Part shown: positions 1-64,000 of the stretch, piece by piece
Layout of the letters: each line of letters begins with the position of its first letter
Numbering within the stretch: position 1 is the first letter of the stretch
NCBI RefSeq assembly: GCF_013344685.1
Contig: NZ_CP050137.1
Span: forward strand, 996,001 to 1,060,000
Length of the DNA: 64,000 bases
Direction of reading: 5' to 3'
DNA from: Sphingomonas sp. CL5.1
Lineage (GTDB): Bacteria; Pseudomonadota; Alphaproteobacteria; Sphingomonadales; Sphingomonadaceae
Made by a program: the position numbers and the translations under genes
The notes under the pieces: model-generated
The model's database searches: none
Told to the model about the DNA's origin: nothing
The model's input: only the letters and a program-made list of their open reading frames with translations

Positions 1-1612
1 CGAGCTGGGTGCCGACGACGATGTCGATCTCCCCCGCCTCCATCCGGTTGACGAACTCCGCCGCCTTGGCCGGAGACCAGATCGTGTCGGACGTGACCAC
101 CGCCACGCGCGCCTCGGGGAACAGCGCCGCCACCTCGTCGGCGATCCGCTCGACGCCGGGGCCGCAGGCGACCAGCGTATCCTCGTTCTGGCATTCCGGG
201 CAGACGCGCGGCACCGGCTCGACGTGACCGCAATGGTGGCAGGCGAGCCGCCGCGTCAGGCGGTGCTCCACCATCCATGCGGTGCAATTGGGGCATTGGA
301 AGCGATGCCCGCACGTCCGGCACAGCGTGAGCGGCGCATAGCCGCGCCGGTTGAGGAACAACAAAGACTGCTCGCCCCGCTCCAGCGTCTCGCCCAGTGC
401 CTTCACCAGCGGCGGCGCGAGCCAGCGGCCGCGATCGGGCTTGTGCTCCAGCAGGTCCAGCGCCTCGATCGTCGGCAGTTCCGCCGCACCATAGCGGCCG
501 GGGAGGCGAAGCTCCGCGTAATGGCCGAGCGTCACCTGCTGGCGCGTCTCGATCGCCGGGGTGGCGGAGGCCAGGATCACCGGGCAGCCCTCGAACTTGC
601 CGCGCATCACCGCCACGTCGCGGGCGTGGTAATGCACGCCGTCTTCCTGCTTGAAGCTCGTCTCGTGCGCCTCGTCCACCACGATCAGCCCGAGATCGGC
701 ATAGGGCAGGAACAAGGCCGAGCGCGCGCCGACCGTCACCGCTGCCTGCCCGGAGGCGATCGCCCGCCACGCGCGGCGGCGCTGGGAGGAGCGCAGGCCG
801 CTATGCCACGCCACCGGCTCGCAGCCGAAACGATCGTGGAAGCGCTTGAGGAACGGCTCGGTCAGCGCGATCTCCGGGAGCAGGACAAGGCTTTGGCGGC
901 CCTGCCGGATCACCTCCGCCACCGCCTCGAAATAGACCTCGGTCTTGCCCGATCCGGTCACGCCGTCGAGCAGCGTGGGGTGGAAGGCGCGCGCCGCCAC
1001 ATCCGCCACCAAGGCATCGGCCGCCGCGCGTTGCTCCGGGGAAAGCGCGGGCGGCGCATGATCCGGGTCGGGCAGCGGATAGGGACTGTCGATATCGACC
1101 TCCACCCCCTCGATCGCGCCGACCTTCACCAGCCCGCGGATCACGCCATCGGAAACGTCGGCGATCGTCGCCAGCTCGCGGATCAGTCCCTGCCGGTCGC
1201 CGATCCGCTCCAGCGCCTGCGCGCGCTGCGGGGTGAGACGATCGGGGACATGGCCGGTGGCGCGATATTCGATGACGAGCTTCTGCCCCTCCAGCGCGGC
1301 GGTGGAGGACAAAGCCATGCGCACCACCGCAGCGGGCGGGGCGAGATAATAATCCGCCGTCCACTCGACCAGCCGCCGCAGCGGCGCGCGCAGCGGCGGG
1401 GCGTCGGCCACCGCGATCAGGTTGCGCAGGCGGTTGTCGCCGACCTCTGCGTCGGACGGCATCCGCTCCGGCTCCCACACCACGCCGACGAGTTGGCGCG
1501 GCCCCAATGGCGCGACGACGATCGCCCCCGGCTCGACCGCCATCCCGCGCGGGACGCGATAATCGAGCGGGCCGAGCGCGGAATTGAGCACGAGGACACG
1601 GGCACGGGACAT
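1..1612 (-). CDS. priA: Primosomal protein N' (PriA helicase), 3' end outside window
   Basis: Superfamily 2 3'-5' DNA helicase that reloads the replisome at stalled forks. About 537 codons are present, read leftward from the ATG at 1612, and the frame is still open at base 1. Visible in order are an N-terminal DNA-binding region, a Walker A motif (GVTGSGKTE) encoded near 950, a DEAH Walker B box near 690, four paired zinc-binding cysteine motifs (CRTC, CPNC, CHHC, CPEC) encoded between about 320 and 200, and the helicase sequence IVVGTQ at the very edge. This matches PriA domain order, and the missing part is the C-terminal helicase portion. The gene is divergent from the DUF1801 gene, with 39 bp between their starts. 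Confidence 0.95.
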   Translation of the reverse strand, partial: MSRARVLVLNSALGPLDYRVPRGMAVEPGAIVVAPLGPRQLVGVVWEPERMPSDAEVGDNRLRNLIAVADAPPLRAPLRRLVEWTADYYLAPPAAVVRMALSSTAALEGQKLVIEYRATGHVPDRLTPQRAQALERIGDRQGLIRELATIADVSDGVIRGLVKVGAIEGVEVDIDSPYPLPDPDHAPPALSPEQRAAADALVADVAARAFHPTLLDGVTGSGKTEVYFEAVAEVIRQGRQSLVLLPEIALTEPFLKRFHDRFGCEPVAWHSGLRSSQRRRAWRAIASGQAAVTVGARSALFLPYADLGLIVVDEAHETSFKQEDGVHYHARDVAVMRGKFEGCPVILASATPAIETRQQVTLGHYAELRLPGRYGAAELPTIEALDLLEHKPDRGRWLAPPLVKALGETLERGEQSLLFLNRRGYAPLTLCRTCGHRFQCPNCTAWMVEHRLTRRLACHHCGHVEPVPRVCPECQNEDTLVACGPGVERIADEVAALFPEARVAVVTSDTIWSPAKAAEFVNRMEAGEIDIVVGTQL

Positions 1613-1651
1613 CGTCACCCGACTAATATAGGAATGCGCCAAAGACACCCC

Positions 1652-2095
1652 ATGACGCCGCAGGATCAGCTCGATACGTTCATCGATCGCTTCACGCCCG
1701 AGGTGGCGGCGCTGGCGCGGCGCGCGCTGGCGGTGGTGGCAGCGCGGCTGCCGGGGGCGACGCGGCTGGTCTATGACAATTACAACGCGCTCGCGATCGC
1801 CTTCGCACCGGACGAACATGCGCGCGCGGCGGTTTGCTCGGTCGCGCTCTATCCGCGCCGGGTGAGCCTGTTCCTCGCCAACGGCCCGACGCTGCCGGAC
1901 CCGCGCGGGCTGCTGGAGGGCAGCGGCGCGACGATGCGCCATGTGAAGCTCGACAGCGCGCTGGTCGACGATCCAGCCGTCGCCGCGCTGATCGACGCCG
2001 CCGCCGCCAGCGTCGCGCGGCCGATCGACCCGGCAGGGACGACGCGGCTGGTGATCCGTGCGATCGCCGCGAAGCAGCGGCCGCGCCGCTTGTGA
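1652..2095 (+). CDS. DUF1801-like protein
   Basis: Small soluble protein of 147 residues resembling the DUF1801 (YdhG-like) fold, including a LVYDNYNALAI segment and a C-terminal DDPAVAALI segment. The biochemical role of the family is not established. An in-frame ATG at 1634 would add six residues. I prefer 1652 because a TAATAT at 1624-1629 looks like a -10 box that would place transcription start near 1636. The stop codon overlaps the GTG start of the downstream recombinase (GTGA), so the two are probably translationally coupled. Confidence 0.7.
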   Translation: MTPQDQLDTFIDRFTPEVAALARRALAVVAARLPGATRLVYDNYNALAIAFAPDEHARAAVCSVALYPRRVSLFLANGPTLPDPRGLLEGSGATMRHVKLDSALVDDPAVAALIDAAAASVARPIDPAGTTRLVIRAIAAKQRPRRL

Positions 2096-2973
2096 GCCTC
2101 GCCGCCGATTATGGCGCGCACCTGCGCCGCGACCGCCGCCGCTCGGCGCATACGGTGCGCGCCTATGAGGCGACGGCGAACCGGCTGCTCGCCTTCCTCG
2201 CGGTTCATTGGGGCGGGCCGATCGATCGCGCCGATCTCGCGCGGGTGAACGCGGCGGACCTGCGCGCCTATCTCGCCCACCGCCGCGCGGATGGCCTGTC
2301 GAACACCTCAGCCGCGCGTGAATTGTCGGCGGTGCGCGGCTTCCTCGCATGGGCGAACGGCGAGGGCGCCGCGCCGCGCCTCAAGGGGCCGCGCGTGAAG
2401 AAGGGCCTGCCGCGCCCGATCTCCCCCGACGAGGCCGTGTCGCTGGCGGAGGAAGTGGCGGAGGGCGCGCGGCACGAATGGGTCGGCGCGCGCGACTGGG
2501 CGGTGCTGCTGCTGCTCTATGGCGCCGGACTGCGCATCGGCGAGGCGATCGCGCTGACCGGCGCGGCGGTGCCGCTCGGCGAGACGCTCGTCGTCACCGG
2601 CAAGCGCGACAAGACGCGGATCGTCCCGCTGCTGCCGCAGGTGCGCGAGGCGATCGAGGCATATCTGGCGCAATGCCCGTGGCCGATCTCACGCGGGACG
2701 CCACTGTTCCGGGGGGTGCGCGGCGGTCCACTGTCGCCCGGCGTGGTGCGGGTCGGGGTGCGCGCGGCGCGGCGACGGCTCGGGCTGTCGGAGCGGACCA
2801 CGCCGCACGCGCTGCGCCACAGCTTCGCGACGCACCTGCTGGGGCGCGGGGCGGACCTGCGCGCGTTGCAGGAGCTGCTAGGGCACGCGAGCCTCAGCTC
2901 GACGCAAGTCTATACGGCGGTGGATGCGGCGCATCTGCTCGATGTTTACAGGGCCGCGCATCCGAGAGGGTGA
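2092..2973 (+). CDS. xerC: Tyrosine recombinase XerC-type
   Basis: Site-specific recombinase of 293 residues, the usual XerC/D length, which with a partner would resolve chromosome dimers at dif. It has an N-terminal SAM-like core-binding domain (about residues 1-95) followed by the catalytic domain. The catalytic set is visible: Arg in GAGLRIGEA (R148), Lys in GKRDK (about 171), HxxR in HALRH (about 239-242), His in LLGH and the nucleophilic Tyr in TQVYT. The start is GTG, overlapping the DUF1801 stop; I chose it because the family N-terminus begins just there. Calling it XerC rather than XerD rests on its place beside priA and is less certain. Confidence 0.88.
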   Translation: MSLAADYGAHLRRDRRRSAHTVRAYEATANRLLAFLAVHWGGPIDRADLARVNAADLRAYLAHRRADGLSNTSAARELSAVRGFLAWANGEGAAPRLKGPRVKKGLPRPISPDEAVSLAEEVAEGARHEWVGARDWAVLLLLYGAGLRIGEAIALTGAAVPLGETLVVTGKRDKTRIVPLLPQVREAIEAYLAQCPWPISRGTPLFRGVRGGPLSPGVVRVGVRAARRRLGLSERTTPHALRHSFATHLLGRGADLRALQELLGHASLSSTQVYTAVDAAHLLDVYRAAHPRG

Positions 2974-2998
2974 CGCAAGCCCGGTTGCCCCCAATCGG

Positions 2999-3141
2999 GC
3001 CGGTGCGCGCTAGCGGGGCGTCCGCCCCGGCCGGCGGGCGTCCGAAAGCGCGGTGCGACGCCACAGCGAAGCCGCGTCGTCGGACGGGTTCGCTGGCGCG
3101 ACCCGCCGGCCGGACCGAGCGCTGCGCTAGCGCGCACCGGC
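2999..3141. repeat. 143-bp element bounded by a perfect 17-bp inverted repeat
   Basis: GCCGGTGCGCGCTAGCG at 2999-3015 is repeated as its exact reverse complement at 3125-3141. The arms enclose copy A of the dispersed hairpin repeat. The right arm overlaps the last codons and stop of gshB (stop at 3127-3129), so the end of that gene lies inside the element. I see no obvious target-site duplication outside the arms. It could be a bidirectional terminator for the convergent xerC and gshB genes or a small non-autonomous element. Confidence 0.7.
3055..3117. repeat. Dispersed hairpin repeat, copy A
   Basis: GC-rich intergenic repeat of about 60 bp. Positions 3069-3107 are identical over 39 bp to 4187-4225 (copy B), and a third copy with a T-to-C change and one deleted G lies at 36297-36354. 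The right half can fold as CGGG-T-TCGC / GCGA-CCCG around a TGGC loop. The copy sits in the convergent gap between xerC and gshB. Confidence 0.75.
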
Positions 3142-4101
3142 TCCTTCGCCGGCGCGACCGAGCCTGCGCCCGATCGCATCCCAGATCATCCCCGCCACAT
3201 CGGTCCCGTCGAACCGCTCGATCGCCACGATCCCGGTCGGCGAGGTGACGTTGATCTCGGTCAACCACTCCCCGCCGATCACGTCGATGCCGACGAAGAT
3301 CAGCCCGCGCCGCTTCAGCTCCGGCCCGAGCGCCGCGCAGATCTCGCGCTCGCGCGCCGTCAGCACCGTCTTCTCCGCCGAGCCGCCGACCGCGAGGTTG
3401 CTGCGGAACTCGCCCTCGCTCGGCAGGCGGTTGATCGCGCCGGCCACCTCGCCGTCGACCAGCACGATGCGCTTGTCGCCCGCCGCGACCGAGGGGAGGA
3501 ACGCCTGGATCATGTGCGGCTCGCGCCACGCGGTGTTGAACACCTCCATCAGCGCGGAGAGATTCTCCCCCTCCGGCCCGACGCGGAAGATCGCCTTGCC
3601 GCCATTGCCGTGGAGCGGCTTCACCACGATCGCGCCATGCTCTCTCAGGAACGCGCGCGCCTCGTCCAGCGATCGCGTCACCAAAGTCGGCGGCATGAAG
3701 CGCGCGTAATCGAGCACGAACACCTTCTCCGGCGCGTTGCGCACGCTGGCCGGATCGTTGACGACCAGCGTGCGGTCCGCGATCCGCTCGAGCAGGTGGG
3801 TGGCGGTGATATAGCCGAGGTCGAACGGCGGGTCCTGCCGCATCAGCACCACGTCCGCATCGTCGCCGAGATCGAGCCGCACCGGCTCGCCGAAGCTGAA
3901 ATGATCGCCGGCGACGCGTTGCACCGTCACCGGATGCGCCTTGGTCCAGAGATGCCCGTCGGACCAGTTGAGATCCGCCGCCGCATAATGGAACAGGCGA
4001 TGCCCGCGCGCCTGCGCCGCCAGCATCAGCGCGAAGCTCGAATCGCCAGCGATGTTGATCAATTCGAGCGGGTCCATCTGGACGGCGACGGTGAGGGTCA
4101 T
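3127..4101 (-). CDS. gshB: Glutathione synthetase
   Basis: ATP-grasp ligase that joins gamma-glutamylcysteine and glycine to make glutathione in the cytosol. At 324 residues it is slightly longer than the E. coli enzyme (about 316). The N-terminus (AVQMDPLELI) is typical. The ATP-grasp features include VVKPLHGNGGKAIF around residues 157-170 and a late FVGIDVIGGEWLTEIN segment with metal-binding acid and Asn residues. The C-terminal tail (GRAGEGAGAR) is encoded partly by the inverted repeat at 3125-3141, so it may be a recent extension. The gene follows yraN after a 178-bp gap holding repeat copy B. Confidence 0.95.
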   Translation of the reverse strand: MTLTVAVQMDPLELINIAGDSSFALMLAAQARGHRLFHYAAADLNWSDGHLWTKAHPVTVQRVAGDHFSFGEPVRLDLGDDADVVLMRQDPPFDLGYITATHLLERIADRTLVVNDPASVRNAPEKVFVLDYARFMPPTLVTRSLDEARAFLREHGAIVVKPLHGNGGKAIFRVGPEGENLSALMEVFNTAWREPHMIQAFLPSVAAGDKRIVLVDGEVAGAINRLPSEGEFRSNLAVGGSAEKTVLTAREREICAALGPELKRRGLIFVGIDVIGGEWLTEINVTSPTGIVAIERFDGTDVAGMIWDAIGRRLGRAGEGAGAR

Positions 4102-4177
4102 GCGGTCATCCCAATAGGTGCGGGCGAGCGGTGATGTAAGCGGTCTCGCTCTTCACGTCACCCTGAGAGGAATGCCC

Positions 4178-4232
4178 GACGCGGCAAAGCCGCGTCGTCG
4201 GACGGGTTCGCTGGCGCGACCCGCCCGCCGGG
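4178..4232. repeat. Dispersed hairpin repeat, copy B
   Basis: The left half is a perfect hairpin, GACGCGGC-AAA-GCCGCGTC at 4178-4196. The right half is the same bulged hairpin as copy A. The copy shares 39 consecutive identical bases with copy A. It lies between yraN and gshB, both on the minus strand, where it would sit in the transcript linking the two genes or act as an attenuator. Confidence 0.75.
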
Positions 4233-4279
4233 CTTGGCGGTCTCGCGGATAGCGTGGCTATCAGCGTGCCGCCTGCGCC

Positions 4280-4633
4280 CTACCCGATCCACGCATTCTC
4301 GATATGGCGTGGCCGCACCCCCGGCGCGAGCAGGATCACGTCCACCCGGATATCCTCGCCGTCGGTGGCATAGACCGGCATCAACACCTCCGCCGCCGCC
4401 GCTACGCGCGCCAGCCGGCGCTGGTCGATCGCGAAATCGAGATCGGCGGCGGAGGCGCGGGTCTTGACCTCGACGAAGGCGACGAGGCCGGGGCGCTTCG
4501 CCACCAGATCGACCTCGCCCGCCGGCGTCCGCACGCGCCGCGCCACCACGCGCCAGCCCTTGAGGCGGAGCCACCATGCCGCCAGCCGCTCCCCACGCCG
4601 GCCCGCTGCTTCGGCGGCGCGCCTGTCCGTCAC
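4280..4633 (-). CDS. YraN / UPF0102 family nuclease-fold protein
   Basis: Protein of 117 residues with the endonuclease-like fold of UPF0102. Key residues are visible: GEVDLVAKR (the acidic motif-II position) and VEVKTR (motif III). The family accompanies rsmI in most proteobacteria, but its substrate is unknown. The GTG at 4633 overlaps the rsmI stop by 4 bp and is the only sensible start, because upstream codons in this frame run antisense-like through rsmI. Confidence 0.85.
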   Translation of the reverse strand: MTDRRAAEAAGRRGERLAAWWLRLKGWRVVARRVRTPAGEVDLVAKRPGLVAFVEVKTRASAADLDFAIDQRRLARVAAAAEVLMPVYATDGEDIRVDVILLAPGVRPRHIENAWIG

Positions 4634-5460
4634 CGCTTCATCTCCATCGCCCGCGCGTAGAGCGCCTTGCGATCCAGCCCGAGCCTTTTCGCCACCTCCC
4701 CCGCCGCCTTCGACGCCGGGAGCCGGGTCAGCGCCTCGGCCAGCGCGGCGTCGGCATCCTCGGCGCTGGCGGGTGGCGCCTCGCCGGGCGGGCCGACCAC
4801 CACGACGATCTCCCCCCTGGGCGGCGCGTCGGCATAGCGCGCGGCGAGCGTGGAGAGCGTGCCCGTCACCGCCTCCTCGAATCTCTTGGTGATCTCGCGC
4901 GTCACCGCCGCCTCGCGGTCGCCCAGCCCGTCGCCCAGCGCCGCGAGCGTCGCGGCGAGGCGTGGGCCGCTTTCGTAGAACACCAGGGTCGCGCGGATCG
5001 TCGCCACCTCCGCGATCGCCGCCGCCTTCGCCCCCTGCTTCGCGGGGAGGAAGCCCATGAATAGGAAGCGATCGGTCGGCAGGCCGGCGAGCGTCAGCGC
5101 GGCGATCGCGGCGCACGGGCCGGGGATCGTCACCACCGGATGCCCCGCCGCGCGCGCGTCGCGCACCAGCTTGTAGCCGGGATCGGAGATCAGCGGCGTC
5201 CCCGCGTCCGACACCAACGCCACCGCCTCGCGCGCCAGCCGCGCGATCAGCGCGGGGCGCACGGCATCGGCATTATGGTCGTGATAGGGCTGCATCGGCC
5301 GCTTCGCCCCGATGTGGCGGAGCAGCGTGGCGGTGACGCGCGTGTCCTCCGCCGCGATCAGATCGGCGTGCGCCAGCACCTCGCTGGCGCGCGGCGAAAG
5401 GTCGCCGAGATTGCCGATCGGGGTCGCGACGATGTAGAGGCCGGGGGAGAGAGAAGTCAC
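4630..5460 (-). CDS. rsmI: 16S rRNA (cytidine1402-2'-O)-methyltransferase
   Basis: SAM-dependent tetrapyrrole-methylase-fold enzyme that 2'-O-methylates C1402 in the decoding centre of 16S rRNA. It has 276 residues, normal for RsmI. The N-terminus GLYIVATPIGNLGDLS and the motifs AEDTR, SDAGTPLISDPG and FYESGPRL are family hallmarks. The GTG start at 5460 is 10 bp from the divergent lipoprotein start at 5471, so the promoters of both genes must overlap the opposite coding sequence. It heads an rsmI-yraN-gshB run on the minus strand. Confidence 0.96.
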   Translation of the reverse strand: MTSLSPGLYIVATPIGNLGDLSPRASEVLAHADLIAAEDTRVTATLLRHIGAKRPMQPYHDHNADAVRPALIARLAREAVALVSDAGTPLISDPGYKLVRDARAAGHPVVTIPGPCAAIAALTLAGLPTDRFLFMGFLPAKQGAKAAAIAEVATIRATLVFYESGPRLAATLAALGDGLGDREAAVTREITKRFEEAVTGTLSTLAARYADAPPRGEIVVVVGPPGEAPPASAEDADAALAEALTRLPASKAAGEVAKRLGLDRKALYARAMEMKR

Positions 5461-5470
5461 GAGGGGTTAC

Positions 5471-6661
5471 ATGGCAGAAGCGATGACCATGCCGCAACGG
5501 GGGCGCGGACTGTTCCGGCTGGTAGCATTGGCCGGCACGCTGCTGCTCGGCGCGTGCTCGACGGTCGTGCCCCGCGCGCCCGCCCCACCGCCGCCGGCGA
5601 CCAAGGCGCCGCCGGTTTCGGAGACGGAGGTGCAGGCCGGCCTGCCGCGCGACACCGCGCGCAACCGCGTCGCGCTGCTCGTGCCGCTCACCGGCGCCAA
5701 CGCCGGCGTGGGCAAGAGCCTTGCCAACGCCACCCAGCTCGCGCTGCTCGATTCGCGTGCCGAGAAGGTGCGGATCACCAATTACGACACCGCGATCGGC
5801 GCCGGCGCCGCCGCGCGCCGCGCGATCGCGGAGGGGGCGCAGCTCATCCTCGGCCCGCTGCTGGCGGAGGACGTGCGGGCGATCGCCCCGATCGCGCGCG
5901 CCGCGCATGTGCCGGTGCTGTCCTTCTCCAACGACGCGTCGGTGGCGGGCGAGGGCGTCTATCTGATGGGCTATGCGCCGAGCCAGTCGATCGAGCGCGT
6001 CATCTCCTATGCGCGCAGCCGGGGCGTGACCAATTTCGGCGGCCTCATCCCCAATTCGCTCTATGGCACGCGCGCTTCCACCACCTTCCTGCGCGCGGTG
6101 GAAGCGGACGGCGGCAAGGTCGTCTCGCTCCAGACCTATGACCGCGCGGCCGGCGCGATGGCGGCGGCGGTGGCGCGGATGGCGAAGGACGCGCCGTTCG
6201 ACGGCGTGCTGATCGCGGATAGCGGCGCGGCGGCCGCGACGGGCGCGCCGCTGGTGCGCAAGGCCAGCCCACAGGTGCGCATCCTCGGCACCGAATTGTG
6301 GAATTCCGACAGCGGCGTCTCGGCCCGCGCCGGGCTGGAGGGGGCGTGGTTCGCCAGCGTCTCGAACGGCTTCTACCGGCAATATGCCACCAAATACCGC
6401 GCGCGTTTCGGCACCGCGCCCTATCGCCTGTCGAGCCTCGGCTATGACGCGGTGCTGCTGACGGTGCGCATCGCGCGCGACTGGAAGATCGGCGCGCCGT
6501 TCCCGGAGGCGCGGTTGCGCTCGGGCGAGGGCTATGCCGGAATCGACGGCGCCTTCCGCTTCGGCCGCGACGGCGTGGCCGAACGCGCGCTGGAGGTGCA
6601 GGAGATCAGGGACGGCACGACGACGGTGGTGTCCCCCGCCCCGGCCGGGTTCGACAAGTAA
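5471..6661 (+). CDS. LppC-like lipoprotein, penicillin-binding protein activator family
   Basis: Predicted outer-membrane lipoprotein of 396 residues with a signal peptide ending in lipobox LLGAC, a proline-rich linker, then a periplasmic-binding-protein type I fold (Peripla_BP_6-like) starting at RVALLVPLTGANA. The family (LppC, related to LpoA) activates class A PBPs in enterics; in alphaproteobacteria the role is inferred. In-frame ATGs at 5483 and 5489 are alternatives, but 5471 has GAGGGG just upstream. Divergence from rsmI is a common arrangement for this family. Confidence 0.85.
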   Translation: MAEAMTMPQRGRGLFRLVALAGTLLLGACSTVVPRAPAPPPPATKAPPVSETEVQAGLPRDTARNRVALLVPLTGANAGVGKSLANATQLALLDSRAEKVRITNYDTAIGAGAAARRAIAEGAQLILGPLLAEDVRAIAPIARAAHVPVLSFSNDASVAGEGVYLMGYAPSQSIERVISYARSRGVTNFGGLIPNSLYGTRASTTFLRAVEADGGKVVSLQTYDRAAGAMAAAVARMAKDAPFDGVLIADSGAAAATGAPLVRKASPQVRILGTELWNSDSGVSARAGLEGAWFASVSNGFYRQYATKYRARFGTAPYRLSSLGYDAVLLTVRIARDWKIGAPFPEARLRSGEGYAGIDGAFRFGRDGVAERALEVQEIRDGTTTVVSPAPAGFDK

Positions 6662-6678
6662 CGGCCGGGGTCTAGCGG

Positions 6679-7824
6679 TTATCCCGCCCGCACGATCGCG
6701 GGCAGGATCGCGTCGAGCAGCAGCATCCCGGCGGGAAGCACGGTGAGCCGGCCCCCCGCCAGCCGCACCATCTCCGGCAGGCGCGCCACCGCGTCGAGGT
6801 CGACCAGCTCGCCTGCCGGCCGCCGCCCGAGCCGCGCGATGCGGGCGAGGTCCACCCCCTCCGCCAGCCGCAGACCCATCAGCAGCGCCTCCTCGGCCTG
6901 CGTCGCGGGGGGCAGCGCCTCCTCCGCCTCGATGCCGTGGCCGTTGCGGTCGATCGCGGCGAGCCAGTTCTCCGGCTTGCGCCGCCGCCGCGTCGCATGG
7001 CCAAGCCGCCGCCCATGCGCGCCCGGCCCGATCCCGGCATAATCGCGATAGCGCCAGTAGGCGAGATTGTGCCGGCTCTCCGCCCCGGCGCGTGCGTGAT
7101 TGGAAATCTCATAGGCCGGCAGCCCGACCGCCGCCGTCATCGCCTGCGTCGCCTCGTAGAGATCGGCCGCCGCGTCGCCGTCCGGGATCGCCAGCCGCCC
7201 CGCCGCCGCCTCGGTGGCGAAGCGCGTCCCCGGCTCGATGGTGAGCTGGTAGAGGGACAGATGCTCCGTCCCGAACGCCAGCGAGCGCGCCAGCTCCCGC
7301 TCCCACGCTTCCGTCCCCTGCCCCGGCCGGGCATAGATCAGATCGAAGCTCACCCGCGCGAAGGCGCGCTGCGCGGTCTCCAGCGCGCGCAGCCCCTCGT
7401 CCACGCTATGCGCCCGCCCGAGGAAGCGCAGCGCCTCGTCGTCGAGCGCCTGCAACCCGAGCGAGACACGGTTCACCCCGGCGGCGGCGATATCCCCGAA
7501 GCGCGCCGCCTCGACCGAGGAGGGGTTCGCCTCCAGCGTGATCTCCACGCCATCGGCGAAGCCCCATGCCGCCCGCGCCGCGCCGATCACCGCCGCGACC
7601 GTCTCCGGCGGCATCAGCGAGGGCGTGCCGCCGCCGAAGAAGATCGAGGAGACGCGCCGCCCCGGCAGCGCGCGCGCCTCATGCGCGAGGTCGGCGAGCA
7701 GCGCCGCGCGCCATCGCGCCTGGTCCACCCCGTCGCGGACGTGGCTGTTGAAATCGCAATAGGGGCATTTGGAAACGCAGAACGGCCAATGGACGTAGAG
7801 CGCAAGGGAGTTGTCGTCGGCCAT
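6679..7824 (-). CDS. hemW: Radical SAM heme chaperone HemW
   Basis: Radical SAM protein of 381 residues, related to coproporphyrinogen III dehydrogenase but acting as a heme-trafficking protein. The N-terminal LALYVHWPFCVSKCPYCDFNSH carries the CxxxCxxC cluster motif. GGGTPSLM and a C-terminal HemN domain follow. I chose the ATG at 7824 because the family N-terminus begins two residues before the conserved YVHWPFC segment; an ATG at 7863 would add an unconserved extension crossing the neighbour's start. It ends 17 bp from the convergent lipoprotein gene. Confidence 0.93.
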   Translation of the reverse strand: MADDNSLALYVHWPFCVSKCPYCDFNSHVRDGVDQARWRAALLADLAHEARALPGRRVSSIFFGGGTPSLMPPETVAAVIGAARAAWGFADGVEITLEANPSSVEAARFGDIAAAGVNRVSLGLQALDDEALRFLGRAHSVDEGLRALETAQRAFARVSFDLIYARPGQGTEAWERELARSLAFGTEHLSLYQLTIEPGTRFATEAAAGRLAIPDGDAAADLYEATQAMTAAVGLPAYEISNHARAGAESRHNLAYWRYRDYAGIGPGAHGRRLGHATRRRRKPENWLAAIDRNGHGIEAEEALPPATQAEEALLMGLRLAEGVDLARIARLGRRPAGELVDLDAVARLPEMVRLAGGRLTVLPAGMLLLDAILPAIVRAG

Positions 7825-7845
7825 GCGCGCGCCGATATGGCGGCG

Positions 7846-8415
7846 ATGCCAGCCAAAGGCCATAGGGTCGCTTACCCCTTCCTCCTCGCCCTCGCGCTCG
7901 CCGCCTGCGACCATGGCGGGCCGCCGCGCATCGTCGAGCCGCGCCTGACCGACGCGCCGGCCCCGCGCGGCGCGGCGCTGCTGCGCGATACGATGCTCGA
8001 CGGGCAGAATGCGGAGCGCGCCCGGCTCGGCCTGCCGCCGCTGGCGTGGGACGAGGATCTCGCCGCCGCCGCGCGCGGCTATGCCGGCGAGATGGCGCGG
8101 ACCGGCCGTTTCGCCCATGCCGAGCAGCCGCAGGGACCGGGGCGGCAGGGCGAGAATCTGTGGACCGGCACCCGCGCCGCCTATCGCTATGACGAGATGC
8201 TCGGCCACTGGCTCGCCGAGCGCCGCTTCTACGTCGATCTCCCCACTCCCGGCTTCAGCATCACGGGGCGCTGGCAGGACGCCTCGCACTATAGCCAGAT
8301 CGTGTGGCGCGCGACGCAGCGCGTCGGTTGCGCGATGGTGTCGAACCACGGCAACGACTTTCTCGCCTGCCGATATCTACCGCCGGGCAATGTGGTGGGG
8401 CAGACCGCTTATTAA
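7846..8415 (+). CDS. CAP (SCP-like) domain lipoprotein
   Basis: Secreted CAP-superfamily protein of about 189 residues. It has a basic N-terminus, a hydrophobic stretch and a lipobox-like ALAAC about 20 residues in, so it is probably a lipoprotein. CAP motifs are clear: HAE-containing FAHAEQPQG, GENLWTG, HYSQIVWRAT and the final VSNHGNDFLACRYLPPGN. The function of bacterial CAP proteins is unknown. An in-frame ATG at 7837 is an alternative. The starts of this gene and hemW are only 12-21 bp apart. A second CAP gene lies at 51371-51895. Confidence 0.85.
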   Translation: MPAKGHRVAYPFLLALALAACDHGGPPRIVEPRLTDAPAPRGAALLRDTMLDGQNAERARLGLPPLAWDEDLAAAARGYAGEMARTGRFAHAEQPQGPGRQGENLWTGTRAAYRYDEMLGHWLAERRFYVDLPTPGFSITGRWQDASHYSQIVWRATQRVGCAMVSNHGNDFLACRYLPPGNVVGQTAY

Positions 8416-8454
8416 GTAACATTTGTTACAGCAGCGATCTATTTCAGGTTATAT
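8416..8454 (+). promoter_or_regulatory. Palindrome GTAACATTTGTTAC and putative promoter of the AraC-type gene
   Basis: A perfect 14-bp palindrome at 8416-8429 lies in an AT-rich gap directly after the CAP gene stop. GTTACA at 8425-8430 could serve as -35, followed after 18 bp by TTATAT at 8449-8454 as -10. The palindrome would then overlap the -35 box, the geometry of an operator. The 11-mer CATTTGTTACA recurs at 53373-53383. Confidence 0.45.
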
Positions 8455-8500
8455 TGGGATCATGATTGCCGGGCGGGGTAAATAAACTTAGATTGATCTT

Positions 8501-9427
8501 ATGGGCCTCAACCCGCGCACCGGTATCTCGCGCGACGGGCATCCCCTGTCGCTCAGCCGGACGCCCCCCGGCGACCTCGCCCGATTCGTCGCGCGCTTCT
8601 TCCTGCTCATCATCGAGCGGCCGGACGATGCGCTGGTCGAGAGCTTCCTGCTCCACGAGGCAGCCTATATCCGCGTGCCGGCGATCGGCCGCTGGGAAAC
8701 GCAGGTCGCCGGGCGCTGGACGCCCTATGAGGGGCCGATGATCTTCGGGGCGCAGCGGCGGCGCTTTCCGGTGCGCTGCACCGGGCCGATCGTCGCGGCG
8801 GGCTTCATGCTGCGCCCGGCGGCGTGGTTCGCCTTTTCCGACGTGCCCGCGCATCAGGTCGCCGACCGGCTCGATCCGATCGACGGCGCATGGGGCGAGG
8901 CGCTGCGCTGGGCGTGCGAGGACATCTACCAGATCGAGCGCACGTTCGAGCGGCTGGAGCAGGTGGTGCGCGAGCGGGTCGCCGGGCGCGGCGTGACGAT
9001 CGATCCGGCGCTGGAGCGGTTCGAGGCGATCAGCCGGCTCGACCCGACCCGCCCGGTCGCCGATATCGCGCGCGAGCTGGGGATGATCCCGCGCCGGCTC
9101 GACCGGCACGTCCGCGCGCATTTCGGCCACCCGCCGAAGATGGTGCTGCGCCGCAGCCGCTTCCTCGACATGGCGGCCGTGCTGCGCGGTCTCTCGGCGG
9201 CGGGCGACGGGGAGCAGGCGGCGCTGCGCTTCTACGACGCCTCGCACCTCAACCGCGAGTTTCGCCTGTTTCTGGATATCCCGCCCAACCGCTTCCGCAA
9301 CACCCCCACCCTGCTGTTCACGCCGGGGCTGGAGGTGCGCGAGCAGCGCAAGCTCGCCGAGGCGGCGGCGGACGACGGGCTGGCGCTGGCGTGGAGCCCG
9401 CCCGGCATCCCCCGCGCGGCGGAATAG
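8501..9427 (+). CDS. AraC-family transcriptional regulator
   Basis: Regulator of 308 residues. The N-terminal half (about 1-170) looks like the DUF6597 sensor domain common in sphingomonad AraC proteins, with the segments GPMIFGAQRR and AAGFMLRPAAW. The C-terminal half has the HTH_18 signature: VADIARELGMIPRRLDRHVRAHFG (first helix-turn-helix), then RFLDMAAVLRGL and a second helix region with YDASHLNREFR. There is no obvious Shine-Dalgarno before the ATG. The target is unknown; the upstream palindrome suggests autoregulation. Confidence 0.85.
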   Translation: MGLNPRTGISRDGHPLSLSRTPPGDLARFVARFFLLIIERPDDALVESFLLHEAAYIRVPAIGRWETQVAGRWTPYEGPMIFGAQRRRFPVRCTGPIVAAGFMLRPAAWFAFSDVPAHQVADRLDPIDGAWGEALRWACEDIYQIERTFERLEQVVRERVAGRGVTIDPALERFEAISRLDPTRPVADIARELGMIPRRLDRHVRAHFGHPPKMVLRRSRFLDMAAVLRGLSAAGDGEQAALRFYDASHLNREFRLFLDIPPNRFRNTPTLLFTPGLEVREQRKLAEAAADDGLALAWSPPGIPRAAE

Positions 9428-9473
9428 CCCCGCCTCTGGCGCAACCGGCCGCCCCGCCCCCATATTGCGCGCA

Positions 9474-11891
9474 GTGGCCGACGACCTCGCACTTCCCGCC
9501 CCGCTCGCCGACTGGTTCGCCCTTCGCGGCTGGCAGCCGCGCCGCCACCAGCGCGAGATGCTCGCGGAGGCGCGCGCCGGCCGCCACGCCCTGCTCGTCG
9601 CGGCGACCGGCGCGGGCAAGACGCTCGCCGGCTTCCTTCCCACCCTCGCCGAGCTGATCGAACGGCCGGGCGAGGGCCTGCACACGCTCTACGTCTCGCC
9701 GCTCAAGGCGCTGGCGGTCGATATCGAGCGCAACCTGATGACGCCGATCGACGAGATGGGTCTCGATATCCGCGTCGAGACGCGCACCGGCGACACTTCC
9801 TCGGAACGCAAGGCGCGGCAGCGCGCGCGCCCGCCGCAGATCCTGCTGACCACGCCCGAATCGCTCTCGCTGTTGCTGTCATACCCGGACAGTTTCCTGA
9901 TGTTCGCCGGCCTCCGGACGATCGTGGTGGACGAAGTGCACGCCTTCGCCTCCGGCAAGCGCGGCGACCTGCTCGCGTTGGCGATGGCGCGGCTGCAACG
10001 GATCGCGCCCGGTTGCCGCCGCGTCGCGCTGTCCGCCACGGTGGCCGACCCGGACGATTATCGCGCATGGCTCGCCCCCGGCGGCGACAGGGACGCGGTG
10101 AGCCTCGTCGAGGGCGATCCCGGCGTCGATCCCGACATCACGATCCTGCTGCCGGAGGATCAGGTGCCGTGGGCGGGCCATTCCGGCCGCTACGCCGCGC
10201 GGCAGGTGATGGCGGAGATCGAGACACACAAGACGACGATCGTCTTCTGCAACACGCGCAGCCTCGCCGAGCTGATCTTCCAGGACCTGTGGAAGGAGAA
10301 CCTGCTCCAGCTCCCGATCGGCATCCATCACGGCAGTCTGGAGAAGGAGGCGCGGGCGAAGGTGGAGGGCGCGATGGCCGCCGGGCGGCTGCGCGCCCTG
10401 GTCGCCACCGCCAGCCTCGATCTCGGGGTGGACTGGGGCGACGTCGATTGCGTGATCCAGATGGGCGCGCCGAAAGGCTCGTCGCGGCTGCTCCAGCGCA
10501 TCGGGCGCAGCAACCATCGGCTCGACGAGCCGTCCGAGGCGATCCTCGTCCCCGGCAACCGCTTCGAATATCTGGAGGCGCGCGCGGCGCTTGACGCGGT
10601 GGAGGCGGGCGAGCTGGACGGCGAGCCGTTCCGCCCCGGCGCGCTCGACGTGCTGGCGCAGCACGTCATGGCCTGCGCCTGCGCCGCGCCGTTCGAGGAG
10701 GCCGAGCTGCTCGACGAGGTGCGCTCCGCGCTGCCCTATGCGGCGCTCGACGCGGAGACGTTCGTGCGCGTGCTCGGCTTCATCAGCGACGGCGGCTATG
10801 CGCTGCGCGCCTATGACCGCTTCCGCCGGCTGGTGAAGGAAAGCGACGGACGCTGGCGCGTGAGCCATCCGAAGTTCGTCGTCCAGCACCGCCTCAACGC
10901 CGGGATCATCGTCGAGGCGACGATGCTGCGCGTGCGCTTCCGGAACGGCCGCGCATTGGGCAAGGTGGAGGAGGCCTTCGCCGCGACGCTCGCCACCGGC
11001 GACACCTTCTTCTTTGCCGGCATGAGCCTGGAGGTGGAGAAGATCGACGGCGAGGACCTGATCGTCCGCGCCACCGCCCGGCCGGCGCGCATCCCCACCT
11101 ATGGTGGCGCGCGGATGCCGATTTCCACCAACCTCGCCGATCGCGTCCGTGCATTCCTCGCGACGCGCGACGATTGGCACCGCTTCCCCGAAGACGTGCG
11201 GACATGGCTGGAGATGCAACGCCGCCGCTCCGCCCTGCCGCGCCCCGACCAGCTCCTGGTCGAGACCTTCCCGCGCGAAGGGCGGCATTACATGGTCGTC
11301 TATAGTTTCGAGGGGTGGAACGCGCACCAGTCGCTCGGCATGCTCATCACCCGGCGGATGGAGAGCAATGGGCTGAAACCGCTCGGCTTCGTCGCGTCGG
11401 ATTATGCCCTGGGCTGCTATTCGCTCGATCCGGTGACCGATCCGGCGGCGCTGTTCTCGCCCGATATCCTGGAGCATGAATTCGTCGAATGGGTGCAGCA
11501 GTCGCATCTGCTGAAGCGCGCCTTCCGCGAGGTGGCGGTGATCGGCGGGCTGGTCGAGCGCCAGCATCCCGGCAAACGGAAGACGGGGAAACAGGTCACT
11601 TTCTCCACCGACCTGATCTACGACGTGCTGCGCCGCTACGAGCCGGGGCATGTCCTGCTGGAGGCCGCCTGGGCCGATGCCCGCGCGCGGATGACCGATG
11701 TCGGCCGGCTCGCCGATCTGCTCGACCGCGCGGCGGGCACGATGCTGCACGTCGACCTGCCGCGCGTCTCGCCGCTGGCGGTGCCCGTGCTGGTGCTGAT
11801 CGGGCGTGAACGGGTGGCGACCGGGCTGGCCGACGACGCGCTGCTGCTGGAGGCCGAATCGCTCGCGCGCGAAGCGATGCAGGCCGATTGA
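9474..11891 (+). CDS. Ligase-associated DEXH-box helicase (Lhr-like)
   Basis: Large superfamily 2 helicase of about 805 residues belonging to the ligase-associated Lhr group linked to DNA damage response. Walker A ATGAGKT, DEVH Walker B (VVDEVHAF), SALSATVAD-like motif III (RVALSATVAD), helicase C motifs (IHHGSLEKEAR, QRIGRSNHR) and a long C-terminal Lhr-type extension are visible. The start could be GTG 9474 or TTG 9465; there is no in-frame ATG nearby. Partner genes of this set are PdeM (present at 14389), an exonuclease and an ATP-dependent ligase (both absent from the window). Confidence 0.93.
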   Translation: MADDLALPAPLADWFALRGWQPRRHQREMLAEARAGRHALLVAATGAGKTLAGFLPTLAELIERPGEGLHTLYVSPLKALAVDIERNLMTPIDEMGLDIRVETRTGDTSSERKARQRARPPQILLTTPESLSLLLSYPDSFLMFAGLRTIVVDEVHAFASGKRGDLLALAMARLQRIAPGCRRVALSATVADPDDYRAWLAPGGDRDAVSLVEGDPGVDPDITILLPEDQVPWAGHSGRYAARQVMAEIETHKTTIVFCNTRSLAELIFQDLWKENLLQLPIGIHHGSLEKEARAKVEGAMAAGRLRALVATASLDLGVDWGDVDCVIQMGAPKGSSRLLQRIGRSNHRLDEPSEAILVPGNRFEYLEARAALDAVEAGELDGEPFRPGALDVLAQHVMACACAAPFEEAELLDEVRSALPYAALDAETFVRVLGFISDGGYALRAYDRFRRLVKESDGRWRVSHPKFVVQHRLNAGIIVEATMLRVRFRNGRALGKVEEAFAATLATGDTFFFAGMSLEVEKIDGEDLIVRATARPARIPTYGGARMPISTNLADRVRAFLATRDDWHRFPEDVRTWLEMQRRRSALPRPDQLLVETFPREGRHYMVVYSFEGWNAHQSLGMLITRRMESNGLKPLGFVASDYALGCYSLDPVTDPAALFSPDILEHEFVEWVQQSHLLKRAFREVAVIGGLVERQHPGKRKTGKQVTFSTDLIYDVLRRYEPGHVLLEAAWADARARMTDVGRLADLLDRAAGTMLHVDLPRVSPLAVPVLVLIGRERVATGLADDALLLEAESLAREAMQAD

Positions 11892-11933
11892 TTTCGCTTG
11901 CGAAAGGCCCGATTCGGGCGCACCCTCCGCTAC

Positions 11934-12881
11934 ATGAAACGCATGCTCGCCATGCCGTTGCTGCTGCTTCTCGCGGCGCAATCCCCGGTGCAGCAGCCGG
12001 CCCCCGCCACGCCTCCCGCGCCGCCGTCGGATGCGGCGATGCCGTTGGGCGACCTGCTCAATTTCGGCGCGAACGGGGAGCGGATGACCGTTCCGGTCCA
12101 TATCGCCGGCGCCGGCCCGTATCGCTTCATCATCGATACCGGCGCGCAACGCACCGTGGTCAGCCGCGAGCTGGCCGGCCTGTTGCGGCTGGCGGCCGGG
12201 CCGACCGTGCGCGTCACCGCGATGACCGGCGTGAGCGAGGTCGGCACCGTGCTCATCCCCTCGATCTCGGTCGGAACGCTCGGCGGCCAGCGGATCGAGG
12301 CGCCCGCGCTGGAAGGGCGTTACCTCGGCGCGCCGGGGATGCTCGGCATTGATTCGCTTCAGGGCCATGCGCTCGCGATTGATTTCGAGAAAGGCTCGAT
12401 GGTCGTCGCCCCGTCGCGTCGTCGCCCCTCGTTCGAGCGCAGCGATCCCGACGAGATCGTGGTCAGGGCGCGCAACCTGTTCGGCCAGCTCGTCGTGACC
12501 GAGGCTTTTGTCGGGCACCAGAAGGTGCGCGTGATCCTCGATACCGGATCGGCGGTGACGATGGGCAACCAGGCGTTGCAGCGCGCGGTGATGCGGCGCG
12601 GCAAGAAGGGCGTGCCGATCACGCTGACCGGCGTGACCGGGGAATCGGTGACGGCGAACTACACCCTGCTCAACACGATCAAGCTCGGCTCGATGTCGAT
12701 CAACGACATGCCGATCGCCTATGCCGAGAACGACGCGCCGCCGTTCAAGGCGTTCGGGCTGGAGAACCGCCCCGCGCTGATGCTCGGGATGGACGCGCTC
12801 AAGCTGTTCCGGCGGATCGATATCGATTTCGTCAATCGCGAGGTGCGCTTCATCATGCGGCGCAATGCGCTGATCGGCTGA
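11934..12881 (+). CDS. Secreted retropepsin-like aspartic protease, two domains
   Basis: Protein of 315 residues with a signal peptide (MKRMLAMPLLLLLAAQS) and a proline/alanine-rich spacer. Two retropepsin-like domains each carry an aspartate motif: FIIDTGAQRTVVS near residue 65 and VILDTGSAVTMGN near residue 200. In retropepsins two such motifs build one active site, so a single chain could be self-sufficient. It is predicted periplasmic and its substrate is unknown. The ATG at 11934 is preferred over an upstream TTG because it gives a clean signal peptide. It lies between the Lhr helicase and the M20 peptidase. Confidence 0.85.
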   Translation: MKRMLAMPLLLLLAAQSPVQQPAPATPPAPPSDAAMPLGDLLNFGANGERMTVPVHIAGAGPYRFIIDTGAQRTVVSRELAGLLRLAAGPTVRVTAMTGVSEVGTVLIPSISVGTLGGQRIEAPALEGRYLGAPGMLGIDSLQGHALAIDFEKGSMVVAPSRRRPSFERSDPDEIVVRARNLFGQLVVTEAFVGHQKVRVILDTGSAVTMGNQALQRAVMRRGKKGVPITLTGVTGESVTANYTLLNTIKLGSMSINDMPIAYAENDAPPFKAFGLENRPALMLGMDALKLFRRIDIDFVNREVRFIMRRNALIG

Positions 12882-12946
12882 AACAGTTGCGCCACGCAAC
12901 TTTCGCTGCGACGATCCTCATCCGATCGTTGCAGGGGAGAAAATGG

Positions 12947-14344
12947 ATGCGTGCTGTGTTGCTGGCTGGAATCGCCGCCATGGGGTTCGCCCCGGCCATC
13001 GCCGAGGCGCAGGACCGGCCCGACCAGAAAGCGTTCTTCTCGCTCTACAAGGAACTGGTCGAGACCAACACCGTGGTCGGCGTGGGGAGCTGCACCAAGG
13101 CCGCGGCACAGATCGCCGCGCGGCTGAAGGCGGCGGGCTATGCCGATTCGGACATCACCCAATTCTCGGTTCCCGAGCATCCCGACGATGGCGGCGTGGT
13201 CGCGATCCTGAAAGGCTCGGACGCGAAGGCCAAGCCGATGCTGCTGCTCGCGCATATCGACGTCGTTGCCGCCAAGCGCGAGGACTGGAAGCGCGATCCG
13301 TTCAAGCTCGTCGAGGAGAACGGCTTCTATTATGCGCGCGGCACCGTGGACGACAAGGCGATGGCCTCGGTGTGGGCGGATGCGATGATCCGCTTCAAGC
13401 AGCAGGGTTATCATCCCAGGCGCACGATCAAGATGGCGCTGACCTGCGGCGAGGAGACCACCTACGCCTTCAACGGCGCGCAATGGCTGACCGACAATCG
13501 CCCGGATCTGGTGAGCGGCGAGTTCGGGCTGAACGAGGGCGGTGGCGGGCGCTTCGACGCCAATGGCAAGCCGGAAGCGCTCGCGGTGCAGGTCGGCGAG
13601 AAGGCGGCGCAGAATTTCACCTTCCTCGCCACCAATCCCGGCGGCCACAGCTCCGCCCCGACGCCGGACAATGCGATCTACGAACTGGATGACGCGCTGC
13701 GGGCGGTGCAGGGTTACGAGTTTCCGGCGAAGTTCACCGACACGTCCCGCGCCTTCTTCGCCGCCACCGCCAGGGTGGCGCCCGCGCCGGTGGCCGATGC
13801 GATCAACCGCCTGCTAGCCGATCCGCAGGACAGGGCGGCGAATGCGATCATCGGCCGCGACAAGGTGCTGCACTCGATGCTGCGCACCACCTGCGTCGCG
13901 ACATTGGTCAACGCGGGCCATGCCGAGAATGCGCTGCCGCAGCGCGCCACCGCCAACGTCAATTGCCGCATCTTCCCCGGCGAGACGGTGGAGGGCACAC
14001 TCGCGAAGTTGAAGGAACTGGCCGGGCCGAAGGTGACCGTCACCGCCAACCAGCCGATCCGGCCGCTCGCGGTGCCGCCGCAACTCGACCCGAAGATCAT
14101 CGGACCGATGAAGACGGTCGCGGCGAAATATTTCCCCGGCGTGCCGATGGTGCCGATGCTGCTTACCGGCGCGACCGACGCGGTGTTCTTCGGCAAGATC
14201 GGGATGCCCGTCTATGGCGTGCCGGGCATCCTGGTGGAGCAGGACCTGAACGGCGTCCACGGGCTCGACGAGCGCATCCGCGTTTCCGCGCTCTATCGGG
14301 GGCGTGATTATCTGTTCGACCTGGTCAAGGCCTATGGCGGCTGA
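12947..14344 (+). CDS. M20-family metallopeptidase, exported
   Basis: Zinc peptidase of 465 residues with a signal peptide (cleavage after AEAQ-like sequence). The M20 motifs are visible: LLLAHIDVVAAK (first zinc His and catalytic Asp), ARGTVDDKAM (bridging Asp), CGEETT (catalytic Glu) and a late GVHGLDERI (last zinc His). A dimerisation domain with NPGGHSSAPTPDN lies between. It is predicted to hydrolyse peptides in the periplasm. The start at 12947 has AGGGGAGAAA just upstream; the earlier in-frame codon at 12887 lacks a good ribosome site and would hide the signal peptide. Confidence 0.9.
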   Translation: MRAVLLAGIAAMGFAPAIAEAQDRPDQKAFFSLYKELVETNTVVGVGSCTKAAAQIAARLKAAGYADSDITQFSVPEHPDDGGVVAILKGSDAKAKPMLLLAHIDVVAAKREDWKRDPFKLVEENGFYYARGTVDDKAMASVWADAMIRFKQQGYHPRRTIKMALTCGEETTYAFNGAQWLTDNRPDLVSGEFGLNEGGGGRFDANGKPEALAVQVGEKAAQNFTFLATNPGGHSSAPTPDNAIYELDDALRAVQGYEFPAKFTDTSRAFFAATARVAPAPVADAINRLLADPQDRAANAIIGRDKVLHSMLRTTCVATLVNAGHAENALPQRATANVNCRIFPGETVEGTLAKLKELAGPKVTVTANQPIRPLAVPPQLDPKIIGPMKTVAAKYFPGVPMVPMLLTGATDAVFFGKIGMPVYGVPGILVEQDLNGVHGLDERIRVSALYRGRDYLFDLVKAYGG

Positions 14345-14388
14345 CCGTTGAGGTTGATCGCGCCGCCGGCTTGCGGCATGGCGGCGCG

Positions 14389-15051
14389 ATGGTTCCCTTT
14401 TCGTTCGCCGGTCATGAACTGATCGCGCTGCCCGAAGGCGCGCTGTTCTGGCCGGCGCGCGCGGCGCTGCTCGTCGCCGACCTGCATCTGGAAAAGGCGA
14501 GCTTCTTCGCCGGTGTCGGGCAGATGCTGCCACCGTATGATTCGGTCGCGACGCTGGCCGACCTATCCCGGCTCGCCGCAGCCACGGACGCGCGCGAGAT
14601 CTGGTGCCTGGGCGACAGCTTCCATGACGTCACCGGCAGCGAACGCCTGTCGGATACGGCGCGCGCCATGCTCGGGGCTTTGACGGCGCGCGCGCGCTGG
14701 ACGTGGATCACCGGCAATCACGATCGCATCTACGCCGATCGCTGCGGGGGCGAGGTGATGGAGGAGGCGCTGGTCGACGGCCTCGTCCTGCGCCACGAGG
14801 CCGACCCCGCCGATCCGCGCCCCGAATTGTCGGGCCACTTCCATCCCAGGCTGCGCATCCGGGTGCGCGGGCGGCTGGTGTCGCGGCGCTGCTTCGTGGC
14901 GAGCGGCCGCAAGCTGCTGCTGCCCGCGTTCGGCGCGCTGACCGGCGGGCTGGACGCGGCGCACAAGGAGATCGCGCGCGCCATCGGCGAGGCGGCGGAG
15001 GCGCTGGTGCCGGTCGAGAACCGCTTGTTGCGCTTCCCGCTGGCGGCGTGA
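14389..15051 (+). CDS. pdeM: Ligase-associated DNA damage response endonuclease PdeM
   Basis: Calcineurin-like metallophosphoesterase of 220 residues. Metal-binding motifs appear in order: LLVADLHLEK (DxH), CLGDSFHD (GD), ITGNHDR (GNHD) and SGHFHPR (GHxH). The family is defined by co-occurrence with Lhr-type helicase, exonuclease and ligase, and is proposed to act in DNA end processing. I chose ATG 14389, which gives MVPFSFAGHELIALPEGALFW, the family N-terminus. It ends 10 bp from the convergent monooxygenase gene. Confidence 0.88.
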   Translation: MVPFSFAGHELIALPEGALFWPARAALLVADLHLEKASFFAGVGQMLPPYDSVATLADLSRLAAATDAREIWCLGDSFHDVTGSERLSDTARAMLGALTARARWTWITGNHDRIYADRCGGEVMEEALVDGLVLRHEADPADPRPELSGHFHPRLRIRVRGRLVSRRCFVASGRKLLLPAFGALTGGLDAAHKEIARAIGEAAEALVPVENRLLRFPLAA

Positions 15052-15061
15052 GGCCCCTTTC

Positions 15062-16276
15062 CTAGACCGTCAGCCCCTGCAACAGCTTGGGCAGCGCCCC
15101 GCTTTCCCCGCGCGCCTCGGCCATGAAGCGCGCCTTCAGTGGCGCGATGCGATCGACCGCCGAGATGCCGAAGCGCCGCACCGCGCTCGCCGCCCGCCCG
15201 GGAATGCCGAACAGCCGCGTCAACGCGTCGGTTGCGCCCGCCACCATCAGCGTGTCGAGGCTGCGCCAGCGCTGGTAGCGATCGAGCAATTGCGCGTCAC
15301 CCGCCTCCAGCCCGAGCCGCCGCCCCTCGACCAGCACCTCGACCAGCGCCGCGACATCGCGGAAGCCGAGATTGAGCCCCTGCCCCGCGATCGGGTGGAT
15401 GCCGTGCGCCGCATCGCCGACCAGCGCCAGCCGCTCCGCGGTGATCGTCGCGGCATGGTGGAAGCCGAGCGGGTAGCTCGATCGCGCGCTGGCGGCCGAC
15501 AGCGGCCCGAGGAAACCGCCCATGCGCTTGTCCGCCTCCGCCAGAAAGGCGCGGTCGCCGAGCTTGAGCATCGCGGGCGCGTCCGCCCCCTTCACCGTCC
15601 AGACGATCGCCGAGCGATGCCCGATCTCGTCATCGACCAGCGGCAGCAGCGCGAACGGGCCGGCGGGGTAGAATATCTCGTAGGCGGTATCCTCGTGCGA
15701 CCGCTCGTGGTGGAACGCCGAGATGATCGCTGTGTGATCGTAGCGCCATTGCGCCACGTCGATCCCCGCCGCCATGCGGGTCGGCGAGTTACGCCCCTCC
15801 GCCGCGACCAGCAGCGAGGCGCCCACCGTCTCCCCCGAGGAGAGCGTCGCGGTGACGCCGCGCGGGCCGCGCTCCACCTCGATCGCGCGGGTCTTCATCC
15901 TGAGGTCGACGCCGGAGGTCTCCAGCGCCTTACCCAGCGCCAGCCGCATGCGCCGGTTCTCGTACATCGTCCCCAGCGCGCCATCGTCGGGATCGGGGAT
16001 GAAATCGAGCTTCCCTGGCGCGAGGCCGTCGCTCACGCGGATATGGCGGATCTCGCAACCATGCCCGGCCAGCCCCTCCGCCACGCCGATCGCCTCCAGC
16101 ATCCGGTGGCTGGCGCTGGCGATCGCCGAGGCGCGACCGTCGAAGCCGGCGGAAAGCGTGATCGCGGGATCGGCGGGGTCGACGACGATCGTGCGCAGGC
16201 CATGGCGATCCAGCGCCAGCGCCAGTGTCGCGCCGACCAGTCCGCCGCCCAGGATAAGGACATCAGCGTGATCCAT
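15062..16276 (-). CDS. UbiH/VisC/COQ6-family FAD-dependent monooxygenase
   Basis: Flavoprotein hydroxylase of 404 residues, probably a ring hydroxylase of ubiquinone biosynthesis. It has an N-terminal Rossmann GGGLVGATLA dinucleotide fold, a DG motif region, and the family signature LVGDAAHGIHPIAGQGLNLG near residue 290. The regiospecificity (UbiH, UbiF, UbiI or UbiL) cannot be assigned from sequence alone. The ATG at 16276 begins MDHADVLILGGG and is preferred over 16312. The gene is divergent from ftsK. Confidence 0.88.
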   Translation of the reverse strand: MDHADVLILGGGLVGATLALALDRHGLRTIVVDPADPAITLSAGFDGRASAIASASHRMLEAIGVAEGLAGHGCEIRHIRVSDGLAPGKLDFIPDPDDGALGTMYENRRMRLALGKALETSGVDLRMKTRAIEVERGPRGVTATLSSGETVGASLLVAAEGRNSPTRMAAGIDVAQWRYDHTAIISAFHHERSHEDTAYEIFYPAGPFALLPLVDDEIGHRSAIVWTVKGADAPAMLKLGDRAFLAEADKRMGGFLGPLSAASARSSYPLGFHHAATITAERLALVGDAAHGIHPIAGQGLNLGFRDVAALVEVLVEGRRLGLEAGDAQLLDRYQRWRSLDTLMVAGATDALTRLFGIPGRAASAVRRFGISAVDRIAPLKARFMAEARGESGALPKLLQGLTV

Positions 16277-16321
16277 CCGCCACGCTCTATCCCCGATCCG
16301 GCGCGCCGACAATCGCGCCGT

Positions 16322-16351
16322 CTTGACGCGGGACTCGTCGAGGCAGATGAT
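16322..16351 (+). promoter_or_regulatory. Putative ftsK promoter
   Basis: CTTGAC at 16322-16327 matches the alphaproteobacterial -35 box. After 17-18 bp comes AGATGA/GATGAT (16345-16351), a weak -10. Transcription would start near 16357. That excludes the upstream ATG at 16347 and leaves a short leader with GGGGGA before ATG 16395. Confidence 0.4.
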
Positions 16352-16394
16352 TCCGCCGGGCAGATTTCAGCAAATCGTCGGGGGATTCAAGGCA

Positions 16395-18677
16395 ATGGCG
16401 AGCCGGGCGGACGCATCGCTGTGGCGCGAGACGGTGAAGGCGGGGGCGGTGCGCAGCGGCGCACTGGCCGTCGCACTCGCGCTGGTCGTCGCGACCGTGC
16501 TGATGGCGCTGGCGCTGGCGAGCTATTCGCCGGGCGATGCCGCGCTCAACACGGCGGCGGGCGACGGGCTGCATAACCTGATCGGCGCGCCCGGCGCGTG
16601 GTTCGCCGATATCGCGCTCACCGTCTTCGGCCCGGCGGTGGCGTTGCTGCTGCCGATCGGCCCAATCGTCGCGCTCAGGCTGTGGCGTGACCAGCCGGCG
16701 GGCGAATGGTGGCGGATGCTGCGCAACGCCGCGCTCGGCGTCACGCTGATGGCGACGGCGCTGGCGTGTGTCTCGCGCGGCGCGGTCCCGGCGCTGCCGT
16801 TCGGCTGGGGCGGCGCGATCGGGCTGGGCGTGGTCGCAGCGGTGCGCTGGGCCTTGTCCTTCGCCGGCAATGCGGCCGTCAGCTATTGGTCGGTCGTGGC
16901 GCTCGGCTTCGTCGCGGGGATCATGGGCGCGATCCTGTGGGGGCGCAGCATCGATATCGCGCTGCCCCGCGTATGGCGCGCGCGGCGCGACCGCCCCGCC
17001 CCGATCGACGATGAGGACGAGCCGCTGGAGCTGATGCGTCGCCCGGTCGCCCCGCGCCCCGTGGCGCAGCCCGATCCGCGCCCCGGCCCGGTGATCAGCG
17101 AGCGCACCCTCGCCCCCTCCGCCGCGCGCGCGAAGCCGCAGCAGCAGCAACAGCAGCTCGACCTGCGCGACAATTACGTGCTGCCGACGCTGGACCTGCT
17201 CACTCCCGCGCCGCCCGCGCAGAACGCCACGATCGACAAGGCCGCGCTCGAACGCAACGCCCGCCTCCTCGAAACCGTGCTCGACGATTTCCGCGTCAAC
17301 GGCGAGATCAAGGAAGTCCGGCCCGGCCCGGTCGTCACGATGTACGAGCTGGAGCCGGCGCCGGGGATCAAGGCGACGCGCGTCGTCTCCCTCGCCGACG
17401 ATATCGCGCGCAACATGTCCGCCGTCTCGGCGCGCGTCGCGACGATTCCGGGGCGCACCGTGATCGGCATCGAGCTGCCCAACGCCAAGCGCGAGACGGT
17501 GTCGCTGCACGAGCTGGTCGGCTCGCAATCCTTCGAGGATCAGTCCGCGCAACTGCCGGTGATCCTTGGCAAGAATATCGCGGGCGATCCGGTGATCGCG
17601 GATCTCGCGCCGATGCCGCACCTGCTGGTCGCCGGCACCACAGGCTCGGGCAAGTCGGTCGGGCTCAACTGCATGATCCTGTCGCTGCTCTACCGGCTGA
17701 CGCCGGACCAGTGCCGCATGATCATGATCGATCCCAAGATGCTCGAACTGTCGATGTACGACGACATCCCGCATCTGCTCGCGCCGGTCGTCACCGATCC
17801 GGCCAAGGCGGTGCGCGCGCTCAAATGGGCGGTCGAGCAGATGGAGGACCGCTATCGCCAGATGTCCTCGCTCGGCGTGCGCTCGCTCGGCAGCTTCAAC
17901 GACAAGGTCCGCGCCGCCCGCGCCAAGGGCACCCCGCTCGGCCGCCGCGTGCAGACCGGCTTCGGGGAGAACGGCCAGCCGGTCTATGAGGAGGAACAGC
18001 TCGATTATCAGGTGCTGCCGCAGATCGTCGTGATCGTCGACGAGCTGGCCGACCTGATGATGACCGCGGGCAAGGAGGTGGAGTTCCTCATCCAGCGGCT
18101 CGCGCAGAAGGCGCGCGCGGCCGGCATCCACCTCATCATGGCGACGCAGCGGCCGTCGGTGGACGTCATCACCGGCGTCATCAAGGCGAACCTGCCGACG
18201 CGCATCTCCTTCCACGTCACCTCGAAGATCGATTCGCGCACCATCCTGGGCGAGCAGGGCGCCGAGCAGCTATTGGGCAAGGGCGACATGCTCTACATGC
18301 CCGGCGGCAAAGGCATCGTCCGCGTCCACGGCCCCTTCGTATCGGACGATGAGGTGCGCGCCGTAACCGACCACTGGCGCGCGCAGGGAGCGCCCGACTA
18401 TGTCACCTCCGTCACCGAGGAGCCGGAGCAGAGCTTCGACCTCGAAGGCGCGCCGACCGGCGAGGATTCGGCCGAGGACCAGCAATATCGCGCCGCGATC
18501 CAGCTCGTCTGCGAGAGCCAGAAGGCCTCGACCTCCTGGCTCCAGCGCCAGCTCCGCATCGGCTACAACAGCGCCGCCCGTCTCATCGAACGGATGGAGA
18601 AGGACGGCATCGTCGGTCGCCCTGACCACGTCGGGCGCCGCGAAGTGCTTCGCGACGCCGACGGGCATCCAATCTAA
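16395..18677 (+). CDS. ftsK: DNA translocase FtsK
   Basis: Septum-anchored DNA pump that clears chromosome termini and activates XerCD. It has about 760 residues. Four hydrophobic segments fall in the first 180 residues, then a proline/glutamine-rich linker (with QQQQQQ), then the motor: alpha/beta domain, Walker A GTTGSGKSVGLN, and Walker B VVIVDELADLMM. A C-terminal gamma winged helix (about residues 690-750, ASTSWLQRQLRIGYNSAARLIE) should read KOPS sequences. The start at 16395 has GGGGGA about 10 bp upstream; 16347 is an alternative. Confidence 0.96.
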   Translation: MASRADASLWRETVKAGAVRSGALAVALALVVATVLMALALASYSPGDAALNTAAGDGLHNLIGAPGAWFADIALTVFGPAVALLLPIGPIVALRLWRDQPAGEWWRMLRNAALGVTLMATALACVSRGAVPALPFGWGGAIGLGVVAAVRWALSFAGNAAVSYWSVVALGFVAGIMGAILWGRSIDIALPRVWRARRDRPAPIDDEDEPLELMRRPVAPRPVAQPDPRPGPVISERTLAPSAARAKPQQQQQQLDLRDNYVLPTLDLLTPAPPAQNATIDKAALERNARLLETVLDDFRVNGEIKEVRPGPVVTMYELEPAPGIKATRVVSLADDIARNMSAVSARVATIPGRTVIGIELPNAKRETVSLHELVGSQSFEDQSAQLPVILGKNIAGDPVIADLAPMPHLLVAGTTGSGKSVGLNCMILSLLYRLTPDQCRMIMIDPKMLELSMYDDIPHLLAPVVTDPAKAVRALKWAVEQMEDRYRQMSSLGVRSLGSFNDKVRAARAKGTPLGRRVQTGFGENGQPVYEEEQLDYQVLPQIVVIVDELADLMMTAGKEVEFLIQRLAQKARAAGIHLIMATQRPSVDVITGVIKANLPTRISFHVTSKIDSRTILGEQGAEQLLGKGDMLYMPGGKGIVRVHGPFVSDDEVRAVTDHWRAQGAPDYVTSVTEEPEQSFDLEGAPTGEDSAEDQQYRAAIQLVCESQKASTSWLQRQLRIGYNSAARLIERMEKDGIVGRPDHVGRREVLRDADGHPI

Positions 18678-18686
18678 GCGATTGTA

Positions 18687-19388
18687 TTAAGCCAGATTTT
18701 TCTTGAAGAAAGCCGCCGTCCGCTCATCCGCGAGATCGGCGGCCTTCCCGGAACGGCGGTTGCCCATCTCGGTCGCGAAGCCGTGGTCCTCGCCCGGATA
18801 ATCGTGGATCGTCACGCGGGGATGATCGTCCAGCCCCTCGTGCATCCGCCGTTGCGTGGCCTTGTCGACGAAGCCATCCTCGCCGGCGACGTGAAGCATC
18901 ACCGGGCGGGCGATCGCATGTTTCTCGCCGAGCAGCCCGTCGATCCCCACGCCGTAATAGCCGACCGATGCGTCGATATCGGTGCGGCAGGCGGTCATGA
19001 ACGCCAGCCGGCCGCCGAGGCAATAGCCGACGCAGCCGACTTTCCCGCCATTGCCGAGCAGCGCGCGCGCCTTGCGGATCGACGCCTCGATATCCTTGAT
19101 CCCGGCGTCCTGATCGAACTGGCCGAACAGCTCCAGCCCGCGCTGCATTTCGGCGGGAACGTCCGGATCGAGCTCGATTCCCGGCTCCAGCCGCCAGAAC
19201 AGGTCGGGCGCGATCGCGAGATAGCCCTGCTCGGCCAGCCGATCGCATTTGCGGCGGATACCCTTGTTCACGCCGAACACTTCCTGGATCACCACGATCG
19301 CGGCGGTCGGCGTTCCCGCTGGCCGCGCGACATAGGCACCGAAATGCCCGTCGTGATCCAGCGTTTCGACGTCGATCATCTCACCCAT
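18687..19388 (-). CDS. Dienelactone hydrolase family protein
   Basis: Alpha/beta hydrolase of 233 residues. The nucleophile is the Cys in GYCLGG (about residue 119), with Asp in HVAGEDGFVD and His in EDHGFA completing the triad, as in DLH enzymes. The conserved early IQEVFGVN is present. The true substrate is unknown. Its start overlaps the end of ogt by 8 bp, so the two genes are probably co-transcribed. It is convergent with ftsK, 9 bp away. Confidence 0.9.
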   Translation of the reverse strand: MGEMIDVETLDHDGHFGAYVARPAGTPTAAIVVIQEVFGVNKGIRRKCDRLAEQGYLAIAPDLFWRLEPGIELDPDVPAEMQRGLELFGQFDQDAGIKDIEASIRKARALLGNGGKVGCVGYCLGGRLAFMTACRTDIDASVGYYGVGIDGLLGEKHAIARPVMLHVAGEDGFVDKATQRRMHEGLDDHPRVTIHDYPGEDHGFATEMGNRRSGKAADLADERTAAFFKKNLA

Positions 19389-19848
19389 TGCTCTTGCTCC
19401 AATGTCGTTCGTGGTTCAGCAGCCAATTCTTAGTCGCCAGCCCTTCCCCGGCCGAATAATGGCCCGCGCCGCCGGTGACGCGGTGGCACGGAATGACGAT
19501 CGGGAAAGGATTGCGCCGGCACGCCTGGCCGAGCGCGCGCGGGCTTGACCCGATCGTCCGCGCGACCTCGCCATAGCTCACGGTGCCGCCATAGCCCACC
19601 GCCGCGATCGCGGCGCGCAGCACCTCTCCGCGCGGCGTGGTGGAGGGCGCGAGCGGCAAGTCGAAATCGCGGCGCTCGCCGGCGAAATAAGCCTCCAGTT
19701 GCTCCGCCGCCGCGCGGATCACCTCGCTGCCCCCGCGCCGCGCCATTTCGTCGACGCCGCCGATCGTGATTCTGGTCACGGTTGCGCCTCCTTCGATCAG
19801 GATAAGGCCGATGGGCGTTGCTAGGATGGCGGAATCGCGGGCATACAT
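19381..19848 (-). CDS. ogt: Methylated-DNA--protein-cysteine methyltransferase
   Basis: Suicide DNA-repair protein of 155 residues that removes O6-alkyl groups from guanine. The active-site IPCHRV motif and the helix-turn-helix arginine region (SSPRALGQACRRNPFPIVIPCHR) are intact. GTVSYGEVA and SAGEGLATKNWLL are also family-typical. It lacks the Ada N-terminal domain. I see no SOS box upstream. Confidence 0.93.
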   Translation of the reverse strand: MYARDSAILATPIGLILIEGGATVTRITIGGVDEMARRGGSEVIRAAAEQLEAYFAGERRDFDLPLAPSTTPRGEVLRAAIAAVGYGGTVSYGEVARTIGSSPRALGQACRRNPFPIVIPCHRVTGGAGHYSAGEGLATKNWLLNHERHWSKSNG

Positions 19849-19898
19849 CTCGATCGAAGGCTATCCCGCCCGGCCGCGCGGCTCAAGGAGTGCTCTGG

Positions 19899-20132
19899 AT
19901 GAAAGTGAATGTCGAAGTGGATTGCACGCCGGAGGAAGCGCGGCGACTGATGGGCTTGCCCGATCTCAGCCCGATCCACGAAGCCTATATCGCCAAGATG
20001 CGCGAGACGATCAGCGGCGGGCTGCGGCCGGAGATGTTCGAGAGCATGATCAAGAACTGGGCGCCGATGGGCGAGGCCGGGCTTTCCTTCTGGCAGCGCC
20101 TGTTCGAGGCGGGAACCAAGCCCGGCGGCTGA
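19899..20132 (+). CDS. DUF6489 small protein
   Basis: Protein of 77 residues: an acidic start (MKVNVEVDCTPEEARRLMGLPDLSP), then an amphipathic region with MFESMIKNW and FWQRLFEAG. This resembles the DUF6489 family of sphingomonads. The function is unknown; the FW-containing tail recalls phasin-like helices, but that is only a resemblance. AAGGAG at 19885-19890 is well placed before the ATG. Its TGA overlaps the mnmE ATG (TGATG), giving translational coupling to tRNA modification genes. Confidence 0.8.
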   Translation: MKVNVEVDCTPEEARRLMGLPDLSPIHEAYIAKMRETISGGLRPEMFESMIKNWAPMGEAGLSFWQRLFEAGTKPGG

Positions 20133-21409
20133 TGGACACGATCTTCGCCGTTTCGAGCGGCCAGCCACCCGCCGCGATCGCGGTGTTGCGGATGAGCGGC
20201 CCCCGCGCGCGCGATGCGGTCGAGGCGCTCGCCGGCGCGCTTCCGGAACCACGCCGCGCGGTGCTGCGGCGGCTGTGGGACGGTGACGGCGCGTTGCTCG
20301 ACGATTGCTTGCTGCTGTGGTTCCCCGGCCCGAGCAGCGCGACGGGCGAGGATCTCGCGGAATTCCATCTGCACGGCGGCATCGCGACGGTGGCCGCGGT
20401 GGAACGGGCGCTCGCGGCGCAACCCGGCCTGCGCCGCGCGCGCGGGGGCGAATTCACCCGACGCGCGCTGGAGAACGGGCGGATCGATCTCGCGCAGGCG
20501 CAGGGTCTGGCCGATCTGCTCGAAGCGGAAACCGAGGCGCAGCGCCGTGCCGCCATCGCCAGCGTCGATGGCGAGGTCAGCCGCGCCGTCGCGCGCTGGC
20601 TCACCACGCTTGCCGGCATCGCCGCCCGGATCGAGGCGATGATCGACTTCAGCGACGAGGACGATGTCGAACCGGCGGATACGGCGGCGCTCGATGCCGC
20701 GATCCGCGCGTGGCTGGCCGATCTCGACATCATCCTGGAGCGCCCGACTGTCGAACGACTGCGCGAAGGATGCCGAATCGTCCTCGCCGGATCACCTAAC
20801 GTCGGTAAATCCTCTCTTTTCAACGCGATGATCGAACGCGAGGCCGCGATCGTGACACCGATCGCCGGCACGACGCGCGATCTGCTCGAAACGCGCGTGG
20901 TGCGCAACGGGCGTCTCTACACCTTGATCGACACGGCGGGTCTCGCCAGCGACACCGACGATCCGGTCGAGCGGATCGGCATCGAACGCGCGCGCCGCGC
21001 GGCCGACACCGCCGATATCGTGCTGTGGCTCGACGATAGCGCGCCGCCCGCCGAGTGGCCGGTCCTCGCGCTTCACCCGCGTTGCGACATGGCGGAGCGG
21101 CTCATTACACCGACCGATCGCCTGCCAATATCCCGCGACGATCTGCGTAGCATCGATCACTTGTGGGGAGCGATCGAGCAACGCGCCGGTTCGCTCCTTA
21201 CAACCGATGGCGCCGCGCTACGCGAACAACAACGCAACGCCGTGATCGCTGCCCGCGCATCCATGGCGACCGACGGAATGGCAGACGACCTGTTGGTACG
21301 CGCCGAAGGAGTGCGCTATGCGATGCGGCAATTGGCGGGCATCGTCGGCGCGGACGCGACCGAGACGATGCTCGACGCGCTGTTCGCGCGTTTCTGCATC
21401 GGGAAGTGA
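20132..21409 (+). CDS. mnmE: tRNA modification GTPase MnmE
   Basis: With MnmG it makes the cmnm5 modification at wobble uridine 34. Domains over 425 residues: N-terminal tetrahydrofolate-binding domain (1-115), helical domain, inserted G domain with P-loop GSPNVGKSS (about 222-230), TTRD switch and DTAGL, then the C-terminal FCIGK with the catalytic-type Cys. The usual NKxD guanine-specificity motif reads PRCD here. It overlaps DUF6489 upstream and mnmG downstream (TGATG). Confidence 0.95.
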
Positions 21410-23130
21410 TGTTTCACGTGGAACAAGACTTTGACGTGATCGTGGTCGGCGGCGGCCACGCCGGGACGGAAGCGGCTGCCGCGGCGACCCGTCGTGGCGC
21501 CCGCACTGCGCTGCTCTCGCATCGCCGCGACCGGATCGGGGTGATGTCGTGCAATCCCTCGATCGGTGGACTCGGCAAGGGGCACCTGGTCCGCGAGGTT
21601 GACGCGCTCGACGGTTTGATGGCGCGCGCCGCCGATGCCGCCGCGATCCACCACCGGATGCTCAACCGCAGCAAGGGACTGGCAGTTCAGGGACCACGCA
21701 TCCAGGCGGATCGCGCCCTTTATAGTCGTTCGATCCAGTCGCAACTCGCTAATCAGGAAGGCCTGTCGATCATCGCCGGCGAGGTCGACGCGCTGTTCAT
21801 GCGGTCGGGCAAGGTGACGGGCGTAAGGCTCAAGGACGGCAGCGAAATCGGCGGCCGCGCGATCGTCTTGGCCACCGGCACTTTCTTGGGCGGCCGCATC
21901 TTCCGGGGCGAAGAGCAGCACGAGGGGGGCCGGATCAACGAAGCCGGCGCGATCGAGCTTGCCGAGCAATTGCGCGCGCTCGACCTGCCGATTCGCCGGC
22001 TCAAGACCGGCACGCCGCCCCGGCTAGATGGGCGCACGATCGATTGGGCGATGCTCGCGCCGCAACCATCGGATGCGGATGAGTGGACGATGTCGCCGAT
22101 GACGCGCGTTCGCGCCCTGCCCCAACTCGCTTGCGCCATCTCGCGAACCACTGCGGAAACCCATGCCATCATCCGTGACAATCTCCACCGCTCTCCGCTC
22201 CACACCGGTGCGATCGAGGCTGGCGGGCCGCGCTATTGCCCGTCGATCGAGGACAAGATCCGCCGCTTCGGCGATCGCGACGGCCACCAGATTTTCCTCG
22301 AACCCGAAGGGCTGGATGATCCGCTCGTCTATCCGAACGGCATCTCCACCTCGCTGCCGGCCGATGTGCAGACGGCGATGGTGCGATCGATTCCCGGCCT
22401 TGCCGACGTGACGATCGTCACTCCGGGCTACGCGGTGGAATATGACCACGTCGACCCGCGCGCGCTCGATCATCGGCTGGCGCTCGGCGCATTGCCGGGC
22501 GTGTTCCTTGCCGGGCAGATCAACGGCACGACCGGTTATGAGGAGGCGGCGGCACAGGGGCTGGTGGCGGGCGCCAATGCGGCGGCCCATGCGCTCGATC
22601 TCGCGCCGCTGACGCTCGATCGGGCGACGAGCTACCTCGCGGTGATGATCGACGATCTGGTGCTTCAAGGCGTCACCGAACCCTATCGGATGCTCACCGC
22701 CCGCGCGGAATATCGCCTCGCCCTGCGCGCTGACAATGCCGAGACACGGCTGTCGGCGATCGCCGAGGCGCACGGCCTGATGAGCGACGCGCGGCGCGGT
22801 CATGTCGAGCGCCGGAACGAGCAGCGCGAAGCAATCGCGCGGGGCGAGCGGGATGGCATCGATCCCGACCTTCTGCGCGAGGCGGAGGAGGATGCGCGCT
22901 ACGCCCCCTATCTCGAGCGTCAGGCGGACGAGATCGCCCGGATGCGGCGCGATGCAACGATCGCCGTCCCCAGCGGCGAGGCGCTCGCGGCGGTCAACGG
23001 CCTGTCGAATGAGATGCGCGAGCGGCTTCGTGTCGCCAGTCCCCTGACGCTGGACGAAGCCTCGCGCGTGCGCGGGGTGACGCCGGCCGCCCTCACCGCG
23101 CTCTGGCTTCATGCGAAGGCCAGCGCATGA
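21409..23130 (+). CDS. mnmG: tRNA uridine-5-carboxymethylaminomethyl(34) synthesis enzyme MnmG
   Basis: FAD- and NADH-dependent partner of MnmE. The N-terminus [23 protein letters not shown] holds the FAD Rossmann motif, and the first codons coincide with a parS site. [13 protein letters not shown] and PRLDGRT are family motifs; a C-terminal helical domain ends in [15 protein letters not shown]. At 573 residues it is shorter than the E. coli protein (629). The loss seems to lie in the helical region between about residues 460 and 510. It overlaps mnmE by 1 bp and rsmG by 4 bp. Confidence 0.96.
21410..21425. promoter_or_regulatory. parS: parS centromere site 1
   Basis: TGTTTCACGTGGAACA matches the near-universal ParB-binding parS consensus (TGTTTCACGTGAAACA) at 15 of 16 bases. 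It overlaps the mnmG start codon and encodes FHVE at the protein N-terminus. Such sites near gidAB/parAB are well known. It is the likely loading site for the ParB encoded at 24517-25410. Confidence 0.85.
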
Positions 23131-23741
23131 CGGAAGCGGATGCGAGAGCATGGATCGAACAACGCTTCGGTCAGGAAGCGACGGCCCGCGTCGCGCACTT
23201 TGCGGATCAGGTAGCGCGTGAGAGCGAGTACCAGAATCTCATCGCCCGCTCGACGCTCGATTCGATCTGGTCGCGTCACATCCTCGATTCTGCGCAGCTC
23301 ATTCCGCTCGCTGGGAAAGTTGATGCGGCGACGCGCTGGCTCGATATCGGGTCGGGCGCGGGCTTTCCCGGTGTAGTGGTCGCCCTGCTTACCCCCGCGC
23401 AGGTAACGCTGGTCGAGCCACGTCGCCGTCGCGTCGACTTCCTGTCCGAAACCCTTACCAACACCCCCAACGCCACCGTGCTGCTCGCCAAAGTCGAAGC
23501 GATCTCGGTCGAACCGCAGCAGATTATCAGCGCCCGCGCCGTAGCCCCGGTGCTCGAGTTGTTACGCGCAACCCGCCACCTCGCCGACATATCCACACGT
23601 TATATCTTGCCGCGCGGCCGTTCGGCGCACGCCGAGCTTGAAAGCGCGCGCCGGGGCTGGCACGGATTGTTCCACGTGGAACCAAGCATCACCGACGCGG
23701 AATCGGGGATTCTCATCGCAGAAAAGGTTCGCATCCGATGA
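23127..23741 (+). CDS. rsmG: 16S rRNA (guanine527-N7)-methyltransferase
   Basis: SAM-dependent methyltransferase of 204 residues modifying G527 of 16S rRNA. The SAM-binding loop [13 protein letters not shown] (about 72-84) and [12 protein letters not shown] are typical. The second parS site falls near the 3' end and encodes LFHVEP. The ATG overlaps the mnmG stop, and its own stop overlaps the parA start, both by 4 bp. Confidence 0.95.
23668..23683. promoter_or_regulatory. parS: parS centromere site 2
   Basis: TGTTCCACGTGGAACC contains the perfect 14-bp palindrome GTTCCACGTGGAAC, a standard parS variant. It lies inside rsmG about 70 bp before parA and about 2.26 kb from the first site. The placement allows ParB to spread over its own operon. 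Confidence 0.88.
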
Positions 23742-24520
23742 TCTGTATCGCGGTCGCCAACCAGAAAGGCGGCGTCGGCAAGACGACCAGCGCGATCAAC
23801 CTCGCCACGGCGCTTGCCGCCACCGGCAAGCGCGTGCTGCTGATCGACCTCGATCCGCAAGGCAACGCCTCGACCGGGCTGGGCATCGGGCAGGCCGCGC
23901 GCACCGTCTCCAGCTATCATGTGCTGGTCGATGGGACGCCGATCGATGACGGCGTGGTCGCCTCCGGCATCCCGAGGCTGGAAATCTTGCCGGCGACGGT
24001 CGACCTTTCGGGCGCCGAGATCGAGCTGATCGAGCTTGAGGCGCGCACCCACCGCCTGCTCCGCGCGATCGAGGCGTGCGCGCCGCGCTGGGATATCGTG
24101 CTGATCGATTGCCCGCCGTCGCTCGGTCTGCTGACGATCAACGCGATGGTCGCGGCGGATTCGCTGCTCGTGCCGCTGCAATGCGAGTTCTTCGCGCTGG
24201 AGGGGCTGAGCCAGCTGCTCAGCACGGTCGAGCGGATTCGCGCGCGCTTCAATCCTTCGCTGTCGATCATGGGCGTCGCGCTGACGATGTACGATCGCCG
24301 CAACCGGCTGACCGAGCAGGTCGCGACCGATGTGCGCGCCGTGCTCGGTCGCGTGGTGTTCGACACGGTGATCCCGCGCAACGTCCGCCTGTCGGAAGCG
24401 CCGAGCCACGGCCTGCCCGCGCTGATCTATGATCATCGTTGCAGCGGATCGGAGGCCTATATCGCCCTGGCGCGAGAGTTGATCGCGCGGCTTCCGCGCA
24501 TGAAAGAGGCCGCCGCATGA
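23738..24520 (+). CDS. parA: Chromosome partitioning ATPase ParA
   Basis: Deviant Walker-type ATPase of 260 residues that moves ParB-parS complexes. The motif KGGVGKTTSAINLA is at residues 9-22; LLIDLDPQGNAS and LIDCPPSLGLLT follow, as in the Soj/ParA family without an N-terminal regulatory domain. It overlaps rsmG and parB by 4 bp each. Confidence 0.97.
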   Translation: MICIAVANQKGGVGKTTSAINLATALAATGKRVLLIDLDPQGNASTGLGIGQAARTVSSYHVLVDGTPIDDGVVASGIPRLEILPATVDLSGAEIELIELEARTHRLLRAIEACAPRWDIVLIDCPPSLGLLTINAMVAADSLLVPLQCEFFALEGLSQLLSTVERIRARFNPSLSIMGVALTMYDRRNRLTEQVATDVRAVLGRVVFDTVIPRNVRLSEAPSHGLPALIYDHRCSGSEAYIALARELIARLPRMKEAAA

Positions 24521-25410
24521 CCGATCGCCGCCCCCGCCCCGGCCTTGGCCGTGGCCTCAACGCGCTGCTGGGCGATTTCGCCCGCGACGAGGCGGAAACC
24601 GCGACCGAGGGGCATAGCGCCACCGGCGTGCGGATGATCCCGGTCAGCTCGATCGCGCCGCACCCCGGCCAGCCGCGCCGTCAGTTCGACGAAGCCGCGC
24701 TGATAGAACTGGCCGCCTCGATCGCCGAACGCGGGGTGATCCAGCCGATCATCGTTCGCCCCCACGGCCATGATTATCAGATCGTCGCCGGCGAGCGCCG
24801 CTGGCGCGCGGCGCAGCGCGCCCGGCTGCACGAGGTGCCGGTCGTCGTCCGCGACTATAGCGACAGCGACACGCTCCAGATCGCCCTGCTGGAGAATATC
24901 CAGCGGCAGGATCTCAACGCGATCGAGGAGGCCGAAGCCTATCACCGGCTCGCCGAGGAATTCGGCCATACCCAGGAAGCGCTCGCGCGGATCGTCCACA
25001 AATCGCGCAGCCATATCGCTAACCTGTTGAGATTACTGGATCTTCCTCACGAAGTTCAGGCGCTGGTGGTCGATGGCAAGCTGTCGATGGGCCATGCCCG
25101 CGCGCTGATCGGCGCGCCCGATCCGGCCGCGCTGGCGCAGGAGGTGATCGAGAAAGGGCTGTCGGTCCGTCAGACCGAGAAGCTCGCCAGCTCGGCCAAG
25201 CCCGCGTCCACGCGCGGCGGCAGGGGCGGCAAGAGCTACAGCCAGGATGCCGACGCGGATATCGCGGCGCTGCAACGGCAATTGTCCGATCTGCTCGGGC
25301 TGAACGTGCGGATCGCGCATGGCGAGCGCGGCGGATCGATCACGCTCGATTATTCGACGCTCGACCAGCTCGACATGGTGTGCCAGCGGCTGAGCGGCGA
25401 GCGGATCTGA
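24517..25410 (+). CDS. parB: Chromosome partitioning protein ParB
   Basis: CTP-dependent DNA clamp that loads at parS. It has 297 residues: an N-terminal ParA-stimulating tail with RPGLGRGLNALLGD, the CTP-binding domain with GERRWRAAQ and LLENIQRQDLNAIEEA, a helix-turn-helix (HTQEALARIVHKSRSHIANLLRLL) and a C-terminal dimerisation domain (about 250-297). The two parS sites 0.8 and 3.1 kb upstream are its expected targets. It is convergent with holA, only 4 bp away, with no room for a separate terminator. Confidence 0.97.
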   Translation: MTDRRPRPGLGRGLNALLGDFARDEAETATEGHSATGVRMIPVSSIAPHPGQPRRQFDEAALIELAASIAERGVIQPIIVRPHGHDYQIVAGERRWRAAQRARLHEVPVVVRDYSDSDTLQIALLENIQRQDLNAIEEAEAYHRLAEEFGHTQEALARIVHKSRSHIANLLRLLDLPHEVQALVVDGKLSMGHARALIGAPDPAALAQEVIEKGLSVRQTEKLASSAKPASTRGGRGGKSYSQDADADIAALQRQLSDLLGLNVRIAHGERGGSITLDYSTLDQLDMVCQRLSGERI

Positions 25411-25414
25411 GCCG

Positions 25415-26437
25415 TCAGCGCCCCAGCCGCCGGGCGCGCTCCGCCATGCCGAGCATCGCCTGATCGGCCAGCACGTTTCCAGCGGTCGCGCTCGCCACCA
25501 AAGACCGCTCGATCTGGCGCACGCGGCGCTGCGCCTCGACCAGCGCCTCCGGCGGCCACCGGCGCAGCGCGGCGGCGGTGGCGGCTTCCTCGCGAAAGAA
25601 CACGCGGTGGCGCTTGATGACCGAGGCGATATCGCCGCCCGCCGCGACGTCGGCGCGCATTTCCGCCAAAGCGCCCAGCCGGCGCGCGAGCTGGCGCAGC
25701 CACGGGATCGGCGAGCCGCCCGCCTCGCTCATCCGATGCAGCGCCGCGCCAAGCTCCGCGCTGCGCCCGGCGACCACCGCCTCGACGATCTCGGACATCT
25801 CCGCCTCGCCCAGATCCGCGCCGACCGCGTCGAGCGCATCGTCGTCGAGCTGCTGCGGCCGATCGGGCGCGGCATCGAGATAGAGCGCCAGCTTCTCCAG
25901 CTCCCGCGCCATCACCGCGCGATCGCCGCCGGTCGCCTGCACCAGTCGCCGCGCCGCACCGCCCATCGCGCGCAGGCCATGTTCACGGGCGAGCTGCGCC
26001 GCCAGCGCTTCCGCCCCCTCGCCGACCGGGACGTAGCAGGCGGTGGCGAGCGCCGAATCCGCCTCCAGCGCGCGCTTGACGAGCCGGCTGGTCGCCTTCG
26101 CGGAGGGCGCGATCATCACCACGGGATTGCCGGCGCGTTCCGCCGCGAGCAGCGCTTCGACCGCGGCGGTCGATTCGTCCCCCGCCCCTGTCACGCGGAT
26201 ATAGCGCGCGCCGCCGAACAGCGAGAGCGAGGCCGCCTCGTCGGCCAGCCGCGCCGCGTCCGATTTCAGCGCCGCGCCGTCGAGATCCATCCGCTCCGCC
26301 TCCGGCCCCATCGCGCGGCCAAGCCGCTCCGCCAGCGCCATCGCGCCGGATTCATCGGGTCCGTAGAGCAGATAGAGCCGGATATCCGCCGGCGGCCGAT
26401 CGAGCGCTGTCTTGATCCGCGTCTCGCTGGCCTTCAT
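25415..26437 (-). CDS. holA: DNA polymerase III subunit delta
   Basis: Clamp-loader delta subunit of 340 residues. The early YLLYGPDESGAMALAERL and the later TGGDRAVMARELEKLALYLD match the family, with a C-terminal helical collar domain. It lacks a functional P-loop, as expected for delta. It is the last gene of the DUF3576-leuS-lptE-holA run and overlaps lptE by 4 bp. Confidence 0.93.
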   Translation of the reverse strand: MKASETRIKTALDRPPADIRLYLLYGPDESGAMALAERLGRAMGPEAERMDLDGAALKSDAARLADEAASLSLFGGARYIRVTGAGDESTAAVEALLAAERAGNPVVMIAPSAKATSRLVKRALEADSALATACYVPVGEGAEALAAQLAREHGLRAMGGAARRLVQATGGDRAVMARELEKLALYLDAAPDRPQQLDDDALDAVGADLGEAEMSEIVEAVVAGRSAELGAALHRMSEAGGSPIPWLRQLARRLGALAEMRADVAAGGDIASVIKRHRVFFREEAATAAALRRWPPEALVEAQRRVRQIERSLVASATAGNVLADQAMLGMAERARRLGR

Positions 26438-26933
26438 TTCCGGGGCGTCTCGTTCCTCGCATAGAGCGCGACGCGGGCGACGATCTGGTCGGCGACGATC
26501 TCGCTCAGCCGCTCCAGCGCGGTGCTTTCCGCAGCGATCGTGGCATATTCGGAGGTGACGACATCGATGCCGGCGTCCGAGCCGGCGGTCGCGTCGAGCA
26601 CCACCGTGCCGGTATCGAGCGCGACGAGCTGATAGCGCGCGCGCAGGGTGCGGCGTTCGCGGGTGACGCTATTGTCGCTGCGCACCGCGAGGCCGACGAT
26701 CTTGTCGTCCAGCTTCACGTCGAGCCGGTAATGCGCCGTCGACGCCGCGCCGCCCTCGCCGAAGCGGTCGCGCAACGCATTGGCGACGAGCCAGCCCGAC
26801 TTGCCTTCGATCGGCGCGACCTCGACCTGCCCGAGCAGGTTCGCCACCGGGCCGGAGCCGCCCGCGGTATAGAGCGGCTGAAGCCCGCATCCGCCGAGCG
26901 GCAGCGCCAGCGCGAGCAAGGCGGCGAGCCGCT

Positions 26934-26937
<4 letters not shown>
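26434..26937 (-). CDS. lptE: LPS assembly lipoprotein LptE
   Basis: Outer-membrane lipoprotein of 167 residues that plugs the LptD barrel for LPS export. The signal peptide ends in lipobox [12 protein letters not shown], the typical LptE start. The rest is a mixed alpha/beta domain with [15 protein letters not shown] and an [13 protein letters not shown] helix. It sits between leuS and holA, as in many proteobacteria, with 4-bp overlaps on both sides. Confidence 0.92.
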
Positions 26938-29444
<2,507 letters not shown>

Positions 29445-29486
29445 TATCTCTTGTCGTTGAGGCGCGCGGAGGGGTTCACCCCCGCG

Positions 29487-29927
29487 TCAGCCGGTGATCG
29501 AGGCGCGGCGCAGGTCGCGGGCGCGGGTGAGGATGATATCCTCCAGCTTCTGCGTGGTGGACGCGGCCACCGGCGCGGAGACCCACTGGCCGTTCCGGTT
29601 CACCTCGCGCAGCGCCGCGACGCGCAGCGCATCGGCGCGCAGATCCTGATCGAGGATCGAGACGGTCACCTTCATCCGCTCGTTCGGCATCTGCGGATTG
29701 ACGTACCAGTCGGTGACGACGACGCCACCATTCGAATCCGTCTGGAGCAGGGGCATGAACGACAGCGTGTCCAGCGTCGCGCGCCACAGATAGGAATTGA
29801 CGCCGATCGTGGTGATCTTCGATGCGGCGAGATCGGCCTCCGGCCGGGCGCGATGATGCCCGCACGCGGTGAGGGCAAGGGCAGCGCCAACGGCTAGCGC
29901 GAGACGCAACGGGCGGAACATCGGCAT
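29487..29927 (-). CDS. DUF3576 lipoprotein
   Basis: Small lipoprotein of 146 residues. The signal peptide ends in LTACG. The mature part contains ITTIGVNSYLWRATLDTLSFMPL, the DUF3576 core, and a helical tail with DIILTRARDLR. The function is unknown; in alphaproteobacteria it often precedes leuS-lptE, suggesting an envelope role. I chose ATG 29927 (MPMFRPLRLAL) because longer starts spoil the signal peptide; ATG 29921 is also possible. Confidence 0.82.
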   Translation of the reverse strand: MPMFRPLRLALAVGAALALTACGHHRARPEADLAASKITTIGVNSYLWRATLDTLSFMPLLQTDSNGGVVVTDWYVNPQMPNERMKVTVSILDQDLRADALRVAALREVNRNGQWVSAPVAASTTQKLEDIILTRARDLRRASITG

Positions 29928-30126
29928 CGTCCTGAAAGCGAGGAAACAGCAGCGGCAACCTCTATAGACGCGCCCCGTTCCCCGCAAGCGGGGCGGATTC
30001 GCGCGGCGATCTGGCGGATGATGTGGGAGTCATGCAACACTTAGCAATAAAGCGACTCTTGTGATGGTGCGCCGGGATCGAATCGTGTTAGGCGTATTTT
30101 GATCCAAGTTCAGTTGGGGGTGACTC

Positions 30127-30855
30127 GTGGTCGCTATGCGCGCGATTGCTGGTGGAATGGTCGTGGCGCTCGTCGCCGCGGCTGCCGCCGTCGCGCCCGC
30201 GATCGGAGCCACCGAACTGGGTCAGCGCCCCGCCAAGAAAGCGGCCGCCACGCCGATATCCGCCCGCTTTTCCAGTGGCTTCACGCCGTCCGCCGCCGAT
30301 CCGCGGCTCGCCGCCGTGTTCGCGCGCGGGGGGCTGGACGGCGGTGATGTCGGCGAGTTCCGCTTCACCCCGGCCGAGACGCGACAGGGCAATCGCGCCG
30401 TCACCGTGGCGGTGCGCGCGCGCTCGAATCGAGTCGGCGACGGAACGACTCGCTTCGCCGCAAATGCGCCGACCGTGGGAATCGCGCCGATCGCCTATAA
30501 TCTGGGCGCCGCGATCGGCTGGCAGCGCTTCGCCGTGTCGGGTGACGTCTCGCGCGTCGATGTCGGCCCGCAGCCGGGCAGCCGCGAATCGACCGACGTG
30601 GCGGTCAGCTATTCGCTCAATCGCTTCACCGGCCGCGTGAAGGCCACCGCCGAGCGTCCGCTGGCCGGCGCGACGACCGCCGTGGACAACAATTCGAGCT
30701 ATGCGATCGACGTGGGCGGCTCCTATTCGCTGACCCGCAACATCGATCTCACCGCCGGCCTGCGCTACAAGAGCGAGCGTGAGCGGCTGACGCAGGTTGC
30801 CGACGACCGCCGCGACAGCCAGGCGGTCTACGTGGGCACCGCCTTCCGCTTCTGA
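30127..30855 (+). CDS. Putative outer-membrane beta-barrel protein
   Basis: Exported protein of 242 residues with an Ala-rich signal peptide (cleavage near AIGATE). The mature part alternates hydrophobic and polar residues in short strands (for example GIAPIAYNLGAAIGWQRFAVSGDVSRVD) and ends in YVGTAFRF, with the C-terminal Phe expected for BAM recognition. This fits a small porin-like barrel; I do not recognise a specific family. GGGGG at 30116-30120 supports the GTG start, and ATG 30136 is the alternative. Confidence 0.75.
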   Translation: MVAMRAIAGGMVVALVAAAAAVAPAIGATELGQRPAKKAAATPISARFSSGFTPSAADPRLAAVFARGGLDGGDVGEFRFTPAETRQGNRAVTVAVRARSNRVGDGTTRFAANAPTVGIAPIAYNLGAAIGWQRFAVSGDVSRVDVGPQPGSRESTDVAVSYSLNRFTGRVKATAERPLAGATTAVDNNSSYAIDVGGSYSLTRNIDLTAGLRYKSERERLTQVADDRRDSQAVYVGTAFRF

Positions 30856-30870
30856 CGCCGCCGGCGTCGT

Positions 30871-31380
30871 TCACAGCCACGCATCGATCGCCGCCCAGCC
30901 ATCGAATCCGGTGAGCAGCGCGTAGCGGCGCGCATCCATGCCGCCGAGCGCGATCCGCCGCGCCGGCAGGCCGCGCGCGATCGCCGCGGCGCGCCGCGCA
31001 CCAAGCGCCGGCGCGCCGGGATGCGAGCGGGTGGCGAAGACCGGCGAGACGAACAGCGCGTCGGCGCCGCGTCGCACCCCCTCCACCGCCTCGCGCCGCG
31101 AATGCGCCGGCCATGTCGTGATTCCCGGCCCGCTGCGGCCATGCGTCCCCATCTCGCCGGACAAGCGCGCCGCGCCCGCGCGCACCAGCACCAGCCCGCG
31201 CGCCCGCGCGATCCTCAACAGCCGCGCGAACAATCGGCGGCGCTCGGCGGCCGGCGTGTCGTAATGGCGAAAGACGATGCCCGATCCGCGCGGCAGGCGG
31301 CTTACCGCGCGCCACAGCCCCTCGCCCATCCGCTCGTCGGTCATCAGCCAAAGGCACGGGACGGGGTGGCGGCGGGACAT
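30871..31380 (-). CDS. ThiE/TenI-like protein
   Basis: Protein of 169 residues resembling thiamine-phosphate synthase: ALFVSPVFATRSHPGAPALG corresponds to the phosphate-binding loop and RIALGGMDARRY to the late GG motif. It is shorter than genuine ThiE (about 210) and its N-terminal strands look reduced, so catalytic activity is doubtful. Start ATG 31380 gives MSRRHPVPCLWLMTDERM, a plausible beta-1. The gene is divergent from yggS with 22 bp between starts. Confidence 0.7.
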   Translation of the reverse strand: MSRRHPVPCLWLMTDERMGEGLWRAVSRLPRGSGIVFRHYDTPAAERRRLFARLLRIARARGLVLVRAGAARLSGEMGTHGRSGPGITTWPAHSRREAVEGVRRGADALFVSPVFATRSHPGAPALGARRAAAIARGLPARRIALGGMDARRYALLTGFDGWAAIDAWL

Positions 31381-31402
31381 CGCGCTTCCTATAGCGCCGA
31401 CC

Positions 31403-32077
31403 ATGCCTTCCGCCGAGATGTCTCCCGCCGCGCGCCTCGCCTCGATCAACGAGCGGATCGCCCGCGCCGCCAAGCCGGCGCGCCGCTCGCCCGCCGATAT
31501 CACTCTGATCGCCGTCTCCAAGACGCATCCGGCCGAGGCGATCACGCCGCTGCTCGCCGCCGGCCAACGCGATTTCGGCGAGAATCGCGTGGCTGAGGCG
31601 CAGGCGAAATGGCCCGCGCTGCGCGAGGCATGGCCTGATGCCCGGCTGCACCTGATCGGCCAGCTCCAGTCGAACAAGGCCGCCGAGGCGGTGGCGCTGG
31701 CGGACGCGATCCATGCGGTCGACCGCCCTTCTCTGGTCGCCGCACTGGCCAGGGCGATGGATGCGCAGGGCAAGCGCCCGGCCTGCTTCGTCCAGGTCAA
31801 TATCGGCGCGGAAGCGCAGAAGGGCGGCTGCGCGATCGACGCCCTGCCGGAGCTGCTGGCCGAGGTGCGCGCCGCCGACCTGCCGCTCGCCGGGCTGATG
31901 TGCCTGCCTCCCGCCGGGGTGGAAGCGGCACCCTATTTCGCGCTGCTGGCGAAGCTGGCGCGCGACAACGGCGTCGCGGGCCTCAGCATGGGCATGTCCG
32001 ACGATTTCGAGACGGCGGTGATGATCGGCGCGACCCATGTCCGCGTCGGCAGCGCGCTGTTCGGCGCGCGCGCATGA
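31403..32077 (+). CDS. yggS: YggS/PROSC family PLP homeostasis protein
   Basis: Pyridoxal-phosphate-binding TIM-barrel protein of 224 residues that buffers PLP. The PLP lysine lies in LIAVSKTHPAEAI. FGENRVAEAQAKW, HLIGQLQSNKA and SMGMSDDFETAVMIGATHVRVGSALFG are diagnostic. It is cytosolic. It overlaps the downstream HAD gene by 4 bp. Confidence 0.95.
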   Translation: MPSAEMSPAARLASINERIARAAKPARRSPADITLIAVSKTHPAEAITPLLAAGQRDFGENRVAEAQAKWPALREAWPDARLHLIGQLQSNKAAEAVALADAIHAVDRPSLVAALARAMDAQGKRPACFVQVNIGAEAQKGGCAIDALPELLAEVRAADLPLAGLMCLPPAGVEAAPYFALLAKLARDNGVAGLSMGMSDDFETAVMIGATHVRVGSALFGARA

Positions 32078-32736
32078 AGGTCGACGCGATCCTGTTCGAT
32101 TTCGACGGCGTGCTGATCGAGAGCGAGGCGATCGGCAACCGCCAGATCGCGGACTATCTCACCGGCATCGGCCATCCGACCAGCCTCGAAGAATCCATGG
32201 CCAATTTCATGGGCCTTTCCGGCGCGGACTTCCTCCGCCGGATCGAGCAATGGATCGGCCGCCCGATCCCGGACGATTTCCACGAGGCGCGCAAGGCCGA
32301 GGACGCGCGCGTGATGGCCGAGGGGATCGAGGCGGTGGCCGGCGCGGTCGCCTTCGTCGAATCTTTGCCCGACAGCCTGCCGCGCGCGATCGTCTCGTCC
32401 AGCTCGACGCGCTGGATTCGTCGGCACCTCGATCATATCGGGCTGACCGGCATGTTCGGCGACCATATCTATTCCGGGCGCGAGCATGTCGAGCGCGGCA
32501 AGCCCGCGCCCGATCTCTATCTTTATGCGGCGCGGCAACTCGGCGTACCGATCGAGCGCGCCGCGATCATCGAGGATTCGCCGGTCGGCGCGACGGGAGC
32601 GGTCGCGTCAGGCGGTCACGTCGTCGGACTATGCGCCGGCAGCCATTGCGCGCCCGATCACGACCGGAAGCTCCGCGCGCTCGGCGTCCACGTCATCGCG
32701 CACGATTTCGGCGATGTCGCGCGCCTGCTCGGCTGA
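32074..32736 (+). CDS. HAD-superfamily hydrolase
   Basis: Haloacid-dehalogenase phosphatase of 220 residues, subfamily IA. Motif I FDFDGVLIESE (nucleophile Asp), motif II SSSS, motif III Lys in GKPAPDLYL and motif IV IEDSPVGATGA are all visible, with a helical cap between. The substrate may be a sugar phosphate or phosphoglycolate but cannot be named. It is translationally coupled to yggS. Confidence 0.88.
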   Translation: MKVDAILFDFDGVLIESEAIGNRQIADYLTGIGHPTSLEESMANFMGLSGADFLRRIEQWIGRPIPDDFHEARKAEDARVMAEGIEAVAGAVAFVESLPDSLPRAIVSSSSTRWIRRHLDHIGLTGMFGDHIYSGREHVERGKPAPDLYLYAARQLGVPIERAAIIEDSPVGATGAVASGGHVVGLCAGSHCAPDHDRKLRALGVHVIAHDFGDVARLLG

Positions 32737-32775
32737 CGCTTCCCCACGCCGTCCGCTGCGGTTACAGGCAATGGC

Positions 32776-33558
32776 GTGAAGATCGTAAGCTGGAACATCA
32801 ATTCGGTGCGCTTCCGCATCGAGATCGTCGAACAATTCCTTCGCGAGGCGTCACCCGACATCTTGTGCCTCCAGGAAACCAAGGTGATCGACGCCGATTT
32901 CCCGGCGGAGGCGTTCCGCCGGCTCGGCTACCCTCATATCCTGATCCACGGCCAGCGGATGCACCACGGTGTCGCGATCATCAGCCGCGTGCCGCTGGCG
33001 GAGGATGACCGGCTCGACTGGCAGGCCAATCGCGAGGCGCGGCATATCGGCGTGCGGCTCGCCAACGGGGTGCGGCTGGAGAACGTCTATGTGCCGGCGG
33101 GCGGGGACGTGCCGGACCGCGCATTGAATCCGAAATTCGGCCAGAAGCTCGATTTCGTCGGGCGCATGACCGACTGGTCCCAACGGCTCGACCGGCCGAC
33201 GATCCTCACCGGCGATTTCAACATCGCGCCGCTGCCCAGCGACGTGTGGAGCCACAAGGCGCTGCTCAAGGTGGTCAGCCACACGCCGGTCGAGGTGGAG
33301 GCGCTCGACCGGCTGAAGGGGTCGAACGACTGGGTCGATCTCGGACGGCATTTCCACCCCGCCCCGGCGCGGCTGCATACCTGGTGGAGCTATCGCTCGC
33401 CCGACTGGACGAAGAACGATCGCGGCCGCCGGCTCGATCACATGTGGGCGACCGGCGAGGTGGCGAAGGCGGCGCGCACGCACCATGTGTTCGAGGAATG
33501 CCGTAGCTGGATCAAGCCTTCGGACCATGTGCCGATCATGACCGAGTTCGATTTTTGA
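32776..33558 (+). CDS. xthA: Exodeoxyribonuclease III
   Basis: AP endonuclease and 3'-5' exonuclease of base-excision repair, 260 residues. Motifs are intact: SWNINSVR, LCLQETK (metal Glu), GDFNIAP, and SDHVPI at the C-terminus (catalytic His). The GTG at 32776 gives MKIVSWNINS, the family start. Its stop overlaps the ribA TTG start. Confidence 0.95.
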   Translation: MKIVSWNINSVRFRIEIVEQFLREASPDILCLQETKVIDADFPAEAFRRLGYPHILIHGQRMHHGVAIISRVPLAEDDRLDWQANREARHIGVRLANGVRLENVYVPAGGDVPDRALNPKFGQKLDFVGRMTDWSQRLDRPTILTGDFNIAPLPSDVWSHKALLKVVSHTPVEVEALDRLKGSNDWVDLGRHFHPAPARLHTWWSYRSPDWTKNDRGRRLDHMWATGEVAKAARTHHVFEECRSWIKPSDHVPIMTEFDF

Positions 33559-34604
33559 CCGACCCGCGCCAGACCGCGCGCGCGATCGACGCGCTGCGGC
33601 GCGGCTGGCCGATCCGCATCGGCGCGCTGGCGCTGCTGCCGATCGAGACGGCGGACGCGGTGCGGCTCGCCGCGTTCGATCCCGCCGGCAACGCGCCGGT
33701 GCTGCTCTCCGCCGGCCGCGCGGTGACGCTGAAGCTCGCCAACCAGCGCGAGGCGGCCGCGCCCGACGCGCCGGTGCTGGTCGATCGCGCGCCGTGGATC
33801 GATTTCGCGGCGGCGACCGCGCTGGCCGATCCGCAACTCGATCTCGCGACGCCGCTCAAGGGGCCGTTCCGCGCGATCCATGTCGATCATTCCGAGGATG
33901 CCGCCGCCGCGCTGCGTCTCGCGCGGATCGCCGGGCTGCTTCCCGCCTTCTTCGCGCTGCCGGGCGGCGCTGGCGACGTGTCGATCGGCCCGGCCGACAT
34001 CGACGCGCATGAGGAAGCGGCGCGCCTCACCATCGCGGCGCGCGCGCGGCTGCCGGTCGCCCATGCCGAGGATGCGGAGATCGTCGCCTTCCGCACGCCG
34101 GAATCGCCCGGCGAGCATATCGCGCTGCTGATCGGCGAGCCGAACGGCCAGGCGCCGCTCGTCCGGCTGCACAGCGAATGCCTCACCGGCGACGCGCTCG
34201 GCAGCCTGAAATGCGATTGCGGACCACAGCTCGACGCCGCGATCAGGGCGATCGAGGCGAGCGGGTGGGGGATATTGCTCTACTTGCGGCAGGAAGGACG
34301 CGGGATCGGATTGGTCAACAAGCTGCGCGCCTATGCCTTGCAGGATCAGGGATTCGATACGGTCGACGCCAATACCCGGCTGGGATTCGCGATCGACGCA
34401 CGCGATTTCGGCGTCGCGGCGCGGATGCTCAAGCTGCTCGGGCAGGACGAGATACGACTGCTGACCAATAACCCGGCGAAGGTCGCGGGGCTCCAGCAAG
34501 CCGGAATCCGCGTCGTCGAACGCGTGGCGCATGCGCTGCCGCCCAATCGGCACAATGAACGCTATCTGGCGACGAAACGCGACCGCACCGGCCACCAGCT
34601 ATAG
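33555..34604 (+). CDS. ribA: GTP cyclohydrolase II
   Basis: First step of riboflavin synthesis from GTP. The C-terminal catalytic domain carries the zinc cysteines in SECLTGDALGSLKCDCG, then RQEGRGIGL and a late LLTNNPAKV. The first 150 residues form an extra N-terminal domain, not a clear RibB; this long form (349 residues) occurs in alphaproteobacteria. The start is TTG at 33555, overlapping the xthA stop; there is no ATG in the correct place. Confidence 0.92.
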   Translation: MTDPRQTARAIDALRRGWPIRIGALALLPIETADAVRLAAFDPAGNAPVLLSAGRAVTLKLANQREAAAPDAPVLVDRAPWIDFAAATALADPQLDLATPLKGPFRAIHVDHSEDAAAALRLARIAGLLPAFFALPGGAGDVSIGPADIDAHEEAARLTIAARARLPVAHAEDAEIVAFRTPESPGEHIALLIGEPNGQAPLVRLHSECLTGDALGSLKCDCGPQLDAAIRAIEASGWGILLYLRQEGRGIGLVNKLRAYALQDQGFDTVDANTRLGFAIDARDFGVAARMLKLLGQDEIRLLTNNPAKVAGLQQAGIRVVERVAHALPPNRHNERYLATKRDRTGHQL

Positions 34605-34608
34605 CGCC

Positions 34609-34650
34609 AAAACGCTAAGGCCCCCGCTCCGGGGGCTTGGAGCGAGGGCC
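34609..34650 (-). terminator. Hairpin terminator read on the minus strand
   Basis: On the minus strand GGCCCTCGCTCC and GGAGCGGGGGCC pair over 12 bp around an AAGCCCCC loop, then comes TTAGCGTTTT. The one non-Watson-Crick pair is G-U on this strand but would be A-C on the other, which argues that the minus-strand RNA is the functional one. It ends transcription from the lolA side, and might also serve ribA. Confidence 0.6.
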
Positions 34651-34761
34651 AGCCTGACGTTCGTCACGCAGGGGGAAACGGGGAAATCCAGGCAACAGGG
34701 GGAAAATCCCAGAGCCCCGCGTCCACCTCGCTCTTCTAGGCCAAAAAACCTGTCGCTTCGG
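34609..34761 (-). ncRNA. Candidate small RNA or long 3' UTR after lolA
   Basis: The 180-bp gap between convergent ribA and lolA has no coding frame I trust. Read leftward it contains three related C-rich blocks (TTTTCCCCCTG, ATTTCCCCG, GTTTCCCCCTG), a small TGACG-AA-CGTCA hairpin and the strong terminator above. TACAAT (34773-34768, minus strand) could be a -10, but no good -35 is seen. It may therefore be processed from the lolA transcript instead. It matches no RNA family that I recognise. Confidence 0.4.
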
Positions 34762-34784
34762 TGAACGATTGTAAGAAAAGACCG

Positions 34785-35402
34785 CTAGCTGCGCGCCGAA
34801 TTCCTCCGCGGGTCGCTCCAGCGGAACGTCCCGTCGTCAACCGGGGTGTTGAAGCGCTGATCCGACAGGCGGATCGTGGTGCGGTTGCCCTGGCTGTCGA
34901 GCATCACCCAGCCCTGCAACATCAGCCCGCCCGGCGCGCCCTCGTCACGCGCGAAGACCAGGGTGATGCGGCCGTATTCGGGGTGTTTCGCGTCATAGCC
35001 CTCCACCGACAGCACGCGCGGGTCGGCCGAGGGCACCACCTTGGCATAGCCGCTGATGTCCTTGTTCGGATTGATCAGCACGCCCAGCGGCGTGTTGCCG
35101 ATCGGCCAGCGCTGCACCTGCTTCACCGAATAATCGATGAAGGTCAGCGCCTTGCCGTCGCCGACGATCAGGATCGGCACGCCCTTCTCATATTGGAAGC
35201 GGATCTTGCCGGGTTTCTTGAGCGTCAGCGTGCCGGTCAGCACCTTGCCGTTGCGGTCGGTCTGGGTGAAGGCCGCCGTCATGCTCGACACCGCCGCGAG
35301 ATGACGCTGCACCTGCGCGAGATCGCCGGTCTGCGCGGCGGCGGGAACGGCCATGGCGATCGCCGCGACGGGCAGGAACATTCTCATATCCATAAGCCGC
35401 AC
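34785..35402 (-). CDS. lolA: Outer-membrane lipoprotein carrier protein LolA-like
   Basis: Periplasmic chaperone of 205 residues that carries lipoproteins from LolCDE to the outer membrane. The signal peptide ends at AVPAAAQ. SSMTAAFTQTDRNGKVLTGTLTLKKPGKIRFQYE and the VGDGKALTFIDYSVKQV strand are LolA hallmarks. An inner in-frame ATG (MDMRMFLP) could be the true start. It is followed by the candidate sRNA region. Confidence 0.92.
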   Translation of the reverse strand: MRLMDMRMFLPVAAIAMAVPAAAQTGDLAQVQRHLAAVSSMTAAFTQTDRNGKVLTGTLTLKKPGKIRFQYEKGVPILIVGDGKALTFIDYSVKQVQRWPIGNTPLGVLINPNKDISGYAKVVPSADPRVLSVEGYDAKHPEYGRITLVFARDEGAPGGLMLQGWVMLDSQGNRTTIRLSDQRFNTPVDDGTFRWSDPRRNSARS

Positions 35403-35441
35403 TATCCCCTCCGCGCGTTGAATGCACCGTGAACCCGATGT

Positions 35442-36161
35442 TCAGAACAGCGACACCAGCCCCTGCGTGCCATGGGTGCCGATCCAGCCTTCGTAGATCA
35501 TCTTGAGCGCGACGAAGAGGATCACCGCAAGCCCGACATAGGCGATCCAGCGATAACGATCGATGATCCGCGCGATCAGGTTCGCCGCGACGCCCATCAG
35601 CACGACCGAGAGCAACAGGCCGACGACGAGGATGCCGGGATGCGCCCGCGCCGCCCCCGCTACCGCCAGCACGTTGTCGAGGCTCATCGACACGTCCGCC
35701 ACCGCCACCGCCCATGCCGCCGCCGCGAAGCTGCGCGCGGGGGCAAGGCCCGATTGCTGGGTATCGTCGGCAAGATCGGCCGCATGCCCGCCGCTCCTGA
35801 TCTCGCGCCAGAACTTCCAGCTCACCCACAGGAGCAGCAGCCCGCCGGCGAAGATCAGCCCGACGATGCCCATCAGCCAGGTGACGATCAGCGCGAACAG
35901 GATGCGCAGCACCAGCGCCGCGCCGATGCCGATCATGATGACCTTGCGGCGTTGTTCCGCCGGCAGCCCGGCGGCGAGCGCCCCCACGACGATCGCATTG
36001 TCGCCGGCCAGCACGAGATCGATCATCAGCACCTGCCCGAACGCGGCCAGCGCCGCCGGATCGGTAAGATTCGAGAAATCGGCGATGATGTGCCGCCAGA
36101 TATCGGCGAGCGAGCCCGGCCCCTGCACGGCGGCCGCGGCGGCGAGGAAAGTGAGGATCAA
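35442..36161 (-). CDS. TerC/YjbE-family integral membrane protein
   Basis: Membrane protein of 239 residues with about seven hydrophobic segments. Two TerC motifs with membrane acids are clear: DLVLAGDNAIVVG (about 51-63) and DVSMSLDNVLAVAG (about 156-169), which likely bind a metal ion such as Mn2+. The family is linked to tellurite resistance and metal homeostasis. It lies between rho and lolA on the same strand, separated from rho by repeat copy C. Confidence 0.9.
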   Translation of the reverse strand: MILTFLAAAAAVQGPGSLADIWRHIIADFSNLTDPAALAAFGQVLMIDLVLAGDNAIVVGALAAGLPAEQRRKVIMIGIGAALVLRILFALIVTWLMGIVGLIFAGGLLLLWVSWKFWREIRSGGHAADLADDTQQSGLAPARSFAAAAWAVAVADVSMSLDNVLAVAGAARAHPGILVVGLLLSVVLMGVAANLIARIIDRYRWIAYVGLAVILFVALKMIYEGWIGTHGTQGLVSLF

Positions 36162-36296
36162 CGCGAAAGCTCCCGGATTGCGTCACCGGCACGAACGGCG
36201 GAGCCGGCGCTTCGGTTGCGCCGCCGTGTTACAGGGCTGCGGGAACGGGCGCCATGGGTTTGCTTGGAGAGCGGCCTCGCGGTCTTGCGCCGAGTG

Positions 36297-36354
36297 GCGA
36301 CGCGGCGAAGCCGCGCCGTCGGACGGGTTCGCTGCGCGACCCGCCGGCCGAACC
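36297..36354. repeat. Dispersed hairpin repeat, copy C
   Basis: Third copy of the repeat at 3055 and 4178, with the left hairpin GCGACGCGGC-GAA-GCCGCG and the right block GGACGGGTTCGCTGCGCGACCCGCC. Against copies A and B it has one T-to-C change in the left hairpin and one missing G in the right loop. The trailing GGCCGAACCG resembles copy A (GGCCGGACCG). It lies downstream of rho and upstream of terC. Confidence 0.72.
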
Positions 36355-36363
36355 GGTGTGAGT

Positions 36364-36384
36364 CCTGCGCCGGCACGGCGCAGG
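36364..36384 (-). terminator. Hairpin just after rho
   Basis: CCTGCGCC and GGCGCAGG form an 8-bp perfect stem around a 5-base loop, 11 bp past the rho stop codon. There is no U-tract, so it may stabilise the 3' end or assist Rho-dependent termination rather than act alone. Confidence 0.45.
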
Positions 36385-36394
36385 CCACGCTCGG

Positions 36395-37651
36395 TTACTG
36401 ATTCATGCTCTCGAAGAAATCCTCGTTGGTCTTGGAATCCTTCATCTTGCCGAGCAGGAACTCCATCGCGTCGACGGTGCCCATCTGCATCAGGATGCGG
36501 CGCAGCACCCACATCTTGCTGAGCGTGCCCTTCTCGACCAGCAGCTCCTCCTTGCGGGTGCCGGACTTGCCGACGTCGATCGCCGGGAAGATGCGCTTGT
36601 CGGCCACCTTGCGATCGAGCACGATCTCGGAATTGCCGGTGCCCTTGAATTCCTCGAAGATCACCTCGTCCATCCGGCTCCCGGTGTCGATCAGCGAGGT
36701 GGAGATGATGGTGAGGCTGCCGCCTTCCTCGATGTTGCGCGCCGCGCCGAAGAAGCGCTTCGGCCGCTGGAGCGCATTGGCGTCGACGCCGCCGGTCAGC
36801 ACCTTGCCCGACGAGGGGACCACGGTGTTGTAGGCGCGGCCGAGGCGGGTGATGTTGTCGAGCAGGATCACCACGTCCTTCTTGTGCTCGACGAGGCGCT
36901 TGGCCTTTTCGATCACCATTTCCGCGACCTGCACGTGACGCGTCGCCGGCTCGTCGAAGGTGGAGGAAACCACCTCGCCGTTCACCGTGCGCTGCATGTC
37001 GGTCACTTCCTCGGGCCGCTCGTCGATCAGCAGCACGATCAGGAACACTTCCGGATGGTTATGCGAGATCGCGCGGGCGATGTTCTGCATCATGATCGTC
37101 TTGCCGACGCGCGGCGGGGCGACGATCAGGCAGCGCTGGCCCTTGCCGATCGGCGCGACCACGTCGAGCACGCGGCCCGACTTGTCCTTGATCGTCGGGT
37201 CCTCGATTTCCATCTTCAGCCGCTCCTCGGGATAGAGCGGGGTGAGGTTGTCGAAGTTCACGCGGTGGCGGACCCGGTCGGGGTCCTCGAAATTCACCGT
37301 GGAGAGCTTGGTCAGCGCGAAATAGCGCTCGCCATCCTTGGGCGCGCGGATCTCGCCTTCCACCGTGTCGCCGGTGCGCAGGCCGAACTTGCGGACCTGG
37401 TTGGGCGAGACATAGATGTCGTCCGGCCCGGCGAGGTAATTGGCCTGCGCGCTGCGCAGGAAGCCGAAGCCGTCGGGCAGCACCTCGATCGTGCCTTCGC
37501 CCATGATCTGGTCGCCGTTCTCGGCCTGGACCTTGAGGATGGCGAACATCAGGTCCTGCTTGCGGAGGGTGGAGGCACCCTCGACGCCAAGCTCCTCGGC
37601 CAGCTGAACCAGTTCCGCCGGAGTCTTCTTCTTCAAATCTTTCAAGTGCAT
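36395..37651 (-). CDS. rho: Transcription termination factor Rho
   Basis: Hexameric RNA helicase of 418 residues. The N-terminal Rho-N helix region begins [23 protein letters not shown] cold-shock-type RNA-binding domain with [27 protein letters not shown] follows. The ATPase has P-loop PPRVGKT (about 176-182) and [13 protein letters not shown]. It lacks the long insertions seen in actinobacterial Rho. A 105-nt leader precedes it. Confidence 0.98.
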
Positions 37652-37765
37652 GTGTGGTATGTCCCGATGGGATCGGTAAGGGGAGAGGTAGCTCGGACGG
37701 CGGATAACGCTCGCGAACGATGCTGTAGGGAGGCGGCGGGACAGGACAGCCCCACCGTCGCGTCG

Positions 37766-37794
37766 ACCTAGGAAGAGTGAGGCGTCAAGTCAAG
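37766..37794 (-). promoter_or_regulatory. Probable rho promoter
   Basis: On the minus strand CTTGAC (37794-37789), a 17-bp spacer, then CTAGGT (37771-37766). CTTGAC is the preferred alphaproteobacterial -35 box. Transcription would begin near 37759, giving a leader of about 105 nt before the rho ATG at 37651. Rho leaders are often the target of autoregulation. Confidence 0.6.
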
Positions 37795-37816
37795 CGGCGA
37801 TGCGGCCGCCTTTGCG

Positions 37817-38275
37817 TCAGAAGGGCCGCACGATCACCAGGATCACCGCCAGCATCGCGGCGATGGCGGGAATCTCGTTCATCATCCGCAAGGCGCGGTT
37901 GCTGATCGTCGGCTTGCCGCGCGCGAGCTTCTTCGAATAGCCCACCGCCCAGCCGTGATAGGCGGACAGCAGCAGCACGATCGCGATCTTGGCATGCAGC
38001 CAGCCGAGGCCGGGCGCCCCCGCGAGCAGCCCGAGGTTGATCGCCAGCATCGCACCGAACAGCCAGACGAGGATCATCGACGGGGTGAGGATGATGTTGC
38101 GCAGCCGCCGCTCGCGCTCCGTCCAGCGCGCGGCGTCGGCCGGGTCGGCCAGCCCTTCCTGATGATAGACCAGATAGCGCGGCAGCATGAACATCCCCGC
38201 CATCCAGAAGATGACGAAGATCACATGCCCGGCCTTCACCCAGTCATAGGCCACACCGAGGAAACCCGGCTCCAT
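37817..38275 (-). CDS. hemJ: Protoporphyrinogen IX oxidase HemJ
   Basis: Membrane heme-synthesis enzyme of 152 residues with four hydrophobic segments. The conserved early His and Trp in KAGHVIFVIFWMAGMFMLPRYLVYH and a later LHAKIAIVLLLSAYHGW are typical. It catalyses oxidation of protoporphyrinogen. The gene lies between hemE and rho, as in many alphaproteobacteria. Confidence 0.9.
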   Translation of the reverse strand: MEPGFLGVAYDWVKAGHVIFVIFWMAGMFMLPRYLVYHQEGLADPADAARWTERERRLRNIILTPSMILVWLFGAMLAINLGLLAGAPGLGWLHAKIAIVLLLSAYHGWAVGYSKKLARGKPTISNRALRMMNEIPAIAAMLAVILVIVRPF

Positions 38276-38299
38276 CCTGAATCTCCTGTCCCAGTCCCG

Positions 38300-39316
38300 C
38301 TACGAACGCACCCGCGCCACCAGTTGCTCGACATGAGCGATCGGCGTGTGCTGCCCGATGCCGTGGCCGAGGTTGAAGATGTGCGGCCGATCGCGGAATG
38401 CTTCAAGCACCCGGTCGATACCGCGCGTCAGCGCCGCCCCGCCGACCTCCAGCGCGATCGGATCGAGATTGCCCTGTACCGGAAGCCCGGCGGGCAGCAC
38501 CGCATCGGCCCAGGCCGGATCGACCGTCTCGTCCAGCCCGATCGCATCGACCCCGGTGCCGGCGGCATAGGCGGGCAGCTTGCCGCCAGCGCCCTTGGGG
38601 AAACCGATTACCGGGACATGCGGATGGCGTTCCTTCAGCGCCCGCACGATCGCGGCATTGGGGGCGATCACCCAGCGTTCGAACTGCTCGGGCGACAGGC
38701 TGCCGGCCCAGCTATCGAACAATTGCACCGCCTCCACCCCGGCCTCGATCTGGCGGGCTAGGTAATCGACCGTCATCGCCACGATCGCGTCCACGATCAC
38801 ATCGAACGCCGCCGGATCGCGATAGGCGAACATCCGCGTCTCGCCCTGATCGCGGCTACCCTGCCCGGCGACCATATAGGTGGCGACGGTCCACGGGCTG
38901 CCGGCGAAGCCGAGAAAGGTGGTTTCGGCCGGCAGCATCGCCCTGACGCGCCGCACCGTCTCATAGACCGGATCGAGCCGCTCCGCCGCCCGTTCGAGCG
39001 ACGCGAGCGGTTGCGTGGCCAGCGGTGGGACGAGGCGCGGTCCCTCGCCGGGGCCGAAGCTCAGTTCCTGCCCCAGCGCCCACGGCACCATCAGGATATC
39101 GGAGAACAGGATCGCGCCGTCGAAGCCGAAACGGCGGATCGGCTGCACCGTCACCTCGGCGGCGGCGGCCGGATCAGTGGCGAGCGCGAGGAATCCGCCC
39201 TTCTCCGTCCGTAGCGCGCGATATTCCGGAAGATAGCGCCCGGCCTGCCGCATCAGCCACATCGGCGGGGTCGCCAGCCTTTCCCCCTTGAGGACGTTCA
39301 GCAGGGCCTTGGTCAC
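38300..39316 (-). CDS. hemE: Uroporphyrinogen decarboxylase
   Basis: Heme-pathway enzyme of 338 residues converting uroporphyrinogen III to coproporphyrinogen III. The N-terminal PPMWLMRQAGRYLPEYR and the later GFAGSPWTVATYMV and FNLGHGI segments are diagnostic. The start is GTG at 39316. It flanks the candidate replication origin on the left, the same position as hemE beside oriC in Caulobacter. Confidence 0.97.
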   Translation of the reverse strand: MTKALLNVLKGERLATPPMWLMRQAGRYLPEYRALRTEKGGFLALATDPAAAAEVTVQPIRRFGFDGAILFSDILMVPWALGQELSFGPGEGPRLVPPLATQPLASLERAAERLDPVYETVRRVRAMLPAETTFLGFAGSPWTVATYMVAGQGSRDQGETRMFAYRDPAAFDVIVDAIVAMTVDYLARQIEAGVEAVQLFDSWAGSLSPEQFERWVIAPNAAIVRALKERHPHVPVIGFPKGAGGKLPAYAAGTGVDAIGLDETVDPAWADAVLPAGLPVQGNLDPIALEVGGAALTRGIDRVLEAFRDRPHIFNLGHGIGQHTPIAHVEQLVARVRS

Positions 39317-39620
39317 CGCGATGCGCTTCCTTCTTCCAATATAAGAGATTCAAGGAGGTTGTTGATGCAGTAGGCACGTGGGTTGCGGGGCTTATGCGCC
39401 GCTGCCGGAAATGCCAACAGCTTGACCGCGGGCGAGTCCGCGGATTCCCCCGGATTCGGGATTCGCCGTCCCCATGATCCACAGGCTGTTGAGGAACATC
39501 GCCGGCGTGGACCGGTTTGTGGACGAATCACCGCTTTTCCACGCCGCCGGTTGCGCCTTGGCGGGCCGGCACGGTTGCGCTAGCGCTTGTCCGCATGTTT
39601 TCCACAGGCTTGTTCCGGCG
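39317..39620. other. oriC: Candidate chromosomal replication origin (oriC)
   Basis: A 304-bp gap between divergent hemE and the PEP-synthase regulator gene, relatively AT-rich near hemE (CCAATATAAGAGATTC). DnaA-box-like sequences: TGATCCACA at 39475-39483, TTTTCCACA at 39598-39606, and weaker TTTTCCACG at 39535-39543 and TGTGGACGA at 39518-39526. Six GANTC (CcrM-type) sites lie within 39347-39529. In Caulobacter, oriC occupies the equivalent gap. A frame open to the right gene crosses the region, but I do not believe it is translated. Confidence 0.72.
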
Positions 39621-40451
39621 ATGGTGAGGCTTCACCTCCACCTCCTATCGGATTCGACCGGCGAGACGCTGGAGAATATCGCCAAGGCCGCGCTCGCCCA
39701 GTTCGACGATGTCGAGACGGTGCGGCATTTCTGGCCGATGGTGCGCACCGAGGCGCATCTCGATCGCATCCTCCAGGAGATCGCGCAGAATCCGGGGCTG
39801 GTCATCTATACATTGGTCAATCCCGCCACCCGTGGCGCACTGGAGCAGCGTTGCCAGGCGCTCGGCCTGCCGATGGTCGCGCCGCTCGACCGGGTGACCG
39901 ATGCGCTGTCGGACCTGCTCGGACAGCAGGCCAAGGGGCGGCCGGGCCGCCAGCACGCGCTCGACGCGGCCTATTTCGAGCGGGTGGACGCGATCCAGTT
40001 CACCATCGCGCATGACGACGGCATCGGATCGGAGGATTGGGAGCAGGCGGATATCGTCCTCGCCGGGGTCAGCCGCTCGTCCAAGACGCCGACGTCGATC
40101 TATCTCGCCAATCGCGGCTACAAGGTCGCCAATATCCCGATCGTGGTGGAAAGCCCGCCGCCGGCGACGCTCTACGCGCTGGAAAAGCCGTTGGTCGTCG
40201 GTCTCACCACCAGCGCCGACCGGTTGATCCAGGTGCGGCGCAACCGGTTGCTGTCGCTCAATCAGGCGCCGGAGACCGCCTATGTCGATCAGGAATCGGT
40301 GTCGAAGGAGATCGCCTTCGCGCGGCGCATGTTCACTGACAACGGCTGGCCGGTGATCGACGTGACGCGCCGCTCGATCGAGGAGACGGCGGCGGCGATC
40401 ATCTCGCTGTGCAACGAACGGCGCGGCGAACGGGAGGGCGCGGGCGAATGA
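39621..40451 (+). CDS. ppsR: Pyruvate, phosphate/water dikinase regulatory protein (DUF299)
   Basis: Bifunctional ADP-dependent kinase and Pi-dependent phosphorylase that controls PEP synthase or PPDK by threonine phosphorylation. It has 276 residues. The family start HLHLLSDSTGETLENIAKA and the nucleotide-binding GVSRSSKTPTSIYLANRG (about 150-167) are clear. An in-frame ATG at 39474 would add 49 residues from the origin; I reject it because the conserved N-terminus begins at 39621. It overlaps maf by 4 bp. Confidence 0.93.
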   Translation: MVRLHLHLLSDSTGETLENIAKAALAQFDDVETVRHFWPMVRTEAHLDRILQEIAQNPGLVIYTLVNPATRGALEQRCQALGLPMVAPLDRVTDALSDLLGQQAKGRPGRQHALDAAYFERVDAIQFTIAHDDGIGSEDWEQADIVLAGVSRSSKTPTSIYLANRGYKVANIPIVVESPPPATLYALEKPLVVGLTTSADRLIQVRRNRLLSLNQAPETAYVDQESVSKEIAFARRMFTDNGWPVIDVTRRSIEETAAAIISLCNERRGEREGAGE

Positions 40452-41038
40452 AGCTGATCCTCGCCTCGCAATCCGCCTCGCGCCGCGCGATGCTGGAAGC
40501 GGCGGGCGTGCCGTTCGCGGCGCAGCCGGCGCATGTCGACGAGGCGGCGGCCAAGGCCGCGCTCGCTGGCCGATCCCCGCGCGATCTCGCCGACGCGCTC
40601 GCCGAGCTGAAGGCGCTCAAGGTGTCGCAGCGCGAGCCGCAGGCGCTGGTGCTGGGATCGGATTCGCTCGTCGCGCTGGAGGATGGCGCGATCCTCGACA
40701 AGCCGGAGAGCCGCGAGCAGGCCGCCGCGCATCTCCGGCGCATGTCGGGCGGACGGCACGAGATCGTCAGCGCGGCGGTGATCGCGGAGGGCGGCCGGGC
40801 GGTGTGGCGGCATGTCGACCGCGCGAAGCTGTTCGTGCGGCCGCTCTCGCCCGCGTTCATCGACGCGTATCTCGACGCCGAATGGCCGGCGATCGCAGGC
40901 TGCGTCGGCTGTTTCCGCATCGAGGGGCCGGGGGTGCAATTGTTCAGCCGGATCGAGGGCAGCCAATTCACCGTGCTGGGGATGCCGTTGCTGCCGCTTC
41001 TTTCCTATCTGCGTGAACGTGGAGTGCTGCTGGCATGA
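40448..41038 (+). CDS. maf: Maf-like nucleotide pyrophosphatase
   Basis: House-cleaning pyrophosphatase of 196 residues acting on non-canonical or modified nucleotides. SQSASRRAMLEAAGV, LGSDSLVALEDG, and the late AGCVGCFRIEGPGVQLFSRIEGSQFTVLGMPL are Maf hallmarks. It overlaps both neighbours by 4 bp. Confidence 0.92.
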   Translation: MKLILASQSASRRAMLEAAGVPFAAQPAHVDEAAAKAALAGRSPRDLADALAELKALKVSQREPQALVLGSDSLVALEDGAILDKPESREQAAAHLRRMSGGRHEIVSAAVIAEGGRAVWRHVDRAKLFVRPLSPAFIDAYLDAEWPAIAGCVGCFRIEGPGVQLFSRIEGSQFTVLGMPLLPLLSYLRERGVLLA

Positions 41039-41847
41039 CGCGCCCTTATGCCGAGGTGATCGGCGATCCGATCGCCCATTCGAAATCGCCGCTGATCCAC
41101 GGCTTCTGGCTGGAGAAACTGGGGATCAAGGCGGATTATCGCGCCACCCATGTCCTGCCCGACGACTTGCCGCGCTATATCGCCGAGCGGCGCGACGATC
41201 CGGCGTGGCACGGCTGCAACGTGACGATCCCGCACAAGATCGCGATGCTCGATCTGGTCGACGATCCGGGCGAGGTGCGCGATTCGATCGGGGCAATGAA
41301 CACGATCGTGCGCGATTCGGACGGGCGGGTATTCGGCACCAATACCGACGCCGCCGGATTCTACGCGCCGCTCGCCGAGGTGGATCTTGCCGGCGCGCCG
41401 GTGGCGGTGATCGGCGCGGGCGGCGCGGCGCGGGCGGTGCTGTTCGCGCTGGCGCGGGCCGGGGTCGGCCCGGTTACGATCCTCAATCGCAACCCTTTGA
41501 AGGGCGCGGCACTGCTGGCGCGCTTCGGGCTGAAGGGCGATGCGTTGCCGTTGTCCGCCGCGCTCCCGCCGGCCGCCCTGCTGGTCAACACCAGCGCGCT
41601 GGGCATGACGGGCCAGCCGCCGCTGGAGGTGGACCTGTCGCCGCTGCCGGACGGGGCGATCGTCTATGATATCGTCTACGCTCCGCTGGAGACCGGCCTG
41701 TTGCATCAGGCCGAGGCGCGCGGGCTGGAGAGGATGGACGGGCTGGAGATGCTGATCGGGCAGGCGGCGATGGCGTTCGAATTGTTCTTCGGCCGCCCCG
41801 CCCCGCGCGTCCACGACGCCGAGTTGCGCGAGCTGCTGACGCGATGA
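41035..41847 (+). CDS. aroE: Shikimate dehydrogenase
   Basis: NADPH-dependent reduction of 3-dehydroshikimate in aromatic amino acid synthesis. It has 270 residues. [25 protein letters not shown] (catalytic Lys) and the NADP loop [15 protein letters not shown] are present, with a C-terminal [11 protein letters not shown]. The ATG overlaps the maf stop. Confidence 0.95.
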
Positions 41848-42437
41848 TCCGGCTCGGCCTCACCGGCTCGATCGGCATGGGCAAATCGACCGTGGCGAAG
41901 CTGTTCGCCGAGGAGGGCGTGCCGGTGTTCGACGCCGATGCCGCCGTCCACCGGCTGCAGGGGCCGGGCGGTGCGGTGGTCGGGAGAATCGAGGCGCGCT
42001 TCCCCGGCACGACCGACCCGCGGGGAGTCGACCGCGAGAAGCTCGGCGCGGCGGTGCTGGGCGACGATGCGGCGATGAAGGCGCTGGAAGCGATCGTCCA
42101 CCCGGCGGTGGGCGCGGAGCGCGCGCGGTTCCTCCGCGACCATGCCGACGCGCCGCTCGTGCTGTTCGATATACCCTTGCTGTTCGAGACCGGCGGCGAT
42201 CGCGCGGTGGATAAAGTGGCCGTGGTCTCCGCCGCGCCTCATGTCCAGCGCGCACGCACGCTGGAGCGCCCCGGCATGACGCCGGAGAAGTTCGACGCGA
42301 TCCTCGCCCGCCAGACGCCCGATGCGGAAAAGCGCGCGCGCGCCGATTTCGTCATCCCCACCGATGTCCCGCTGGAGGAAACCCGCGCGGCGGTGCGTGC
42401 GGTCATCGCTTGCCTGTCGCGTCCGACAGGCCGATAA
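41844..42437 (+). CDS. coaE: Dephospho-CoA kinase
   Basis: Last step of coenzyme A synthesis, 197 residues. P-loop [16 protein letters not shown] is at residues 5-20; [19 protein letters not shown] and [13 protein letters not shown] follow as in the family. It overlaps aroE by 4 bp. Confidence 0.95.
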
Positions 42438-42444
42438 CGGGCGC

Positions 42445-43137
42445 ATGCGGGAAATCGTGTTCGATACCGAAACGACTGGCCTCAGCTTCTCGGGCGGGGA
42501 CAGGCTGGTGGAGATCGGCTGTGTCGAGATCTTCAACCGGGTGGAGACGGGGCGCACCTTCCACGCCTATTTCAACCCGGACCGCGCGATGCCGGCGGAG
42601 GCGTTCGCGGTGCACGGCCTGTCCGACGCCTTCCTTTCCGACAAGCCGCGCTTCCCCGAGCTGGTCGAGGCGATGCTCGATTTCATCGGCGACGCGCCGC
42701 TGGTCGCGCACAATGCCGGATTCGACTTCGGCTTCCTCAACGGCGAACTGAAGCAGTGCGGCCGTCCACTGGTATGTACGACGCGGATGGTCGACACGCT
42801 GACCATCGCGCGATCGAAACATCCCGGCGCGAAGCACACGCTCGACGCGCTCTGCTCGCGCTACGGGATCGACCGGTCGCATCGCGTGCTGCACGGCGCC
42901 TTGCTCGACGCGCAATTGCTGGCGCAGGTCTATGTCGAGCTGCTCGGCGGGCGGCAGATCGGGCTGGGGCTGGTCAGCGACGTGACGGTGGTCGCCGCGC
43001 AGCCGGCGCAGGTGCGGACGCCCTCGGTGGTGCGTCCCGCTCGCGCTTTTTCGGCAAGCGAGGCGGAACTCATCGCCCATGCCGCGTTCATGGGGAGGGT
43101 GAAGAACCCGATATGGGGGAGCGATGCGTCCGCGTGA
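42445..43137 (+). CDS. dnaQ: DNA polymerase III epsilon (proofreading exonuclease)
   Basis: 3'-5' exonuclease subunit of 230 residues. ExoI DTETTG (about 7-12), ExoII LVAHNAGFDFGFL and ExoIII HGALLDAQLLAQVY are intact. A linker and a C-terminal clamp/alpha-binding tail follow. The ATG at 42445 gives MREIVFDTETTGL. Its place near the origin follows the order known in Caulobacter. Confidence 0.95.
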   Translation: MREIVFDTETTGLSFSGGDRLVEIGCVEIFNRVETGRTFHAYFNPDRAMPAEAFAVHGLSDAFLSDKPRFPELVEAMLDFIGDAPLVAHNAGFDFGFLNGELKQCGRPLVCTTRMVDTLTIARSKHPGAKHTLDALCSRYGIDRSHRVLHGALLDAQLLAQVYVELLGGRQIGLGLVSDVTVVAAQPAQVRTPSVVRPARAFSASEAELIAHAAFMGRVKNPIWGSDASA

Positions 43138-43192
43138 CGCAGATCCGGCGCGCGGGGTCAGGCCCGCCGTCGAAGCAAGTGGAGAGAAGAAG

Positions 43193-43777
43193 ATGGATAT
43201 CCGCGTTTCTGGTCATCAGGTCGCAACGGGCGGTGCGCTCAAGACCCATGTCGAGGAGCGTCTCCAGAGTATCGCGGACAAATATTTCTCCCGCGCCCTT
43301 TCCGCCGAGGTGACGTTCGGCAAGGGCCCGCGCGATGTGGGATTCACATGCGACATCGTCGCGCATGTGATGAAGGGGCTGGTGCTGAAGGGCCGGAACG
43401 AGGCGCAGGACGCGCACCTCGCCTTCGACGGCGCGGCCGGGCGGATCGAGACGCAGCTCCGTCGCTACATGCGCCGGCTGAAGGACCGCCAGGCCGACAA
43501 GGCGCTCGAGATGGCCGAGGCCAATGGCTATGACAATGCCGGCTATACGCTGTTCGCCGAGAGCGCGATCGACGAGGAGGCCAGCGAGGCGCCGCTGATC
43601 GTCGCCGAGACGCGCGTCGACGTGCCCGACGCCAGCGTGTCCGATGCGGTGATGATGCTCGACCTGCGCAACACGCAGGCGCTGCTGTTCCGCAATTCGG
43701 GCACTGGCGCCTATAACATGGTCTATCGCCGGGGCGACGGGACGATCGGCTGGGTCGAGCCGCAGCGGGCACGCTGA
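43193..43777 (+). CDS. hpf: Ribosome hibernation promoting factor, long form
   Basis: Protein of 194 residues that dimerises ribosomes in stationary phase. The N-terminal S30AE domain (MDIRVSGHQVATGGALKTHVEERL) occupies about 1-100, and the C-terminal dimerisation domain includes SVSDAVMMLDLRNTQALLFRNSGTGAYNMVYRRGDGTIGW. GGAGAG lies about 8 bp before ATG 43193. It is followed by ptsN, as usual, but no rpoN precedes it here. Confidence 0.93.
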   Translation: MDIRVSGHQVATGGALKTHVEERLQSIADKYFSRALSAEVTFGKGPRDVGFTCDIVAHVMKGLVLKGRNEAQDAHLAFDGAAGRIETQLRRYMRRLKDRQADKALEMAEANGYDNAGYTLFAESAIDEEASEAPLIVAETRVDVPDASVSDAVMMLDLRNTQALLFRNSGTGAYNMVYRRGDGTIGWVEPQRAR

Positions 43778-43794
43778 GGCAGCCGATTATCGAC

Positions 43795-44265
43795 ATGACC
43801 AGTGATCTGAGCGACCTGCTGTCGCATGACCTCATCCTCGTCGACGTCGTCGCGTCGAGCAAGAAGGCGCTGTTCCAGCATATCGCGGCGATCTGCGGCG
43901 GGGCGCTCGCGCTCGATCCCGCGACGATCGCCGCCGCGCTGGCGGAGCGCGAGCGGCTCGGCTCGACCGGCTTCGGCGGGGGCGTGGCCATCCCGCACAC
44001 GCGGATCGCCGGCGTGCCGCGCATCGCGGTGCTGGTCGCGCGGCTCGCCAAGCCGATCGACTTCGCGGCGGTGGACGATGCGCCGGTCGATATCGTCGTC
44101 GCGATGCTCTCGCCGCTCGACGCGGGGGCGGAGCATCTGAAGGCGCTGGCGCGCGTCTCGCGCCGGTTTCGCGATCGCGCCTTCGTCGACAAGCTGCGCG
44201 GCGCCGGCTCGCGCGACGCTTTCTATGCGCTGCTGACGGCGGACGAGGCGCGTGAGGCATCCTGA
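43795..44265 (+). CDS. ptsN: PTS IIA-like nitrogen-regulatory protein
   Basis: EIIA-Ntr of 156 residues, a phosphorelay sensor of nitrogen and potassium status. The phosphoryl histidine lies in GVAIPHTRI (H68). The fold spans the whole protein. Its 3' end overlaps the downstream thioesterase gene by 14 bp, and it sits 17 bp after hpf. Confidence 0.93.
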   Translation: MTSDLSDLLSHDLILVDVVASSKKALFQHIAAICGGALALDPATIAAALAERERLGSTGFGGGVAIPHTRIAGVPRIAVLVARLAKPIDFAAVDDAPVDIVVAMLSPLDAGAEHLKALARVSRRFRDRAFVDKLRGAGSRDAFYALLTADEAREAS

Positions 44266-44707
44266 GGGCGCGGAAGCGCATTTCCGCGCGCTCGAATCGC
44301 TTTATGCGGCGGCGCCGATCAACCGCTTCTTCGATTCGGCGCTGGAGATACCGGAGGCCGGCGTCGCCCGCATCCGCTTCACGGTGGACGAGCGGCATTT
44401 CCATGCCGGCGGCGCGACCCACGGCACCGCTTATTTCAAGATGCTGGACGATGCGGCCTTCTATGCTTGCAACAGCCTGGTGACGGACCGCTTCCTGCTC
44501 ACCACGCAGTTCAGCCTGCTGTTCACGCGGCCGCTGCCCGCCGGGCCGGTGGTGGCGGAAGGACGCTGGATCAGCGGCCACCGCCGCGTGTTCGTCGGCG
44601 ACGCGCGGCTGATCGACGCCGAAGGCGAGGAAGTGGCGCGCGGCACCGGCACCTTCATGCGCAGCCGCATCGCGCTCGCTGGCCTGCCGGGTTATCGTAC
44701 CGAATGA
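44252..44707 (+). CDS. PaaI-like hotdog thioesterase
   Basis: Hotdog-fold protein of 151 residues. HFHAGGATHGTAYFKMLDDAAFYAC aligns with the PaaI/YiiD active-site helix, and the final VARGTGTFMRSR with the last strand. It is probably an acyl-CoA thioesterase; the substrate is unknown. The GTG start at 44252 lies within ptsN. It overlaps the DUF1491 gene by 4 bp. Confidence 0.82.
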   Translation: MRHPEGAEAHFRALESLYAAAPINRFFDSALEIPEAGVARIRFTVDERHFHAGGATHGTAYFKMLDDAAFYACNSLVTDRFLLTTQFSLLFTRPLPAGPVVAEGRWISGHRRVFVGDARLIDAEGEEVARGTGTFMRSRIALAGLPGYRTE

Positions 44708-45033
44708 GCGGGCGGCTGCCCGCGCATGTGACGGTGGACGCGCTGCTGCGCCGGGTGAACGACGCAGGCGGCATCGCGGTGGTGCGCGCGCGTGGCGATC
44801 GGCAGGCCGGCGCGATTCTCGTCATCGACGAGCGCGAGGTGTCGGTGCTGGAGCGCGGAATCGGCCCCGATGGGGGCATCGCGCTGATCGAAACCGGTCC
44901 GTCGGCGGGGCGCGGGGAATCGCTCGACGATTATTGGCAGCGCCGCCGCCAGCGCGATCCAGACCTGTGGGTGGTTGCTCTGGATATCCCGCAGGCGAAA
45001 CGGTTCGCCGCTGAAACGATCTGCGATGATTGA
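44704..45033 (+). CDS. DUF1491 protein
   Basis: Small soluble protein of 109 residues matching DUF1491: an early VTVDALLRRVNDAGG, a central AILVIDE strand and a late LDDYWQRRRQRDPDLWVVALD. The function is unknown. It is restricted mostly to alphaproteobacteria. It is the last gene of the hpf-ptsN-thioesterase string. Confidence 0.82.
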   Translation: MSGRLPAHVTVDALLRRVNDAGGIAVVRARGDRQAGAILVIDEREVSVLERGIGPDGGIALIETGPSAGRGESLDDYWQRRRQRDPDLWVVALDIPQAKRFAAETICDD

Positions 45034-45194
45034 CTCCGTTGCGTCGCACAAACACTAACCGCGCGTTCATGTTTCAGCGTTGTGCCGAGTGCGGGTGCGA
45101 TCCGTTCGGTGACGCAGTCGGGGGGGAACCCGGCCGGTCCTGTCCTTCGTGACGACCGCGCATCCGCGTCCCAACCGCCCATGTCTGTTGTTGA

Positions 45195-45833
45195 ATGTCG
45201 TTTCATGCCCGGATCGCGGTTGCCGCGACCATGACTCTTGCGATCGTCGGTCTCGCTGTTGGCAGCAGCGCCGGCCTTGCCGCTGAAGTGGCGCCCACCG
45301 CGCTCGCGACGATCCAGCCGGCCTATGTGCCGTCGATTCCCAATCCCGTCGTTCCCACCGTCACCCCCACGCCGGGCGAGGCTGTTGCCGCCGACGCGCA
45401 GCCGGACGATACCATCGCCTATCCGACGCTCGCCGCCGCGGTCGCAGCGCAGCAGACCAAGGGCGAGATGGATGACGATCTGCGCTGTCTTGCCGGCGCG
45501 ATCTATTATGAATCCAAGGGCGAGCCGCTCGCCGGCCAGCTCGCGGTGGCCGAGGTGATCCTCAACCGCGCCGACAACGGTCGGTTCGGCAGCAGCATCT
45601 GCGGCGTCATCACCCAGCCGGGCCAGTTCTCCTTCGTGCGCGGCGGCCGCATTCCCAGCGTCGATCCGTCGCGCCCGGCATGGCGCACCGCGCTGGCCGT
45701 CGCCAAGGTCGCGCTCGACGATGCGTGGGAAAGCGACGCCAGCGATGCGCTCTACTTCCATGCCCGCCGCGCCGCGCCGGGCTGGGGTCGGGTCAAGGTC
45801 GCCTCGATCGGGAACCACGTTTTCTACCGCTGA
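45195..45833 (+). CDS. SleB-like cell wall hydrolase
   Basis: Exported protein of 212 residues with signal peptide (VGSSAGLAAE) and a proline-rich spacer to residue 90. The hydrolase_2 domain has CLAGAIYYESKGEPLAGQLAVAEVILNRAD (catalytic Glu), QFSFVR and a late ALYFHARRAAPGW. It likely cleaves peptidoglycan in the periplasm. The 161-bp upstream gap contains TTGACT (45030-45035) and a weak CACTAA 17 bp on, a possible promoter. Confidence 0.9.
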   Translation: MSFHARIAVAATMTLAIVGLAVGSSAGLAAEVAPTALATIQPAYVPSIPNPVVPTVTPTPGEAVAADAQPDDTIAYPTLAAAVAAQQTKGEMDDDLRCLAGAIYYESKGEPLAGQLAVAEVILNRADNGRFGSSICGVITQPGQFSFVRGGRIPSVDPSRPAWRTALAVAKVALDDAWESDASDALYFHARRAAPGWGRVKVASIGNHVFYR

Positions 45834-45843
45834 TCTTTTTTTC

Positions 45844-45858
45844 GTTCCTGAGATGTTC
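45844..45858 (+). promoter_or_regulatory. LexA SOS box before mmcB
   Basis: GTTC-CTGAGAT-GTTC is an exact GTTC-N7-GTTC, the alphaproteobacterial LexA operator. It ends 13 bp before the GTG of mmcB, where a repressor would block transcription or elongation. Confidence 0.75.
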
Positions 45859-45871
45859 TAGAGGGGGCGGG

Positions 45872-46366
45872 GTGACGATCACCTCGCCCCTTTCGGTTCT
45901 GGACGAATCGCTCGCGCCGATGATCGCCGCCGATGTCGCGCGCGGCGTGACGCGGATGCTGCTGCGGCACGAGCTGACCGCGATCGCCGAGGTGCCGCTG
46001 GAGGGCGGGCGGCGCGCCGACCTGATGGCGCTCGACGCGCGCGGGCGGATCACGATCGTCGAGATCAAGGTCTCGCGCGCCGATCTGCTCGGCGATGCCA
46101 AGTGGCGCGACTATCTCGATCATTGCGACCGCTTCTTCTGGGCGGTGCCGGCCGGATTCGATGCGTCGCCGATCCATGGCGAGGCGTTCCTGCCCGAACG
46201 GACCGGGTTGATCGTCGCGGACCGCTATGACGCGGCGGTGCTGCGCGAGGCGCGCAGCGAGCCGCTTGCGGCGCATGTCCGCAAGCGTTGCACCCTTGCC
46301 TTCGCCCGCCGCGCCGCCCGCCGCCTGATCGCGCTGGGCGACCCGGAAGCGGAACCGGGGTTCTAG
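45872..46366 (+). CDS. mmcB: DNA repair putative endonuclease MmcB
   Basis: Protein of 164 residues matching MmcB, a PD-(D/E)XK-like nuclease-fold protein implicated in mitomycin C resistance in Caulobacter. The core RADLMALDARGRITIVEIKVSRADLLGDAKWRDY contains the D...ExK triad. GTG 45872 follows GAGGGGGCGGG. The SOS box immediately upstream supports DNA-damage induction. Confidence 0.88.
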   Translation: MTITSPLSVLDESLAPMIAADVARGVTRMLLRHELTAIAEVPLEGGRRADLMALDARGRITIVEIKVSRADLLGDAKWRDYLDHCDRFFWAVPAGFDASPIHGEAFLPERTGLIVADRYDAAVLREARSEPLAAHVRKRCTLAFARRAARRLIALGDPEAEPGF

Positions 46367-46370
46367 GACG

Positions 46371-46967
46371 TCACAGCTTCGGTCCGGCGACGTCGCGATG
46401 CACGGTCTTGGGTTTTTCGTCGATCAGCTTGGCGATCGCGGGGGAGCGCGAATCGGCATGGGCGTAATCGCGCGCGGACATGCCAGCGACATTGTCGGTC
46501 ATGTCCGGGTCCGCTCCCGCCGCGAGCAGGACGCGCACCAGCGGCAGGTCGCGGCGCTGCACCGCGCGGATCAGCGGCGTCTCGCCCGCGCTGTTGGCGA
46601 GGTTCGGATTTGCCTTCACCAGCAGCAAGGTGTCGACCAGCGTGTTCTGGCCGTACTGGATCGCCATCAGCAGCGGCGTGTCCCCCTTGCCGTTGCGCAG
46701 GTTGGGATCGGCGCCGCGCGAGAGGAGATAGCGCAAATACATGTCGTCGCCGCGCTTGATGACGATGTGCAGCGCGCCGTCGCCGGTGGTAACGTCGCGC
46801 GTGTTGATGATGCGCTGGCCGGGCTGGTCGAGGATCTTCGTCACCTCGTCGCCCTTGGCGTCCTTCACGGCCTGGAGGAACTTGTAGCTCTGTGACTGTT
46901 GCTGCGCGGCGGCGGGCAGCGCGGCGGTGCCGGCGAGGATCGCGGCGGCGAGGAGGATGCGCTTCAT
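46371..46967 (-). CDS. Periplasmic ankyrin-repeat protein
   Basis: Protein of 198 residues with a signal peptide (MKRILLAAAILAGTAALPAAAQ) and about four ankyrin repeats from residue 60: GALHIVIKRGDDMYLRYLLSRGADPNLRN, GDTPLLMAIQYGQ, GETPLIRAVQRRD and a degenerate last. It is likely a periplasmic scaffold with unknown partner. The start at 46967 gives the signal peptide; it is divergent from the SCO gene. Confidence 0.87.
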   Translation of the reverse strand: MKRILLAAAILAGTAALPAAAQQQSQSYKFLQAVKDAKGDEVTKILDQPGQRIINTRDVTTGDGALHIVIKRGDDMYLRYLLSRGADPNLRNGKGDTPLLMAIQYGQNTLVDTLLLVKANPNLANSAGETPLIRAVQRRDLPLVRVLLAAGADPDMTDNVAGMSARDYAHADSRSPAIAKLIDEKPKTVHRDVAGPKL

Positions 46968-47031
46968 TGGCGTCTCGATATTCCACACGAGGTTGCGATA
47001 GAGGCTCTAACAGATCATCTCTGGCGGTGCC

Positions 47032-47610
47032 ATGAAACTGCGTCTTGCCTTTCTCATCCCCGTCGCGCTCGCCGCCTGCTCCCCCGCGAAGCAGGCGGAG
47101 CATCCCCCGCTCGAAGGCGCGCGTATCGGCGGCCCCTTCACGCTGACCGACCAGAACGGCCGTCCGGCGAGCGACCGGGACTTCGCCGGTAAATACCGCA
47201 TCATGTATTTCGGCTACACCTTCTGCCCCGACGTCTGCCCCCTGGACATGCAGAATATCGGCGCGGCGCTGAAGATCGTGGAGAAGGAACAGCCAGCGGT
47301 CGGCGCGCGCGTCGTACCGGTGTTCGTGACGATCGATCCCGCGCGCGATAATCCGGCGGTGCTCAGGCAATTCGTCGCGGCGTTTCACCCGCGCATGATC
47401 GGGCTGACCGGCACGCCCGATGAGATCGCGAAGGTGGCGAAGGAATATGCGATCTATTATGCGCGCGGCAAAGGCAGCGCCGGCGGCTATCTGATGGATC
47501 ACAGCCGAGCCGCCTATCTGATGGCGCCGGACGGCAAGCCGATCGCCCTGCTGTCGCAGGAGGGGCCGCCGCGCAAGATCGCCGACGAGATCGAACGCTG
47601 GGCGAAATGA
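47032..47610 (+). CDS. SCO1/SenC family copper chaperone
   Basis: Thioredoxin-fold lipoprotein of 192 residues that helps deliver copper to cytochrome c oxidase. A signal peptide with lipobox LAAC (13-16) precedes the copper site CPDVCPLDM (about 64-72) and the third ligand His in LMDHSRAAYL. It overlaps the YcgN gene by 4 bp. Confidence 0.92.
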   Translation: MKLRLAFLIPVALAACSPAKQAEHPPLEGARIGGPFTLTDQNGRPASDRDFAGKYRIMYFGYTFCPDVCPLDMQNIGAALKIVEKEQPAVGARVVPVFVTIDPARDNPAVLRQFVAAFHPRMIGLTGTPDEIAKVAKEYAIYYARGKGSAGGYLMDHSRAAYLMAPDGKPIALLSQEGPPRKIADEIERWAK

Positions 47611-48038
47611 CGCGCTTCTGGGAAGACACGCCGCTCGACAAGCTCGACCGCGCGCAATGGGAGGCATTGTGCGACGGCTGCGGCAAATGCTGCATCCACA
47701 AGCTGGAGGACGAGGAGACCGGCGAGCTGATCCCGACCAACGTCGCCTGCCGCCTGCTCGACCGGCGCAGCGGGCGCTGCTCGGATTATCGCCACCGCCA
47801 CGCCTATGTCAGCGAATGCGTGCGGCTCAGCATGCGCAACGTGGGCGAGATCGACTGGCTGCCCGCGACCTGCGCCTATCGCCTGCGCGCGGCGGGCGAG
47901 CCGCTGCCCGAATGGCATTATCTGGTGTGCGGCGATCCCGAGGCGGTGCATCGCGCGGGCCAGTCGGTGCGCGGCTGGACGATCAGCGAGGACGATGCCG
48001 GCGATCTGGAACACCATATCGTCGATCGCGAATTATGA
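47607..48038 (+). CDS. YcgN-family cysteine cluster protein
   Basis: Protein of 143 residues rich in conserved cysteines: CDGCGKCC (22-29), VACRLLDRRSGRCSDY, SECVRL and PATCAYRL, the UPF0260/YcgN pattern, probably binding a metal or cluster. The function is unknown. It overlaps both SCO and the YgjP-like gene by 4 bp, so the three probably form one transcription unit. Confidence 0.88.
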   Translation: MTRFWEDTPLDKLDRAQWEALCDGCGKCCIHKLEDEETGELIPTNVACRLLDRRSGRCSDYRHRHAYVSECVRLSMRNVGEIDWLPATCAYRLRAAGEPLPEWHYLVCGDPEAVHRAGQSVRGWTISEDDAGDLEHHIVDREL

Positions 48039-48715
48039 CCGCCGGGATCGAGGTCGTCCGGCATCCGCGCGCGCGCCGGGCGAAGCTGTCGATCGATCCG
48101 GCGAGCGGGCGCGCGCGGCTGGTGATCCCGCAGCGCGCCTCGGCCAAGGCGGCGCTGGCCTGGGCGGCGACGCAGGGCGAATGGCTGGACCGCCAGCGCG
48201 CCGCGCTCCCCATCGCGAAGCCGTTCGTGGACGGCATGACGGTGCCGTTCGACGATGCCGCGCTTGTCGTCACATGGAATGAAGCGGCGCCGCGCCGGGT
48301 GCTGCGCGACGGCGATCGGCTGATGCTCGGCGGCCCGCGCGAGACGATCGGCCGCCGCGTCGAGGCGTGGCTGAAGCGCGAGGCGCTGCGGCTGTTGAGC
48401 GAGGATACCGCGCATTATGCCGCGCTCGCCGGGGTCAGGGTGACGAAGGTCGCGATCGGTGACGCGCGCGGGCGCTGGGGGAGCTGCGCGGCGTCGGGAA
48501 CGATCCGCTACAATTGGCGGCTGGCGCTCGCCCCGCGCGCGGTGCGCCGGGCGACCGTCGCGCATGAAGTGGCGCACCGCGTCCATATGAACCATGGCGC
48601 GGCGTTCCACGCTTTGGTCGCGACGCTCTACGGCCGCGATCCGCTGCCGGAACGCCGCTGGCTGCGCGCGCACGGTGCGGCGCTTCACTGGTACGGGCGC
48701 GGGTCCGACGAATAG
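48035..48715 (+). CDS. YgjP-like zinc metallopeptidase
   Basis: Protein of 226 residues of the M48-like YgjP/DUF45 group. The zinc motif HEVAHRVHMNHGAAFH (about residues 184-199) is intact, preceded by GRWGSCAASGTIRYNWRLALAP. No signal peptide, so probably cytoplasmic. The substrate is unknown. Its last 31 bp overlap the 3' end of the convergent PBP gene. Confidence 0.87.
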   Translation: MTAGIEVVRHPRARRAKLSIDPASGRARLVIPQRASAKAALAWAATQGEWLDRQRAALPIAKPFVDGMTVPFDDAALVVTWNEAAPRRVLRDGDRLMLGGPRETIGRRVEAWLKREALRLLSEDTAHYAALAGVRVTKVAIGDARGRWGSCAASGTIRYNWRLALAPRAVRRATVAHEVAHRVHMNHGAAFHALVATLYGRDPLPERRWLRAHGAALHWYGRGSDE

Positions 48716-50829
48716 GTGGCCGGCGGCGGCTGGCGGTTCCCCTGCGGCGGCGTCGCGGGCCGCCGCTGGTCGCGGCGCGGATCGCGGCCGGTGACCCGGT
48801 CGATCCAGTCCTGATCGAGCCGCTCCTGCGGCGGCGGCGGTGGCGGCAGCGCGTTGCCGTCGTCATCGACCTGCGGCTGCGGCCGGGAACGGTCGGGCGG
48901 CGGCGGATTGGCATAGTCGGGCGGACCGGGGACGCCGCCGGGCACGGGATTGCCGTCCGGATCGACGAACAGGCTGTTGTCCGGCGCGCCGTAATAGCTT
49001 TCCGCGTCCGGCTCGAGCTGCGCCTCGGGCAAGGTGACCTGCGTCTCGAACTGCTCGATCGGGCGCTTGGCCACCGCGCGGATCATGAAGTCGTGGAAGG
49101 CGCGCGCCGGCGCGGTGCCGCCGTGCAGCCCGGCGATCGGCCTGGCGTCGTCACGCCCCATCCATACCCCGGTGGTGAGGCCGGAGGAGAAGCCGAGGAA
49201 CCAGCCGTCCTTCGACGAGCTGGTCGTGCCGGTCTTGCCCGCGACCGGGCGGCCGATCTGCGCCGCGCGGCCGGTGCCGGTGTTCACCGTCGTCTGGAGC
49301 AGGTCGATCATCTCCGCCGCGATCTGCGGCGCGACCAGCACGCGGCTGCGATCCACCTCATGCTGGTAGATCGTCTCGCCGTTGGCCGTCACCTTGAGGA
49401 TGCCGTAGGGCGTCACCGCCACGCCCTGGTTGGCGACGCTGGCGAAGGCGCGCGTCATGTCGATCAGCCGCACGTCCGAGGTGCCGAGCACCATCGAGGG
49501 ATGGGTGTTGATCGTGGTGGTGATGCCGAAGCGCCGCGCCATGTCCGCCACGGTCGCGAAGCCCACTTCCTGGCCGAGCTTGGCGGCGACGGTGTTGAGC
49601 GAATAGGCGAAAGCGGTGCGCAGCGTCACCTGCCCCGAATTGCGCCGCGAATCGTTGCGCGGTGACCAGCCGTCGATCGTCACCGGCTCATCGACCTCGG
49701 TCGATTCGGGCGTCTTCCCCGCCTCCAGCGCGGCGAGATAGACGAACAGCTTGAACGCTGATCCCGGCTGCCGCTCCGCCTGCGTCGCGCGGTTGTAGAT
49801 CGACGAGACGTAATCCTTGCCGCCGACCATCGCGCGCACCGCCCCGTCGCGGTCGAGCGCGACCAGCGCGCCTTGCGCGCCGTTCGGGGCGTTCTGCCGG
49901 ATCGCGGCGTCGGCATCGCGCTGCATGTCGAGATCGAGCGTCGTCCACACGTCCAGCGGCTTCTCGGTCTCGTCGATCAGCAGCTCAAGCTGGGGCAGCG
50001 CCCAGTCGGTGAAATAGCGGACGCTGTTCTGCTTCGGCTCCGGCGCCAGCGCGACCGATTTCGGATCGGCGGCGCGCGCCTCCCCGGCGGAGATCGCGCC
50101 GCTGTCCTGCATCGCCTGCAACACCACCGAGGCGCGGCCGACCGCCGCATTGGCGTCGGCGGTGGGGGAATAATTGGACGGCGCCTTCACCAGCCCGGCG
50201 ATGATCGCCGCCTCCGGCAGCGACAGGTGATCCGCGCCATGCCCGAAGAATTTCCGCGAGGCCGCGTCAATGCCATAGGCGCCGCCGCCGTAATAGACCT
50301 TGTTCAGATACAGTTCGAGGATCTGGTCCTTGCTGAACTTGCGCTCCATCGCCAGCGCGAGGATCCATTCGCGGAACTTGCGGCCGAACTTCTTCTGGTT
50401 GTTGAGGAAGACATTGCGCGCGAGCTGCTGCGTGATGGTCGAGCCGCCCTGTACCCAGCGCCCGCGATCGAGCCGCACCTTCACCGAGCGCGCGACGCCG
50501 ATCGGATCGACGCCGAGATGGCTGTAGAAGCGGCGATCCTCCACCGCGACGGTGGCGTCGCGCATCACCCTGGGGATGCGGTCGTAGCTCAGCCACTCGC
50601 CATAGCTCGGCCCGATCGACACGATCACCGTGCCGTCCGCCGCGTGGACGCGGATCATCTGCCCGTTGGGCGACGACTTGAGCTGATCGAAGTCGGGCAG
50701 CTGCGCGCGGGTGACATATACGGCGGTGACGAGCGCCCCCAGCCCAAGGATCGCGAGCAGCACGAGGAGCTTGATCGCAAGCGACAGGCGGCGGCGCCAG
50801 GGCGAACGGGTTCTAGGGGCGCGGGCCAT
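48685..50829 (-). CDS. Class A penicillin-binding protein (PBP1A-type)
   Basis: Bifunctional peptidoglycan synthase of 714 residues. A short cytoplasmic tail, one TM helix (about 18-40), then transglycosylase motifs VEDRRFYSHLGVD (catalytic Glu) and GGSTITQQLARN. The transpeptidase has GSAFK (SxxK), SLN and KTGTT. The last 90 residues are a low-complexity Pro/Arg/Gln tail. Its catalytic domains are complete. Confidence 0.95.
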   Translation of the reverse strand: MARAPRTRSPWRRRLSLAIKLLVLLAILGLGALVTAVYVTRAQLPDFDQLKSSPNGQMIRVHAADGTVIVSIGPSYGEWLSYDRIPRVMRDATVAVEDRRFYSHLGVDPIGVARSVKVRLDRGRWVQGGSTITQQLARNVFLNNQKKFGRKFREWILALAMERKFSKDQILELYLNKVYYGGGAYGIDAASRKFFGHGADHLSLPEAAIIAGLVKAPSNYSPTADANAAVGRASVVLQAMQDSGAISAGEARAADPKSVALAPEPKQNSVRYFTDWALPQLELLIDETEKPLDVWTTLDLDMQRDADAAIRQNAPNGAQGALVALDRDGAVRAMVGGKDYVSSIYNRATQAERQPGSAFKLFVYLAALEAGKTPESTEVDEPVTIDGWSPRNDSRRNSGQVTLRTAFAYSLNTVAAKLGQEVGFATVADMARRFGITTTINTHPSMVLGTSDVRLIDMTRAFASVANQGVAVTPYGILKVTANGETIYQHEVDRSRVLVAPQIAAEMIDLLQTTVNTGTGRAAQIGRPVAGKTGTTSSSKDGWFLGFSSGLTTGVWMGRDDARPIAGLHGGTAPARAFHDFMIRAVAKRPIEQFETQVTLPEAQLEPDAESYYGAPDNSLFVDPDGNPVPGGVPGPPDYANPPPPDRSRPQPQVDDDGNALPPPPPPQERLDQDWIDRVTGRDPRRDQRRPATPPQGNRQPPPATYSSDPRPYQ

Positions 50830-50904
50830 CGGATCGGCTAGAGGGGATAGAGGCTTAGCCGTGGCTTAACAAGCGCGCGATTGCCGGCGGCGGCGGGCGG
50901 CGAA

Positions 50905-51300
50905 TCAACGCCGCGCGTGGAAATCGAGGCTGACCGAGTTGATGCAGTAGCGCAGCCCCGTCGGCGGCGGCCCGTCGGGGAAGACATGGCCGAGGTGGCT
51001 GTCGCAGCGCGCGCAACGGCTTTCGGTGCGGGTCATGCCGTGGCTGGTGTCGGTATGGTCGGTCACCGCATCCGCCGCGATCGGGCGGGTGAAGCTCGGC
51101 CAGCCGGAGCCGGAATCATATTTGTCGGCCGAATCGAACAGCGCCAGCTCGCAGGCGGCGCAATGATAGATTCCGTCGGCCTTGTTGTCGTTGTATTTGC
51201 CCGCGAAAGCGCGCTCGGTCCCCGCCTCCCGCAGCACATGATATTGTTCCGGCGTCAGCCGCCGGCGCCATTCGGACTCGGAAAGGTCGAATTGTTCCAT
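50905..51300 (-). CDS. msrB: Peptide-methionine (R)-S-oxide reductase MsrB
   Basis: Repair enzyme of 131 residues for oxidised methionine. Zinc Cys pairs in CAAC and CARC, the motif SGSGWPSF, and the catalytic Cys in [12 protein letters not shown] are present. No signal peptide, so cytosolic. Start ATG 51300 gives [15 protein letters not shown]. Confidence 0.95.
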
Positions 51301-51370
51301 GCGGCGGAATTTCCGCTTCGCCGCGATCCGCGTCAAGCGGATTGGGGAACGGCCTCGCGGCGATTCCGTA

Positions 51371-51895
51371 TCAGAACGGCCGCTCGCCGATGTAATTGCC
51401 AGCGTCGCTGTAGCGGCAGACCAGCACGTCCTCCACTTTCCCCCTGGCCAGCGCGCAGCCGACCTCGCCGGTGTCACGCCACATGAGCTGGGTGTAGTGG
51501 CCGATGTCGTCGACATCGCCGGTCGCGCTGTTGTTCGGGAACAGGCCGGGGGTGAAATAGCGCTTCTCGCGAATCCACGCATCGACCATCCGCTCGAGCG
51601 TGAAGGCGCCGCGCGTGCCGGCCCACAGATTCTCGCCCTGCGGATCGTTCTGGCGCTCGGGCGCGTGCTCGAAGCGGCCGGTCGCGGCGAGGTGATCGGC
51701 CCAGCCCTGCGCGGAGGCGGCCAGCCGCCCGTCCCAGCGCAGCGGCGCGATCCCCATCGACACGCGCTCGCGGTTGTGCCGCGCCAGCAGCCGCTCGGCG
51801 AAGTTGGACGTGGGGTCGGTCGCGCCGACCGTCAAAGGGATGCTCGACAGCAGCGCGAGCGCCCCGAACAGCGATGTCAGTCGTTGATGCGACAT
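51371..51895 (-). CDS. CAP (SCP-like) domain secreted protein
   Basis: Protein of 174 residues with a signal peptide ([12 protein letters not shown]) and a CAP domain. [36 protein letters not shown] and [17 protein letters not shown] match CAP motifs. It is a paralogue of the lipoprotein at 7846-8415 but lacks a lipobox cysteine. Function unknown. Confidence 0.87.
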
Positions 51896-51974
51896 GATTG
51901 GCCCATTCCGAGGAATGGACCTTTTCTCTCACCTGTCGGTCATCAGGCGATTGAGGGGGCTGGTTAGTTTTCGA

Positions 51975-52607
51975 CTAACCACGAATCCTTGCGGGCGGCA
52001 CGATCGCCACCGTGTCGCCGCGCTTCACCGCCGCGAACAGCAGGGCGGCGAAGGACGGCGGCACCCCGATGCAGCCGTGGGTGGCCGATCCGCGCCGCAC
52101 GTTGCTGGCGTGGATCGCGACGCCGTCGCCGGTCAGCCGCAGCATGAACGGCATTTCGGCGTCATAGAGCGTGGAGCGGTGCTCCACCTGCTTTTCCATG
52201 ATCGGGAAGACGCCGGTCGGCGTCGGCTTGCCGTCCGTGCCGTAGAGGATCACCGCCGAGCCGATCTCATGCCCGTCGCGGAACACCGACAGCAATTGCC
52301 GCCCGAGATCGATGCGCACCCAGGTGTCGCCTTTCGGGATATGCTGGTCGTTCCACACATAATCGCCGAAGCGCATCGATTCGCGGATGTTGAGCACGCT
52401 CCTGACCGTGCGCCGCTCGCCGTCGGGCAGCGCGAGCACGGGATATTGGCCGACCGGATACCAGATCCGCGGCCCCGTCTCGATCCGCCGCGCCGGGGGA
52501 TCGGGCGCGGCGGGTTCGGGGCGATGACGCGTGAGCGCCGCGCCCAGCCAGATCGCGACCAGCAGGACGGCGAGCGGGAGGGCGGCGCGTGACAACGCGC
52601 GCGTCAT
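51975..52607 (-). CDS. L,D-transpeptidase (YkuD domain)
   Basis: Membrane-anchored periplasmic protein of 210 residues: one N-terminal hydrophobic segment, a proline-rich spacer, then a YkuD domain with VAIHASN and the active-site SATHGCIGV (His, Gly, Cys). It may form or edit 3-3 peptidoglycan links or anchor lipoproteins. Start ATG 52607 gives MTRALSRAALPLAVLL; ATG 52691 would run into the neighbour. Confidence 0.87.
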   Translation of the reverse strand: MTRALSRAALPLAVLLVAIWLGAALTRHRPEPAAPDPPARRIETGPRIWYPVGQYPVLALPDGERRTVRSVLNIRESMRFGDYVWNDQHIPKGDTWVRIDLGRQLLSVFRDGHEIGSAVILYGTDGKPTPTGVFPIMEKQVEHRSTLYDAEMPFMLRLTGDGVAIHASNVRRGSATHGCIGVPPSFAALLFAAVKRGDTVAIVPPARIRG

Positions 52608-52623
52608 CCGCCCCGCGCGCGGC

Positions 52624-53253
52624 TCAGCTATTGGCGGCCGCCGTCGGCCGTGACCGGCGACGCAATGCCATGCCGATGCCGAAGAAGCCAAGGATCATCA
52701 TCCCCCAGGTCGCCGGCTCGGGCACGCTGATGACGGGGGGCGTGACCGGCGGTGTGACGGGCGGCGGGTTGACCGGTCCGGGGCCGGTGATGATCGGCGG
52801 GAAGACCGACGGGATCGGGCCGGGGCCGGGGACGGAAGGCACGGGATTGGCGATATCGGCAGGCGAGGCGAGTGGGCCGGCCACCTGATCGAAGGGGATC
52901 GCGCCCTCGTCGAGGAATGGCGGGCGCTCGCGCATCGAGGCCAGCACATGCTCGACCGGCGTCTCCGCGCCGGCCGGGTGCCGGCGCTCGCGCACCTGCG
53001 CCAGCGTCCGTTCGCGCGCCGGCTTCGTCTGGGTCAGCGCGCCGGGCGAGCGCGCGCCGGGCGAGCGATCGCTGAACACCGAAAGCGGATCGGCCAGCGC
53101 GGCCATCACCGCCGCCTTGGCCGCGCCGATGCCGCCCGCGCTCCGGTCGACCGCGACATAACCGGTGCCGACTCCGGATGCCGCGAGCAGACCCAGGAGA
53201 ACCAGCCTCCTGCCCCTTTTCGCGATATTCAAACGGCTCAACTTCGGCAACAC
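52624..53253 (-). CDS. PEP-CTERM (PEPxxWA type) sorted protein
   Basis: Exported protein of 209 residues. An N-terminal hydrophobic segment (LVLLGLLAASGVGTGY) is followed by a disordered Pro/Gly/Val-rich middle (PPVTPP repeats) and a C-terminal sorting signal VPEPATWGMMILGFFGIG then RRR. Exosortases cut such signals; none is encoded here. The true role is unknown. The GTG at 53253 follows AAGGGGGAAGG. Confidence 0.85.
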   Translation of the reverse strand: MLPKLSRLNIAKRGRRLVLLGLLAASGVGTGYVAVDRSAGGIGAAKAAVMAALADPLSVFSDRSPGARSPGALTQTKPARERTLAQVRERRHPAGAETPVEHVLASMRERPPFLDEGAIPFDQVAGPLASPADIANPVPSVPGPGPIPSVFPPIITGPGPVNPPPVTPPVTPPVISVPEPATWGMMILGFFGIGMALRRRSRPTAAANS

Positions 53254-53511
53254 GGCCTTCCCCCTTGCGGAACGGTGACCCTGACTCAACCTAGATCGCG
53301 ATCTTCCGGTCCCCGTCAATTCGGGTAACCAATTTCGTCCTGAAATGCGACACTTTATCTATGCGCTGTCAGCATTTGTTACATTTATCCCGGCGCGCCG
53401 CGTGGACGCGCCGGCCGGATCAAGGTTAACAATATCCTGAAGCGCCGTCCGATTCGCGCGTGGCGCGAAATCGCTATCGGGCAATGAAATCATCCGGCCC
53501 GCGAGGGGCAA

Positions 53512-53598
53512 TGGTGCGGTCGAGAAGACTCGAACTTCCACGTCCTTTCGGACACAACGACCTCAACGTTGCGCGTCTACCAATTCCGCCACGACCGC
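53512..53598 (-). tRNA. tRNA-Leu (GAG anticodon)
   Basis: On the minus strand: acceptor GCGGTCG/CGACCGC, D-loop AATTGGTAGAC, anticodon stem CAACG/CGTTG around loop TTGAGGT (anticodon GAG, Leu CTC), a long variable arm (TGTCCGAAAGGACGT) and T-loop GTTCGAGTC. CCA is encoded (53512-53514). The long variable arm confirms class II. The 258-bp gap to the PEP-CTERM gene holds an 8-bp stem (53390-53414) with no U-tract and the 11-mer CATTTGTTACA. Confidence 0.96.
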
Positions 53599-53711
53599 AC
53601 GTGATATCCACCGGGCTGGCCCGGCGATTGGCAGGACGGCGCCCCTAGCAAAGCGCCGCCGGGCTGGCAATGGCCCTTTTGGAAATGGCGCCGGCGTTTC
53701 GACGCCGCCGG

Positions 53712-54443
53712 TTATTTCCCGCTCTCGCCGGCGAAGCTCAGCTCCAGCCGCTTGGAATTGGCAGGCACGTCGAGCTTGGCGGAGTTGAAGTCGATCGACC
53801 CCTTCGGGCCGAGCGAGCGCTGCTGCGGCGTGATCGTCCAGCTATAGACGATCCGGCCCTGCGCGTCGCGCAGGTCGGCGCGGATGTCGGGGACGCGCTG
53901 GCGCGTGCCGGAAGGGTTGAGCACCTTGCCGCTCACCGCGAACAGCTCGCTGCCATTGGCCATCTCGCGCCGCTCGATCGGATTGTCGACCAGCCGCAGC
54001 GGCGATTCCGCCGGGCCGAACGACAGGCCGAGCTGCTGCGCCAGCCCCGGCGCGCTCATCCACACGATCGCCCCCACCGCGACCAGCATCAGCACCCCGG
54101 CCGCGATCGCCGCGATCGTCCAGCGGCGCGACTGGTCGCGGCGCGGGCGGAACGGCGGGCGGTGCGCGAAGGCGTCGTAATCCGGCTCGGCCGCCGGCAT
54201 CGCGGGGCGATCCGCTTCCGCCGGAGCGGCGGCGACCGGCGCCCCGGTCTGGGCGGCGGGCAGGCCCGGCGGCGGGGCGGCTGGTGTCGCCACCGCTTCG
54301 CTCAATGCCTCGATCGCCGCCGCGCCCGGCTCCTGATACCAGCTATGCCGGCAATTGGCGCAACGCACGACCCGCCCCGACATCCCGATCGCGCTGTCGG
54401 GGACGAGATAGCGGGTGCGGCATTCGGGGCATTCGAGGATCAT
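53712..54443 (-). CDS. MJ0042-type zinc-ribbon membrane protein
   Basis: Protein of 243 residues. The N-terminal zinc ribbon ILECPECRTRYLVPDSAIG and VVRCANCRHSW (CxxC...CxxC) is the MJ0042 type. A Pro/Ala-rich linker, one TM helix (about 110-130) and a periplasmic DUF3426-like domain (SGKVLNPSGTRQRVPDIRADL) follow. Start ATG 54443 begins MILECPECRTRY. It faces ftsE divergently; function unknown. Confidence 0.85.
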   Translation of the reverse strand: MILECPECRTRYLVPDSAIGMSGRVVRCANCRHSWYQEPGAAAIEALSEAVATPAAPPPGLPAAQTGAPVAAAPAEADRPAMPAAEPDYDAFAHRPPFRPRRDQSRRWTIAAIAAGVLMLVAVGAIVWMSAPGLAQQLGLSFGPAESPLRLVDNPIERREMANGSELFAVSGKVLNPSGTRQRVPDIRADLRDAQGRIVYSWTITPQQRSLGPKGSIDFNSAKLDVPANSKRLELSFAGESGK

Positions 54444-54603
54444 GTCGCGACACACGCTGGAGCGGCAGGAACGGGCTTGAATCCGTGAATCTAAGCACGC
54501 CCCGCATGGTGCTGGCAAGCAATGAGTGCGCCGGCCTTGAAGCGAGGCCCCGGCTCGTGCGATGGCGGACGGGCAAGGGGCGGGAAGGCGGACGGCGCCG
54601 GCA

Positions 54604-55308
54604 ATGGCGAATATCGTGCAGTTCGAGAATGTGGGGCTGCGCTACGGCACCGGCCAGGAGACGCTGTCCGACCTCAGCTTCAACCTGGCGAGCGGCGCTT
54701 TCTATTTCCTCACCGGGGCGAGCGGGGCGGGCAAGACCTCGCTGCTCAAGCTGCTCTATCTCGCGCAGCGGCCGAGCCGGGGGATCATCCGACTGTTCGG
54801 CGAGGATGCGGTGACGATGCCGCGCGGGCGGCTGCCCGGATTCCGCCGCCGCATCGGCGTGGTGTTCCAGGATTTCCGCCTGATCCCGCATCTTTCGATC
54901 GCGGACAACATCGCCTTGCCGTTGCGCGTCGCCGGGGTGCCGGAGGCGGATGTCTCCGGGCCGGTGAGCGAGATGCTCGCCTGGGTCGGGCTGGGCGATC
55001 GCGGCGCGGCGCGGCCGGCGACGCTCTCCGGCGGGGAGCAGCAGCGCGTGGCGATCGCGCGCGCGGTGATCGGGCGGCCGGAGATCCTCGTCGCCGACGA
55101 GCCGACCGGCAACGTCGATCCGGAGATGGCGGACCGGCTGCTGCTATTGTTCGATTCGCTCAACCGGCTGGGGACCACGGTGCTGGTGGCGACGCACGAC
55201 CTCCACCTGCTCAGCCGCGTGCCCGACGCGCAGATGATGCGGCTCGACAAGGGGCGGTTGCAGGACCCGACCGGCGCGCTGCTCCACCCGCCGGGCAGGC
55301 AGGGCTAG
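54604..55308 (+). CDS. ftsE: Cell division ATP-binding protein FtsE
   Basis: ABC ATPase of 234 residues partnered by FtsX to regulate periplasmic amidases. Walker A TGASGAGKTSLLK, signature LSGGEQQR, Walker B ILVADEPTGNVD and H-loop THD are visible. The GVVFQDFRLIPHLS region is typical. ATG at 54604. FtsX begins 3 bp after it. Confidence 0.95.
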   Translation: MANIVQFENVGLRYGTGQETLSDLSFNLASGAFYFLTGASGAGKTSLLKLLYLAQRPSRGIIRLFGEDAVTMPRGRLPGFRRRIGVVFQDFRLIPHLSIADNIALPLRVAGVPEADVSGPVSEMLAWVGLGDRGAARPATLSGGEQQRVAIARAVIGRPEILVADEPTGNVDPEMADRLLLLFDSLNRLGTTVLVATHDLHLLSRVPDAQMMRLDKGRLQDPTGALLHPPGRQG

Positions 55309-55311
55309 GCG

Positions 55312-56187
55312 ATGGCGTACAGCACCGCCAGGCTGCTCGACGACGCGCGCGACGGCCGGGCGATGACATGGGTCATCGCGATCATGCTGTTCCTGACGGT
55401 GCTCGCCGCCGCGATGGGGCTGGCGACGCGCAACGCCGCGACGACGCTGGAACGCTCGCTCGCCGGGCGGCTGACGGTGCAGCTCACCAGCGGCGCGCCG
55501 GCCGCGCGCGCGGCGCAGGGGGCGCGGCTCGCCGCGCGGCTGCGCGCCACGCCGGGGGTGACGCGCGTCGCGCCGGTGAGCCGCGCGGCGCTGGCCGAGC
55601 TGCTGCGCCCGTGGCTTGGCGCGGACAGCGCCGATCCCGCGCTGCCGCTGCCGGTGATGATCGATGTCGACCTTGCGGATGGCACGCCGGCGACGCTGGC
55701 GCGGGTGCGCGCGGCGGTGGCGAGGATCGCCCCCGAAGCGCGGATCGACGCCCATGCGAGCTGGATGGCCGCGATCGCCGGGATGCTCTCGCTGGCGACG
55801 TGGATCGGCGCGGGGCTGGTCGCGCTGATGGCATCGGCGACGGCGATGGTCGTGGTGCTCGCCGCGCGCGCCGGGCTGGACGCGCATCGCGCGACGATCG
55901 AGGTGATGCACATGCTCGGCGCGACCGATGTGCAGGTGGCGCGGCTGTTCCAGCGCCGCATCGCGCGCGATGCCCTGGTCGGCGGCGCGATCGGCGGCGC
56001 GGGCGCGCTGGCGCTGGTCGCGGTGATCGGGATGCGCGGCGCCGGGCTTGGCTCGGAGCTGCTCGGCGCGGCCGGGCTGGGCGCGGGGGCGTGGGTGGCG
56101 CTCGCGCTGCTGCCACTTTGCTTCGTCCTGCTGGCGATGGCGGCGGCGCGGGTGGCGGTGACGCGCGCGCTGAGGAATATCCTGTGA
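55312..56187 (+). CDS. ftsX: Cell division protein FtsX
   Basis: Inner-membrane permease-like protein of 291 residues. One TM near the N-terminus (about 18-40), a periplasmic loop (to about 150), then three TMs near the C-terminus. The region HMLGATDVQVARLFQRRI matches FtsX. It overlaps the YdcF gene by 4 bp. Confidence 0.92.
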   Translation: MAYSTARLLDDARDGRAMTWVIAIMLFLTVLAAAMGLATRNAATTLERSLAGRLTVQLTSGAPAARAAQGARLAARLRATPGVTRVAPVSRAALAELLRPWLGADSADPALPLPVMIDVDLADGTPATLARVRAAVARIAPEARIDAHASWMAAIAGMLSLATWIGAGLVALMASATAMVVVLAARAGLDAHRATIEVMHMLGATDVQVARLFQRRIARDALVGGAIGGAGALALVAVIGMRGAGLGSELLGAAGLGAGAWVALALLPLCFVLLAMAAARVAVTRALRNIL

Positions 56188-56717
56188 TCAGCCGGCTGAT
56201 CGGTCTGGTCGCGGTCGCCTGGGGGCTGGGCTTCGCGGCGTTCACGCTGCTGCTCGCCCGCCCGTCGGACGTGGCGCGGACCGATGCGATCGTCGTGCCG
56301 ACCGGCGGCGTCGGGCGGATCGCGCGCGGGCTGACGCTGATCGAGGAGAAGCGCGCGCAGCGGATGCTCGTCACCGGCGTCGCGCCCGGCGTGGGCAAGC
56401 GCGAGCTCGCCGCCGCCTTCGGCCACGCGCCGGCGATCGATTGCTGCGTCGATCTCGGGCGGCAGGCGGTCGATACACGCTCGAACGCGGAGGAGACCGC
56501 CGCCTGGGTGCGCGAGCATCATTATCGCTCGGTACGGCTCGTCACCTCCGACTGGCATATGGCGCGCGCGCGGATGGAGCTGCGCGCGGCGCTCGACAAT
56601 GACGTGACGATCGTCCGCGACGGCGTGACGACCGAACCGAGATTGCGGCAATTGGTGAACGAATACAACAAGCTGATCCTGCGCCGCGTGGTGCTGTGGC
56701 TGGGCGTTGGCAAGTGA
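56184..56717 (+). CDS. YdcF-like (DUF218) membrane protein
   Basis: Protein of 177 residues with an N-terminal signal/TM helix and DUF218 core: AIVVPTGGVGRIARGLTL, MLVTGVAP and RSVRLVTSDWHMARAR. DUF218 proteins are linked to envelope metabolism (SanA/ElyC). GTG start overlaps the ftsX stop. It is followed by plsC. Confidence 0.87.
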   Translation: MISRLIGLVAVAWGLGFAAFTLLLARPSDVARTDAIVVPTGGVGRIARGLTLIEEKRAQRMLVTGVAPGVGKRELAAAFGHAPAIDCCVDLGRQAVDTRSNAEETAAWVREHHYRSVRLVTSDWHMARARMELRAALDNDVTIVRDGVTTEPRLRQLVNEYNKLILRRVVLWLGVGK

Positions 56718-56730
56718 ACGAATGGGGCAA

Positions 56731-57417
56731 ATGACCGACTGGCTGAGGACGATCGCCTTCCGCGCCTTCTTCTACATCGTCTCGGTGCCGATCGTGCTGT
56801 GCGTGCCGGTCGCGGCGCTGTTCGGGCGGCGCGCGGTGATCGGCTATGCGGACGGCTGGGCGCGGGTGCATCGCTGGGCGATGCGCGCGATCCTCGGCAT
56901 CGAGAGCCGGGTGGAGGGGAATGTGCCACGCGGCCAGTTCCTCTACGCCGCCAAGCATCAGGCGATGTACGAGACGCTGGAGCTGCAACTCATCCTCGAC
57001 AGCCCGGCGATGGTGCTGAAGCGCGAGCTGCTGCGCATCCCGATCTGGGGCTGGGCGACGACGCGCTACGGCTCGATCGTGGTGGACCGCGATGCCTCGA
57101 GCAAGGCGTTGCGCCAGTTGATGCGCGACGGCGCGGCGGCGAAGGCGTCGGGCCGGTCGGTGATCGTCTATCCCGAAGGGACGCGCGTGCCGCCGGGAGA
57201 GATGCCGCCGCTGCGCTCCGGCTTCGCGGGGCTGTACAAGGCGCTCGACCTGCCGGTGGTGCCGATCGCCACCGACAGCGGGCGGCTGCTACCGAAGAAG
57301 GGGGCGAAGCATTCCGGCGTGGTGACGTTCCGCATCGGCGAGCCGATCCCGCCCGGCCTGCCGCGCCGCGAGGCGGAACAGCGGGTGTGGGAAGCGATCA
57401 ACGCGCTGGAAGAGTGA
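56731..57417 (+). CDS. plsC: 1-acyl-sn-glycerol-3-phosphate acyltransferase
   Basis: Phosphatidic acid synthesis enzyme of about 228 residues. An N-terminal hydrophobic segment is followed by KHQAMYET (the HX4D motif with Glu in place of Asp, as I recall from alphaproteobacterial PlsC) and IVYPEGTRVPPGE (about 150). The start may be ATG 56731 or 56722; neither has a clear ribosome site. Confidence 0.9.
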   Translation: MTDWLRTIAFRAFFYIVSVPIVLCVPVAALFGRRAVIGYADGWARVHRWAMRAILGIESRVEGNVPRGQFLYAAKHQAMYETLELQLILDSPAMVLKRELLRIPIWGWATTRYGSIVVDRDASSKALRQLMRDGAAAKASGRSVIVYPEGTRVPPGEMPPLRSGFAGLYKALDLPVVPIATDSGRLLPKKGAKHSGVVTFRIGEPIPPGLPRREAEQRVWEAINALEE

Positions 57418-57429
57418 CGGGTCTCGACT

Positions 57430-58338
57430 CTATCCGTGCCGCCGGCCGAAATCGGCGGCCGCGTCGTCCTGCCCCTGATCGACGATCGAGCGGCGGATCG
57501 CGCGGGTCTGGGTGAAATGATCGAACAAGGTGTCGCCGTCGCCCCAGCGGATCGCGCGCTGGAGCTGGGAGAGGTCCTCGCTGAAGCGCTGGAGCATCTC
57601 CAGCACGGCTTCCTTGTTGCTGAGGAACACGTCGCGCCACATCGTCGGATCGGATGCCGCGATCCGGGTGAAATCGCGGAAGCCGCCGGCGGAGAATTTG
57701 ATCACTTCCGATTCGGTCACTTCGGCGAGGTCGTTGGCGGTGCCGACGATCGTATAGGCGATGAGGTGCGGCAGGTGGCTGGTGATCGCCAGCACGCGAT
57801 CGTGGTGGTCCGGCGCCATCGTCTCGACATCGCTGCCGAGCCGGCGCCAGAATTCCGCCACCCGCTCCGCCGCCGCCGCATCGCCGCCCGGCAAGGGCGT
57901 GACGATGCACCAGCGGCCGTGGAACAGCGAGGCGAAGCCCGCCTCCGGCCCGCTCCGCTCGGTGCCGGCGACCGGATGGGCGGGGACGATGATCGCGCCC
58001 GGCAGCGCCTCGGCCAGTGCCTTCGCGACCGATTCCTTGCTCGATCCCACGTCGCTGACGATCGCCTCGGCCGGCAGGTCGGCGGCGATCTCGCGCGCCA
58101 CCGCGCCCATCGCGCCGACAGGGACGCACAGGATCACCAGCTCCGCGTCGGTGACGGCGGCGGCGGCGGTGTCGGTCACGTCGTCGACCAGATCGAGCCG
58201 GCGGACCGTCTCGCGCACCTCCGCGCTCGCGTCATGGCCGGTGAGGCGGACGGTGGGCATCGCCTGACGCACCGCGCGCGCCACCGACGAGCCGATCAGC
58301 CCCAGCCCGATGATCGAAACGCGCGCGAAGGGCAGCAT
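57430..58338 (-). CDS. tyrC: Prephenate/arogenate dehydrogenase
   Basis: NAD(P)-dependent enzyme of tyrosine synthesis, 302 residues. N-terminal Rossmann motif IIGLGLIGSSVARAVR, then HPVAGTERSGPEAG (substrate His) and a C-terminal helical dimer domain with SHLPHLIAYT and GGFRDFTRIA. Its ATG overlaps the hisC stop by 1 bp, so they share a transcript. Specificity for prephenate or arogenate is not readable. Confidence 0.92.
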   Translation of the reverse strand: MLPFARVSIIGLGLIGSSVARAVRQAMPTVRLTGHDASAEVRETVRRLDLVDDVTDTAAAAVTDAELVILCVPVGAMGAVAREIAADLPAEAIVSDVGSSKESVAKALAEALPGAIIVPAHPVAGTERSGPEAGFASLFHGRWCIVTPLPGGDAAAAERVAEFWRRLGSDVETMAPDHHDRVLAITSHLPHLIAYTIVGTANDLAEVTESEVIKFSAGGFRDFTRIAASDPTMWRDVFLSNKEAVLEMLQRFSEDLSQLQRAIRWGDGDTLFDHFTQTRAIRRSIVDQGQDDAAADFGRRHG

Positions 58339-59438
58339 CAGTCCGCGCCCGCCATGCGGCGAAGCGCGGCGACCACGCCTTGCGTCTCATCGGCGGTGCC
58401 GATCGTGATGCGCAGGCCGTGCGGCAGGCCCTGTCCGGGAAGCCAGCGGACGATATAGCCCGCCTCCATCAGCCCCTTGTAGGCCGCCTCGGCGGTAAGC
58501 TCGCCCTCGAACAGCACGAGGATGAAGTTCGCCTGGCTGGGGATCGCGCGCAGCCCGGCATTGCCGAGCTTGCCGATCTCTTCCGCGAACCACGAACGCC
58601 ATCGCGCGTTGTGCGCGCGGGTGCCGGCGACGAATTCCGCGTCGCCGACCGCCGCGACCGCCGCCGCCGTGCCGGCGATGGTGATCGAGAAGGGCAGGCG
58701 GATGCGGTGCATCGCCTCGATGATCGCGGGCGCGCCATAGCCCCAGCCGATCCGCTCGGCGGCGAGGCCGTACATCTTGGAGAAGGTGCGCGTCACCAGC
58801 ACGTTCGAGGCGGTTTCGGCCAGCGCCATGCCGCCGTCGTCGTCCTCGCCGTCGATATATTCGGCATAGGCATGGTCGAGCACGAGCAGGATATCGGGGC
58901 GCAGCCCGGCGTGGAGCCGCTCGATCTCGGCGCGCGGGGCGTAGGTGCCGGTCGGGTTGTTGGGGTTGGCGACGAACACGATGCGGGTGCGTGGGCTGAC
59001 GGCGGCGAGGATCGCGTCGACGTCGGTGGCGTAATCCTTGTCCGGCGCGATCACAGGCGTCGCGCCGACGCGACGGGTGGCGATCGGATAGACCGAGAAG
59101 CCGTAATTGACGTAGATCACCTCGTCGCCCGGCCCGGCGAAGGCCCCGGCGGCGAGGTGCAGCACCTCGTCCGATCCGTTGCCGTAGATGATCCGCGCCG
59201 GATCGAGCCCGTGCTTCGCCGCCAGCGTCTCGCGCAATTCGGTGGCGCCGGCGTCGGGATAGCGTTCGAGGCTGGTCGCGGCGGCGGCGAACGCCGCGCG
59301 CGCGCGCGGGCTGGTGCCGAGCGGATTCTCGTTCGACGAGAGCTTGGCCACCTTGCGGCCGTCGTCGGTGGTGGAGCGGCCCGGAATATACGGGGCGATC
59401 TCCATGATCCACGGCTTGGGAACGGGTGCATTCGTCAT
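58338..59438 (-). CDS. hisC: Histidinol-phosphate aminotransferase
   Basis: PLP aminotransferase of 366 residues (fold type I). [35 protein letters not shown], and the PLP lysine in [19 protein letters not shown] are present. Pairing with tyrC suggests it may also transaminate aromatic 2-oxo acids. ATG 59438 gives [17 protein letters not shown]. Divergent from metX by 82 bp. Confidence 0.95.
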
Positions 59439-59520
59439 GGTCGCCGCGCTTACGCGGAGAGCGCCGCGCAGGGAAGGGCCATTGCTGGCGCGTCCGCTCC
59501 CCGCTAACGCGCTTTGCACG

Positions 59521-60636
59521 ATGTCAGACGATCAGCGTTTCGGCCCAGGGCGCCATGTCGTGCTGCCGGGGCCGCTCAGGCTCGACGGCGGCGGCGCGCT
59601 CGCGCCGGTCGAGATCGCTTACGAGACCTACGGCACGCTCGCGCCCGACGCCGGCAACGCGGTGCTGATCTGCCACGCGCTGACGATGGATCAATATGTC
59701 GCCTCGCCGCACCCGCGCACCGGCAAGCCGGGGTGGTGGACGGCGATGGTCGGGCCGGGGCGGCCGATCGACACCGACCGGCTGTTCGTGGTGTGCGCCA
59801 ACGTGCTCGGCTCGTGCATGGGCAGCTCCGGGCCGGCGACGATCGATCCGGCGACGGGCCGCGAATATGCCATGGCCTTCCCGGTCATCACGATCCGCGA
59901 CATGGTGCGGGCGCAGGCGATGCTGCTCGACCATCTCGGCGTCGCGCGGCTCAAGGCGGTGGTCGGCGGGTCGATGGGCGGGATGCAGGCGCTGTCGTGG
60001 GCGGCGACCTTCCCCGATCGCGTCGAGGCGGCGGTGGTGATCGCCTCCGCCGCGCGCCACTCGGCACAGAACATCGCCTTCCACGAGGTCGGGCGGCAGG
60101 CGGTGATGGCCGATCCGCTTTGGAACGGCGGCGATTATTATCGCGGCGAGCCGCCCGCCGCCGGCCTCGCGGTGGCGCGGATGGCGGCGCACATCACCTA
60201 TCTGTCCGAAGCCGGCCTAACCGAGAAGTTCGGGCGGCGATTGCAGGCGCGCGACGCCAAGTCGTTCGGCTTCGACGCGGATTTCCAGGTCGAAAGCTAT
60301 CTCCGGCATCAGGGGCTGAGCTTCGTCGACCGGTTCGACGCCAATTCCTATCTCTATATCACGCGCGCGATGGATTATTTCGATCTGGCGGAGGAGCATG
60401 GCGGGCGGCTGGCCAACGCCTTCCGGGGGAGCGGGGCGCGCTTCTGCCTCGTCAGCTTCGACACCGACTGGCTCTATCCGACGCGCGAATCGCGCGCGAT
60501 CGTCCACGCGCTCAACGCGGCGGGCGCGGCGGTGAGCTTCATGGAGCTGTCCAGCCCCTATGGCCACGACGCCTTCCTGCTCGACGCGCCCGAGCTGTAC
60601 CGCGTGGTGACGGGGTTCATGGGGGGCGGGGCATGA
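59521..60636 (+). CDS. metX: Homoserine O-acetyl/succinyltransferase MetX
   Basis: Alpha/beta-hydrolase acyltransferase of 371 residues, the first committed step of methionine synthesis. [14 protein letters not shown] carries the nucleophilic Ser; the late Asp ([10 protein letters not shown]) and His (GHDAFLL) complete the triad. ATG 59521. It overlaps metW by 4 bp. Confidence 0.94.
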
Positions 60637-61241
60637 ATCTGCGGCCCGATCTCGCGATCATCGCCGATCATGTCGCGCCGGGCGCGCGGGTGCTGGACAT
60701 CGGCTGCGGCGACGGGCTGCTGATGGCGGCGCTGCGCGACGCCAAGGGGGTCGATGCGCGCGGGCTGGAGCTGGATGCCGGCAATGTCGCGGCGGCGGTG
60801 GGGCGGGGCCTGTCGGTGATCCAGGGTGACGCCGACACCGATCTCGCGGATTATCCCGCGCGGAGCTTCGACTATGCGATCCTCAGCCAGACGCTGCAGA
60901 CCTGCCGCGCGCCGGACAAGGTGCTGGACGAATTGCTCAGGATCGGGCGGCGCGCCTTCGTCAGCTTTCCCAATTTCGCGCATTGGCGGGTGCGGCTGTC
61001 GCTGCTGTGGGGCGGGCGGATGCCGGTGACGCGGCTGCTGCCGGAACGCTGGTACGACACGCCCAACATCCACCATCTGACGGTGGACGATTTCCGTGCC
61101 TATCTGAAGGAGCACGGCGTCGCGGTGGAAGGGGCATGGTTTCTCAGCCGTGGCAGGAAAACCACATCGGCGGCGGCGAATGTGCTCGCGGAGCACGCCG
61201 TCTTCCTCCTGCGCGGAACCGAAACGCACAACGCAGGTTAG
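60633..61241 (+). CDS. metW: Methionine biosynthesis protein MetW
   Basis: SAM-methyltransferase-fold partner of MetX, 202 residues. [40 protein letters not shown] and [16 protein letters not shown] are hallmarks. The stop codon region also contains an EcfG-type promoter for the next gene. Confidence 0.93.
61215..61239 (+). promoter_or_regulatory. EcfG-type (general stress) promoter candidate
   Basis: GGAAC (61215-61219), a 17-bp spacer, then GTT (61237-61239) fits the alphaproteobacterial general-stress sigma factor pattern GGAAC-N16/17-GTT. It lies in the last metW codons and ends 30 bp before the response regulator ATG. Confidence 0.5.
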
Positions 61242-61269
61242 TTTCCGAACAATTAAACGGACGGGGCTG

Positions 61270-61662
61270 ATGGGCAATACGGCATTGATCGTCGAGGACG
61301 AGATTTTCGTCGCGCTCGATCTGGAGCGAATCCTGATCGATGCCGGCTATAATGTCGTCGCGATCGCCGCCGACGAGGCGGAGGCGCTGGCCGCCGCGCC
61401 GGCCTGTCGCGCGGCCTTCGTCGACGTCAACCTGCGCGACGGCGCGACCGGCCCGACGATCGCCGAGCGCATCGCGCGCGATTACGGGGTGAAAGTAGTG
61501 TTCGTCACCGCCAATCCCGCGCAGATCGCGGACGGCGTTCCGGCGCTGGGCTATATCCGCAAGCCGTTCAGCGAGGAAGCGATCCGCGCCGCCGCCGCAT
61601 GGGCGATCGACGGCGTGGCGCCGGCAACGCGCGACGTCGTTCGGCTCAGCGCGTTCGGCTGA
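61270..61662 (+). CDS. Receiver-only response regulator
   Basis: Single CheY-like receiver domain of 130 residues with no output domain. Acid pocket E9-D10, phosphoacceptor D52 (FVDVN), switch Thr about 80 (VFVTAN) and Lys 98 (IRKPF) are all intact. Such receivers often act in the alphaproteobacterial general stress network as phosphate shuttles with HWE kinases. The HWE kinase gene converges on it, overlapping by 17 bp. Confidence 0.9.
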   Translation: MGNTALIVEDEIFVALDLERILIDAGYNVVAIAADEAEALAAAPACRAAFVDVNLRDGATGPTIAERIARDYGVKVVFVTANPAQIADGVPALGYIRKPFSEEAIRAAAAWAIDGVAPATRDVVRLSAFG

Positions 61663-63160
61663 GCGAGGCGCTCGGCAGCGATATCTCCACTACCAGCCCG
61701 TCCGGCCGCCAGTCGCGGTGGACGCTGCCACCGAGCTGGCGCACCGCGCTCAATTCGATCAGCCGGCTGCCGAAGCCGCCCTCGCCGCCGGGCGCGCCGA
61801 CCGGCGGGCCGCCGTGCTCGCGCCATGCGAGCAGCGTCGTCTCCGTGCCCGGCGTTATCTCCACCGTGACATGGCCGGTGTCGTTCGACAGCGCGCCATA
61901 TTTGGTCGCGTTGGTGGCAAGCTCGTGGAACAGCAGCGCGATCGGGGTGGCGGCGCGGTCGTCGATCGTCACCTCGCCGCCGGAGACGGTGACTCGCGCG
62001 CGTCCGGCGAGCTGATAGGGCGCGAACAATTGCCCGAGCAGCCCATGCAGGCTGTCGAGCGGCGGCGCGTCCTGTCGCGCGGGGCCGCGCGGGCGGATGA
62101 AGTCGTGGGCGCGGCCCAGCGCGGTCACCCGCTCGCGCAGGTCGGCGGCGACGGGTGCGAATTCCGGCCACGCGCGCGCCGAAAGCTGGACCAGCCCGGC
62201 GATCACCGCGAAGATGTTCTTGATGCGGTGGGACAATTCCTGGCTGACGATCTCGCGCTCCTCCAGCGCGATCTTGTGCGCATGGATATCGGTGGCGGTG
62301 CCGAACCAGCGCGTGATCCGCCCGTGCGCGTCGCGGATCGGCAGGGCGCGGCCGAGCATCCAGCGATAGCCGCCGTCGCGCATCCGCAGGCGATATTCGA
62401 TCTGATAGGGTTCCCCGGTCGTCACGCTATGCTGCCATTGCTCGCGCGCGCGCGCCCGATCGTCGGGGTGGAACATCGTGCTCCACGCATCGCCGGCGAC
62501 CTCGCCCTGCGCGGTGCCGGTATATTCGTGCCAGCGCGCGTTGGCATAATCGGTGACGCCGTTGGGCCGCGCGGACCAGACGATCTGCGGCATCGTATCG
62601 GCCAGCGTGCGGAAGCGGATCTCGCTGTCGGCGAGCGCGCGGGCGGCGCGCTCCGCCTCGCGCGCGGTGCGGCGCGCTTCCAGCCGTCCCAGCGCGGCCG
62701 AGGCCGCGATCGTCAGTCCCTCGCGCTGGAGCGGGGTGAGCGCGGCGCGCGGCTTGTCGTCGATCACGCAGAGCGCGCCGAGCGCCAGCCCTGCGGCGGT
62801 GGCGAGCGGCGCGCCGGCATAGAAGCGGATATGCGGCGCCCCGATGACGAGCGGATTGTCCGCGAAGCGCGGATCGGCGCGCGCATCCGGCACCTCCATC
62901 ACGCCATGGCCGTGCATCGCATGGGCGCAGAACGACTGGCTGCGCGGCGTTTCGGCGAGATCGGTGCCGACGCGCGCGAGGAAGCGCTGGAACTGCTCCT
63001 CCACCACGCTGACCAGCGCGATCGGCGCTTCGCAGAGCTGGCTGGCGAAGCGCACGAGATCGTCGAGCACCCCTTCGTCCCGCGCGCCGGCCAGATCATA
63101 GAGCGACAGGGCGCGCGCGCGCGCTACTTCGTCCAGCCCGGATTCGGTGTTCGGGGGCAC
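61646..63160 (-). CDS. GAF-PAS HWE-family sensor histidine kinase
   Basis: Soluble kinase of 504 residues: GAF domain (about 20-165, with RSQSFCAHAMHG), PAS domain (about 175-300), then HWE-type dimerisation helix with phosphorylated His in ELSHRIKN (about 310) and an ATPase with N box FHELATNATKYGALS and the WxE signature in LLAWREHGG. No TM segments. It begins 9 bp after ssb on the minus strand. It is the probable partner of the convergent receiver. Confidence 0.92.
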   Translation of the reverse strand: MPPNTESGLDEVARARALSLYDLAGARDEGVLDDLVRFASQLCEAPIALVSVVEEQFQRFLARVGTDLAETPRSQSFCAHAMHGHGVMEVPDARADPRFADNPLVIGAPHIRFYAGAPLATAAGLALGALCVIDDKPRAALTPLQREGLTIAASAALGRLEARRTAREAERAARALADSEIRFRTLADTMPQIVWSARPNGVTDYANARWHEYTGTAQGEVAGDAWSTMFHPDDRARAREQWQHSVTTGEPYQIEYRLRMRDGGYRWMLGRALPIRDAHGRITRWFGTATDIHAHKIALEEREIVSQELSHRIKNIFAVIAGLVQLSARAWPEFAPVAADLRERVTALGRAHDFIRPRGPARQDAPPLDSLHGLLGQLFAPYQLAGRARVTVSGGEVTIDDRAATPIALLFHELATNATKYGALSNDTGHVTVEITPGTETTLLAWREHGGPPVGAPGGEGGFGSRLIELSAVRQLGGSVHRDWRPDGLVVEISLPSASLSRTR

Positions 63161-63169
63161 GGGTCTCCT

Positions 63170-63730
63170 TTAGAAAGGGACGTCGTCGTCGAGATCGTCG
63201 GCGAAGCCGCCGCGGCTCTGGCCGAAACCGCCGCTGCCGCCACCGCTACCGGCGCTGCTCCCGTCGCCACGGCCGCCGAAGCCGCCGCCGGAGGAGGCCC
63301 CGCCGCCGAAGTCATTGCCGCCGCCCCAGTCGTCACGGCCGCCGCCGGCCATCCCGCCACCGCCGGCGCCGCCGCCCGGTGCGCCGTCGAGCATCGTCAG
63401 CACGCTGTTGAAGCCTTGCAGCACGATCTCGGTGGAATAGCGGTCCTGCCCCTGCTGGTCCTGCCATTTGCGGGTCTGGAGCTGGCCCTCGATATAGACC
63501 TTCGATCCCTTGCGCAGAAAGCGTTCCGCGACATTGGCGAGGCCTTCGTTGAAGATCGCCACCGAATGCCATTCGGTGCGCTCCTTGCGCTCGCCGGTGT
63601 TGCGGTCCTTCCACGATTCGGACGTGGCGATGCGCAGGTTCACCACCTTGCCGCCGTTCTGGAAGGTGCGCGATTCGGGATCGCGCCCCAGGTTGCCGAC
63701 GAGAATTACCTTGTTGACGCTGCCTGCCAT
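63170..63730 (-). CDS. ssb: Single-stranded DNA-binding protein
   Basis: OB-fold protein of 186 residues. [19 protein letters not shown] starts the DNA-binding domain (1-110), with [16 protein letters not shown] and EIVLQGF. A Gly-rich linker (115-175) leads to the acidic tip DDDVPF that recruits repair partners. It starts 9 bp after the upstream feoB stop. No SOS box seen. Confidence 0.96.
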
Positions 63731-63739
63731 GTAAGCCCC

Positions 63740-64000
63740 TCAGAGGCCCACGGCGACCGCGAGCCAGTATGTGATTCCCGTCATGATGTAGGCGGCGGCG
63801 AACAGATAGCCAATCATGAACAGCGGCCATTTCCACCCGTTCGTCTCGCGCCGGGTGACGGCGATCGTGGAGATGCACTGCGGCGCGAAGACGAACCACA
63901 TCAGGAAGGCGAGCGCGGTGGCGAGGCTCCATTTGCCGGCGATCGCCTGGCTGACCTGCGTTTCATCGTCGGGGCCGGCATTGTCGATGGCATAGACCGT
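63740..64000 (-). CDS. feoB: Ferrous iron transport protein B, 3' end only
   Basis: 86 residues are visible, entering from the right edge. FVFAPQCISTIAVTRRETNGWKWPLFM is the conserved FeoB C-terminal gate region, followed by a last TM segment (GITYWLAVAVGL). The G domain and most of the permease lie outside. Upstream of ssb by 9 bp on the same strand. Confidence 0.85.
   Translation of the reverse strand, partial: TVYAIDNAGPDDETQVSQAIAGKWSLATALAFLMWFVFAPQCISTIAVTRRETNGWKWPLFMIGYLFAAAYIMTGITYWLAVAVGL

Follow-up and report, generated by a model that had tools for sequence, protein, structure and literature searches.

Does the gap between hemE and ppsR hold the chromosomal replication origin (oriC) of this Sphingomonas, and do the GANTC sites gathered in it take any part in initiation? 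An earlier note on this DNA had proposed the first and suggested the second, reading the cluster of sites as a sign of methylation control. The window analyzed here is the whole stretch of 64,000 nucleotides (C1:996001-1060000), taken from a genome that consists of C1 (4,441,086 bp) and C2 (126,708 bp).

Gene context and placement of the origin

The gap is 304 bp long, with a GC content of 61.8% against 69.2% in the whole window, and it separates the divergent genes hemE (- strand) and ppsR (+ strand). Family profile matches bear out the neighborhood described earlier, with hemE-hemJ-rho on one side and ppsR-maf-aroE-coaE-dnaQ on the other:

36395..37651, - strand, rho (TIGR00767, over cut-off)
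37817..38275, - strand, hemJ (TIGR00701, 120.8 against a cut-off of 138.05, and so below it)
38300..39316, - strand, hemE (TIGR01464, over cut-off)
39317..39620, no strand, hemE-ppsR intergenic gap, probable chromosomal oriC region by skew, boxes and GANTC count
39621..40451, + strand, ppsR (NF003742, over cut-off)
40448..41038, + strand, maf family gene (TIGR00172, over cut-off)
41035..41847, + strand, aroE (TIGR00507, just over cut-off)
41844..42437, + strand, coaE (TIGR00152, over cut-off)
42445..43137, + strand, dnaQ (TIGR01406, over cut-off; translated from 42439)

The ppsR reading frame extends open upstream to an ATG at 39474, and the start was set at 39621 because the matches to the family and to relatives begin there. 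The MAG Sphingomonas sp. 67-36 encodes an identical product (100% over the 275 residues compared).

Nucleotide skew was read from 59 stretches of 20 kb together with the window, that is 1.244 Mb of 4.441 Mb, sampled more densely around the expected origin and terminus. The cumulative G-C curve of the window has its minimum at 39337, inside the gap; over 850-1270 kb the minimum lies at 1034 kb (404 of 420 1-kb bins with data), and the coarse chromosome-wide curve (48 of 89 bins with data, the others interpolated) is lowest in the bin covering 1000-1050 kb and peaks in the one that starts at 3250 kb, the two lying half a chromosome apart. The GC-skew check that the earlier note had proposed thus places the minimum of this 1.244 Mb sample in the gap and not elsewhere. 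Negative skew was found in four stretches of the positive arm (1150001, 1250001, 1850001 and 1950001) and positive skew in three of the negative arm (250001, 3450001 and 4050001). With the arms split at the skew minimum and maximum, counts of GGGNAGGG, which we take to be a KOPS-like motif, are 82 against 16 on the right arm and 33 against 77 on the left. The pattern presumed to represent parS occurs, at up to one mismatch, at only two places in the whole genome, 15.6 and 17.9 kb from the gap, where the sites adjoin mnmE-mnmG-rsmG-parA-parB; sites and parAB together lie 14-18 kb from the gap:

21410..21425, no strand, parS-like site, no mismatch to the presumed pattern (C1:1017410)
23668..23683, no strand, parS-like site, one mismatch (C1:1019668)
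23738..24520, + strand, parA-like ATPase (best family NF041546, below its cut-off)
24514..25410, + strand, parB (TIGR00180, over cut-off)

The dnaA gene (C1:2114796-2116115) is separated from oriC by about 1.1 Mb.

The best DnaA-box cluster score in the 1.244 Mb sampled is that of the hemE-ppsR gap, and the cluster is conserved among relatives. Both boxes named in the earlier note are present; its count of two weaker boxes has to be raised to three (39518 on the - strand, 39535 and 39587), each of them two mismatches from TTATCCACA:

39337..39376, no strand, most AT-rich 40-bp window scanned (60% AT), candidate unwinding element
39475..39483, + strand, DnaA box TGATCCACA (CCACAG block 1.73 bits per position)
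39518..39526, - strand, weak DnaA box TCGTCCACA (TGTGGA block 1.42 bits per position; overlaps the GAATC at 39525)
39535..39543, + strand, weak DnaA box TTTTCCACG
39587..39595, + strand, weak DnaA box TTGTCCGCA
39598..39606, + strand, DnaA box TTTTCCACA, containing TCCACA, the best conserved hexamer in the gap

The first of these, TGATCCACA, presumably matches the letters of the Caulobacter G-box. G-boxes carry a T to G substitution (PMC4468827). No Rfam family matched at gathering thresholds between 38800 and 40200, and the gap shows no unusual single-strand folding (z -0.46).

An origin next to hemE has been predicted for most Sphingomonadaceae (DoriC; PMC4741004); for S. alaskensis the DoriC origin is placed elsewhere, and the authors of that study would move the entry to hemE. 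The alternative that the origin of CL5.1 lies elsewhere, the gap being merely a conserved promoter region, can appeal to a skew read from only 1.244 of 4.441 Mb, but the skew minimum, the parS-like sites, the box cluster, the opposite terminus and the published precedent all agree, and we consider it highly improbable. The proposal of an origin in this gap is upheld by the skew minimum inside it and the maximum opposite, by parS and parAB nearby, by the conserved boxes and by the published hemE-side prediction; the hemE-ppsR gap is very probably the chromosomal oriC. Its placement beside hemE is ordinary and expected from relatives, as it was already predicted for most of the family (PMC4741004).

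GANTC enrichment in the gap and its distribution

A direct count returns the six GANTC sites announced for the gap, with starts at 39347, 39434, 39443, 39453, 39460 and 39525:

39347..39351, no strand, GANTC (GATTC), flanked by the two hexamers of a promoter-like site in the AT-rich part towards hemE
39434..39438, no strand, GANTC (GAGTC)
39443..39447, no strand, GANTC (GATTC)
39453..39458, + strand, GATTCG (GAKTCG), conserved GANTC 20 bp before the CCACA of the first DnaA box
39460..39464, no strand, GANTC (GATTC)
39525..39529, no strand, GANTC (GAATC), overlapped by the weak DnaA box TCGTCCACA

Among 300 dinucleotide shuffles of the gap the mean was 1.10 and the maximum five, six being reached in none, so the chance expectation of about one site given in the earlier note is right for this null. 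GANTC is under-represented in the window as a whole (134 seen, 312 expected), and its rate rises from 1.32/kb in called coding sequence to 3.06/kb in intergenic sequence of the 1.244 Mb sample, where some long "intergenic" stretches are probably genes missed by the crude gene caller, and to 19.7/kb in the gap. Of 176 intergenic regions between 150 and 600 bp in length, the gap has the highest count, followed by three with five sites. In the first 844 kb sampled, six GANTC per 304 bp also occur at C1:977129 and C1:4407920, so the cluster is rare and not unique.

Several GANTC-rich regions lie outside the origin. Within the window, five sites fall in a 229-bp divergent gap (29928-30156) between a DUF3576 gene and a gene with no Pfam or NCBIfam match. 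Five lie at C1:4407840-4408137, in an intergenic gap upstream of a gene that matches MraZ weakly, perhaps where a division and cell-wall cluster under CcrM/GcrA control begins. Another five, at C1:977150-977413, precede the gene of a nidogen-like protein of the PEP-CTERM kind.

The order hemE-gap-ppsR is kept in 79 of the named relatives, which are the best 80 of at least 573 ppsR relatives; the 80th, on a stretch without hemE, was left out, as were two further loci in which hemE was not found. The gaps of these 79 hold 427 GANTC in 26,962 bp (15.8/kb), and when that of the window is added the 80 gaps, again from the best 80 of at least 573, hold 433 against 121 expected from shuffles. Taken singly, 54 of the 80 show the excess at p 0.05, many of these rows being near-identical. 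A non-redundant set of 57 gaps was therefore compiled from the relatives and the family draw, 38 of 95 being dropped as at least 80% identical to another, and it contains 268 GANTC in 19,448 bp. For the order we drew the best 30 matches (16 of 16 family genomes and 14 of 43 other matching order genomes), and for the class likewise the best 30, which covered 28 of 62 other class genomes; the gap was present in 26 of these. The 15 drawn family gaps are enriched (64 GANTC, 21.6 expected), the 14 gaps that represent the order's other families show no excess (best 14 of 43; 21 against 21.3 expected), and the 26 class gaps, also best matches, hold 79 against 60.4 expected. Six gaps from the S. trueperi / S. 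azotifigens group carry 11-12 GANTC and a single box that differs from TTATCCACA at no more than one position, and the locus as a whole is richer in GANTC in this group too, at 4.9-5.8 per kb.

Both CcrM (374 aa, N6_N4_Mtase and RAMA) and GcrA are encoded in the genome. With RAMA used as the mark of CcrM, 59 of the 60 genomes in the order draw have it and all 60 have GcrA; in the class, 71 of 96 genomes have RAMA. That GANTC density simply tracks the presence of CcrM was considered and rejected, since enzyme and GcrA are nearly universal in the order draw, where the excess is not general, and so fail to explain the difference. Among class genomes with the gap and no RAMA match, two have six and four GANTC and another has two in 1067 bp; the first two are drafts, but the observation still speaks against a simple link between GANTC and CcrM.

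A conserved GAKTCG beside the first DnaA box

The GANTC at 39453 is kept in 79 of 80 aligned gaps (best 80 of at least 573 relatives) and in 50 of the 57 non-redundant ones. Of these 50 carriers, 41 have T at N and nine have G, with A and C never seen, and the base after GANTC is G in 46. At every one of the 12 further GANTC columns listed (at least seven carriers), by contrast, some carriers show A or C. On a quick ppsR tree, with 18 of 54 inner branches weak, N switches between T and G at least seven times and the presence of the site changes at least three times.

An alignment-free search for GAKTCG-N18-22-YCACA on the + strand found the pattern in 43 of the 57 non-redundant gaps against 0.08 expected from mononucleotide shuffles, a count that is post hoc since the spacer and YCACA were chosen after the alignment had been seen; the initial pattern, with a spacer of 14-19, gave 25 of 57 on either strand. 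The control GAMTCG, under the same settings, gave none of 57 on the + strand and one on the - strand. On the + strand the pattern is present in six of the 15 drawn family gaps, and neither the 14 gaps of the order's other families nor the 26 of the class contain it; the - strand gave three of 57, two of 15, and none in either of the wider sets. When the following G is not required, the spacer is 19 in 31 gaps, 20 in 15 and 22 in one.

Results are mixed for the other genera of the family, from which nine gaps were drawn. Three carry the site in its column. Five lack it there and have CGACTC, the other-strand form, some 20 bp earlier, two of these having in addition GAGTCGAGTC, one base off the column; the ninth has neither. 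Given this patchiness, the site is better seen as a trait of Sphingomonas and some neighbors than of the whole family. The comparison suggests that one GANTC site is under selection, which lends only indirect support to the methylation control suggested in the earlier note. The new element is a lineage-specific conserved GAKTCG at a fixed spacing of 19-20 bp to the DnaA box. The open-licence literature searched yielded nothing on GANTC, GcrA or GAKTCG at the origins of sphingomonads.

Possible roles as promoter switches or parts of the origin

GANTC sites could also act on transcription, and a promoter-like site lies on the hemE side:

39338..39365, - strand, TCAACA-16-TATATT, promoter-like site towards hemE (0.1 expected in shuffles)

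A serious competing explanation, to which we give a substantial but less than even chance, accepts the gap as oriC and takes its GANTC as CcrM/GcrA switches of the hemE and ppsR promoters, initiation being untouched. GANTC is denser in intergenic than in coding sequence (3.06/kb against 1.32/kb), the 39347 site falls between the hexamers just listed, and a hemE-side GANTC is placed in this way in 12 of the 57 non-redundant gaps; in Caulobacter, starts with GANTC between -10 and -35 form a cell-cycle class (PMC4287350). However, the figure of 12 compares with 0.7 expected, an expectation that is low partly because shuffling destroys GANTC, and the promoter-like sites themselves, in 18 of 57 gaps, are barely above the 13.8 expected. 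Nor does the explanation extend easily to the conserved site: a promoter-like match, by a crude E. coli-type consensus, spans GAKTCG in one of 43 gaps on the + strand and in none of 43 on the - strand, which does not suit an element of a sigma-70 promoter, and the spacing from GAKTCG to the DnaA box is fixed. Since promoter-like hexamers flank the hemE-side site in 12 of 57 gaps and GAKTCG in only one of 43, the two are treated apart. The hemE-side GANTC is probably an element of the hemE promoter or of the AT-rich opening region; the GAKTCG next to the first DnaA box more likely belongs to the origin complex.

Candidate readers of the conserved site

What could bind there? GAKTCG is the core of the motif YGAKTCG proposed for GcrA-activated promoters, an extended motif that, according to the same source, was not found in subvibrioides (PMC7987155). 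The site in the window has GAKTCG, preceded by G in place of Y. It is also conceivable, if rather unlikely in our estimate, that GATTCG at 39453 serves an origin-binding protein other than GcrA, or is a weak DnaA site, and overlaps GANTC incidentally. The single orientation and spacing, an N of T or G only and the G that follows in 46 of 50 carriers exceed what CcrM needs, and GAKTCG is an unremarkable context over whole gaps (87 of 268 GANTC on both strands of the 57 gaps). Against this, GANTC is enriched throughout the gap, beyond the 39453 site, and GAKTCG coincides with the core proposed for GcrA (PMC7987155).

The reading that we pursue, tentatively and with less than even confidence, is that a protein which reads GANTC methylation sits beside DnaA and modulates firing or nearby transcription. 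From the position, skew, boxes and conservation observed here we infer a possible course of events. DnaA would bind the boxes at 39475-39606, the DNA would open, probably at the AT-rich 39337-39376, and two forks would leave towards a terminus near 3.25 Mb. The GANTC sites, presumably methylated by CcrM, would become half-methylated once a fork passes. The GAKTCG at 39453 would be the best candidate seat beside DnaA for a GANTC reader, GcrA first among them, through which methylation could modulate firing or nearby transcription.

A stronger version makes the Sphingomonas origin a methylation sensor, at which GcrA or another reader would occupy GAKTCG according to CcrM methylation and help or block DnaA assembly. 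We regard this as distinctly doubtful. An older model assumed that Cori needs full methylation (PMC2217572). Caulobacter cells over-expressing CcrM accumulate extra chromosomes, yet those that lack ccrM show a normal DNA-content profile and intact replication control (PMC3973325, the former as cited there). In Agrobacterium CcrM affects ori2, a RepC origin, and its effects on the DnaA-dependent ori1 are non-significant (PMC11514494). Against a methylation reader of either kind also weigh the 14 gaps of other order families, which show no GANTC excess despite nearly universal RAMA and GcrA, the class gaps that have GANTC and no RAMA match, the GAKTCG pattern in only six of 15 drawn family gaps and none of the 40 drawn outside the family, and the G that stands for Y in the window. 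If true, a sensor would mean once-per-cycle control at a DnaA-type origin of a kind not found in Caulobacter. The selected-looking motif offers a single site at which to ask whether methylation controls DnaA-type initiation in Alphaproteobacteria, a question that was answered "no" in Caulobacter.

Comparison with known origins

A conserved gene cluster at the Caulobacter origin was reportedly described by Brassinga in 2001, and we assume that Cori shares the order hemE / ppsR-maf-aroE-coaE-dnaQ with the gap described here. The cluster at Cori of Caulobacter crescentus is a point of likeness to the present locus (PMC4741004), as are several GANTC (PMC3973325) and DnaA sites, which at Cori are of the G-box and W-box types (PMC4468827). 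The closest counterpart, the predicted Sphingomonadaceae oriC of Sphingopyxis granuli TFA and of DoriC entries (PMC4741004), shares the hemE side, the gene order and the DnaA boxes; the portions of that article on the Sphingomonadaceae oriC mention no GANTC or GAKTCG site. Cori has five CtrA sites (PMC2217572), whereas the gap of the window is without any TTAA. The strict pattern TTAA-N7-TTAA occurs in two of the 80 gaps of relatives and window (relatives from the best 80 of at least 573) and in one of 26 class gaps, and this contrast with Cori is weak because the pattern is scarce in the class as well. CtrA influences replication in S. melonis (PMC8116508). Given this role, and a strict pattern that is rare in the class too, CtrA may have some control over the Sphingomonas origin.

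The origin of E. coli resembles the Sphingomonas gap in having methylation sites beside DnaA boxes. The roles of Dam and SeqA there have been described (PMC2865523), and that system differs in that enzyme and motif are here CcrM and GANTC. The repABC origins of alphaproteobacterial chromids are GANTC-rich, like the gap (PMC6090056), but they are RepC-dependent and not an oriC of the DnaA-box type, and one of them, ori2 of Agrobacterium, responds to CcrM (PMC11514494).
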